DNA from: Xiphias gladius | Taxonomy: Eukaryota; Chordata; Actinopteri; Istiophoriformes; Xiphiidae | NCBI RefSeq assembly: GCF_016859285.1 | Contig: NC_053412.1 | Coordinates: forward strand, 6,137,789-6,201,788 | Length of the DNA stretch: 64,000 nucleotides | Direction of reading: 5' to 3' | In this document: positions 1 to 64,000 of the stretch, in pieces | Position numbering within the stretch: the stretch's first letter is position 1 | How the letters are laid out: every line of letters starts with the position of its first letter | Notes under the pieces: generated by a model | What the model was told of the DNA's origin: nothing | Database searches by the model: none | Seen by the model: only the letters and a program-made list of their open reading frames with translations | Made by a program: the position numbers and the translations under genes

Positions 1-3000
1 TGTTTTGCCATCTGATACCTTTTTTAAATGCGTAAATCTTACTCCAACTGGAAGCCCCACAAAAACAGACCCAGGACTGTTAAGTCAAATAAAGGGGCAC
101 TGTACACGCATGATCTGCATGGCGATGAATCACATCTTTTATAGAAATTACCTTTACCTGTCTGCGAATTATTTAGAACCCCTATGATGCAATATCTAGG
201 TGTAAATAGTGGCCAATAAAAGTCACAGATTGTTGATGAGATTTTAATTTAAATGACTTCCACGTCCAGTATGATGACAGAACTAAAGTAGAGAGAGTCG
301 GGCAATGTCTTTAGGTGGGTAATCCAGCAGACTCATCCCCCACCTGGCCCTGCACCGCCGTAATGAGACACCCAGTGAGTAGAAAGGGAGAGAGAGAGAG
401 AGTGCCGAGCAATCTTCCAACAAGCCAAAGATCTCAGCAGCACCCTGAGAGGCTTCACTCCTCTGATGCTTATTAATCCTGAGAATGAAATGAGGTTAAC
501 AGCGTTGAGTGGTTCAGAAACAGCCACCGGCGGCGTGGTGTGATTTTGATCCGCGGATTGAGGAGACTCTTGAGTTTTTTTAGATTCTGACAGGCACAAC
601 GAGTGAAGACTCGTGAAGTGAGATATCCGTGATTTAAAAAAAATTAAAGATGATGTGTGTTCTAAAATAAAATGACTGACGGCCGCAGATTAAGAGATGA
701 AGTTTTTAAAAGACCAACCAATCTTTGGCTGGCAAAATGCAGCAGTTTAAATGGATGGAGATGCTGAATGATCGAGAAGTGATTTTCTTTTTCCAAAGTT
801 GTTATTCAGATTTTTGGAAATTCTGCCTATTTAGATTTTCAAAAATATTTTTTTTGTCAGTGATGATGGTAATGGTTTTATACACTGCACTTTATTTACT
901 TGTGTAGTTTGTTCAAATCTAAGCATCTAGTCTAAAAAAAACAATCTCACTTCAAGGTCCATTTAGTAGCTGTTCTGGAGCTTTCATTCGTGTCACGTGA
1001 CCTTCATCAGCAGACACTTTGCCCAGTTGTCATGGAAGCGTAGATGGTCGAATCTTAATTCTTTTCCTGAGCACTTTGAAGACTCCTCATCCATGTTAGT
1101 GGGACTTCAGAGTTCATTTCTGGCCGTGAAAACAACAGCTGACAAAACAATCTCACCTAAAGGGCCCCCTTAGTAGCTGTCCTGGAGCTTTTGATTATAT
1201 CACATGATCTTCACCTGCTGTTTCCAAGGTCAAGGATGAACTTGGGAGTTCAACCTTTAAGCCATCATGGACAAGAGGTCCCTCAAGTGCTCAGGACATT
1301 GTTTTAGTTGTATTCATTTTTTTGCCTCGATCCTTGAATTCTTTGCCGTAAACTTCTACACCTGTATACTTTTTAATATACCGTAAATGGCCTACTGCAA
1401 CATGATGGGCTTGTTCAATCATTATAATGTGTTAATAGGCTGAAGTTTACCATTATACTCTAAACGCAGGGAGTCCGCAGCTGTGTTAAAAGTAAGCAGA
1501 TTTTTGTTTTTGGAACTTCTGAGCTAATTTTAGTGTGTTAGCAGAGCTACTACACTGTACAACCCAACAGGCAGTGTATTGAGTATTTTCTGTTTCCTCC
1601 CTTTGTAGAAGTGTATATTAACGTTGGAGTAAACTACAGAAGCAATGATGGCCTGACAGTGTGGTATGCCGTCATAAATTATTCCGGTGTCATATTCGTG
1701 GCAGTGTGGTAATAAATATTATATAAATATTATTAAAAGTGTATGTCAACTTGGCATTTGGTATGTCTGTATAAAAATAATATATAAAAAATTAAAGTCT
1801 TTTTAAACATTTATTCCATATTACATGTAGTTTGCTAAATGTGTCGCCTTTTATTTTACTTTTTAATGTGCTTCTCATCCTCCTCCCTATAATTGTCTCC
1901 GTTAATCCAATCTACTTTTCATGGACAAGTCAGGGTGTTTTTGTGTAAAATCCACATTCAATTGTCAGAGTATTTTTCATGCTTTATTTTTATGCTCTAA
2001 TGCTTCTTAGTTATTTTTTTTATATTTCTTAATGCATGACATTAAATAGAATTTTGCTCATCTGGGTGTGCCACAAACACTGCACAAATTCCTGCTTCAA
2101 TAATTTGCCTTTCCTCCTGCTTTGATTCTTATCTGCAAGACGGAAATGAAGGCCTATAATTTAATGACTCATACATATTACTTTGGGGCTAAATCTGATT
2201 GTACAGTATGGATTATATATTAATCAGGGAATCTGAAATATGATATTTGTTGTTGTTGTTGGTTTGTTTTTATTTTGATGACAGTTTTGGTGCCAAAGAT
2301 GTTTTACTGAGAAACTCTGCACTCAAATCCACTGTCAGTCAAACAAGTGTTTAGATGATATGTGATTTTTTTACGGCTACTTACATATTTATCTTTAAAG
2401 CTGCTATAATTCAGTTCCCCTCAGCTCTACAGAGCATTTTAGCATCTTTCAGCTAATTGTTTTGGTTTTATTGCCCACAACTGTTTCGGTTCAATCTCAT
2501 GGCTCTAATTGACTTCGTTTCTAGAAGCAGCAGGCAGCTGCTTTCGTAGCATAAACTCTCTAAAAAAGCTGCCCAGCCCCCAAACAGCAGGCAAACAAAG
2601 AGCCAGATATTTCCCTCGGGAGTTGTTGGGGGCAAAAACAAAGCTTAAATGAGAGTAAATATGAGACCTATATTCATGGGTGTCCAGAAACAAAACTCCA
2701 AGTGATTGCTAATATTAATCCATGTCTGTTGGAAGTGTAAATAAGTAAATGTATGCTTGCATGTTTGAGCTTGAGTTTCTGTCCGTGGAGCCTTTTTATT
2801 AGCCACGATGGCTCTCATTGCACATAGTCACTAACCAGTTCTTTTTCGTTTCATTCTAAAACTGCTCTTTTTGTTTTCAAGAGGATTTTCCAACTTGAGA
2901 CTAAAGAGCACCCAGAACAGCACATGGAAAAAGCTTCACTGGGTTTAAACAATAAGCATTGGAGGGAAGCACAACAGTCATTTGCCAAAATAATAATGCA

Positions 3001-6000
3001 GTGGGTTACTGCTTTAAAACTGACCCTCTTTGGAGAGAGATGTTTCAAAAAATGACAATAAAAACACTGGAACTGTGGATGAAGTTGTTAAACATTAATT
3101 ATGGATGCTGTCATCTTCGTGAATGCAGAGGTGGTACAGCAGCCCAGGACAGAATATGTTTCATTCTGGAAAATGTTCAAGGGCCACTCAGAAGTCTTTC
3201 ATAGGCTGGAAGTGGCCCCTGAGAGGGACTTCGAGTACCACTGATCTACAGTACCATGTGTCAGTGAGACCATCTGAGCACGTAATTAACTGGAGGAGCT
3301 GGCACCTCTCACTCACCGTGATGGCAAGAGTACAAAACTTTCCTTCAGTGCGTGTTTGCATAGTGATAAGGAATATTTTTTTTGAAGGTGTGATATGGCC
3401 TTCCCTGCAGAGGTTCGAGGGATGTCTTCTCTTAAATCAGAATCACACAAGACGAGTGCAGTGCAGCGCATTGCCAGTGCTGCAGGCGAGATTGCTTACA
3501 CTCCCTTCAGTGTCTGAGCTCATCCACGAACACATAAGTGAAATAGGGGTCATCATACTCCTCTGAAGTCACGCAAAGTTTCCACTGTGTGTGTGTTTGT
3601 GCGAGTGGGTATGTGTGTGTGTGCGTGAAGGGCAGTGAGTGAATGAAAATGCGAGGCAGCAAATCCTTTGCCTTCTATTTATATATTCTTTTGAAAATCC
3701 TGGCGCTCCTCTATCTTCCACTTTCATGGTTGATACGGCCTAGAAATGTAGCACAGTTCCAATTCTGCTCGCTCACCTGCTCTATACTATTTTTATGGAC
3801 AACAACAATAGCTAACCATCATGGCCAACAAGCATTAACAGGAATGGCCCACATGGTCTTGTGCTACTTCCCCCGTAGCTCTTGATGAAAGGTGCTGCTG
3901 TTGAGAAACAGTGCAACAGGCAGACAATGATATTTGTTACCTGAATGATGCTTCAGGGCTTCGATATAGTGGCCAAGAAATATGAGCGCCCAGGTTTCTG
4001 CCCCATTGGCTAAGGGGAACATTTCCCCACAGCCTCGCGATTAGTTTGCCAGCCCCCCCCCAAGGTTTGATCTTCCCCTACAGCTGTTTGTCACAGCCGT
4101 GCAAAGTATTGCCCTCCAGGCGCATGCCGCTGCACTGAGATGTATAACATGGCGCGTCCGTCTGCACAGGAAATATGAGCACATGCTGTGCTTTATGTGT
4201 TGACCCGCTCGGATGCTGAGAGTTACGACACCTTAAGCCAACCCTGCCTGACCACGCCGAACAATGGTAGCTTCTTCCAAATTAGGTCATTGCATTTGCA
4301 TAGAAATTGGTTCTAGATTGGTAGATGGGCCCTTCAAAAACTTTCGCTCCTTCTTCCCCTCTCTTTCTGTGTCAAACACAAACAGAGTCATATAGCAAGG
4401 CTGCTCCTTTAAGGCCCAATCAGTTCGGAACAATGAGCACTCCTCGAGGAAGTCAGAGCAGAGGACATGATGAGAAATAGATCTAAGGCGACGCTTCATG
4501 TTTACCAAAAGGGTGAGTGGCAACAAGAGAGGATTTAACATGCAGAGATTCTCTGTACGGCATTCTCTTTTAAGATATCTGTAATTTACATGCCTTTGGT
4601 CTTCCTAACTCCATTCCCAGTTGTTTCATATTCATATGTTGATTATACAAGGAGGTCCTTAGAGTTTAAGTCTTTAAAAGCAAATATGCTTGTCATTTCT
4701 GCTTTGTTGGAGGGTAAATAGAGGAGACTGAATGGGCAGAATGGGAAGAAAAGACGGGATATGTGGCCTTAGCAAGAGCTCCTCCAAAAGCCATTGCCTT
4801 TTAAACAATCCACATGAGCATTTCTTGGTCTGGCACCCCTATCATCAAGACAATACTTGTCTCAGATCTGCCCTGGCGACATTATGCGTAAGTTTTGGGC
4901 ACAAAACCGACTTGCTTAATGTTATGAAAGATCATGAGTGGATAGTGAAAAGGTGTTTTGGATGAGCCGGGGTTGGAGGAAAGCTGATAAATGTCAGAGG
5001 TTAATAGCTAAACTGCAGACCGAGCAATGGGGGTCTGGAGAAACGCAGTAGAGAAAATGGCATTCTGTTGTGGAGACACTCAGCAATAGTGACAGCTACC
5101 ACAGTGGGCATTATGAGCTAATGCCAGGCTGCCTGATGCAAGTGTCTCAACCTAAAGAGCACCTTTCAGTCACATCTGCCACATCAGTGTGTGAGGGCTC
5201 CGCCGCCTCGGCAGCTCAACCGTGGCTGACTTTAAACAGGGCTGCAAGTTAACGGAAAGTTTTCTGCTCGCTCCGTGAATGTCATATGTGTGTGATTTGT
5301 GTCAGTACGACTATTTCAGGCTGACATCTTCCGAAAAGAACTCATCACCCTTACGCTGTGATATATGAGCAAGGAGCAGAAATTGTCCCGTTGTCAGAGA
5401 AACCTGACAAATGTCTTGCAGAGAGGGACAATCAGCCAGCACGAGCAACTTTATGGAACATTATCTGCCAAGGACAGTTTGTTTTTGCGGTTAGGTGATG
5501 ATGTATAGCATATCACAGCTAGCTTAGACATGTGTTTCTTCAGTCAAGGTGGGAGCTGAATCTGATCCTGGTTTCGAAGTGATAATGGGCAATACACCCT
5601 CTATTTCGACATTACACACAAACATTTAAAGAACAGCTTCGTATCAGAATTCATAAATAATGACTGCACTCGGTTTTTATTCATGTACTGCATGTGATAC
5701 ATGATGTAGTATTTTACAGTAATAAAACACGTCATGTCTTCCTTAGTGAACTGTTCCCCACCAGCATTTCTTAAAGATGTAACTGAAAGTGGCATATGAT
5801 TAGATTTTTATTCATGGATGAGCCGTGTAGCTGCTACAGAAGTTTTGTCAAGCTGTTACAATTCAAAAGTGTTTGACTGGACAACACGAGCTTTGAGAGA
5901 CCGTGTTTGGAATCTTTATGACATTGATTTTTCATTGACATTTCGAGCACACAGTTGGGATCCACTGTGTGCATATAACCATATTACTGTGTAGACATCA

Positions 6001-8760
6001 TCAAAAACTGGTAAATACACAATATTCCTTCCAACTGGCTGATTTTTTTAGCTTTAAATTCTCCTGTAGTTCGACATGAATGCACTAAATGTCTGAAGAT
6101 CTTATTTAACTTGAGTGATTTGATTTTAAAATTTCACTGAAAAGAGGGTGACACACAGCATGCCGACCCCAGATTCTCCATCTGATTGAGCCCGGTATAA
6201 AAGGGTCCTAAATAAAAGGACAGAGGAAGGAAGCCTTTTATTTGTCATTGGAAGAACAAATGTGCTATGTAGTATTCACTCAAGAGTATAGGCCATTCAA
6301 AGGGTTTTGAATAAACCATAAAAAAAATAATAATAGTTTCTTGACAACTGAACCCGTCAGGTATAGGATTGTGTCTCAGCCGCCAGCAATTTTTCCTGTA
6401 TAATTTTTAATTAATGGCAGATCATGATTTAACTCTTTCGCAGCTTGGACTCTGAAAATAGCCCCATAGAGCTGCCACTTCAGTGTTTCCTTGAGTCCAG
6501 AATTCACATTATGTGTTTGAGAAAAGACATAAATGCTGTCCTTCGCAGAGAGAGACTAAGTGTTCTGTCTGATTATTTATGCACTTACCTTTTGAAATTC
6601 GCAGATCTTTGAAATGAGGATACACAGTGGACGGGTTGACGCTCTCCTGCTGTAATGGCCTACATAAAGGTAGGTTAACAGCAAGAAATGGTTTACAGCC
6701 AGTTGAAGTGTGGAATATAAAGTACAAGTCTCATGGACCTCGTGGCTTTGTATGGACCCTTAAATTTTACAGCATATGCAAAAAAAAAAAAAAGTGCCAT
6801 GAATACAGCACATAAAGTGAAGCGGGGTTTAGGTGAATTCTGTCCAGAATGGATAGCTTCCAGCACTCTAAAGAAATTCATCCCCTGCTCCTCTGCAAAC
6901 GAGCCAGGATGTTAACACTATTGACATTAGCGGTGTAGGCGGACCGGGCAGTAGAAGGGACAGTTGAGTGTGTGCTGAAGTCCCCCCGGCAGTATTCAAC
7001 GCTTGTCTCTGTGACCCAGGTATACCTACTGACAAAAGCGCTACCTCATTTCAATGCTAATGTGCTGTTACGGGTATTTTCAAAGCGTTGCTGCTATTTA
7101 TTATGATTCAGCTTACCTGAGAGGCGGCTGGTTAATCCTGTGGCTCCCTGGAGAGCTGCTGTGCACCAAGAGGTCATGGAGATAGTGTTTAAATAGACTC
7201 TGCCTCCCATATTATTCCACGGGGACAACCACAGGCCCTGTACGCAGCTCACAGAGTTTCTCCCTTTTTCCTGCACATCTGGTATGTGGCAGCACGGCAA
7301 AGATCACAGGATTAACTAAGACGCTGTTTTCCTATCACAAGACCTCTGAGCTCCTCCGATTGTTCTTGCCTCTGTTTTTTGAAACTACTGTATGCTTATG
7401 CCTTAACATGTACCATGACCCGGGGGCTTGCAAGACGCCATCACAAGTGATGACACTTTCTGAGCAGGTTTTGAATAGAAGACAGCAAAATAAAATGTGT
7501 GTGGAATATGGACTCTGTAATGGAAGAAAAAACAATTTCAAAAGGCCTCCAGCTGTTCACTTTAACAGACATTAAGATACTGGAAAATGTATATGCCAAC
7601 AACAGTCGATGCAGCTAGAGAATAGTGAAATGCAGTATCCTGTCTTAGTCGTTCTCGTGGCAAAATATCAGAGCAAAGTAATACAACTGACCGAACTACA
7701 GATGGTGCCAAAAGTAAGGCAGATTCCAAGATGGTGTCCCAGAATATCTTCATTGACCAGGCGATGATTCATCTCCACGGGATTGATCCCACATGCCAAC
7801 TGAAAGCAGTTGTGTCATGTTTCAGCCTCCGTCTCAGTCCAAATATCCACTGGAGGTGTGTCAGAAGCCGAGCGTCTAAAGCAGTCTGTTCCTCAGCAGT
7901 CACAGCTCAAGCATTTCTTCTAGACCGCTCCAACATTTAATTTATTTCTGGATCAAATATCTTATTTTCTCCCCCTAGAGAAGTTGTCTTTGGAAGGAAA
8001 ATCCTGTGGACATACTTTCTATGATTGTCACATTTTATTTTGTATATGGAAAATACAATTGTGCTGTTGTTTGTTTACATTGTTATAAATTGTTAATATT
8101 TCTATTTACCTATTCTTCCCTCTCTCATTTATTTCTATACCTTTATGGCCTGGGGCGGGGGGAACGGTGAAATGTGTAGACTGCTTTGTTTGTGGTATCT
8201 GCTCTTTGATGAAATGTTTTTGCCAGCTCTTTGTGTCTTACGAGCATATTGAAAACACATTTGCGGCTCATTATTGATTTGTGGCTGCACTTGTTTTAAT
8301 AACTATACCGAGCAAAACATCTTACCTTTACCTCGTATCTGTCTTTGTTTCGTGGCGTATACTGGAAGAGGGAAAACTGAAACACTCCCTCTCCTGCCTC
8401 ACAAATTTGCTGTGTGTTCATAAAGGCCAAGTTAATAACCGTTGAAATGCACCGTTAAATATTAATGTCATGTCAGATGTCAATAGGTATAGAGTTCTGC
8501 ACTATATACTGTACATTCACAAATGTATTTCATGCTTCGGAGACACGAAAAAATGACCTATCGAAAAAGATAGTGGCGCAGAGAAAAGAGGCAATGGCAG
8601 CAATACCTCCTCCTCCACCACATCTTGTTTCTTTTCTCTTTCCTGTTTCTTTTGTTTACTTTCCACAACCTCCCCCCTGACACATACTTGATCTCCCCGC
8701 CGAAGGTTACATCTTGACATCAGATCGTCGAGGTGGAAGCATAAATCAATTTTCAGTTTT
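1..8760. other. Intergenic region with no recognisable gene
   Basis: I see no homology-bearing reading frame on either strand. Open frames here are all short and carry no recognisable domain or consistent splice pattern. The stretch is AT-rich and mostly single copy to the eye, with a short GT-rich run near 3585-3632, an A-run at 6780-6793 and one diverged two-copy repeat (listed separately). It could hold distal regulatory elements for a neighbouring gene, but nothing in the bases alone proves that. Confidence 0.6.
939..1215 (+). repeat. Diverged two-copy direct repeat, period about 205 bp
   Basis: A block starting with CAATCTCAC and containing TTAGTAGCTGT and CTGGAGCTTT, then a CACGTGACCTTCA / CACATGATCTTCA core, occurs at about 942-1011 and again at about 1147-1215. 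The copies share the order of all these words with scattered substitutions, so they are old. The spacer (1012-1146) shows no coding signal. It is probably a fragment of an interspersed fish repeat, but I cannot name the family. Confidence 0.55.
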
Positions 8761-8768
8761 TAATAATG

Positions 8769-9700
8769 ATAGATAGATAGCGCTCCTTGTCACAGTGGAG
8801 CTGAAGAAATCTCCTGCTGAAAGCGCTCCGCTGTCTGACCAGCCGGCCGTGGAGGGGGATGCCAGATGTTCTCCATGATGTTCAACAGTTTGTGCGGCAT
8901 CCTCCTCTCTGCAACCAGCTCTAAGGGCTCCAGAGAAGTCCCCAGCACGGAGCCTTCAGCCTTACTGATCAGTTTGTGCTGTTTGCTGGTGTCACTCTGA
9001 TGCTGCTGCCAAAGCAGACTGGGAAAGGTCTGAAACATCTTGCTGCGAACATTAAAGGACCTAAGCTTCCTCACGGAGTAGAGTCTGCTCTGTCCCTTCC
9101 TGTAGACAGCCTCTGTGTTGTATGTCCAGTCCAGTTTGTTGTCGAGGTGGACTCCAAGGTTTCTGTGTCCCTGCACCACCTCCACCTCCTCTCCAAGACA
9201 AGAGCGGGTGGTTGTTCCCGCACCATGCCTCAAAGCAGTCCACCGGGTCTCTTCTGCACTCTGCCTCCTGTCCATGGTTTACACTCCCAACAACTGCTGA
9301 GTGATCCGAGCGCTTGTGCAGATGAGAGGACTCAGAGTTGTACTCGACGTTGGAGGGCGGTCAGGGTACCGTCTCCTGCGGTGCCCATGTGGGGCTGAGC
9401 ACTCGCACAGACACACATCCCCGCCGCCGCGCTCACTGTGGCCGATCTGTCATGTAGTCGGTAATCCAGGAGGTTGTGGAGGTAGGACCAGCTGGATTTT
9501 GGGTTGAACGTTTCCATGGCCTCTGACTGAAGTTTTTTCCAAGCTGCCTGATGCTTGTCACCACTCAACTGCACATCACGCATCAGTAAATGAGGGTTTC
9601 GGTACATAGGTTTCCATCTAACTGGTTTTAAGTGCATTTTCAGTTTGCACACAGAAAAACCTGAGTGAAATTTTGCGTCTGAAAGGGTAATATGCCACAA
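8769..9700 (-). mobile_element. Degenerate non-LTR retrotransposon (CR1/L2-like LINE), 3' part of ORF2
   Basis: On the minus strand the frame 9275-8790 encodes a C-terminal reverse-transcriptase region of the fish CR1/L2/Rex1-like type. Recognisable blocks are NLGVHLDNKLDW, then YRKGQSRLYSVRKLRSFNV, then AGSVLGT-like and LEPLELVAERR. Further upstream on the same strand (9700-9332) is a second frame with SSWSYLHNLLDYRL, probably an earlier part of the same ORF2 out of frame. A short GATA run at 8768-8780 lies just beyond the end, in the place where LINE 3' tails often carry short repeats. The catalytic YADD block is not seen and the frames are broken, so this is a truncated, dead copy. Confidence 0.7.
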
Positions 9701-10145
9701 ATTTGTATATTTGTTGACAAGTGTGATGACTAATAGCTGAGCCTTTCAATACCCCGCCACGGTACTTGCTCTTCAGCTTCTCCGCATCTGCAACTAGCAA
9801 AAGGTTATGGTGAGGCGAAGGCTGCCAGTATGAAACTGAGACAGACTCTGCCTCTATCTTTCATCCCAGACGTGCGAAAAACTTTCCCGCCCGACCTCGT
9901 CTCTTCATTGACGTGTTTCACAGAGGCTGCTGGATCACGTTCGGGCAGCCCAGTCGGTTTTAATCACGCTCTGCCTGTAGTGCTTCCAGCGGCCATCGCT
10001 GCAACCGTAGGAAAACCAGGAGAGAGCGGAGGTGAGGTGAATACTAACCCCAGACAACTGGTATAAAGTTACTGTAGGGAAGATCAAAGCAAGGTGGTCT
10101 AGAGTTAGACTTTCTCAGTAAACCAAAACTCTCTAAATCTTTCAT

Positions 10146-11045
10146 TCATTTCTGCTTTTTCTTTTTTCCTTGTGGAGTTAATTGGGTAGGGCGTCCCTTT
10201 GCTCTCAGAACAGCCTCGGCTCTTCGTGGCCTGGACTCCACAAGATGTCGGAAACTTTCCTGTGAAACTCTGGCCAATGTTGACGTAATTGTATCACATC
10301 GTTTCTGCCGATTTGTCAGCTGCACATTCGTGCTGCCAATCTCCTGTTCTGCCACATCCCAAAGGTCTTCTACTGGATTGAGATCTGGAGTACGCCGAAA
10401 CCCACTGCCAGAAGAGAGGTCAGGGGAGAACGACCTCTCAAGCTGGTTCGTGAAACCAGCTTGAGACAACGTCCGCTTTATGACACGGAGCATTATCATG
10501 GAAGTAAGCGTGGCTGTGGCATTCAAACCGTGATTGACTGGTATTAAGTGGCCCAAGCGGGGGCCCAAATCCAGATTCATCAGACCAGGGTACGCTCCTC
10601 CAGTCTTCAGCTGTCCAAGTTTTCTGGAGAGCCTGTGCCCACTGCAGCCTCAGATTTCTGTTCTTGGCCGAAAGGAGTGGAGGCTGACTTCTGGCAGCCA
10701 ATCTGCCTAATTTTCAATGTGTCGTGCATTCTGAGAAGCTTTCCTGCTCACGGCAGTTGTAAGGGGTGGCTATCCGAGCTACCGTGGCCTCTCTGTCAGC
10801 TCCAGCCAGTCTGGCCGTTCTCCCCTGACCTCTCTTCTCTCTCCTGTCCTCAGAACTTCCGCTCACTGGATTTTTTTTTTTTAGGTTTTCGGCCCCGCTC
10901 TGAGTTAAAACTCTGGAGACCGTTGTGTGTGGAAAAATCCCGGGAGATCAGCAGTTTCAGAAACACTCAGACCAGCCCGTCTGGCACCAACAATTACGCC
11001 ACAGTCAAAGTGACTGAGATCACATTTTCCCCCTCATTCCTACGT
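10146..11045 (-). mobile_element. Dead Tc1-like DNA transposon with transposase remnants
   Basis: Reading the minus strand from about 11040 down, the N-terminal helix-turn-helix of a Tc1-like transposase is visible (VIVGARRAGLSVSETADL at about 11000-10940). It is followed near 10660-10575 by NRNLRLQWAQALQKTW and WSDESGF, and near 10400 by DLNPVEDLWDV, the block holding the last acidic residue of the DDE/D catalytic triad. The end reads HLVESRPRRAEAVLRAKG at about 10240-10190. The parts fall in different frames with stops between them, so the transposase is not functional. I did not find convincing terminal inverted repeats by eye. Confidence 0.8.
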
Positions 11046-11467
11046 TTGATGTGAACATTATCTGAGGCTCCTGAAAAAAAAACAGGCTGTTTTTTTTTTT
11101 TTTTAATTTCTTAAGGGTGTACGAATAAAAAAAACAAAGTGTAGTACACCAAATTTGCCAAAAAAAACACAAGACTACCTCCTCTAAACTTCTGACCTTG
11201 TAAATGGAAACTAAAGTTGGTGTGAAAATGGAGAAAAAGCACAAAAACAAATGGAACAACGTGGTTATAACAGCCCCGTTTCGACCTTTCTTGGGGAGCT
11301 CGTCTGCCTCCGGATAATCAAAGAGTTCAGGTTCTCTGCTCCCTGCGTGTTTCACCCCGATGCCCCCTCCTCGTGTGATAACTGTGCGTGACACCAAGGA
11401 AGGAGGTGGGCCATCGGCGACACGCTGCGCCGGCGCCGGTGACACCGCCCGTACAGTATCCGCTGCC

Positions 11468-11471
<4 letters not shown>

Positions 11472-11522
<51 letters not shown>
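11472..11522. repeat. (CA)n microsatellite
   Basis: An uninterrupted CA dinucleotide run of about 50 bp. It produces spurious poly-Cys-Val and poly-His-Thr open frames on both strands, none of which is a gene. Confidence 0.95.
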
Positions 11523-11524
<2 letters not shown>

Positions 11525-12479
11525 CCGCTCGGCTCCCTGCTGCACTCAAACGTAGCAACACTGACATCTCTCGGCTTGGATGGAGAACTGCCACACGGGC
11601 CATGATCTGTGGGACCCTGGGGTCTTGTGAGCAAAGCACTTCCAAAAACAAGTGCCAAGGAAAATACAAAGTTCTCACTCCGGCTCGGAGGGAACTTTTG
11701 TATTTTAGAAAATGTGTATAGATACACGCTATAATTTCCTTAGTTCATGGTACCATTTGGAACCATTTGTCTTTGACTAGTTTCAGTCTGGGAAGAGTTT
11801 CTGTTATCAGGCGCAATGTTCCTGTATATTGTTTTTTTTTAAGGTCAAATGGCACAAAAGCTTGTTTGTGTTCTATCGCCCACGCCAGTTTGTTATGTAG
11901 GAAGTTGTGTACTGGCCGGGAATTGTCGGAGCTTTGTGAGCCTGATGTTTCAGTAGTGACCCTGGCACGGGCTTGGCCTGGGTGGACTTTAGCCCCGTGA
12001 AATACACCGTCCCAGCCGTGGGACACACTTTAGGTGTATTTCGGTCTGTACTGGACTCTGTCTTCACACGACCTTGAAAAAGTAGACATTGTCTGGAGGC
12101 TCTAAGTCTCCCGATTCTATCTGTGCAAAGCATTTTAAGATCCATATCACAACAGCAGCTGCCGACCCAGAATTGGTTCAGACGCGTGGCTATAGCTCCA
12201 AAGTGTTTTCCACACAGAAGGTCCCCCTTATGTTCCCCTTTTTTATGCCAAAGAAAAAAACAGAAAGGGCACAAAATGGCAGGGGAAAAAACTACCATTT
12301 GTACCATGTCTGTGCCTCTGTAACTTTGGTTCAGTGTCTCTTTAATCCTCACGCTGTCATGTCGGTTGCAAAAGAGCTCCCTTTCAAAAGAGACCGGGGC
12401 GTTAAAGAACGGGGGCCTTTTGGGGTATGTTATTATCGGGATGTCAGCTAAGGAGCTGGACCACTCGGGTCTTAGCGTG

Positions 12480-12662
12480 CGGAGGTGCGTTTCCCTCTCC
12501 CGCCGTGGCTGGAGGCGACCAGCAGAGGCGCCGGTCGCCGCTTTGCCCTCTTGTCGGACACGTAGAGCAAGAACCGAAGACAGAACCACGTGTAGCTCGC
12601 GCATGCGCGCGGCTTATTGTTATTGTCGCCGCTGCCGGCTTCTCCTGTCACTGTGGGACATG
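12480..12662 (+). promoter_or_regulatory. GC-rich promoter and probable 5' exon of the C39-like gene, with NRF1-type site
   Basis: A CpG-rich island with the palindrome GCGCATGCGC at 12599-12608 matches the NRF1 consensus found in many housekeeping promoters. A GT donor (GTGAGA) follows position 12662, and an acceptor (TTTTCAG at 13073-13079, or CTCTCAG at 13086-13092) precedes the coding ATG at 13093. A non-coding or nearly non-coding first exon ending at 12662 is therefore likely. The orientation toward the downstream gene is inferred from these splice sites. Confidence 0.55.
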
Positions 12663-12973
12663 GTGAGAAAACGCTGAGACATGAATCATTACAACTCCGC
12701 ACTGGTACACACGAAGGGGAAATGTGGTGCTCGTTCATTTTAAAAGAATAAAGAGACTTTTGGTCGAATAGTTGTCACTGAGCAGGATTGTCAGTGTCAT
12801 TTGGAAGAAGTCATGATTATAGAGAAGCGAACTTTACGGTAAAACCATTTTGAACCATTTAAGTGGGTAAATTTAACAGTTTGAAACTATTGAAACTATA
12901 TTGTCTCTGCACTTAAATGTAATGTATTTAGTGATGTACTACACCTAAACCGGTAAACACGTATTATCTGGAT

Positions 12974-12975
<2 letters not shown>

Positions 12976-13040
<65 letters not shown>
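12976..13040. repeat. (GT)n microsatellite
   Basis: A pure GT run of about 65 bp in the first intron of the C39-like gene, ending about 40 bp before the splice acceptor. Confidence 0.95.
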
Positions 13041-13041
<1 letters not shown>

Positions 13042-13092
13042 TGGAGTCTTGATCTAATTTAAAACCCTTGTCTTTTCAGGTGAGGCTCTCAG

Positions 13093-16024
13093 ATGGAAGC
13101 AGAGTGTGAGCAGGTCCATGGAGCTGATGAGGAAGAAGAAGAGGAGGAGGAGGCAGGAGCTGGCGAATCCATGTTGTGGTCCCTCCAGGAGGCTCTGGAG
13201 AGGCAGACCCTGCAGATTGGAGCGTCGGCCTGCGGGGCCACAGCGGTGGTGGACGTCCTGAAGGCCCTCGGCGTGGATGTGGCCCCCGAGGAAGCCGATC
13301 GCTGCGTCCAAACCCGCCTGAGGAGGAATGACTCACCTTTGCCCGACTACCTGCTCTCCCGGAGTGTAGCCGGTAAAAGTCCTGATGCACAGACGCCAAA
13401 ACTACACCTGAGGGTCTTATTTATCACTGAAACTTTAAATTGAGTATAAAGCTGCTTCGCTTTTTTCTGAGGGTCTCAAACTAAATGTGGCTTGGTTCTG
13501 TTTTTACTCAAACACAAACATTTATTTTGTTGTTCCATTAATTATGTAGACGCACAGATAAGTCTTCATTAGAAAATTAAATTGTGATAAGCACCAACAG
13601 CTCATGAGGATTTCTCAGTAACCTGCATATTCTCATCTAAAATCATAATTACATCGACGTTCTTTTATTATAAAAATGATTTCATGTACGTGGTTCACCC
13701 CAAAACATCTTGGTCCTGATCCAGCTAATTATCAATAAGCTGCACTTTTTCAGGCTTGGGTTCAGGACTTTTTGCTCTGGCAACAGCTACAGATGAGTTT
13801 TAAACCAGCCTCGGAAGAACCTTAAAACCCAGACTGGTGTCAAATCATCAGCGGCCCCATCTGGATCGCTCGGTTATCCACCTATGAAGAACGGGGCCCA
13901 GCTTTGGGTAAAGTATAAACCAGCAGCGTTGTAGTTAAATGTATTGGGGCCCTGTAAGGAATGTAATGGCTCCTCTGCACACAACTTGTGACAGTGCTGC
14001 TGCTCAGTAATTCATGTCTTTTTTACAGTGTAAACATAGACGGGACATATGCAGAGAGAGAGGCTGGAACTAAAAATTATTTTCATCATTGATTAATCTG
14101 CCGAATATTTTCTCCATTAATTGATTAATTGTTTGTGAAAAAAGCCTGTTATAATTTCCCTCAGCCCAAGGTGAAGCCTTCAAATGACTTGTTTTGTCTG
14201 ACCGACAGTCCAAACACGTACCGTTTACTAACGTGTCTGGAAAAAAAACAAACATCAAATCCTCGCATTTGTAGTTTTTTTCAAATATTTGCTGATTAAT
14301 TTGCTGTTGATCGACTAATCGATTAAACAATTAATCATTTATAAGCTCTGTGTTTTTCCTTTTCCACCTTATCATGCTCCCCCTCTGATCACTCTAGAAA
14401 AACATGTACCGTCTACAGTTTCAAAAATCTGATCTTCTTTCATAAATACCAATAAATGTATAGAAAATGACATATGCATCATTTCTGTGAGTAGGTATCA
14501 TCTATAAATGTGGCCCCTGGTGTTTACCTTGTAATGCCCCCCCCCTTTTTTTTTTTTTAAGGAGTAGCTGTGTTTTCCTGTCATGCACTGTACTTGGATT
14601 TTATTTCTGACAGTTTCCACAATGCCCAAAAAGACAAGTCTAATCTATCAATGCATATATTACACGTTCAAATTAATGTAGCTTTTATTTTTGGGTTTTT
14701 ACTTTATGTCACTAAATTGTCAGATATTACACCACAGACACTTGGCTTGAGCTCAAACTCCCGCAGCCTCTTCTGTGACACTTCAGGTAGTGAAATATTA
14801 ATACATAAAGGATGACTTTGTATGGGTGCGTATCTTAACTCGGCCCCACAGACAGCAATTATTTCAGGTGTCACAGATGCTAGCAGGGACTATAACTTCC
14901 CCCAAATGAGCGAGGCTGTGTAACGTCTTGAACCCATAAGCGCTGCTTCCTGCCAGCGTGACAGCTGGTTGCTCTGCCAACCAGGCAGATTCAAAAGTAC
15001 CCTCTTGAATTAGACAAAGAGTTTTATGTCTCTCAGAGGAGAGACTGTAATTGACTTTTTCAGCTCTGTTACACAGTTTTTACATTGACATTTCAGGTAT
15101 TTAGCTCAGGCTGTCATCCCACACGTGAGGTTCTGAGTGGAAAAGAAACACAAGTACAGTATATTCACTGATCTTCAACATAAAAGGGTATGATGTAATA
15201 AACAGACCCTGTATTTCTATAATGATCGCACGGGCGACGAGAGAAGTAAAATGAGGACTATATCTCGTTTTAGGTGCGACTCACGCTCAGCTCATCGCAG
15301 GCGCAGAGGAGGCCAGTAAAGGGGCGGTGATGGGCCGCTTCTTCCACCTTCACCCCCGCCGGCAGGTGAAGCTGGTCCCCTGGCTCGCACGCTGGATCCA
15401 AAAAGGGGCCGTTCCCGTGGCGACCATGAACATGCAGCTGGCCGTACCCGAGGGAGAGGAGGTGCCCGACGCCTGGCACCATCAGCTTATATTTGGGGTT
15501 GCACCTGATACTGTTTTCATGACCAATCCTTTAGATGTAGGTGAGTAGCAGGAAGGAAACAACGCTTGTCCTCTGACTGGATGTGTTTATCACCTTGCGT
15601 TAAATTCTTTTTAGTGAGCGAGGGAGAGGTGCACCAGCGTCTCTGCAGTGCGTCCGTGCTGCTGATTCGTCGAGCAGACGTCCTGCAGCGATTAACACCT
15701 GATTCCTGTCTGTCCAGCCTCTCAGAGAGCCAGTCCGACCCACGGTGGAAAGCCCTGGATGTTGAAGGTAAATCATTTATGCATGGCTTTATTCAGGCCA
15801 ACTTTTCATCTCCTGAAAATATCGTACATGTTTTCCTCCCCGTTTTCTTCCGATTAGGTCAGGTGAGACAGATGGCCCGAGAAGAGGAACAGGAACAAGA
15901 GCGATCCCAGTTAACGCACATCACGATCCCTGCAGCGTACAGCTCAGGCATCACGCTCTTCGCCCTGCAAGAGTCGGGGTTAGGACAAGAACTCCTCAAC
16001 GCACCTGAACTCCCTTTGTTGTGA
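13093..16024 (+). CDS. Uncharacterised protein with C39-like (papain-fold) protease landmarks, 4 coding exons
   Basis: Coding exons read as 13093-13372, 15274-15540, 15615-15767 and 15858-16024, all with GT-AG introns and matching phases, giving 288 aa. After an acidic N-terminus (Glu run at residues 13-20) comes IGASACGATAVVDVLKALG with Cys47 at a helix start, then AVPVATMN, then WHHQLIFGV (His162/163) and VFMTNPLD (Asn178). A Cys in an N-terminal helix, a His starting a hydrophobic strand, and Asn/Asp just after the next strand is the layout of C39-like and other papain-fold peptidases, so a cysteine protease or a dead relative is a reasonable inference. I do not recognise a named orthologue. 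No signal peptide or membrane segment is seen, so the product is probably cytosolic or nuclear. The start is the first ATG after the acceptor; a splice at 13092 could add one Met from the upstream exon. Confidence 0.8.
14061..14350. mobile_element. Non-autonomous inverted-repeat element (GGCTGCAACTAACGATTA-type family)
   Basis: The left end reads GGCTGGAACTAAAAATTATT followed by ATTGATTAATCTGCCGA. The right end reads GACTAATCGATTAAAC and then AATCATTTATAAGCTCT, close to the reverse complement. The interior has TGTTTGTGAAAA, CAAATGACTTGTTTTGTC and related words shared with the copies at 20511-21258, 24659-24745 and 32536-32738 in this window. This is a common short fish repeat with hAT-like ends. 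It lies in intron 1 of the C39-like gene. Confidence 0.7.
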
Positions 16025-16086
16025 CTGGAGTGGCACACATGGACTCAAGATTTAAAGCTTAAAGATTTGTTTGTTGTGATATGAGA

Positions 16087-16092
16087 AATAAA
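16087..16092 (+). terminator. Polyadenylation signal AATAAA of the C39-like gene
   Basis: AATAAA lies 63 bp after the stop codon (16022-16024) and is the first canonical hexamer downstream. It implies a very short 3' UTR. Confidence 0.65.
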
Positions 16093-16669
16093 ACTGATTT
16101 TATGACATTTTATTGAGCAGAAAACTGACAGTCCAATAATTTCATCAACGCACTTTCATGCATGTACATTTCTATCAATGATGCCTGTTGTTTTTCGACT
16201 TTTCCATACTGGCACCAAGGTTTAGACAGCTCTTGAGTTGTTCTAAGATGCTAATTAGGTTGGTTTTAGGATGAAATATTTTATCAGACTGTTTAAAAAT
16301 TGCATCCATCACTTTTACACTGGCAATTCTGGCCAATTTGGAGTTAATATGTAATTTTCTGGTGTCTGACTCATGTTGTTTGTCTGCAGCTAGCTGTTAT
16401 TGCTGCCTGTCTTGGCCAGGACAATCTTGAAAAAGATACTTTTATTCTGAATGGCTTTCCTCAAAAGGAAAGGTTAAAATAAGATGATTAAAAAGCCAGG
16501 CAACAATCAGCCGATGTACTGTAATGTGAGTTGTTTTTTACACTACTTGTGACTCAGTTCACATTAGACAAAGGTTACAGGAATAAATTAAAGGATTATA
16601 CATGGGGTTGAATGGTGGTTTTGGTCAATGCAAGGGACAAATAACCAGTAGTTGAAAGAAACTAAGCAG

Positions 16670-17610
16670 CTGCACTCATGTACTGTACTGTACCGTTTTG
16701 AGGTACTTTACTTGAGTGTTTTCATTTCATGCCACTTTAAATTCTACTCCACTGTATTTCAGAGGGAAATACTGTGCTTTTTACTCCTCGGCATTTATTT
16801 TATAGCTACAGTTACAAGTTACTTTTCACAACCTTTTTGTCTTGTGACCCCTTAAAAAAAAAGATGTCTGAAGGTTAGGCAGCTCAAATAAAGAGACATT
16901 TCCCCTCTAAACATCTCACAAGGTCTCATTTAAAGAACTGTTTTAGGCTTAAAAAGGTAAAAGTATGAAATATTTCACAAAAAAAGCAGAGATTAGAGAG
17001 AATTTTAAAAAATGACTACAAATTTGTGCAGCTCTTTTTTTCCTGCCCCCATTCTTCATCTCACTACCTGTTGGGTTCAGGGTGGCCCGGCCCCTAGGTT
17101 GGGAACCAGTGGTCTAAACCTAACTGTGTATAAAGTAGTTAAAACTAGCGCTACCTTGAGCAGCTACAAGAGTAAAATCCTACTGTCACATGAGGCAGCA
17201 GGATCAATGATGTAATAATGTCATAAAGAATAATTTATCACTTCTACTTGCAAAAGTAGTTTTTTTGGAGTGTTTTATTTTATTTATTCATTTATTTTGT
17301 ATGTGATTTAAATTTCATTGACTTTCAAATGTAAAACTTAAAACAAATGTGGACCAACAAACATAACTACATATATTCATACATATAAAGTAAAGTAAAT
17401 AAAATAAAAAAGTGAATAGTAAACTGAAACCAAAGAACAAACGTATACAAGGCTGTGTAGTGTAAAACTGAGGGTATATAATTAATAATATAATATAAGG
17501 CTTGGTGCCACAAGAGGCTGAGCTGCAGATACATCTTTAAGTAAAGGAGTATTTTTACATTGTTGTATTTGTACTTTTACTTGAGTAAAACATCTGAGTA
17601 CCACCTCTAC
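16670..17610. repeat. Interspersed fish repeat with ACTTGAGTA/GAGTAAAA ends
   Basis: A block near 16700-16860 contains TACTTGAGTGTTTTCATTT, TTCTACTCCACTGTATTTCA and GAGGGAAATACTGTGCTTTT. The right part near 17540-17605 reads TTGTACTTTTACTTGAGTAA. The two ends are roughly inverted. Related words recur near 32105-32230, 32755-32825 and 48510-48610, so this is a dispersed non-autonomous family. No coding capacity is seen. Confidence 0.55.
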
Positions 17611-17933
17611 CCTTGCAAATAACATTCCTACCTAGTCTCATGACAACTTCTTTCGGTGATAAAACAAGGTTTTTTGCCCTAAAAAATCTATGTTTTCTTT
17701 ATGTAATTGTCTTATTTGCACAAGGAAACTAAGTGGACTAATTTATTGCCCAAAGAGCAGTGGATGCCTGTGATTACAGTGGCTCAATTTTTATTTTATT
17801 TTATTCATTGCAAATAAAGAAACTTTATATAAAATGTTTTTTACCGACAAAAAGGCGTTACAAATAAATTACTCCTATGTCCCCTCTTACAAGAAAAAAC
17901 TAGCTTTGACGCCGCACCCGCCGTCGCCAATTA

Positions 17934-18034
17934 ACTACAATTCCCATGATGCACTCGGTGGTTACCTCCCCCCCCTCGGAGAAGTTGGAAGAATCCAAAA
18001 AACTTGCCCCAAATACTTTGAGCAGCAAATAAAG
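17934..18034 (+). promoter_or_regulatory. gart promoter and probable 5' non-coding exon with ZNF143-type motif
   Basis: ACTACAATTCCCATGATGCA at 17934-17953 matches the vertebrate ACTACA plus TTCCCA-GATGC element bound by ZNF143/THAP11, typically found within about 100 bp of start sites. A GTAAGA donor follows AATAAAG at 18034. The next coding ATG on this strand with a matching acceptor is gart exon 1 at 20186. A second untranslated exon ending at about 18381 (CACACAG then GTGAGT) is possible. The assignment to gart rests on position and strand. Confidence 0.6.
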
Positions 18035-18196
18035 GTAAGAAATAGAAACAAAACCGTACTAACGAAACGGGGAACAGTGACGCATTTGTCGGCCTTAATG
18101 TTATTTAGCTCTTTTAGCTAACTTTGTGTAGCGCTTGTCGATGTGTAGCTTTACTTAGCACATCATTGTGATATATTGAATCCACGTGGTGTGTTG

Positions 18197-18260
18197 TAAT
18201 GTGCGTGTGTGTGTGAGAGAGAGAGAGTGTGTGTGTGTGTGTGTGAGTGAGAGAGAGAAA
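18197..18260. repeat. Mixed GT/GA simple repeat
   Basis: Alternating GTGTGT and GAGAGA runs in the 5' part of the gart locus. They explain the Cys/Val/Glu-rich and His/Thr/Ser-rich open frames on the two strands. Confidence 0.85.
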
Positions 18261-20119
18261 AAAAACATAACTTTGCATCCCTTGTTCAGTCAGCAGGCTG
18301 AGAGCAGAGGGGAAACTCCTGACTGCTGTCCTGAACCGGGCTCCGGCTATTTCCCGCTTCACACGTATACTAACGCACACAGGTGAGTGTATAAACTGTA
18401 TAAACAGCATGGTAGATGTTTGTTTGACCACAGGTTCATGTACTACTCTTGTTTTTTGTTTTTCTTTTAGTAGTAGACTGTCATGTTTACTGCCTGGTAC
18501 TGAAAAACCATTCAAGTTAGTTGGAATAAATGAACTGGAGACTGCTTCAGACATTGGACAACATCATCTATTGTGTTAAATTGCAGATTATGTGCATGTA
18601 TTTTTATGCATGTGCAACCATACTGGTGATGCATTCTGCGAGTTAAGTGCTTGGGTTTACTTATTTGACATATTTCACACAAGTTAATCAAAGTTTTGAT
18701 TTTGGTCTTTCATTGATCCCATATTTTAGTTTTATACTCCAAAAACTACAGGGGAGTACAGTCACTGACGGTAAAGTCACTTTAAAGTCATTCATTCTGA
18801 TGCATGCTAAAACACCTCATATGAAGCGCAGCTTTCTTTAAGGGGTATTTAAAAACATGCATTGTCAGACTCGTATTTGATTTGCTCTCTGACATGTGAG
18901 TCACATGAGCGGAGTGATTTCAATCAGAACCAGTGATTTGGCTAATTGCGGAACATGTGCGACCACTGTGCAACACTCACCCTTTTGTACTGTATCTCAT
19001 CCCAGTCTGTGCTCGCGTTAGCTTTTAGTCAGTGTATCGGCACATTCAGGCCTTTACTACCGTAAACCATGCAATTGCACAATCCCCGGAGCCCGAGTCA
19101 TAGATTTCAGGTCAGTGCAGACTGGGATGGTTTGAACTCTCCCCCCATTTTGTTTGATTTGTAGGAGTTTAAAGGGGGCACATAAGTCTTTGCAGTTTCC
19201 CTTTTGACTGTTTTTATGTCAAATTTTGTTCGTTCCCAGTGCTAAAAGATGGAATTGCTTTTGCTTTAATTAAATTTAATTACCTTTTTATTACCTTAAG
19301 TATTTAACAGTTTAGGAAAATCAGAAAAATGAATAGCCCCCAAAAGACAGTCAAATCATTCATGTTTTTATCCCAGTGATGAGATTAAATTGATCCATAT
19401 GTCTATCATGAGGAACACTGTTTTCTGTTGAGTGAATTTGCATTGTGTGACACTCAACATGACAGTGCATATCACGTTTTACTTTAGATAAGAGCAGTTT
19501 CCTTTTTATTTTGAGTGTGAAATCCTCTCAAATACCGTTTATTATCAAATCACATACATTTTAGATGGCTGCAAATATGATGAATAAATGAGAAAAGGTC
19601 TTGACATGCCCCTGTATAGCTCTAAAATCAGCATATTCTAGTCTGTACATGTGCAAATAAAAAATGAAATATTTGCTTCACAGAAAATTGGTTTAGAAAT
19701 AAAAAATGCAATGCAGTCATTGCTTTCAGTAAATGAAACACTCAAAGAAAAAGAGGCTGAAAAATAGCCGCACTGCCAAACTGAGGCTACGGAGAGTGGT
19801 TTACTGCATATCAACCTGATAATGGCTTTGTTTTTCCATGCAAATGAGCCCCTGTTTTCAGTTGCTCGTGAATTGGCCTTGCCTGGTGACCATGCCATTT
19901 AATTGTTGACTTGTGTCTTTGTTCTAGTTGATTGGATCCTTGTTAGTGTGGCATTACAAGATAAAATAAGACCCCAGGCCTCAGAAAAGGTCAACGCTTC
20001 CTCACAGCTTAGCAAACTCCTTTTTATTATAGGTCAGTCTTTGCATGCAATTAAATGGTTGCTTTACGAACGGTTAAAGGTGTACGAGAAGCGCTGGCTG
20101 TTCTGTAGAATAACCATAA

Positions 20120-29867
<9,748 letters not shown>

Positions 29868-30234
29868 AGAACTCAAATCCCGCTCAACGTTACTTTAAAA
29901 GACACTTACTAGGCAGACTGATGAATAGAAAACAAATTTACTGTTTTTAAAAGCATCAGCTAAGGTCACAATATAACTTTTTAGGTCCAGTTGAGTTGAT
30001 TTCTTCATGGGATGCTGAAAGCTTACAAACATACATAGATGAAACAGTAGCATCTCAACTTCTCTTGTAAAGAAGCATCATACTTGAAACAAAAATGACA
30101 TTCCAATTGTACTTTTTGGGAAATGTTATAATTTTGTCTGTACTGGAATTAACTTCTAAACTGGGGGAAAAAAGGCATGGTGGTCCAACATGTAATTTTT
30201 GAATGTCTGTAATAGCTGAAACTGTCATTTCACT

Positions 30235-30240
30235 ATTAAA
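30235..30240 (+). terminator. gart: Likely gart 3' polyadenylation signal (ATTAAA)
   Basis: ATTAAA about 370 bp after the gart stop codon, followed by TG-rich sequence (TGTCTGGCATTTCTGC). No AATAAA is seen between the stop and the convergent n6amt1 stop at 30443. Confidence 0.45.
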
Positions 30241-30442
30241 AATGTCTGGCATTTCTGCTTCAATATTGCATATAGATGTCAGGGAATTCTAAATTCTCTT
30301 TACTTGCAGTTTTCCTCTACTGTAAACATCTGTCCATGTTGAATCCAAGACTCTGGGTTGCATTAGGTGAACTGAATATCCTCAATATGTCCAGTCAGTT
30401 CAAAGTTCTTGTAATCCTTTCAGTGGATTTAGTGGTGGCAGT

Positions 30443-31571
30443 TCACGTTTGGCTCCTGTGGAAGCGCAGGACAGACAGTCTCTCATTTCCAGCTCTTGTG
30501 GACAAACACGACTCTCCCTTTAAGCCGTATTGTCCCAGTAAACTGATGATCTCCTCTAGTGAGAAAGGAAAACATTGGTTGAACTTGTTGTTTTTTTGCA
30601 CTTAAAATCATTGTAAAGTGAGCAAACCCCACCTGGATCATTCTCAGCAATGGCAATGAGGTAAAACAACCCTTTACTGGACAGCAACTGTGCTACCGAT
30701 GGCAGAAATCTGTCCGTCACCTCTCGTCCTCGCTTCCCACCAGCCCAGGCAGCCTCTATACCTCTGCTGCCAACCTGAAAGAAAAGCACTCCTTGTTAAA
30801 AATCCTGTGACCTTTAGATAACCTGCTGAACAGAGCTGAACCACCTCTTCTGATGGTGTCACCACGTAGGGAGGGTTAAATACGAGGACGTCCACTTTTC
30901 CACTCAGCTGCGGCAGAAGACACGTCACCTGAGTGAAGGAAAGGAAAACATTTAATTAATGCATTTTTCTGCATGTTTCAATTCAAGTCCTTGCACATAA
31001 AGCATGTGACTGTAGAGGTCTTACCAGGTCTGTGATGACAGGCTGCAGTGAAACATTGTTACAGGAGGCTGTCTTCTCTGTGCACTGTGCCGCTGCAGGA
31101 TTAACATCAGTGCAACTGAAAGAGAAACGCATGCACGTATTCAAGATTAGAATATGTACGGTGCCTTTTCTCCCATACTTTTTACAAGTAAATCCATTTG
31201 TATGAGCAGGACATGTTGCTTTTTAATGTGAAAGTAGCTGACATGTATAAAGCTGAGGGTCCAACTATTGACGCCAGAAACGCAGACACCACTCCAGAGC
31301 CGCTGCCAACCTCCAAACACACACACGGGCTAATAAACAGCAAAGAGAAATACACGGATTATAAGATTCAGAGGTCATATCCACGTTAAATAAAGGAAAT
31401 GTGTGAGGGAAAAAATAGTAGAGCTGTGTCTGACCTCATCAGCTGCAGCCTCTGTGCATCTTTCTCCAGAGCGTCCAGCAACAGGAAGGAGTCCTCCGCA
31501 GGCTCGTAAACATCCTGGAAGTGTCCTCTCCCGGCGTGGGAGTAGACAGGTGTGGGATAACCTGTACACAT
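30443..31571 (-). CDS. n6amt1: N6AMT1 / HEMK2 methyltransferase, 6 exons
   Basis: This SAM-dependent methyltransferase works with TRMT112 and methylates the glutamine of the eRF1 GGQ motif; histone H4 methylation has also been reported for the family. Minus-strand exons in transcript order: 31571-31435, 31329-31243, 31115-31025, 30928-30845, 30774-30633, 30555-30443. Lengths sum to 654 nt, giving 217 aa (human 214). The N-terminus has GRGHFQDVYEPAEDSFLLLDAL. The SAM-binding loop LEVGSGSG is at residues 51-58, CTDVNP follows, and the catalytic NPPY is at 123-126 in VLVFNPPYVVTP. The C-terminal half has GIEAAWAGGKRGREVTDRFLP. All introns are GT-AG and phases agree. The ATG at 31571 gives the same distance to GRG as in human; an in-frame ATG at 31610 would add 13 residues. 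The gene is intact and convergent with gart, the two stops 575 bp apart. Confidence 0.95.
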
Positions 31572-31619
31572 GTTTAGCTTCCCGGCCGGAGTGTCGCTAA
31601 CCGCCTGCACGTGTTCCCG

Positions 31620-31870
31620 GCTCGCTTCACCATTCAGTGCGTAATTATTATTAGTAGCGTCCCCGGACTTTCACACGCTGTCGTTGTTTAATGCTTGAGC
31701 CAGCTTTAATTACAAAATACCGCTAATGTTCTTCATAAAAGACGTAAACTAACGCTGTGTGGGTTAGCTACCTTAGCTAGCACATTCACGAGCCACATCC
31801 TCCTTGTATACAACCTACGTCAGGGGACGTAACCTATCCCCTTCTTTGCCGTCTGACGTCAGTTGACGGG
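31620..31870 (-). promoter_or_regulatory. n6amt1: n6amt1 promoter region with a full CRE palindrome
   Basis: The region upstream of the n6amt1 start is CpG-rich compared with its surroundings and contains the CREB/ATF palindrome TGACGTCA at 31854-31861, about 285 bp before the ATG. Two half-site-like words, TACGTCA and GACGTAAC, lie just inside (31817-31832). No other gene starts nearby, so I assign the region to n6amt1. Confidence 0.5.
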
Positions 31871-31871
31871 T

Positions 31872-33165
31872 TTTAAAAAAAAAAAAAAAAAATTAAATAT
31901 AAATTTACGTTGTATATATTTAAATTAACACAGTCACTGAAATAACGTTTAAACAAACTTAAACGTCTAAAATACCCTCAATTTTGAACGAAATTAATAA
32001 TAGTAATAATAGTTTTTATGTTAGTGTCCGAGGATCACCAAAGCAACTGACACAACTGGTAGCATTACAACTAGTATACAGTGTGTACCACTGTTACTGT
32101 TGCCATAGACCTTAGTAGTACTCAGATCCTTAAGTTAAGTAAACATAGTAAAACAACAGTGTAAAAACAAGAATTGTCAGCAAAGTGCAAGTACTCATTA
32201 TGCAGGCATAATGGTTTTATAATAATGCCACTGGGTCGGATTATAACTGTAAAACATTTGTTTTGTTTTTTTTAACAAAGTGCTTAAACAAAAAGCATGA
32301 CACAATAACAAAAATAATAATAAAATCAAGTAAAAAAACTAAACCAGATAAATGAGATAAAATAATAAGTATAACAGTATACTCACATACATACAGACAT
32401 ATATGCACATTAAAACTATTTCTTATACTTTTAATGTTTAATTAATGAAATTGCATGTTTTATAAGCTCATTATATATGAATATAACCAGTTACTATAGC
32501 CACCAGATAAATCTATAATAAAAAGTACAATATTTTAGGGCTGCAACTCCATTATTGATTAATTTGCATATTATTTTCTCGATTGTTCATTTAGTCTGTA
32601 AAAGAGGTCCCAGAAAACCACGGTGATGACTTCTAATTGCATGTTTTGTCCAAAACCCAAAGATAAAAACACAAAACAGCAAATCTAATTTTCTTTCTAT
32701 TGACTAATACATTCATCAACTATGTGTTTCAGCTCTACATTGCTGCCTTAAGAAAATGTATTATAGTAGAAGTTTAGTAGCATAAAATGCAAATACTAAA
32801 GTACCTCAAAATTCTATGTCTACTACACTAATACTAGTACTACTAGTATTTTTAATGCTACCTGTAGGCTTCTTTTCCAGTTTAATAAATGTAATTTAGA
32901 TTAATTTTCTTTTTCCTACATATTGATATTCTCCACATTTTACAACATAATGCTTGAAAAGGTCTATATAAAGTTTGAACATCACTGAAATTCAACACTC
33001 AAGCTGTTCTGACATCACAAAAAAAATCATGATAATCAAAATTTAAGAATTTTGCCAACACTTTAAAGTGCTTGTTACTGTGGTACTACAGTATTACAGT
33101 GTGTGTTACTGACTGTGCTGCTGCAGTATTACAGTATAACAAGCTCTAAAAAAAACAGGGCTGGA
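31872..33165. other. AT-rich intergenic stretch with repeat fragments
   Basis: No gene is seen. It contains an A-run at 31874-31891, an element fragment of the 16670 type around 32105-32230 and 32755-32825, and a GGGCTGCAACT-type element at 32536-32738 (listed separately). Confidence 0.6.
32536..32738. mobile_element. Short inverted-repeat element, GGGCTGCAACT family
   Basis: Starts TAGGGCTGCAACTCCATTAT and then ATTTTCTCGATTGTTCATTT and TAGTCTGTAAAA. Ends CATTCATCAACTATG followed by TTTCAGCTCTA, the inverted counterpart of the start. Its middle has TGCATGTTTTGTCCAAAACC, matching the interior of the 20511 copy. Confidence 0.7.
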
Positions 33166-33169
33166 GAGT

Positions 33170-35387
33170 CTCTAACTGAAGGAAAGAAGCAAATACCTAA
33201 AGGTTCTGGATGATAGACGTCTACTCTGAAGTTTTGATTTCACGGTTTTGACAATCAAGACGTCAGTGAATTTTTAAGTTCAACATCAAGAAAGAAGGCT
33301 CTAAGAAAAAGTGTTCAAGTGACTGTAACAGAATAGCTCAGTGTATTAGAAAAGGGTGTCCTTGGTCATTTTGAGGATGTGGGTTTGATCCCCAGGTGAT
33401 TGTGAGTTTTGAAGGAAAAGAGAAAAATGTATCAATTGCTAGAAGAAAAAGAGGGCAAGCATCTTTGACCAAATAACTCAATGACTTAGGTGGCTCCTTG
33501 GAAGGTTTTTCAGGTTGTGGCTTCAGTCCTCGATAGACTTACCAAATTTTAAAGGCCAACATTCAAAGGAAAGAATTGAAATCTTTAAGAGATGGCGCTC
33601 AAGTGTCTTTGACTAAATAGCTCAAGGGGGTCGAGGTTTCCTTCAAAGTTTTGAGGACATACATTCAATCTGTATGAAACTCAATAAATTTTGAAGTCCA
33701 GCACCCTAAGTGAAGCTTCAAAAGGACTAAAAGATATAGTGAACGCATCTCTGATTTAGTAGCTCAGGGCATTTGAGAACTTCTCTTATGTTTTGAAGTT
33801 ATGGATTCAAGCCTTAGGGCACTCAGTCTGTTTTGAGGTCCAACAACCAGAGAAAACACTCAAAGGATTTAAGAAATGTAGTTCAAACGTCTCTGGTCAA
33901 ATAACTCAGCATGTCGGGGAAACTGCTTGGTAGCTTTAGGGTTGTGAGATCCACAAATAAGACTGAAAAAACTCTGGGAAAGGATGAATTTCTGTCACTA
34001 AGTGACTGGCTCAATGAGTAAGACAACTATTTAGAAAACTTCAGGTCAAGGATTCAATCCTTGTGATGCTAACTCAGTAAATCTTGAAGTCCAGTATCCA
34101 AAGGAAATAGTCAAATGTTCCAAGAAACAAGGCTCAAGTACCTCTGATCAAATTGTTTAGGGAATACGAATACTACTCTGAAGGTTTGAGGTCTTGAATT
34201 CAATTGTCAGTAGTTGCAATGAATTTTGAAGTCCAACAACTAAACAAAACAGTCATAGGCACTAAGAAAGACAGCTCCAATATCTATGACCAAACAAAAT
34301 ACTCCCAAACCCTCAGATCAAACTGTTAGAGAACTGCTTGGAAATTCTGAGGTATTTGGTTTGATCCTTTTAATGCTCGGTGAATTCTGAAGTCCCACAC
34401 CCAGATGAAAGACATAAGGAGTCTAAGAAAGTGACTTGATGTGTGTCTGGTTAAATTACTCCGGGATTAAGATAAATGTTCATTTAGAGATTTAGAGGGT
34501 TTACGTTGTGATCCCAAGGAGCTGCACTGAATTTTAAGTCAAAGACTCAAAAAGAAAGGATTCAAATATCTGACAAGATAGCTAAAACTGTTGGACTACT
34601 CTGAAGTTCTGAAAAGTGGGCTTAATTCTTATGAGACATGATGAGTTCTTGAAGGCTGGTATGCAAAGGAAAGACTGAAAATCTCCAAGCAATATAGCAC
34701 AAATTATTCTAGTCAAATACCTCAGGAAGTGAGAGCCATACTCTTAAGTTTTGAGGTCTTGTGTGTGATCCTTATGAGGCACAGTTTTTAAGTCCAACAG
34801 CCAAAGTGAAGACTCGAAGGCTCTGAGATGTACAGCTCAGGAGTGTCTGATCAAATAGCTCTCAGTGTTTGAGAGCTGCTCTGAAATGTTGAGCGTTCAG
34901 TCGTTGGTGGATTTTAAAGTCGAACACCCAGGCGAAAGACCTCAGTACTCTAAAGAAAAGAACGCAAGTGTCCCTGACCAAATAGATGGGGAGCTAAGAA
35001 GGCTACTCTGAAGTTTTAAGGTCTTGGGTTTGATCCTCAGGAGCACCAGTAAGTTTTAAAGCCCAGCACCAAAGTAAAAACTCAAAGGATAAAATAATTA
35101 AAACTCAACTATCGGAGCTGATAGTTCAGACTCTTAGAAGACTGTTCTGAACTTCTAAGGATGTGGGCTCAATCCCTATGAGACTGAATGAGTTTTTGAA
35201 GGCTTGTGTGCAAAGGAAAGACTGAAAAGCTCTAAGAAAGACAGCTCAACTGTCTAACCAAATAGCTCAGGCTGCTTGAAGCGTGACTGGTAGTGCTGAG
35301 GATGTGGGTTTGATTCTTAAGAGACTTGACGAGTTTTTGAAGGCTGGTGTGCAAAGGAAAGACTGAAAAGCTTTAAGAAAGACTGTA
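33170..35387 (+). repeat. Diverged tandem array of about 140-bp tRNA-like units, block 1 (about 15 units)
   Basis: Each unit follows one plan. It starts with TCTGACCAAATAGCTCAG, which holds an A-box-like TAGCTCAG. Then come about 25-30 variable bases with TCTGAAGTTTTGAGG, a B-box-like GGGTTTGATCC or GGATTCAATCC, then GAGACT-GTGAGTTTTGAAGTC, CCAACACCCAAAG, AAAGACTCAAAGG and CTCTAAGAAAGACAGCTCAA before the next unit. Anchors lie near 33332, 33472, 33616, 33758, 33900, 34003, 34153, 34325, 34450, 34575, 34715, 34855, 34980, 35120 and 35258. The A-to-B distance in the first unit is 48 bp, close to that of a tRNA gene. Units are 20-40% diverged by eye. There is no open frame and no clear intact tRNA fold, so the units are tRNA-like in promoter layout only. 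Confidence 0.75.
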
Positions 35388-35651
35388 CTTTTTTGATTGT
35401 TAACACGTGATTTAAGTCAAAACTAGGTACTTTTGTTAGCCAATTTTGCATGCTTCAGCTAAAATAGCATTCTAGCTTAGCTACAACTATTTCTTGTTCC
35501 TTGTTAATGGGAAATTTAGAGATACACTTGTGTCTGGGTATATTCAAAATGTGGTCCATTAAGAAGCTGGATTAGAAGTCAAGAAGCCTTTTAGATGAGA
35601 GTCTAAAGCAAGATCAATTGTCCTTGACTTAGCACTTCTAGAGGCACCATG

Positions 35652-35692
<41 letters not shown>

Positions 35693-35905
35693 AAATTTGT
35701 GAGAGTGAAAGCCTTTTGAACCGGCTTCTTACTGCATCACATTTTAAATATGTCCAGGCACAAGTGTATCTCCTAATTTCCCATTACTGAAGAACTACAA
35801 ACAGGTGTCGTAAAGCTAGAATGCTATTTTAGCTGAAGCATGCAAAATTAGCTACCAAAAAGAATCTAGTTTTGACCTAAATCACATGTTAACAATGAAA
35901 AAACT
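35388..35905. mobile_element. Foldback / long inverted-repeat element with a (TA)n centre
   Basis: The left arm, about 35388-35600, begins TTTTTTGATTGTTAACACGT and contains GCATGCTTCAGCTAAAATAG and GAGATACACTTGTGTC. The right arm, about 35705-35905, is its reverse complement with roughly 15-20% mismatch, ending ACATGTTAACAATGAAAAAA. Between them is a TA dinucleotide run at 35655-35688. No transposase frame is present, so it is non-autonomous. Its insertion interrupts the tandem array. A copy of only the left arm is found at 37792-38042. Confidence 0.75.
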
Positions 35906-36199
35906 GCACTGACACATTAAACACAAAGAAAATGCAATGAATGTGTTGATATTTTAAGCAGCATTTACCAAATGTTTGTTCCATGTGCTCCAGTTCTTGG
36001 TATCTCCATGTGCAAGGAAGGGCAGACTGCCAAACAGGAAGTGGAAGATTCCAACAGGATTCATGAGGGAGGTTTTTGGTTGGGGGGAAAGATTGTTCTA
36101 ATTTGCTAAGTACTTCCTGTTTGACAGGTTTCAGTATTTTTGAGTGTTGGACTTTCAAATTCATTGCAGGTCCAAACCCGACCTCCAATCTTGAGTGTA

Positions 36200-37560
36200 G
36201 TCCTCTTACTCCCTGAGACATTTGACCACAGATGCTTGAACTGAGTTTATTAGAGCCTTCGACTCTTCGAGTCGTACCTGTGGATGTTGGTGGTCAAAAC
36301 CCAGTGAATTTAAGAGTTTCAAATAGATCAAAAGATACAAGACGTAAGAGAATGACTGTTGAACAAGCGCAAAGATAATTATATCTGCAAAATGTCTGAA
36401 TATTAGATGCTGGTAATTAAAAAATGGTTGCGGATTCAATGGTTTTGTTTACGGCAACTCTGAGCACTCAGTTAAGATTAGAAAACATAATCTCATCGCT
36501 GATTTGAAGCATAATACAGCACATGAATGTACGACCCCGGGAGTGGCTTGAAGCCTCTTACCCACACAAAAGACTAAAGAGTTCTGAGAAACGACACTTC
36601 AGTGGCTCAAGGTATAAGGCACCCTCTGTATAGGTTAGGCCTCAATCCTCAGGTCACTCTGTGGATTTTTGAAGGTTGACAGTGAGAATAAAGACAGAGA
36701 ACCTCTGAGAGGTAACGATCCATTCTTTTGTCACCTAGTGGCTTGATGGGGAAGCGCCCTTTCAATAAGGTTTGAGGTTATTGGTTCAAGCCTAGCTGAA
36801 TTTTGAAGTCCACCACCATGATCAAAGACTTAAGGACGTTAACAAAGGAGCTTCAAAGGTTTCTGGTCAAATAAGTTTAGTTTGACTGTGTCTAGAGACT
36901 GTGTTGGCAAACAACGTAATGGTGCTTTTCAGTGTTCAGTGGGAGTAAGAGGCTTACGCTTATGTTTCTTGGTCTTAGTTTTGATCCTTATGAGGCACAG
37001 TCAGTTTTTAAGTCCAACAGCCAAAGTGAAGACTCGAAGGCTCTGAGATGTACAACTCAGGAGTGTCTGATCAAATAGCTCTCAGTGTTTGAGAGCTGCT
37101 CTGAAATGTTGAGGTTGAGCGTTCAGTCCTTGTTGGATTTTGAAGTCGAACACCCAGGCGAAAGACCTCAGTACTCTAAAGAAAAGAACGCAAGTGTCCC
37201 TGACCAAATAGATGGGGAGCTAAGAAGGCTACTCTGAAGTTTTAAGGTCTTGGGTTTGATCCTCAGGAGCACCAGTAAGTTTTAAAGCCCAGCACCCAAA
37301 GTAAAAACTCAAAGGATAAAATAAATAAAACTCAACTATCGGAGCTGATAGTTCAGACTCTTAGAAGACTGTTCTGAACTTCTAAGGATGTGGGCTCAAT
37401 CCCTATGAGACTGGATGAGTTTTTGAAGGCTTGTGTGCAAAGGAAAGACTGAAAAGCTCTAAGAAAGACAGCTCAACTGTCTAACCAAATAGCTCAGGCT
37501 GCTTGAAGCGTGACTGGTAGTGCTGAGGACGTGCGTTTGATTCTTATGAGACTAAAATTT
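36200..37560 (+). repeat. Diverged tRNA-like tandem array, block 2 (about 8-9 units)
   Basis: The unit plan of block 1 resumes after a gap. B-box-like words include GGCCTCAATCC (36640), GGTTCAAGCC (36782) and GGTTTGATCC (37253). The part from about 36986 to 37553 is a near-copy of 34770-35330, sharing TTATGAGGCACAG, CAAATAGATGGGGAGC, ACTATCGGAGCTGATAG and GCTTGAAGCGTGACTGG in the same order with few changes. The first half (36200-36960) is as worn as block 1. Confidence 0.7.
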
Positions 37561-37791
37561 TTGAAGTCCAACACTCAAAGTGAAGAATGAAAAGCGCTAT
37601 CTGTCCCCCAGGGGAAAAGAGATAGAAGCAGGGAAACCACAAGCAGCTGAAATTTTACTGAACCTGGAGTTGTGACCACAGCTGTGTTATTTTTCATCCC
37701 TTCCCTTTTTTTCAGACAAATGCTGGAGGAGCAGACACTTGGTAACTGCTTCTTAAAATATCAACTCCTTCATTAGATTTGTGTGTTTTGT

Positions 37792-38042
37792 GTACTTTTT
37801 TGATTGTTAACACGTGATTTAAGTCAAAACTAGGTTCTTTTGTTGGCCAATTTTGCATGCTTCAGCTAAAAGAGCATTCTAGCTTAGCTAAACCAATTTC
37901 TTGTTCCTTGTTAATGGGAAATTTAGAGATACACTTGTGTCTGGGTATATTCAAAATGTGGTCCATTAAGAAGCTGGATTAGAAGTCAAGAAGCCTTTTA
38001 GATGAGAGTCTAAAGCAAGATCAATTGTCCTTGACTTAGCAG
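37792..38042 (+). repeat. Second copy of the left arm of the 35388 foldback element
   Basis: From GTACTTTTTTGATTGTTAAC to GATCAATTGTCCTTGACTTA this matches 35386-35636 at about 97% by eye, then stops abruptly where the first copy continues to its TA-rich centre. Together with 36986-37553 it marks a duplicated segment. The 230 bp between them (37560-37791) has no counterpart in block 1. Confidence 0.8.
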
Positions 38043-38049
38043 TTTTTAT

Positions 38050-39940
38050 GTATATATTTTTCACTTTTTCATAACTAAGATAATATAAATAATAAAGTAA
38101 TAGTGCTAATTTTAATTTTGAAAGAGAAATCAACTGTTTAGTGTTTAATTTGTAATAAGCTATGAAAAGGAAACACTCAGCTATAATAAAAGGAAGCAAT
38201 GGTCTGCTAGCTTCATTAAGGACAATTTAACCACCAGACCCAGTAACAGTAATACATTAGATCAGTGCTAAATATACTCAATGCACCATCAAACTGAAAA
38301 CACAAGGACAACTAATATTGCTGGCTCATTAGTATCTCTTCAGCAAGACTCAGAAACCATATTGATTCACTCCAGGCCACTAAATTAACAAAACTACTGT
38401 TGCATAAAGAGAGCAATAACAAGTAACTATTAACAGCAAGTTTATGACAATGGATTTCCACTTATGCTTTAGAAGAAGCTTTAGGTTTCTTAATTATATT
38501 TCCTCTGGCTTGTTGTTGGAAAGTTTAATCACTATCTTTAATCACTAAGTTCACATGCTGACAGTAATTATGAAATATCACAATGTTTTGCTCTTTTGGA
38601 TTAAAGATTAAAAACATAAATTAAACATTGTTTTGCAACCTGAAAAATTTGGTGTGTTGGAGGTTGATGAATCAAAATCTAAACCTGTCGACGTTTGCCT
38701 TAAACCGGATCTAAAGAAGAAAAAAAAAGTGCAAATGGACTGAAAGGTAATTTCTCATCTTGTAATTCTTGGAAATCTGGACTATGGATGTCGGTATATC
38801 CATTTCCTGTGTTTGGGTCTTTAGATTTTGATTCCAAATTTCATACATTTCAAGGCTTCAGATGGGAGTTTCTTCCTCTACAGATAAATTGAGTCTACAC
38901 ATAAGTTAATCTAATGTTTCCTAATACTTTGTGGTGAGTGACCTCATTTTCAGACCCCCAAACTCCCAGCCTTGAGTGGTAGAATTGGCATGTGGATTTG
39001 GTGCCTGAACTGACAAAAAAAATTGTACTAATTTATACATAAATTATTCAAATGTGTGTGTATAGGTATTAGAAAAAAACAATAACAAATTACTGTAGCT
39101 TAGGCTGCCCAATAATGAAGAAATCAAGGCCAAAACTGAACTAATTGTATGTGGCAGTAATGTCATTGGTAAATCAAAAGTGTACCCTGATTTTTTCCAG
39201 ATGACATTTTCCTTAAACATAATTGGTCCCCTCCACATTACTGTAGGGCTAATACATGATGCAACATCTATCATGCACACAAATACATGCAACTATGCAC
39301 ACAGAGATAAAGAGTAATACCTCTGAGATCAAATTATAGCTTCTGACCCAACAGCAAAACAAGCTGACACAATTCTTACAGCTAATGTCTGAGAGGTGTG
39401 TCTCATTAGCAGAAAGAGCAAGTTCCCATGTTTTGACTGTTAGGTAACACCTCTATACCCCCGAGGCACCAGGCCAGTCGGAGGTGTTAAAAAATAAACC
39501 CTAATGATGAAACAATGAGATAACGCAAAACAAAAACAGGTAAACATGTCAAACACGAATGTTTCATGTACTTGTTCGAACTAAGGAGAAGTCTCAAAAA
39601 GTTTTGAGAGTCTGAGCAGTCTCACAATCTGCCTCCGTGCCATGGAAAGAAAAAAAAAGCATTTAGAGCTGTTTACTTGGTTTTAGACTGCAGGACACAA
39701 ATAGTACAGAAGAAAATTCTGCGTTCAGACATTGTTGCCTTAAATTGCCTAAGAACTGCCAGGAGTAAGCACAAGCAACATGTTGAAGTATATCGAGTTT
39801 GGATGTGTCACTAAAAAACTGGACTCTGATTAGGACAGAATGAACATGCAGAGCAAAATACGTATAATACTTTAAGTGGGTGTACGATGAAAGTATTCTA
39901 CTGCATTCCATCAAAATCCTCACCCTTACACATTACACTG
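38050..39940. other. AT-rich intergenic stretch, nothing recognised
   Basis: No coding signal, no recognised repeat and no strong simple repeat on either strand. Open frames are short and featureless. Confidence 0.6.
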
Positions 39941-39948
39941 AATAACCG

Positions 39949-40032
39949 CTATACAGGGTTATTGTTTAACCCTGTCTATAACTATAATAACTGTATAATA
40001 ACTATACAGGGTTATTATTTAACCCTGTATAG
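39949..40032. repeat. Two tandem copies of a perfect or near-perfect hairpin
   Basis: CTATACAGGGTTA and its exact complement TAACCCTGTATAG flank a 5-bp loop at 40002-40032. An almost identical hairpin with one extra base in its right arm sits at 39949-39980, 53 bp earlier. The spacer is a run of imperfect ATAACTATA words. Confidence 0.85.
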
Positions 40033-40179
40033 TTGAGTTATTTTATATATAACCATTGGTTGGCATAGAGAGGGTCTTTATCCATCTTAGCTGACTAGTT
40101 CGAATCATCTTGATTCACCTAAAAAGGAGGTACATCTTAATTTCATTCATCTATTGTAACCCCTGAGCAGTTCAGTAGA

Positions 40180-40650
40180 TCCATACCTCTTTGGCGTTGA
40201 GGACTTCACACATTCTGTGATTTTGGGGGGGCTCGAAAATAACATATATCTTCTCCACCATGATGTCGACCTCTTCTCAAACTCTCCTCCAGTTGAGCCC
40301 CTTCACGAGCACCTCTTGGACATCTCAGCTTCTTCATGATAGAGATGGCCTTTCCATCCCAGATTTACTGGTTGCTGGTCGGATGGTCCTCAGCCTTCAA
40401 AGAAATGAAGAGTTTGTCTGCCGTGTCCCTGAGCTGCAGTAGCGGCATGATGGGCTTCGGGGATGAAGCCAGAAGGCCTGCAGAACTGTTGGCCCAGTCA
40501 GCATCGCCACCTCCTAAGGGTTGAGGAGACTGGACCTGGGCTCTTTCTGTAGCTTCTCCAGCAGGATCCTGGCAGTTTCTCATCCGGTCTGGAGGTATGA
40601 AGGTCTCTTTTAATTCAGTGTCATTCAACATTATGTTTAAAAACACTGAA
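40180..40650 (-). pseudogene. Possible broken coding fragment (unidentified, low confidence)
   Basis: This 470-bp patch is GC-richer than its AT-rich surroundings. On the minus strand it has a 93-codon frame (40646-40365) and then, in another frame, DIMVEKIYVIFEPPQ (about 40265-40220). Codon-like composition over a short block with stops between frames is what a decayed retrocopy or exon remnant looks like. I do not recognise the protein and see no splice pattern or poly(A) tail, so it may be chance. Confidence 0.25.
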
Positions 40651-40916
40651 ACCAGACATACTTTATAAAGGGCTTATAGGTCTAACAAAAAGATTTACTA
40701 AAGGTTAAGACAAATACATATGAAAAGGTTTTTCCTCTGGAATCTCAGGTTTTCAAGATCATGTGCATGTAGCCAAGGTATAAGCAGATTTATTTCACAT
40801 TTTGTCACCTTTTGCACGTGTAAGAAATTAATTATTTTTTGCATCTGAAAAGCCCCTATTTATGTCAGTGTTGGTGCATTTTTCGTGTGATATGGGACTT
40901 ATCCACTGTAGGTTAT

Positions 40917-41352
40917 AAGAGTAGTTCGATATTTTGGGAAATATGCTTCTATACTTGAGAATTAGACGAGTAGGTTGATACCAATCTACTCTCAGTAGAG
41001 TAATTATGAAGCTACAGCCATCAGCCGGTTATCTTAGATTAATACGGAGACTGGGAGCAAGGGGAAACAGCTGGACTGGTTCTGTCCAGCTCACTAATTA
41101 AAACTCTCATTTGTTTGATCCGCACAAAGAAACAAAATTTAAAAATAATAGGTTGTGGTTTAGGTAGATTTTGTTATCTTTTGATAGAGTCAAGCTAGTC
41201 ATTCCCCCATGTTTAGTCTTTGTGCTAAGCTAAGCTAACCAGCTGTCAGTTATCTTAACCAACAGCTGGATTGCATTAACTTTTGGAATCAATCTCTCCT
41301 CTAACTCTTGACAAGAAAGAGAATAAGCCTACTTCCCAAAATGTCAAACAAA
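40917..41352. mobile_element. Foldback element (GGAATAGTTTGACATTTTGG family)
   Basis: The left end reads AGTAGTTCGATATTTTGGGA, followed by AATTATGAAGCTACAGCCAT and GGGGAAACAGCTGGACTGG. The right end reads CTTCCCAAAATGTCAAAC, the inverse of the left end, after TGTGCTAAGCTAAGCTAACC. This is the same family as the nested copy at 20760-21195. It has no coding capacity. Confidence 0.7.
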
Positions 41353-41359
41353 TTCTTAA

Positions 41360-42180
41360 AAGGACATTTATGGGTAGCCAGATTTGGTTTGGAAAATCTG
41401 GTTGTTGTATAGTTTAAACCTGCCTTTTCCTTTTAAATACAGTGGCTTTGATTTTTTATAAATTTGCGAAAATGTATAAAAACACATTCTCATTATGGGT
41501 TATTGAGTGTAGACTGATAGGCTAAAATGGTAATTTTATCCATTTAAAATTAAATCTACAACACACTAACGTGTACAAAAAGTGATGGGTTCTGAATATA
41601 CTCTGGTTCTTAAGTGAGACCCTTTCTGAATGATTTACTAATGTTTATAAATGCAGACTCACTGACTTATTAGACAATAGGAAAGGGTCCTTCTAAAATC
41701 TCAGTCATTTTGGTCAGGATGCTCTGCAACTCTGCTAGTTGTCAAACTGGTTTTAAGGGTCTTCCTGCATGATGAATTGAAGAGCTAAAGCTACAAAGAA
41801 GGTTTGCTTGAGAGGAATATCCAACACCTAAAGAGTTTTTTTTTTTTTAAAACCTGGCAACCCAAGAATTGTCTTTATTACTGTCTTATTATGCATATGT
41901 AAAGCATTAACGAAGGGTTGATCAAACATTAATAAAGCTACTGGTTAAACTTTACAAAGTATGCCTTAGGTGAAAGTGGTAGGTGGAATTGATACATGAA
42001 TAAAAACAAAAAATAATTGTTACAAAATAATGGGGGGAGAGAAATTGAGAGGGGGTGATGAAGATGAAGATGAAGGTTACTTGAATACTAACGTAATCTT
42101 AATGTTATATTACATCATGTCTGTGTTCTTGGAAAAATGAAGGGGTGGTGTAAAAGGAAGATATATTCTCTGTCTGGTAT
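41360..42180. other. Intergenic, no gene seen
   Basis: AT-rich sequence between the foldback element and the first receptor gene. No TATA box or other start signal stands out, and no repeat was recognised apart from short homopolymers. Confidence 0.55.
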
Positions 42181-42245
42181 AGAGTTTATTCACTTCTCTT
42201 CTTGCTCCTGCTTCTTGCTCTCATCCTTGTTTTTTCTCCTCCCTG

Positions 42246-43232
42246 ATGGACAGCAGCGGGGGCCCCCCGCTCTGCTTCCCCAGCCTTAACTCCTCCTGCA
42301 GGCGTCTGCCTCTGCCCCGCTTTGAGACTGCTCTTCTCTACATCCTGCTGGCCTCCGTCTCTCTGTTGACTGTGACTCTCAACCTGCTGGTCATCATCTC
42401 TATCTCTCACTTCAGGCAGCTCCACACCCCGACCAACACCCTGCTGCTGTCTCTGGCTGTGTCCGACCTGGTGGTGGGGCTGCTGGTGATGCCCATCGAA
42501 GGCCTGCGCTACATGGAGACGTGCTGGCTGCTGGGGAGGCTGATGTGTGCTCTGACTCCTTATGTTTCTTACTGTCTGCTCTCTGCCTCTCTGGGCAACA
42601 TGGTGCTCATATCCATAGACCGTTATCTGGCCATCTGTGACCCGCTGCTCTATTCCTCTAAGATCACCCTGAACAGAGTTAAAATTTTAATCTGTCTCTG
42701 TTGGGCCTGTTCTCTTCTCTACAATAGGCTTATTCTGATGGTACACCTAGGGCGGCTGGACAGGTTCAGCTCCTGCCATGGGGAGTGTGTGGTGGTCATC
42801 AGCCACATCTCAGGCATAGTAGATCTGTTCTTCTCTTTTGTCGGACCCTGTACTGCCATGGTTGTTCTGTATATGAGGGTGTTTGTTGTTGCTGTTTCTC
42901 AGGTGCGTGTCATTCGGTTGCAGACAGTAGCCACCGCTGTCATTGCAGCTCCAACTGCTAAAAAATCAGAGTGGAAGGCAGCCAGGACTCTTGGGATTGT
43001 GATAGCTGTGTTTCTAATGTGTTTCTGCCCTTATTACTATCCCTCTCTTGCAGGCGAGGATACCTCAAACAGCTTGTCGTACTTTGCTGTTCTGTCTTGG
43101 ATCATGTTGATGAACTCCTGTGTAAACCCTCTGATTTACGCTCTGTTCTACCCCTGGTTTAGGAAGGCTATCAAACTCATTTTCACCCTCAGAATACTGC
43201 AGCCTCACTCCCAGGAGGTCAAGATCCTGTAG
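42246..43232 (+). CDS. Trace amine-associated receptor-like GPCR, copy 1 (single exon)
   Basis: An intact 328-aa class A receptor with seven hydrophobic segments. TAAR signatures are IDRYLAICDPL at the end of TM3 and NSCVNPLIYALFYPWFRKA in TM7, the TAAR fingerprint. Key positions are Asn15 (N-glycosylation site NSS), Asp74 (2.50), Cys101 (3.25), Asp125-Arg126-Tyr127, Pro201 (5.50) and Pro262 (6.50). The amine-binding Asp at 3.32 is absent (Ser108), while Asp193 falls at 5.42. This swap is known in the large teleost-specific class III TAARs, which act as olfactory amine receptors in the nasal epithelium. Position 6.48 is Phe260 rather than Trp. Compared with copy 2 it has CDPLLY instead of CDPLRY, one extra codon near 42968 (SEW against ER), and a different TM4-TM5 region. 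No intron interrupts the frame. The exact orthologue is uncertain. Confidence 0.9.
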   Translation: MDSSGGPPLCFPSLNSSCRRLPLPRFETALLYILLASVSLLTVTLNLLVIISISHFRQLHTPTNTLLLSLAVSDLVVGLLVMPIEGLRYMETCWLLGRLMCALTPYVSYCLLSASLGNMVLISIDRYLAICDPLLYSSKITLNRVKILICLCWACSLLYNRLILMVHLGRLDRFSSCHGECVVVISHISGIVDLFFSFVGPCTAMVVLYMRVFVVAVSQVRVIRLQTVATAVIAAPTAKKSEWKAARTLGIVIAVFLMCFCPYYYPSLAGEDTSNSLSYFAVLSWIMLMNSCVNPLIYALFYPWFRKAIKLIFTLRILQPHSQEVKIL

Positions 43233-43239
43233 ACAGGGC

Positions 43240-45235
43240 TAACATGATCATTGAATGGAAACACTGTCTCACCACTGGCCTGGCCGTTTTGCTGCAGCAC
43301 CACAGAGGCTGCTCGACAGTGGCCTCAGGCACAGACTTTTATCATGTTGTCTCACAAGTGTTTAGTGATTAGGGTTTTTCTCATGAATACACACCTCGAT
43401 GTTAAGTGAAGCACATTAACCCTGGCTAATGTGACTTTTCACTGCAGATGTCTATCTAGCATGAAACACTGTATGCACTGCATTTTTGTATAGCAGCAAA
43501 ATATTATTAGCCATACAAATATAATGATACAAATCTAGAGACTTGTTTCTTCATGATCAATAGGATAAATGTGTTTTTGTTTTTGTTTTTAAAAAAAAAA
43601 AACATATTTCAGCTCTTCTTTCCACTTTACACTGGAAAAAAAATAATCCTTTTTCACTTTTGTTTTTACCAGATTGTCCAAAGAACCAAGAACTCATAAA
43701 AAAAAAGTGAATATGTGTTTACCGCACAAACAGGATGTACCAAAAATCTTGACAATATATTTAAATATTTTTCACATAATACATGCTGGTTAATCGTGAT
43801 ACAGTATAGCATATATACACATTCTAAATAAACAGACTACTCAGCTGGCTCTTTGCCTTGCACTGCCCCTAATTGTCAGTTTCTCTTATACATCTGCGTG
43901 GTTCAGTCTCTTCTAATCACTATCATTATTATTCAGCGTTTGAATGTAGCTATCATGCACTTCTCTTGCCAGCTCTGCATGGTCCGCATGTTCTGTCCCA
44001 CCGAAAATAAAGTCACGCCGAATAAAAATGTACTCAAATGTCCCTACACATTAAGAATAACACAACATATTCATAAATTTATTCTGAATGATCACCTTGT
44101 CTCTACGGACCTACCGACTTGGAAGGCACACGCAGGCGTCTGTGTGAATCAGGCCTGTTAATAACAACGATTAGAAAGTGGTTAGAAAACATTTGAGCGT
44201 GAAGGTTTACAGATACAGTTTTTTTTTGTTTTTTTTAAGTCATTTGAAATGGAAAAAATCTGAATAAGAGCAATGTAATATTCCTCTCCCCTCGGCCCAA
44301 CTCCTGCTGTGGTGCCCTCAAACAAGGCGTGCCCCCCCCCCTTATGGAGAATGGTAGAAGACTGTGACGTTTACAGTGTGATTCTTTGGTTATAAATCTG
44401 TGGAAATCAAAACCTGTGAATGATAGATTTGTTGAATAATTTCACACTTTGTTTATAAATGCAAGTCATCACACACCATATTGTAAAGGCCCGCAGTCAA
44501 CAGGCATGCACATCCTGGCTGTAGCCACAAGGGGGCGTTGTCGGGCTTTTAACCATTAAGACCAGAGTATAATCCGGAGGATGTTTGCTGCCACTTTTTA
44601 CAACAGAAAGAGCTACAGACCAGCAGCATAGTCTAAAAGCCACCTCCAGCCACCTTTTAAAGCATTGCACCCCCCAGGTTTTCACTTATTTTGAACCTCT
44701 CCAATTCATTCACTCCAACCTCCACTTCACAGACAATGTAGTTGGTGATGTTGCACTGGACTCATCAGCTGCGATGTCTACTGTTGCTACCCAGAAATAA
44801 CGTACAAGCCGTTTGAGCCTTCTGGTGCTTTTCGTTAGCAGCTACACTTCATAGAACCAGTGGATGAACTTCAGAGTGGCTGAAGGTGTAAACTGAAGAG
44901 CATTTATTATTCATAGCTTTCATAGCAAAGGAAAAATAAGCCTACTTTACGCAGACACGGGCAAAACTAATTACTTGCTCTGATTTTCTCGCATGAAACT
45001 ACCCATACTAAATTTATAAAACATTAAGTAAAACTACAAAACCAAATTTACAATCCCAACTCAAAATCCAACTAAAGCTAAACAGCTGAAATAGAGGAAT
45101 ACAAATCAAAATCAAATTGTAGGGAGGCAGAGGGGGAAGTGGTGATGATGAAGATGGACAGAGTTTGCATCAGTCATCAGGTGTTTGGAAAGGAGGAGGG
45201 CGGGTTAGGGGAGCATAAATGAACTGTCTGACAGG
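43240..45235. other. Spacer between the two TAAR genes
   Basis: No gene is seen. It contains A-rich and T-rich runs (43590-43601, 44220-44236), a C-run at 44332-44341, and a repeat-like block at about 44490-44680 (CCACAAGGGGGCG) of a type common in fish. The spacer has no clear similarity to the sequence downstream of copy 2, although the coding regions are nearly identical. Confidence 0.55.
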
Positions 45236-45262
45236 GAGTTGCATCTCTTCCCCTCCTCCCTG

Positions 45263-46246
45263 ATGGACAGCAGCGGGGGCCCCCCGCTCTGCTTCCCCAG
45301 CCTTAACTCCTCCTGCAGGCGTCTGCCTCTGCCCCGCTTTGAGACTGCTCTTCTCTACATCCTGCTGGCCTCCGTCTCTCTGTTGACTGTGACTCTCAAC
45401 CTGCTGGTCATCATCTCTATCTCTCACTTCAGGCAGCTCCACACCCCGACCAACACCCTGCTGCTGTCTCTGGCTGTGTCCGACCTGGTGGTGGGGCTGC
45501 TGGTGATGCCCATCGAAGGCCTGCGCTACATGGAGACGTGCTGGCTGCTGGGGAGGCTGATGTGTGCTCTGACTCCTTATGTTTCTTACTGTCTGCTGTC
45601 TGCCTCTCTGGGCAACATGGTGCTCATATCCATAGACCGTTATCTGGCCATCTGTGACCCGCTGCGCTATTCCTCTAAGATCACCCTGAACAGAGTTAAA
45701 ATTTTAATCTCTCTCTGTTGGATTTGTTCAATTATCTACAATGGGCTAATCCTAATGGACCACCTAGGGTGGTCGAAGAGGTTCAGCTCCTGTCATGGGG
45801 AGTGTGTGGTGGTCATCAGCCACATCTCGGGAACTGTTGACCTCTTCATCACCTTTGTCGGACCCTGTACTGTCATGGTTATTCTGTATATGAGGGTGTT
45901 TGTTGTTGCTGTTTCTCAGGTGCGTGTCATTCGGTTGCAGACAGCAGCCACCGCTCTCACTGCAGCTCCAACTGCTAAAAAGGAGAGGAAGGCAGCCAGG
46001 ACTCTTGGGATTGTGATAGCTGTGTTTCTAATGTGTTTCTGCCCTTATTACTATCCCTCTCTTGCAGGAGAGGATACCTCAAACAGCTTGTCGTACTTTG
46101 CTGTTCTGTCTTGGATCATGTTGATGAACTCCTGTGTAAACCCTCTGATTTACGCTCTGTTCTACCCCTGGTTTAGGAAGGCTATCAAACTCATTTTCAC
46201 CCTCAGAATACTGCAGCCTCACTCCCAGGAGGTCAAGATCCTTTAG
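45263..46246 (+). CDS. Trace amine-associated receptor-like GPCR, copy 2 (single exon)
   Basis: An intact 327-aa receptor, tandem paralogue of the gene 3 kb upstream. The start is the ATG at 45263, equivalent to copy 1; the frame is open upstream to an ATG at 45239, which would add eight residues not conserved in copy 1. It has the same TAAR marks: IDRYLAICDPLRY, a TM7 fingerprint with FYPWFRKA, Ser at 3.32 and Asp at 5.42 (VDLF). The first 345 bp match copy 1 exactly. Differences cluster in TM4, extracellular loop 2 and TM5 (ISLCWICSIIYNGLILMDHL and TVDLFITFVGPCTVMVI). A likely poly(A) signal AATAAA lies near 46463. It is an olfactory-type class III TAAR by its residues, with the ligand unknown. 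Confidence 0.9.
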   Translation: MDSSGGPPLCFPSLNSSCRRLPLPRFETALLYILLASVSLLTVTLNLLVIISISHFRQLHTPTNTLLLSLAVSDLVVGLLVMPIEGLRYMETCWLLGRLMCALTPYVSYCLLSASLGNMVLISIDRYLAICDPLRYSSKITLNRVKILISLCWICSIIYNGLILMDHLGWSKRFSSCHGECVVVISHISGTVDLFITFVGPCTVMVILYMRVFVVAVSQVRVIRLQTAATALTAAPTAKKERKAARTLGIVIAVFLMCFCPYYYPSLAGEDTSNSLSYFAVLSWIMLMNSCVNPLIYALFYPWFRKAIKLIFTLRILQPHSQEVKIL

Positions 46247-46259
46247 ATAGAGCTGAAAC

Positions 46260-47640
46260 TCTCTGTGTCTGGTCACTTTCCAGTTTTAATGAAGCATATT
46301 CACTGTATCCTTTGTGTGCACTGTATGTGCTGCATTTTCGGGCCAGACTTACTGTGAATTCAGAATGTAACGAGCAGGAGGGAACCGACAGTGGCTTCAG
46401 CTGCCGCAGGCTTCCTCATTTTGTGACACACACTGCAGCAAAACATTATTACGCATAAGACAAATAAAATTATTAAAGTGATAAGAATTCTCCATAATTT
46501 AGAGAAGTGCATTTTCATCATTTAGGACTTAAAACCTTTGGGAAGATCTCAATTTGACTATATTCCATCTCTGTACTTTGCAGTGTAAAGATATCCTGCT
46601 TTTGTCTTTACCTGATTGGGTTTCTTTGTGTTTATGACAAAGACGTGAATACGTAATGTGATGTGGCTACATATTTTAATATTTTGCCAACAGATATATA
46701 CATGTAAGTGGCGTGTGCATGTATAATTGCATTATTACTCATTAGATATAACACAGTGGTAAGAGCTCACCTCCCTGTGAAACACAAATGTAATCAGTAC
46801 TTTGTAAAAAATACATCATAATTGATTGTACTATTATTATTGTTTATTATAAATGAATGTTTTAGAGATTATAGTCAGTTTGCTTCTTTGCTCTACAAAA
46901 ACCCTATTAACTTTGCTACTTTCTAGGCATTGCCATTACCTGAGTTAACTCTTTTTAACATTGCTGTCAAAAAATAATATCTGCAATTTTCCCTTTCTTT
47001 AATGCTGCAAATCTGTTTCGTGTTTAAATTATTATTTCCATGCAAAAACTGGCATCTAATAAAGAACAGTTAAAGCGATGATAATTCTTCTGCCATAGAC
47101 TTACCCATAGGGTAATACGGCTCTCCTGTCTATATGAAACAAGCCTGCAGATCATAATGGTTGGAAAAAAGAGGTTATTAAACTGGCAAGTCTTCTGAAG
47201 TGGAAATATACTGTATGAACAAGCCTAATGTTTAAAAAAAAAAAAAAACACATTCTTCCATCCCCTGGGCCTAAATTCTGATTAACCTGCAGCAGATAAC
47301 AGTGTTTTCAACACTGCAGAGGTTTATACTATATTCAAGGGTCAGGTTTATTCGATAAAGTCCTTTATACACATAGTTACTATGGTATATGGTAGTTTCC
47401 AGAGGGACTGCGTTTAAACATCTTGGGGGAAAAGCAAGCAACAGCTGGATTGTTGAATGTTATATTACCATAGCACAATAACCGGCCATCAGGATCCGGT
47501 AGACTCACTATTGACCGTCACACATCTCAGACACTAACACTTTGATTGGGGCAACCTCCGCTGCAGCGCCATCACCCGAGGCGCTGGGGGGCGCTGTTGC
47601 ACGAAAACATTTGATGGCTAACCCCGTTGAAACCCAGAGC
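46260..47640. other. Intergenic stretch between TAAR copy 2 and the stoml2 locus
   Basis: AT-rich with no coding signal. The last 150 bp (47540-47640) become GC-rich (GCGCTGGGGGGCGCTG) and probably mark the promoter of the stoml2 locus. Confidence 0.5.
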
Positions 47641-47746
47641 TGGAAAACCAGGCAGCTAGGAAATATGACACGACCCTAAACCGATTCTTTCTGACGACTT
47701 AAAATCCACGTATAATCATAGCATTCAACTGTTTTTCTTTTAAAAC

Positions 47747-50700
47747 ATGTTACGGACATTGTCTCGGGCCGGTGGCGCCGTTTTAAAGGTAAAGAGCCTG
47801 TTTATCAGGCACTAGCAAGTCTTTCTGTGCTCGTTGAGCGTTTGCTTGCTAGCCTGCTAACTTTAGCCGGTAAAGTTACTATCTATCGGCCCCTTTTTTT
47901 TAAAAAAACAAAAAACAAAAAACGTGTAACATCTGTCATTTCCGTTTCCTGTAAGTGCATTAAATCAGCATTTTCTCCATAACATAAACGGTCAACGTTA
48001 CCTGTGGGAAACGGTAGCCGGCTAACGTTAGCTGGTCGCAATGCAAGCTTCAGGCCCAAATAATTAACGCAGTACAGGTGTGAACAGGTGTGACGATATT
48101 TACAGATATTATTTTTTGGTCTATTATAATGGACACATGTTTGTATATGTACATTTTGTGCACTCCTACTAGTTTTTAAGTCCCTGTGATGGATAAAGGA
48201 AGAGTACTCATTATGGACAATGACTAATTTAAGACAAATATTTATTATATCATTGGATTGTAATTATTGATGCATTAATGTGTACATCACTTTGATGTTG
48301 CAGCTGGTAAAGGTGGGGTTAATTTTAATTTACTTTTTACTCTGTTGGGTGGCATTTGAATTTCCCCCCGGACATCAACAAAGTCTTTTCTTAACCGATA
48401 ATAATGCATCATTATTTGCTGATTATATTTTGTTAATCTAAATCTGCAAAGTAACTAGTAATAAGGTTAACAAATCAATGCAGTGCAGTAAAAAAGCATG
48501 TTTCCTCCTGAACTGTAGTGAAGTAGAAATGTAAAGTAGCAGAAAATGTAAATACTCAAGTACAAGTACCTCAAAATTGTACTTCAAAAAGGTACTTAGT
48601 TGCTTTCCACCATGAGTGTTCTAAAAATTCTCCACACACTTTCAGTCTGAACAAGCACTTGGTCACAACTGACTATTACCGAAAAACATCAGACGTGTAG
48701 GAATTTGACTACTTAGACTTACCAGAAGTAACCAACAGAACTCGTAACCAACATACTTGTGACAGCTAATTGATTTCCTTTCTCTGCAGAGCTCCCAGCG
48801 CACCAGGTTGTGGGTGACTTCAGCCCAGCGGCGATGGGCCTCCCACTTACCCATGAACGCCATGGTCCTGTTTGTGCCACAGCAGGAGGCCTGGGTGGTA
48901 GAGGATGGGTCGCTTTCACCGGATCTTAGAGCCGGTATTTCTTTTCAACCAGGGATTCAGTAAGCATGTGTATGAGGAGGCTAGTCTCTCTCTGTGTGAT
49001 CTATATAGGTAAAGGCAGAGAAAAATGGCGGACTAACACTTATCATTAAACCACTTTTTTAATCCGCTCTTATAGGGACTGGACTTCCTCATTCCCATAC
49101 TTGACCGAATTCGTTATGTGCAAAGCCTTAAAGAGATTGTTACTGACATCCCCGAACAGTCAGCTGTATCCCTAGGTAAGTTTTATTTCTTTTGCATTTT
49201 AGGAAAAAGTCAAGGCAATAAGTGACATAAACATTTGTATTAATCGTTTGTTTAAATAACCATCCTCATTGCTGAATTACTTGATATTTTCTTGATCTTT
49301 ACACAGATAATGTGACCCTGCAAATCGATGGAGTTCTTTATTTGAGAATCTTAGATCCTTTTAAGGTAGGCTGGTAAAAGTTCTAAAATACCAACATATC
49401 ATTTTGCCGTCATTCTGATCAGTTATGAAATATAAGCGAGCCACACATCTTAAGCCGGGCCTCAGAGTGATGACTGACTCACAGTAACCTTATCCCACTT
49501 ACCCAAATTACTGCTATATTAGACGCAAAGTATTTCTTTAAATAAACTGCAAGACTATAAAAATACAAAAAAATAAATCTGTAGCTGTCATCACAGTAGG
49601 AAATTTGTGATCATAGTAAGGTTAACTAATCCATTAATATTTCTGTTCAGACTCTCACTCACAATTCATTTACACTGCCAACACTGAGGATAAATTGACT
49701 TATTTTGGACATGAAGTGACAGATATTAATTGATGCTCAAGGCCTAAAATCTCCACGTGTCCAGAAAAATGATATGAACAAAATTAAATTTATATGAACA
49801 CTGAGTTGTAGTAATTGAGGAGTACCGTTTTTTAGCCAGCAGGTAGCGCCAGATTTCATGAGTATTCCTGACATCTCCTCATGGAGGCTGATCAGTTGTA
49901 TCTTTCCAGGCTAGTTATGGTGTAGAGGATCCGGAATATGCTGTGACTCAGCTTGCACAAACAACAATGCGTTCTGAACTGGGCAAACTCACACTGGATA
50001 AAGTATTCAGGGTAAGAAACATCTGCACTACTTGGTGCGCAATTCGTTGCAACAGGATAATGATACGTATTTTAAACCTGCTATCTTGGACCCTCCCTGG
50101 TGTTGAAGGAAAGGCAGTCTCTTAATTCCAACATCGTCCACTCCATCAACCAGGCGTCAGACGAGTGGGGAATCCGCTGCCTGCGTTATGAAATCAAAGA
50201 TATACGAGTTCCACCTCGTGTTAAAGAATCAATGCAGATGCAGGTAAGACACACACATAACTGTGACTGTCATCTCAATACCGTGAAATGTTTAAGAAGT
50301 CATTCAGAAGCAGGTTTTCATTCAGAATATGCAGAAATCGCATGACATAATTACTGTCAACATAAATTTTTTTTTCCCCCTAATTTTCTGCTATCAAGAC
50401 AATCAAAGACAGTTACTACACGAGAGTTCCCAGAGGTTATGAATATCGTCACACCCAACCACTGCGTGATTTTAGGATTATTGTGTTTCCCTGGAGGAGA
50501 AATATATGAGATCCCTCTTTGTTCTTTGTTAGGTGGAGGCTGAGCGTAGGAAGAGAGCCACAGTTTTGGAGTCTGAGGGGACATGGGAAGTGGCCATCAA
50601 TGTTGCAGAGGGTTGCAAGCAAGCCCAAATCCTTGCTTCTTAGGGAGAGAAGGCCGAGCTGTTAAACAAAGCTGCTGGTTGGTGCATTTTACTTTTGACT

Positions 50701-51691
50701 TAAAGAAACAACTGTTTAACTGGGATTTTTCCATGCATGAATCATGTGAGCACTACGTAATTGAAGGTCTTGTTAACTTAGGACTTAGGCCCTCATTACT
50801 CTAAATCCACAGAGCATTTAATTACATGCCTGCAGACTGTGTTGCAATGCTTCACGAGCATCTGACGGCTCAGACTTTAAACAAATCGGACATGGTTACT
50901 GACAACTTCCAAGCATACTGAGTAGTAGTGAATCAAGAAGAATGTCGAAAAAGGGGGTTTCGAATCTTTTATATTATGTAAATCCAAAAACATATACTTT
51001 GGTTATTAATTTACATGTTGTGTTGTCTCTAGGCGAGGCCCAGGCTATGTTAGCCAGAGCAGATGCCAAATCCCAGGCCATTCGTCTGTTGTCAGAGGCT
51101 CTGGCTGAACAGGTATCAAGTAGATTTTAATGCTTCATTTATCATTAAAGGATTAAAAGTGATCCTAAGCTCTTGTGTTATTTGGAAACATTCTTCTCAG
51201 TATTCACAGTAAGCAGAAATTTGGTTGTGTCTTGACAGAACGGAGATGCCGCAGCCTCGCTGAGTGTTGCCGAACAGTATGTGTCTGCTTTCTCCAACCT
51301 CGCCAAAGGGTCCAAAACTGTGCTCCTGCCTACCGACACTGGTGACGTTAGTGGAGTGGTCACACAGGTATGCTCTTTCCTACCGGCTAATAAGCTTTTA
51401 GACTCAATTTGTCCACAAAATTAAACTACAAATCTTGAAATTAGGGTATTTGTTTGGTATGTTTTTGGTCAAAGGAATAGTTTGACATTTTGGGAAATAC
51501 TCCTTGTCATGAAACGCAACCTACTTAACTAATGCTATATGTTTCTAATGCTTTCCATATTGTTCTTTTGCCCTCAGGCCACGACTATTTATAGCGCGCT
51601 ATCCAAGCCAACGTTACAAGTTGAGAGCATAAAGACCAAGACGGAGGAACCCAGTGAAGAGCCTCCAGTCCAGTCGGCATCAGCACAGTAA
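47747..51691 (+). pseudogene. stoml2: Stomatin-like 2 locus with a frameshift and a premature stop (pseudogene or assembly error)
   Basis: STOML2 is a mitochondrial inner-membrane SPFH protein that scaffolds cardiolipin-rich domains. Ten exons are clear: 47747-47788, 48790-48934, 49076-49175, 49307-49365, 49910-50011, 50109-50243, 50533-50677, 51033-51112, 51239-51367, 51578-51691, all with GT-AG introns. The family order is kept: LFVPQQEAWVVE, LDRIRYVQSLKEIV, LQIDGVLYLRI, YGVEDPEYAVTQLAQTTMRS, RYEIKDIRVPPRVKESMQMQ, NGDAAASLSVAEQYVSAFS. Two lesions break it. Exon 2 is 145 bp where 147 is expected: after WVVE two bases are missing near 48902-48904, so the conserved RMGRFHR segment is out of frame. 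Exon 7 has TAG at 50641-50643 where the family has Glu. Nearby, conserved positions are altered (TWEV for TRES-type, GCKQ for GKKQ). Intact splice sites and exons make it an unprocessed copy of recent decay, or a faulty consensus of a live gene. Confidence 0.85.
51474..51530 (+). mobile_element. Fragment of the GGAATAGTTTGACATTTTGG foldback family
   Basis: GGAATAGTTTGACATTTTGG followed by GAAATACTCCTTGTCATG and then AACCTACTT matches the left end of the family. The rest of the element is missing. It lies in the last intron of the stoml2 locus. Confidence 0.65.
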
Positions 51692-51699
51692 CAGAGGAA

Positions 51700-53751
51700 A
51701 TCATTCCTTCCCTAAAAAAGTGGAAGCAGTTTTCCACAATTATGGAGCACAGTGGCTCTGCTGTCTGGTGCAAAGGGCGCTCTATCGACTGCAGGGCACA
51801 GGATGTCAAGACTTAAGAACAGTACTTGATAAACAGAGACGGTGCTGAGCAAGGACAGCCGGGAAAAGAGAGAGACTGAACCATAAATTATGTTACTTGT
51901 GTTGGTCAGATGTTGTAGCTGACCTAAATCCACTATGCTGTGAATCGTATCTCTGATAAGGACATGTATTGTGCCCGTATATAGTGACAGGGTGTTTATG
52001 GTGCAAAAACAAAACAACAGTATCTGCTGCTTCTTAATAGCCTCATCACCTTTGAATGGACATTTAGTGGCTGTGAGCCACTGAACATTTTAGGCCACAA
52101 TTATGCGTATGCACGACTCATATGTCTCTGTTTTCACTCAGTCTGGTTTCCTTATCATTGGATCCTTATCATCTATTATCATTTCAAATGCAGTCATTGT
52201 TAATTTTTTGCATTTTTCTACAATGTATATATCCCTCTAGAGATTAATTGGCTTTTGGTAGGCTTTAGTTCAAAACTTCAAAGTACTTAAGTTAAAAAAG
52301 CCTCTTAAGAACTTGGATTTTTAGGGAGATACAATATGAATAATTCATTTATTTGTTGTTGGTGTTGGAGTCGTGTGTCAGGAAAAAATGGCCATCAAGA
52401 AAAAGAAAGAAAGAAAAGTTTCTATTGGACACGTCAAAGTTTGTCTCTCTGTTTCAGAGAACAGTTATTAACTGTATTATGGATATTGCAACAGTATGGT
52501 GTCTCCACTAAAAAAACTGAAAGCAGTTTCCTTATTTATATAACCGCACAGATTACCAGGGAGCCTGGAGCTCAGGGGGGAGTTCTCACAATCCAGTTCA
52601 GGCTTATAAATTAGAGTTGGTTATGGTGGGTTGTTCAAATAGAGTTCCTCGTTGTCACAAATGCACTGCTATAATTAGTTAAAATAGGTGCAACTGTATA
52701 GTTTCCCTATCTTGAGACATCCCAAGCCCGGCAACTTGTACAATTCTTGCGGATGATTTAAAAACAAACTCTTCTATTATTTGGCTACTCTGCTGTGTAA
52801 AATCTGATACGGGTCTTTCTAATGTTGACTGTGATTCAACCATTTACCTCAAATATTTAAACTGTATGAGACCTGCCGGTTTCAGTTGGATAAGTTTGAT
52901 TTTTGAGCTGGTTCACAAAGTTCATCTGACGCATACCGGCATGGCAGTTATTGCACAAACAAATTAATGAGTCCTGTGAAGGAAAGCAATTATCGCGGTT
53001 AATTTTAAAAAGGTTTTTGCACTAATTTTTGATTTTGAATAGAATTGCATTGGTTGTTTTAGTGTCAGAGCTTAGGAAAATGTTTTTTGACGTTTTTCCA
53101 GCAAAAAACACAAAATTAAACTGTTTTCTAAGATGTTTTATTATATTAGTAGCGTTTTTATTTGGTTATTAGGCTGTGACAGAAAGAACACCATGCTGTA
53201 GCCTTTATACTGAGGACCATCCCAGATAATGCTGAATGACTAATGAAATAGGAGAGAAACAGTGTATTTCTTCTTCACAAAATTGTAACTTTTTTTACTT
53301 GTATGTGATTTTCTCTCTGGCTTCACTTTTGCATAGGTTTTAGCTGTCTTTGGTTTGTTGTCAGCCTCTCGTGAGGATTGTGGTCAGTAAATACTTTATC
53401 ACAGAGGTTTAAATTGTTCCTTTTACCCTCCAAGGAAAACAGTTAATCATTTCCTGAAAGTAAATGCCACCTCACATTAGTTAGAAGGTCATTTTGTTTG
53501 TTTGCGAGTCTTTTTAAACATAAAAATTAGGCCTGAAAAGCATCAGCAAACCTTTTGGTTTGTTTTAGGACACAGGGTGAGACAGCATAAAGCCTGGCAT
53601 TACATTCTGATAAACTTCCCTCTCTATCATCTCCAATTCTATGCTTCGAGCTCACATGATGAAATGGAGAAAGCAATGACTGGAATGTGGAATTTGGTTG
53701 CACGGATTTCAACAAATAAAGCGCACTGCAAGCAGGCACTTGCCACTATGA

Positions 53752-53804
<53 letters not shown>

Positions 53805-55060
53805 TGTGTGTGTGTGTGTGTGTGTGTGTACACGTCTTTAATCCCTGAAAAGGCTGGCAGTGACTGGCCCAAAAATCGGATGTTTTCTCATTCGAGCGTT
53901 TCCCAGACACACCTCTTTTCCCTCCTTCTCCTCATTGCAACCTCCTGTCTCTCCTGTTCTTGTCCCACCTTTCTGTCTGTCCGGTATCTCCATAATTTAT
54001 TTTACAGTTGTCAGTAACTGCTTTGCACTGGGAAGGGGGAAAAAAATTATCTTGATTAAGTCAAAGATGTTAGCTTGTTCTGCAGTTCACCTCTCCTTAC
54101 CCTCCCCTCCTCCTCCTCCGTCATGACACACAGACACACATGCCCGCAGCCTTGGGGCAGTATAGTTAAGAAGGTATGTAAAGTTTTTCTTTTTTAGGAC
54201 CTTGAATGGACAAACCACATGGAGAAAGAACAAGAGCAGAGGTGAGGGGGGGAGGGAAAAAGTCAAAGATGGAGCTTGATGAAGTGTGAAGGAGTAAAGT
54301 CAGGAAAGGTGTTTGGAGCTGCAGGTGTGAGACCAATTTCGTGGCTTTATTTCCGTGTCTTTCTCAAACACACACACGCAGACGAGTCTTGACATTGTAA
54401 TAGTGTTTACTGAGGAGAAAAGAAACCAGAAGGAATTGGGGACAGCTGACATAAGGCAGAAACGGCAGAGAGAGAGACAGCAAATGCATTAGCAGCTCAT
54501 AAAAAGGCACTTAGAACTGCAGTTAGGTAACCCATACATTCATCACCACTAGCTTCTATTGAACACACAGTGTGTGTCAGCTGCTTCCGTTACATAGAAT
54601 TACAAAGGTGGTGTAGATAACCAATGTGTGAAAAAAGGGAAGAGTGATAAGGAATATGGGAGAATCTGATTTTACAACTGACAGTTGAACCCGTTTTTTG
54701 TGGGGGTTTTTAAAGCTAGAAAGACCGCAGCAAAAAATCAACCTCTCCAGTGAATTTAAAAACATAAAAAGATGATGATGGCATGTGTTAAGAGGATATG
54801 TGCCAGTGCCAGGGTGCTGTATAGCCAGCAATTTCTATAGGGGAGGGGGTATTCCACTATAATCAGCTATAATGCACAAATCATCCCTCTAAGATCCTTC
54901 ACTCCACCCACAGGATACAATCGTTCCATTCTTGTATTTTTTCTCATTCAATCCAACAGGACATCTATGAGCAGGACGCACATTCCCTCTGTTTGGAAAA
55001 GAACTTAATACCAAAAGCTTTTTTAAACCTCCTGCTTTTCTTTTTTTTCCTTTAAAAAAA
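51700..55060. other. Intergenic region before the VEGF-like gene
   Basis: No gene is seen. A (GT)n microsatellite occupies 53754-53829 with one GGGT interruption. From about 54200 on, the plus strand becomes purine-rich. The open frames around the microsatellite are artefacts of the dinucleotide run. Confidence 0.55.
53754..53829. repeat. (GT)n microsatellite
   Basis: About 76 bp of GT repeat with a single interrupting G near 53801. Confidence 0.95.
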
Positions 55061-55069
55061 ACCTCAATT

Positions 55070-55258
55070 TCAGAACAGGATTTGGAATAAGCTCTTACTC
55101 TTTTTTTCTCTCTCTTTGATCAGACAGCCCGACAGAAAAGTTGTGACAGATTTAGAAAGCGGCAAAAAAGAAAAAAGTCCAGAGAGAGACAGAGACAGAG
55201 CTTTGCCCTGAAGGTTTTTGAGGAAGAAACAGGAGACAGATAAAGAGGCAGCAATAAT

Positions 55259-55303
<45 letters not shown>

Positions 55304-55480
55304 AAGAGCACAGCCGCTGTGTGAAGAGAGGGGAAAATATAGATAAAGAAAGCCAGGAGGTGCACCAGTGTGAAGGGCGAGGAGAAGAGACTGAAGAGGA
55401 CAACCAAGGCTGGAGAGAAAGGGGGAGGTAAATTGGAGAATCAGCAAATAAAAGGCAGAGATTGAGGGAAAATTCAAGTT
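55070..55480. repeat. Purine-rich tract with (GA)n core
   Basis: The plus strand is strongly purine-biased over about 400 bp, with a pure GA run at 55263-55298. It lies 460-870 bp upstream of the VEGF-like ATG, within its probable promoter or 5' UTR. The minus-strand Leu/Ser-rich frames are artefacts of this bias. Confidence 0.8.
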
Positions 55481-55937
55481 CAAGGTCAAGAAAGATATAA
55501 AGAGGAGAAAAAGTGAAGATAAAACTCAAACTGAGACAAACAGTGATTTAAAGAACATCATATTAACAGAAAGAATGGATGTGCAACAAGAGAAGTGGAA
55601 AGACTTCCTCTGAAGATAAAGGAAAACTAAAACGGAGCTGTGTTTGAAGTTGTGAAGAGGAAACGATTTCCTCATCATGATTTATTCAGCTGAATTCCCA
55701 ATTTCAAACAACCTGCGCCAGAAGAGCAACTTCGTCCCAGGATAGAATGAAGAGAGGAGCAAAGAGAAACCTGCCGAGTCTGTGATACCCTCCTGCTCCT
55801 CCTTCTCCTCCTCTTCACCTCAGACTCTTCCACCTTCCTCTCCTCCTTCCTTCCTGTCACTTCACATCCAGCTCTAAATTCACTAACTTCCTCCTCTGTC
55901 CTGATATCTCCTCTTCTCTCTTCTTCATCTCCTCACT

Positions 55938-58900
55938 ATGTGGATACCAGCTTTGCTCCTATGGATGCTTAATATCAGCAATTTGGGCTCAGGACAAGAC
56001 TATATGGACTATTACCAAACTGGAGACATGGGCACCGAGGTGAGACATCTAATTTTTCTATCATCTATAAGAACATGTGCTTAGTCTGAACTCTGGGGTT
56101 AACAATAAAATATTGTTGTACCATTTCTCATTGGCTTTAGACCAAACTACTAAGGAGTTTCACTCACTTCTACAGATAGTCAATTAATGTCTGCACTTGA
56201 TTATATATGGGTGACAAATTAAAGGAAAAATCTGAATAAATGAGTGAAGAAACATGCTGAATGCAGATGCTCCCATACAGGGCACAAGGGATCATTGAAT
56301 CGTTTCATGAGTATGGGAGTTATGTCAATCAAATGCTATGTAATTGAAAGTCACCAGATTTCAACCTGATTGAACACCAATGGGGTGATGTGTTATACAG
56401 TGCTCTGCACCATTATCTTCAAAACACCAAATGAGGGAATATCTTTTTGAAGAATGGTGTTGGCTAAAATAGATAAGCTTTAATTATGCAGGAACTCCCC
56501 CTTAGATGAAGAGATGCCAGAACAAATTGCATATGTACAGTTCAACATCACACTAATTAAGTCACACACAACACACACCGGTCCAATCTAGATTTTTAAA
56601 GCTAACCTATTCTATGATCTGTTATAATGAATTTTCACTTTGAACTAAGGACTTCTTCACATAACTATAAGGGGTGAGTAAGACAGATGCTTTGAGTAAT
56701 GTCACTGTGGTAGTTGGCATTCAGTGGTTTAAGGGTTGTGGCAGCAGCATGAGCATACAGACTATCCCCATATTTCAGTGTAGATATTACAGTGAACTGA
56801 ACATTGTATTCTGTTTTGAAAGGGAAAAATAACCTGTGTTCAGTTAGAAGAATTTAATTTGAAGTTTTAGTTTTTGAGCGAGGCGTTCAAAGTGAGTTTT
56901 GTAAGACAATCTTCTATCTAACCAAATTCCTAAGTATTCATAAAGCTTCAGTGTATCTATTTGAATGACATCAAATCTCTCTGCTCTTGTTGTGTGCAAA
57001 CACTTTGTCTTTCTGTAGTTTAGAACATGCTGTAAATGAAAAAGAAAAGTATCTGGAGGCACACAAGATGGTATCGTCAGCATAAAAATGGATATTGCAA
57101 TATTCAGATGGGAAAAAAAATTGTATTTAGGTACAGAGTTAACAGCAGGGGGGGCTAATATTGATCCTTGTGGGAAACCTTTATCAACAATTTGGGGATC
57201 TGAAATCATCAGCAACAACAGCCCAAACCAACAGGATGTGGTTTGAACCAGGTGTAAACAGATTCTTCAAACCCTACAGAAAGCAACTTATTTAGCGAAA
57301 TGTTATGATCAACAATTTGAAAAGCCTTGGACAGATCTACAAAAGGTGCAGCACAATGTTTCTTTTTATCAAGTGAGTTAACAATGTAATTTACAACAGC
57401 AACTGCAGCAGTTATTGTACTATGAGCAGGTCTAAAGCATGACTGCTATGACAGAGAGAGGGCATTATTTTCCACCAGAAAGGCATGTAGTTGTGACTTG
57501 ACCTGTGATCCTAGTACAGCTTAGACATAGGCTGATCGTTGTCTAGGCCACAAGTGTCGCCACTTTTGTGTAATGTGTTCATGTGATCATCTGTAAGATG
57601 CTTTATGTTGTTTTTTCCTTTGATAAAACATTTCAATAATGTATATTATCATTATTAATTATTACTCAATTAACTGGCAAACACAGCCCTATGTAGCTTT
57701 AATGCAATCAATCCGAAAGTCTATCAGGAGCAATTAAAGTGAGTCTCATTCCAGGCCCTGCTTGTAAAATCCTCATTAAACATACATTTCTTTACATAAT
57801 TAGTTTCCTTTACCCAATTCCAAACAACTAACTGAGTGCTAACTTCCGCATGTGATGTCATTTAATCCCAACTATGTGCAAAATTCTGTTTAAAGACATC
57901 ATTTCCTCTGCCAAGGAGGTTATGTTTTCATCCCTTTTGTTTGTCAGCAGGATTAAGTAAAAAGTGCAAAACCAATTTGCCAAAAACTTTGTGGAGGGAT
58001 GGGGTATGGGTCGAGGAAGAACAAATTTAATTTCGGGGCAGATTCAGACCATTTACTATGAATATGAATATTTTTCTCTTAAGTCTGGTGTATGTTGTTT
58101 CTCATTGGTCTTGGTGGAAACATACTCTCTAGTGAGTGCCATTCTAGTTTGCAATGCCTCAGTGTCTTGCTTCACTGTAAATACCTTTTTATGAGTCAGT
58201 CGGGAAACTATTACTAAAAATTTCAAGCTATTGAACTTTAACCAACGGTTACTTGCGTAGTAGATTCTGTGTAAAAAGTTTTTAATAACAGTGACACGTC
58301 AGTTTACTGCCAGGAACTAGTTCCTTTTTCTTTGTTTCCTGTTAAACACTGTCAAAATGCACTGGAAGAGACCTTAAGTAATGCAATCCTCTTGGAACTG
58401 AATGAATGAATGAATGAATGAATTACAATCATATATTTTGTGGGGCTGGCCAGTTATCACTTGTTAAAAAAGATCAATTTAAAGAAAATTGTGTATGTGT
58501 GTAACAATAGCTTTGGACATAAGATGTTTATACAGGAAGACAGGCTGAGTGACAAATGCATGGGTGTGTGCATATGCATGTGTGTGTGCCAGCAGTATCT
58601 GGTGATGGACACACCCCAGTTCACTGGACGAATTACTGGTCCATCATGACCTCATAGTCCCACAGCGATGACCTCATGTCATGTGATCACTTAAAAACAC
58701 AAAGGAGAGAAAGGGGAGCTGAAAGAAAAGGATGAAATCTGGGAAGACCTTGAAGGAAAGAGAGAGAAAAGTCTATCCTCCAGTATGTAATTACAACTGT
58801 CCATCAATATTTTGAAAAAATTCTCCAATATAGCAGCGTAATATTGGTTATTGGTAGATATCTGCTTGAAAAACGAATATCAGTAATGGTTCAATTTTGA

Positions 58901-61900
58901 GGCAAATGCTTCAATAAGAGAGAAAAACCCGTCTAATGACTTGCTTTCAATTTCAACCAGTAATGGACTTTTGACATGGTTTTTCTCTTATTTAAATAGT
59001 ATTGTTACACGAGTCCATGCCGTGCTTGTAGCTGTGTCTCTAAACAAACATCACAATGTCATGTCTGACAGTGTTATGGTGACAATTGAAAAGCTTGATT
59101 GTAACTGTGAAGCTGTGACTTGAATCATAACTGACTAAAAATCAATAACCCGTACTTTTCATTTTCCTGCAAGAAACCAGAAAGTGTGTTTAGAAATGTT
59201 TAGAAATGCATTCACCTGCTTTTTTTTTTTAACCAATTTAACCATTTTTAAGCAAACAGAGTTACATCACCTGAAAGCCAAAAAGAAAGATCAGGACAAT
59301 AAAAAATGTCTCTAATGTGCAGCCATTTTTTATTCATGTTAGCGGCATGGCAATGTTGGCTTGTTGATCGGTTGGTCGACCACTTTGGTCCAGACTGAAT
59401 TATCTCAACGGCTATTAGATGGACTGTCATTAAATTTTGTACAGTCATTCATGGTCAGTGTGGATTTTAGCGACCCCCTGACTTTTCCTCTAGCACCACC
59501 ATGAGGTGGACTTTTGTGGTTTTGAGTAAAACGTCTCAGCAACTATTGGATGGATTGCCATTTCCTCCTCAGCCTCAGCTGTACTTTGTCTTTAGTGATA
59601 ATTATCAAATGTTAGCATGCTAACATGTTAAAATAAGATGGTGAACATGGTAATTATACCTATATACATTATACCTGTTTAACATCAGCAGGTTAGCATT
59701 GTCCTTATGAGCATGTTGGAAAGCTGAGGTTACAATTGATCACAAAGCACTGCTGTACCTATGTAGAGCCTCACAGAGCTGATAGTGTGACTGTAGTCTC
59801 TTAGACTCGGTCTTAAATCCAATATGATCTTGTTTTAAATACTTGTAAATACAATTCTTGTTTTACAGAACTGCAACAGTTACACTGAATAAATCAATTT
59901 TTGACATCACAGGTGAGCATAACAAAAGGAATAAGTATGAATACAGGGCTGCGAGACAAAAATAGAAAAGGAAGGTCAGAGATGTAAAAAATTATATTGA
60001 GACAGATGAGATGGATGTGATGAAACACGAAGGGAGGGGGAGGCAGGGAGAGAGTCAGAGAGACAGAGATAAATGGTAAGACTGATAACAATACAGAGAT
60101 CTGGTTTCTGTTTAGGTAATACCAGCTGTGCCAGTTTGCTCCTTCTCAGCCTGGGAAACTAAACAACCACTCACACTCCCTGGAGGAAGAAGTAACATGT
60201 GACACTCAAACTCCCAGCTGACATTTAGTTCCCCACATATGATACAGCAGCGTCTATTAGCCAGTCTGTTACACAATTAAGCTTTTGTCTTTCATCTACT
60301 GTATCTTTATAGAACAGAGTCATCCATCATGACGGCAGGAAAATCATTATGGGGATGAGTCACAGCAGGAACATTTTATAAAGCGATATCTACAGTAAAC
60401 TGGGATTTCCTGAATGGTGCTGGTCCACCACATAAAGCTCTCACTGTAGAATAATTATAGTAATATGGGTGTTGGCTGAGCTCACAATCTCCAGTCTGTT
60501 TGGTCCATTTAAGCAGGCCCAGTGCTGCATTAAAGTGCTGCATCAGAAGCTCTTATGTAGCAGACTGGAAGCCCATAGGTAAACTGGGTCACATTACAGC
60601 ACCTTGCTCAAGGGCACTGCAGCTGTAGGGCAGGTATTTTCAAATTTTAAGACGTTGCCTTGGGTGAGGTTTTTTAAGTGCAGAGTTTAACTGCTATAAA
60701 AGGGTCAAGAAAAAAGACAAAAAACAGCAAACACACGGAGAGTGAGGCGTAAAGGAAACACAGACTTTGCAGCTTCCTTATGTACTTGAATGCAACAGTG
60801 AGTGTGTGTAGGTGAGAAGAGGACACATGTACCCATAATAACTAACAGTAGCCAGCAACATGTTACAACACATTGGTAGCTGAGGTATTCACTTTTTATC
60901 CAGCTCAAAGCAGCAGAGCTGACGCTGTAAATTCTGCATTATCTAATAGTTTTCCTCCAAAAGACACGATGTGGCACAAATTGCCCTCAATTCTAACACT
61001 TCAAAATGTAAAAAGTATGATGTTTTTTAAAGTTTTTTATTTTTATTGTATTTTATTATGTTTAAAAACAGGATATCGGGGCTAGAAACGGTGACGTATG
61101 AGCAAAGGTTTTGAGTTTTATTTGTGACTTTTAATCTCATTTTATTGTCTTCTTGACTCATATTATTTGCCTTCTTGGAAATGTTATCTATGAATACATG
61201 GCTTTGTGGCAACATATGAAGAACTAATAGTGTATTACAACTGAGGGGATTTTGTGTTATTAAGGTTATACTCGTTTAATGTCTTCCAGGCTCCAGTGTT
61301 GTCAGATGACCAGCCCAATTTGGAGAGCATAACGAGTGTGGATCAGCTATTACAGCTTCTGTACCCTGAATACAGTTTGCTTCAGCACTGCCTGAGGAAG
61401 AAGTCAAGGCACGCCTCTTCGTCTTCCTCATCCCCCTCTTTTTCCACCACCTCAGCGAGCCCCTTAGTCCACTCTAACGATGAGGATCTATGGGGTCAGC
61501 CAAGGGAGGAGGCTCTTTACAAAGTTGACGGGACTTTGGGAGGTAAACACTGAGATGCTTTCAAAAAAAACAAAAAATTCAGTTGCAAACAGTTGAATTT
61601 AGATGAGAAGCAGACCAGTGGTATCTGAGATAACGCATTTAAATCCAGATATATGGAGCACGGCTCGCAACAATCCAGCACATAGTGAAGAAGTTAGAAT
61701 ATTTCCAATTATGAGATACTTCTTTGTGGTCTATACAGTACCAAATCACTGTCATACCTCTGAGATTTTTTAAACTTTAAAAAAAAATTTCACTTAATTT
61801 CTCTTCATTCTCCTCAGTCCACAGTATTTTTTTAAAAACTAGGGCAAAGTGCCAAAATGCTTCAGAATCAGAGCAGTGTTGATATAACCAGAGAAATCGT

Positions 61901-63156
61901 GTTTTTATGGACTGCCAGACCGATTTCATTTCAAAAATGAGTGGTAAATGCAAAAGAAAAGAAGCCTTGTTTGAAAGAAGATTGGAAAATGAAAATTAGA
62001 TAAATTATTGGAGAGGTCTATGATTTTCTGCCATTGCCCCGAAACATTCTAACAACAGATACATTAAAACCTAAAAGCTCTATTGCATTCAGATTGTCAA
62101 CAAAGCAAATTCAGTTTCTTAATTACATATGTTTTCAGTCATCCTAGAGGAGATCCAGCGGACCTCATGCCAACCCAGAGAGGTGTGTGTCGAGGTCGCC
62201 AAAGAATACCCAGAATCCACCAGTCAATTCTACCTCCCTCGCTGTGTGGCACTGCATCGGTGCGGTGGATGCTGCACCAACGAGGCCTTTTACTGCACGA
62301 ATACAAGTCACTCGCTTGTAAACAAGACAGTAAGGGCCTGGATTCTCTTCCTTCTTTTTGGTTTTCACCCTGTTTATTTCCATGTCAGACACTTTTCATC
62401 ACTCAAATCATTTAACACTCTGCTCCGTTACACGCACATACCTGTTGGTATTTTCTGCACTTACACCTCAAACTGCCTCAGGACAGAGGACAGAAACCAA
62501 TCTACCCAGTTATGTAACAAGCCTGTATGTATCATATCTCATCCTACTGCAATGGGACACCTTTTGGCTGCAACTGGACATCAAGACCATACAACTCACA
62601 CAGTCACGCACAGTTGTACAGTCTTTCAACAGTTACATCAAATTCTACGGCTGAAAAACTCATGACCAGTATTATTGTAATGACAGCAGCAGCAGAAACA
62701 AATTTACCAAGGATTATAATCAAAGAGAAACAACTTTGTTGTTATTGTTCTCTTACACAGTGTAGTTTTGCACATAAACACACACACAAACACTTCTAAC
62801 CTTCATCTCTCGTCTGTCCAGTTGATGGAACTGTCTCCACCCAGGATGGATCGCGCCGATGTCATGGTAACCTTCGTCAACCACACCTCATGCGAATGCA
62901 TCTCCAAACGGCCGCTCCACTCCATCATAAGACGAGCCGTGACAGATCACCTGTGAGTGAGGGTGAAGAGTGTGTGTGTGTGTGTGCATTTACAAAAATT
63001 TCTGAGTCAGTGTTTGTTATTTCATGCATTTATAATGGGTGTGTGTATGTAGGTGTTCCCCTCCTGAAGTTCCCTGCGCCTCAGGTTCATTATGGGATCC
63101 GGTGAACTGTGTGTGTGTCTCTACGGATGCGATAAACTACTCTGAGAGAGAGACAG
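55938..63156 (+). CDS. VEGF-C/VEGF-D subfamily growth factor (5' five coding exons; gene continues beyond the window)
   Basis: A secreted ligand for VEGFR-3/VEGFR-2 that drives lymphatic and vessel growth. Exons: 55938-56039, 61290-61542, 62139-62329, 62822-62952 and 63053-63156; phases agree, giving 260 aa before the right edge, where the frame is open at phase 1. A signal peptide (about residues 1-19, [18 protein letters not shown]) precedes a propeptide with [12 protein letters not shown], the VEGF-C-like block. The VEGF homology domain follows, with [14 protein letters not shown] and the PDGF/VEGF signature [13 protein letters not shown] (152-164). N-glycosylation sites are in CTNTS, VNKT and VNHTS. 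HSIIRRA matches the C-terminal processing region of VEGF-C/D, and the cysteine-rich tail begins with CSPPEVPC and NCVCVS. The propeptide looks like VEGF-C while IQRT-C and CVEVA look like VEGF-D, so I leave the symbol open (vegfd-like is my first guess). No further exon is seen in 63157-64000. Confidence 0.9.
56205..56580 (+). mobile_element. DNA-transposon-like fragment
   Basis: A decayed block in intron 1 of the VEGF-like gene. One plus-strand frame reads SHQIST and a neighbouring one [15 protein letters not shown], resembling the SPDLNPIE-W segment around the last catalytic acid of Tc1/mariner-type transposases. Stops interrupt it everywhere else. Ends were not determined. Confidence 0.4.
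56844..57480 (-). mobile_element. Degenerate non-LTR retrotransposon reverse transcriptase fragment
   Basis: On the minus strand, about 57360-57290 encodes [20 protein letters not shown], the conserved DLSKAFDTVDH region of LINE reverse transcriptases. Frame 57218-56844 then gives [11 protein letters not shown] (the PQGS motif), a region where the catalytic YADD would be expected but is not intact, LNYRKTKC and [19 protein letters not shown]. It is a dead fragment inside intron 1 of the VEGF-like gene, of a different family from the LINE at 8.8-9.7 kb. Confidence 0.75.
57490..59300. other. VEGF-like intron 1, no further feature recognised
   Basis: AT-rich intronic sequence with a short (GAAT)n run at 58400-58422 and no coding signal. 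Confidence 0.55.
59310..59820. repeat. Interspersed fish repeat with GTTAGCATGCTAACATG core
   Basis: A block with GTTGATCGGTTGGTCGACCA, GCAACTATTGGATGGATTGC, GTTAGCATGCTAACATG and GAGCCTCACAGAGCTG in an order typical of a widespread percomorph repeat. It has no coding capacity and lies in intron 1 of the VEGF-like gene. Confidence 0.55.
59825..61285. other. Rest of VEGF-like intron 1
   Basis: No gene is seen. A short repeat-like block near 60585-60625 (GGTCACATTACAGCACC, then TTGCTCAAGGGCACTGCAGC) resembles a common fish interspersed repeat. The acceptor of exon 2 (CTTCCAG) ends at 61289. Confidence 0.5.
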
Positions 63157-64000
63157 GTAAATTTGTTCCGTTTCTGCTGATGTATGATTAAGGGGCGCTA
63201 AGATAAATGTGAGGGTAACAAAATGATCCAAGAGGGAAGAAAGTAAAATTTCTGTTACACCAAATTCTGTTCATTTTTTCTATAATCTGTGCTCGTTGAA
63301 ATGTAAAATACCGGATACTTTGAGCTCCTGAGGCCTCTCCATCAAATCAATCAAATTACTAACAAGAGAACACTGCTTCATTTTAAGGCCAAAAAAACAG
63401 GAAACGTGTTCTCTACTGAGAGCAGCAAATCTCTAAAGCTGGCTCTATCCTGGGTCATGATCCATTACTTAACAAATAAAAAACAAGCTTTGCACTCATC
63501 AAATGCTAGAAAGTAGTGAGAATTTTGCCAAATGAAAATTAAACAAGGAATCAAAACACTCTAACTCTCCAGTATTTAAAGCAAATGTAATGTTATAGCC
63601 TCAATTAAGCGTGGAGACCGAGATTTCAAACAACTAACATGCAAATTCTAAATCAAGAAGTCTGTTCCATTAAAAAAAAAACAGGATTTACCTCATGGGT
63701 AAAATACTGCAGTCACACCAGTGTTTGGACAGTGTGATGACAACGCAGCAGGTTCAGGATGGGTCATCTGGCACAAGACAAGCAAACACAGCACCAGGTG
63801 ATTTCACTGATGGAAGTGGAAATCACCTGCTGCAGAGTGTGAAAAGTTGCACAACCTCGACCCTACACAGTGTGGAACCCCCCCACCACCACCACTGCAG
63901 TGTGGAGTACACAAATACCTAAAGCATGTTGTGAACAGATTCCAGCAGCCAGAAACATCATCCAAGGGTGATTCTTGTTGAAAAAATGTGCTTTTATTTC
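63157..64000. other. Start of VEGF-like intron 5, nothing recognised
   Basis: Begins with the GTAAAT donor of exon 5. No cysteine-rich exon of the expected tail is seen before the window ends. Confidence 0.55.

Follow-up and report, generated by a model that had tools for sequence, protein, structure and literature searches.

Tandem tRNA-derived units in Xiphias gladius probably represent a rearranged copy of a dispersed foldback element

We analysed a stretch of 64,000 nucleotides from the genome of Xiphias gladius, hereafter called the window, in which an array of diverged repeats sits between N6AMT1-like and TAAR-like genes. With E<0.05 as the cutoff, a profile seeded by a single unit located 25 units between 33.2 and 37.6 kb, and a profile rebuilt from 21 units gave 25 full units of approximately 142 bp and one partial unit at 33195-37599. 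Tandem Repeats Finder, a tool of the kind that the preliminary description had recommended, left the array undetected when run on the window, whereas the profile search found the 25 units. Mean pairwise identity among these units is 55%, and each is 53-78% identical to their consensus. The tandem array of more than 20 diverged units of about 140 bp, as first described, is thus real, and its head-to-tail order holds for most units; its continuity does not hold, as another element splits it and two units are inverted. Specifically, a first block on the plus strand (33195..35388) contains 15 full units and the partial unit at 33888-33946, with profile E-values from 0.02 for the partial unit to 1e-33. 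The inserted element (about 35384-36117) has inverted arms around a TA microsatellite; the arms, at 35431-35578 and 35713-35860, are 148 nt long and 82% complementary, and a portion of this element is repeated at 37728-38044. Then come two minus-strand units (36118..36354), followed by plus-strand units, and a second plus-strand block of 8 units (36455..37599), all identified by profile search. Several units were duplicated jointly: 36941..37595 is a plus-strand copy of 34725-35371, at 92.4% over 658 aligned columns. The near-identical recent duplicates p34871, p37224, p37364 and p37505 were excluded from the 21-unit window counts and kept among the 133 units of the pooled set.

The majority consensus of the 133 units has the B box GGGTTCGATCC and an A-to-B distance as in tRNA. 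When it was compared with 10 tRNA genes from the same genome, it scored 50 against Thr-TGT and 49 against Ala-TGC, above the best of 3000 shuffles (37) and the reverse complement (23), so that the consensus does align with tRNA. Exact matches are few: TAGCTCAG occurs four times inside the array (six times in the window, 2.3 expected) and GGTTYRATCC four times in the array (0.5 expected). Since exact box words are rare in individual units, the regular layout is a property of the consensus, and the same A/B-box order that had been reported for every unit holds in that sense. The tRNA-like spacing was borne out, as the distance from T8 to G53 is exactly 45 nt in 16 of 24 measurable window units (13 of 20 without the four near-identical duplicates) and 44-46 nt in 20 of 24 vertebrate tRNAs. 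In single units the CpG of the B box has mostly changed to TG or CA. The 21 non-redundant window units read TG 10, CA 9, CG 1 and TA 1 at this position (Fisher p 0.0003), and 116 pooled units read TG 41, CA 43, CG 17 and TA 3, with the consensus GGGTTCGATCC. The tRNA origin that had been proposed is supported by this decay, by the resemblance between the pooled consensus and own-genome tRNA genes and by the canonical spacing, with the head of the unit as a decayed tRNA.

A homologous head with canonical A-to-B distance marks the unit as tRNA-derived; as a tRNA gene it was not recognised. ARAGORN reported 0 tRNAs in the window, and Rfam gave 0 matches there at gathering score and no tRNA at E<=10. 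The acceptor stem is absent from the units, and pairing at the positions of the D, anticodon and acceptor stems was no better than in shuffles. Only the T stem exceeded them, pairing at 78% vs 73% with 0 of 1000 shuffles as high, in a control that ignores the relatedness of the units. A profile built from vertebrate tRNAs had no match in the array. The five best window matches to a phage T5 tRNA profile all lie on the plus strand of the array, but two of the five fall in duplicates of a single unit, and the top score of 11.1 bits only just exceeds the highest obtained from 30 Markov windows (10.3). Pairwise scores of the units against T5 tRNAs were 24.8 for the forward sequence and almost as high, 24.5, for the reverse complement; those against vertebrate tRNAs did depend on strand (forward 26.7, reverse 21.9, background 21.2). 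The T5 alignment was poor at its 5' end. As for isotype, Phe and Ala tie for the window units alone, and the 21-unit sums do not discriminate among Phe, Lys and Ala. The 133 units placed Ala-TGC first among 24 reference tRNAs (49, next 42), and Thr-TGT and Ala-TGC tie among the 10 own-genome genes compared.

The position of the array between two genes would suit a selected, insulator-like series of TFIIIC sites or Pol III promoters, and a TFIIIC-binding array had been among the first suggestions. Without its CpG pair, the B box is indeed somewhat more conserved than the other columns (P 0.02 in the window, 0.06 pooled), and the T stem pairs above shuffles. However, a census of the 133 units found an exact B box in none, an A box in four and both boxes in none, so that the intact B boxes of a TFIIIC-site array are missing; a relaxed B-box pattern matched 20. 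TTTT, at which Pol III stops (the T4 rule), lies between the boxes in 60 of the 133. Moreover, conservation of the A box does not exceed that of the remaining columns, in the window or pooled, and the most conserved stretch of the unit lies outside both boxes. We consider such a selected array highly improbable, and a present-day Pol III or TFIIIC role of the units is not supported by their sequences.

Searching the 691-Mb genome with the unit gave 81 matches, and searching with the full extent of the array, including the element that splits it, gave 100; at least 36 unit clusters lie on 18 contigs. On these matches to the array stretch, a single local satellite was rejected. Rather than the long homogenised head-to-tail arrays of a satellite, we found dispersed runs of approximately 1-15 units, with the low mean identity noted above for the window. 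The unit tail pattern had 0 matches in viral contigs. We read 20 loci at length (L012-L021, L052-L055 and L062-L067), two complex loci being set aside. In 17 of the 20, minus-strand units precede plus-strand ones and an outer module bounds the element on one side or on both, which is the arrangement of long inverted arms with internal tandem repeats that characterises Foldback/Galileo-type elements. This order was seen in eight of the ten loci L012-L021 (the remaining two have minus units only), in all four of L052-L055, chosen since both strands had already been seen there, and in five of the six L062-L067, chosen since the genome search showed a single unit there. The local satellite of the preliminary description is not supported, given both the number of clusters and this mirror-image order. 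Arms in the copies read hold 1-8 units each, partial units included. A centre sequence of about 55 bp, defined from L013 and L015, lies at the junction in nine of the 15 other foldbacks and was not seen in six of the 17, and the outer module is at both ends in nine and at one end in the other eight. The inverted outer modules and common centre indicate that the mirror-image form itself was dispersed. A second tRNA in the outer module is not claimed: GGTTCAAATCC is present there, but 27 of 1000 shuffles score equally high. In the window, the minus-then-plus order at 36118-36354 and beyond is the order seen in the dispersed elements.

This layout also bears on whether one tRNA gene and its spacer were tandemly duplicated into a now decayed tRNA gene cluster or a local satellite. 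Head-to-tail units with tRNA heads would be expected, the genome contains a dense tRNA gene cluster, and such clusters are described as common in zebrafish and stickleback (PMC2888827). Yet the identical palindromic layout recurs on many chromosomes, unlinked loci have a common centre and outer modules, and the acceptor stem is absent, which makes this origin very unlikely. The decayed tRNA-like genes first proposed are upheld as far as the unit heads are concerned, but it was a palindromic repeat that multiplied and not a tRNA gene cluster. The palindromes could instead be sources of hairpin RNA or piRNA, with double-stranded RNA formed from both arms. Opposed arms of the same units in 17 loci would fit such a role; heavy divergence, with window units 53-78% identical to their consensus, argues against it, and it is the least probable of the readings that we weighed.

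A 20-bp terminal motif had 25 genome matches at <=1 mismatch and none when read backwards as a control. Six loci (L056-L061) were fetched by the motif, and in all of them a CA or TG tract lies within approximately 20 bp outside it. At <=5 mismatches, where shuffled sequence gives 0-1 matches per 97 kb, L017, L018 and L055 carry the motif at both ends in inverted orientation, and L014, L019, L021, L052, L053, L054 and L067 carry it at one end; it was not found near the units of L010-L013, L015, L016, L020, L062-L064 and the window. Of the six loci fetched by the motif, only L060 contains units. L056 and L057 match both subterminal kinds with no palindrome, and L058, L059 and L061 match one kind only. 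These unit-less loci, an outcome that was not predicted, would fit copies that had lost their palindrome, or else a broader family. No consistent target-site duplication was found, as the words common to the flanks of eight loci fit no pattern, and no transposase was found, open frames having been listed for six 3-kb loci, the longest ones of each.

A LINE-copied, tRNA-headed SINE whose copies gave rise to tandem and inverted multimers would account for the tRNA-derived head, the dispersal and the ends near simple repeats, and SINE-derived satellites of squamates offer a precedent (PMC10702118). In the unit search, 14 of the 36 clusters showed one unit only, as expected of such a retroposon. 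When six of these (L062-L067) were read, however, five proved to be foldbacks with 7-9 units and the sixth to hold four plus-strand units; since all six hold several units, no solitary copy is known. The inverted termini of L017, L018 and L055 and the mirror-image layout, dispersed as such with its common centre and inverted outer modules, are not SINE-like, and no target duplication was resolved. We regard a retroposon of this type as unlikely.

Instead, the window array is probably a copy, rearranged and expanded at this locus, of a foldback element that is dispersed, non-autonomous and long dead and that has arms of tandem tRNA-derived units. Unit homology, tRNA similarity, dispersal, mirror-image order, and the centre and ends common to many copies are direct observations. 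The ancestral element would have carried the 20-bp motif inverted at its termini, two subterminal stretches that differ from each other, an outer module present at each end in inverted orientation, and arms of head-to-tail units of about 142 bp facing away from the centre of about 55 bp. Each unit combines a decayed tRNA head (the closest found being tRNA-Thr-TGT and tRNA-Ala-TGC) with approximately 70 bp of unrelated sequence after it. Unequal exchange may have lengthened and shortened the arms, and a transposase supplied elsewhere presumably moved the element, which would have spread as whole elements, often next to CA/TG tracts, with some copies losing one arm or the entire palindrome. The tRNA heads may formerly have acted as promoters for Pol III or as repeats to which proteins bound. 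At the window locus, the plus-strand run would have grown to 15 units, been split by another inverted-repeat element and been partly duplicated. More speculatively, and with rather less than an even chance, a vertebrate foldback transposon adopted a tRNA gene or SINE head as a serial arm repeat, so that a live copy bore up to about 12 divergent Pol III promoters facing outwards from its centre. In that transposon the heads may have bound TFIIIC or the transposase, or have driven transcription of both arms. If true, a tRNA-derived repeat would have merged with a DNA transposon of the inverted-repeat kind, and tRNA-like satellites like the window locus would stem directly from it.

Galileo of Drosophila is described as having long inverted ends, with internal direct tandem repeats of about 210 bp in one subfamily, unequal in number between the ends, and as a dispersed element many copies of which are two ends only (PMC3573991). 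The fish family resembles it in its dispersed long inverted arms with internal tandem repeats of variable copy number. It differs in its tRNA-derived unit, vertebrate host and ends near CA/TG tracts, and in that neither a transposase nor a pair of 7-bp flanking sequences was found. Squamate SINE-derived satellites likewise have tandem units with a tRNA-related head and box B in a vertebrate, often few per locus, but their source SINE is known (PMC10702118), whereas the fish loci are mostly mirror-image and no source SINE was identified. Tandem units with a tRNA-like stretch, for which the same source calls a SINE origin unproven, are also described for Xenopus OAX/satellite I, newt PolIII/TAN, Rana/polIII and Hy/polIII (PMC10702118). 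Compared by description, these resemble the fish unit in that stretch; they differ in length (about 200-360 nt, OAX being longer), and the Background section of that account mentions no palindromic layout. Arrays derived from foldback inverted ends, as proposed here for the window, are described for the Tetris foldback and TIR-220 satellite of Drosophila virilis, with no mention of a tRNA origin in the corresponding portion of PMC9659126. tRNA-derived repeats, foldback transposons and satellites are usually treated as separate classes and are linked here. A progenitor that was palindromic and dispersed, with arms of tandem tRNA-derived units, would offer a concrete and testable route to the tRNA-like tandem repeats of frogs and newts, and what appears in a single window as a local array can turn out to be one piece of an element dispersed over the genome.

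Sequence comparison found no outer module, terminal motif or significant centre in the window copy. Just after its last unit, a weak 16-bp match to the outer flank of L017 (37618..37633, plus strand) scored 32, a value reached by 0 of 500 shuffles; for three other element ends, the score was reached by 1, 8 and 95 of 500. This match is possibly a remnant of an element end. At C9:9.19 Mb, a pair of matches judged by eye runs plus then minus, opposite to the foldback order. Sequence of the inserted element also adjoins units at C13:662-667 kb and C490.

A profile seeded with a single unit (E<0.05) detected 25 tandem units between 33.2 and 37.6 kb, the rest of the 64-kb window giving no match, confirming the tandem repeat reported there in the preliminary description. 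A profile rebuilt from 21 non-redundant window units recovered 25 units and one partial, arranged as a plus-strand block (33195-35388), an inverted pair on the minus strand (36118-36354) and a second plus-strand block (36455-37599). At E up to 5 this profile gave just two further matches, a weak minus-strand one within the array and another beyond its limits (E 3.3). The array went undetected by Tandem Repeats Finder in the window; mean pairwise identity of the window units is 55%, and the median K2P distance among the 21 is 0.74. The array had also been taken to be local, a view that did not survive searches of the Xiphias gladius genome. The array stretch returned 100 matches, part of them to a second element that splits the array, and a pooled unit returned at least 81 (40 of 161 candidates scored). 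Among the scored pooled-unit matches were at least 36 unit clusters on at least 18 contigs, at least 22 of them with two or more units. Since the closest scored copies are only 86-87% identical to the pooled consensus, the unit family is old.

Reading of dispersed loci revealed a mirror-image, or foldback, layout in 17 of 20, with two loci of complex arrangement (L010, L011) outside this count. In a first sample of twelve fetched loci (L010-L021), a minus-strand block lay left of a plus-strand block in L012-L017, L019 and L021, while L018 and L020 held minus units only. All five both-strand clusters among the pooled-unit matches listed ran minus then plus; one was L016, and the order was confirmed when the other four were read (L052-L055). 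As a test independent of that selection of both-strand clusters, six clusters represented by a single unit in the search were read at length (L062-L067): five ran minus then plus, with 7 to 9 units each, and L066 held four units, all plus. Among the array-stretch matches, one pair at C9:9.19 Mb ran plus then minus by eye. An outer module was inverted at both ends in nine of the 17 foldbacks (L013, L014, where the left module is weak, L015, L016, L019, L052, L054, L055 and L067) and present at a single end in the remaining eight. A centre sequence of ~55 bp, derived from L013 and L015, was found at the junction in 9 of the 15 other foldbacks (L016, L019, L052, L053, L054 and L062-L065). One progenitor with a mirror-image layout accounts for the order, the outer modules and the shared centre; repeated local inversions do not.

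The two flanks outside the outer module are unlike, with two kinds of subterminal sequence. Allowing up to 5 mismatches, a terminal motif, CTACCTTACCAACAGTGGAC, was inverted at both ends of L017 (1731 bp end to end), L018 (1610 bp) and L055 (1171 bp), present at one end of L014, L019, L021, L052, L053, L054 and L067, and absent from the other loci read; shuffled sequence gave 0-1 matches per 97 kb. With up to 1 mismatch the genome held 25 matches and the backwards control none. When coordinates were compared, nine of these lay within ~2 kb of unit clusters and pointed towards them. Six motif loci outside the unit-match lists were then fetched (L056-L061). L060 carried an outer module together with three minus units, placed as expected; units were missing in the other five, of which L056 and L057 matched both subterminal kinds and L058, L059 and L061 one kind. 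Because these unit-less loci bear the motif, it marks either a wider family or copies whose palindrome has been lost. L056 (C1) and L057 (C8), which have the motif and both subterminal kinds with the palindrome absent, may be deletion forms or a form predating arm acquisition; L057 spans ~406 bp from motif to motif, its second motif having 5 mismatches. A CA or TG tract lay within ~20 bp outside the motif at all six fetched loci, which would suit a family that carries microsatellites or integrates into them.

The preliminary description had further proposed a tRNA-like internal promoter layout. The A-to-B spacing held; exact copies of the A-box-like and B-box-like motifs proved few in the window. 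From T8 to G53 the pooled consensus measures 45 nt, as do 16 of 24 window units. The two B-box positions that correspond to C56-R57 of tRNAs read TG 10, CA 9, CG 1 and TA 1 in the 21 non-redundant window units; this pair was the most extreme among all column pairs (Fisher p 0.0003), and the TG/CA split is the signature of a decayed CpG. In the pooled set of 133 units (26 from the window plus those of 12 other loci) the majority B box is GGGTTCGATCC without correction (TG 41, CA 43, CG 17, TA 3; n=116). Ten tRNA genes, obtained by an Rfam tRNA search of the genome and ARAGORN, were compared with the pooled consensus, which scored 50 against tRNA-Thr-TGT (L037) and 49 against tRNA-Ala-TGC (L050); the best of 3000 shuffles scored 37 and the reverse complement 23. 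The same genome has a dense cluster of tRNA-Thr genes on both strands over ~22 kb at C11:1246961-1269058 (L022-L027, L035, L036, L040 and L047-L049), and contig C1036 has five tRNA matches ~14-15 kb apart with one gap of ~28 kb, the kind of spacing that a large tandem repeat containing a tRNA gene would give.

Neither ARAGORN nor Rfam found a tRNA in the window. Across the 133 units, T-stem pairing reached 78% of cells versus 73% in shuffles (0/1000 reaching 78%, a control that ignores relatedness), and pairing in the D, anticodon and acceptor stems was not above shuffles. The A box was no more conserved than other columns in window or pooled units; the B box minus its CpG pair was marginally more so (P 0.02 window, 0.06 pooled), and the most conserved stretch tested was the unit tail around TTTTGAAGTCCAACA. 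Exact B boxes occurred in 0/133 pooled units, exact A boxes in 4/133 and both in 0/133, and TTTT fell between the boxes in 60/133, which gives no support to the suggested TFIIIC-binding array. A Pol III or TFIIIC role today is therefore unlikely.

The likeliest history begins with a non-autonomous inverted-repeat transposon that acquired a tRNA gene or SINE head in its arms, which would have grown via unequal exchange. Copies would then have spread, often close to CA/TG tracts, those read here being decayed, and at the window one unit run would have enlarged into a short satellite-like array. Transposase-driven movement, target choice and former Pol III activity are what we infer. The architecture is nearest to Foldback/Galileo, the Galileo F subfamily having ~210-bp tandem repeats within long inverted ends (PMC3573991). 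The unit content resembles squamate SINE-derived satellites and also amphibian repeats with tRNA-like stretches (PMC10702118). Searches of the openly accessible literature turned up no account of a foldback whose arms derive from a tRNA.

The copy at the window locus is a derived one. Neither an outer module nor a terminal motif turned up there, nor did a significant centre; after the last unit comes only a 16-bp match to one element end, and 34725-35371 is duplicated at 36941-37595. The array is interrupted by a different inverted-repeat element (35384-36112, whose arms flank a TA microsatellite), a partial copy of which lies beside the array (37728-38044). The same element occurs beside units at L010 and L011, and related loci that carry it are at C13:0.66 Mb and on C490. 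The array sits between an N6AMT1-like gene (exon at 31386-31670, minus strand), whose start is about 1.6 kb away by eye, and two tandem, very similar trace-amine-receptor-like (TAAR-like) genes (42183-43232 and 45209-46246, 7tm_1 in both). Among solved structures, the second is closest to those of fish-type TAAR13, a fish class of trace-amine receptor. GART-like exons (22637-26932; GARS_A, AIRS) and a PDGF/VEGF-domain exon (62123-62665) are also present. On the minus strand, 10146-10649 looks by eye like a Tc1-type transposase remnant (nothing in Pfam), and 8790-9278 like a reverse-transcriptase fragment, for which Pfam gave ALKBH8_N.
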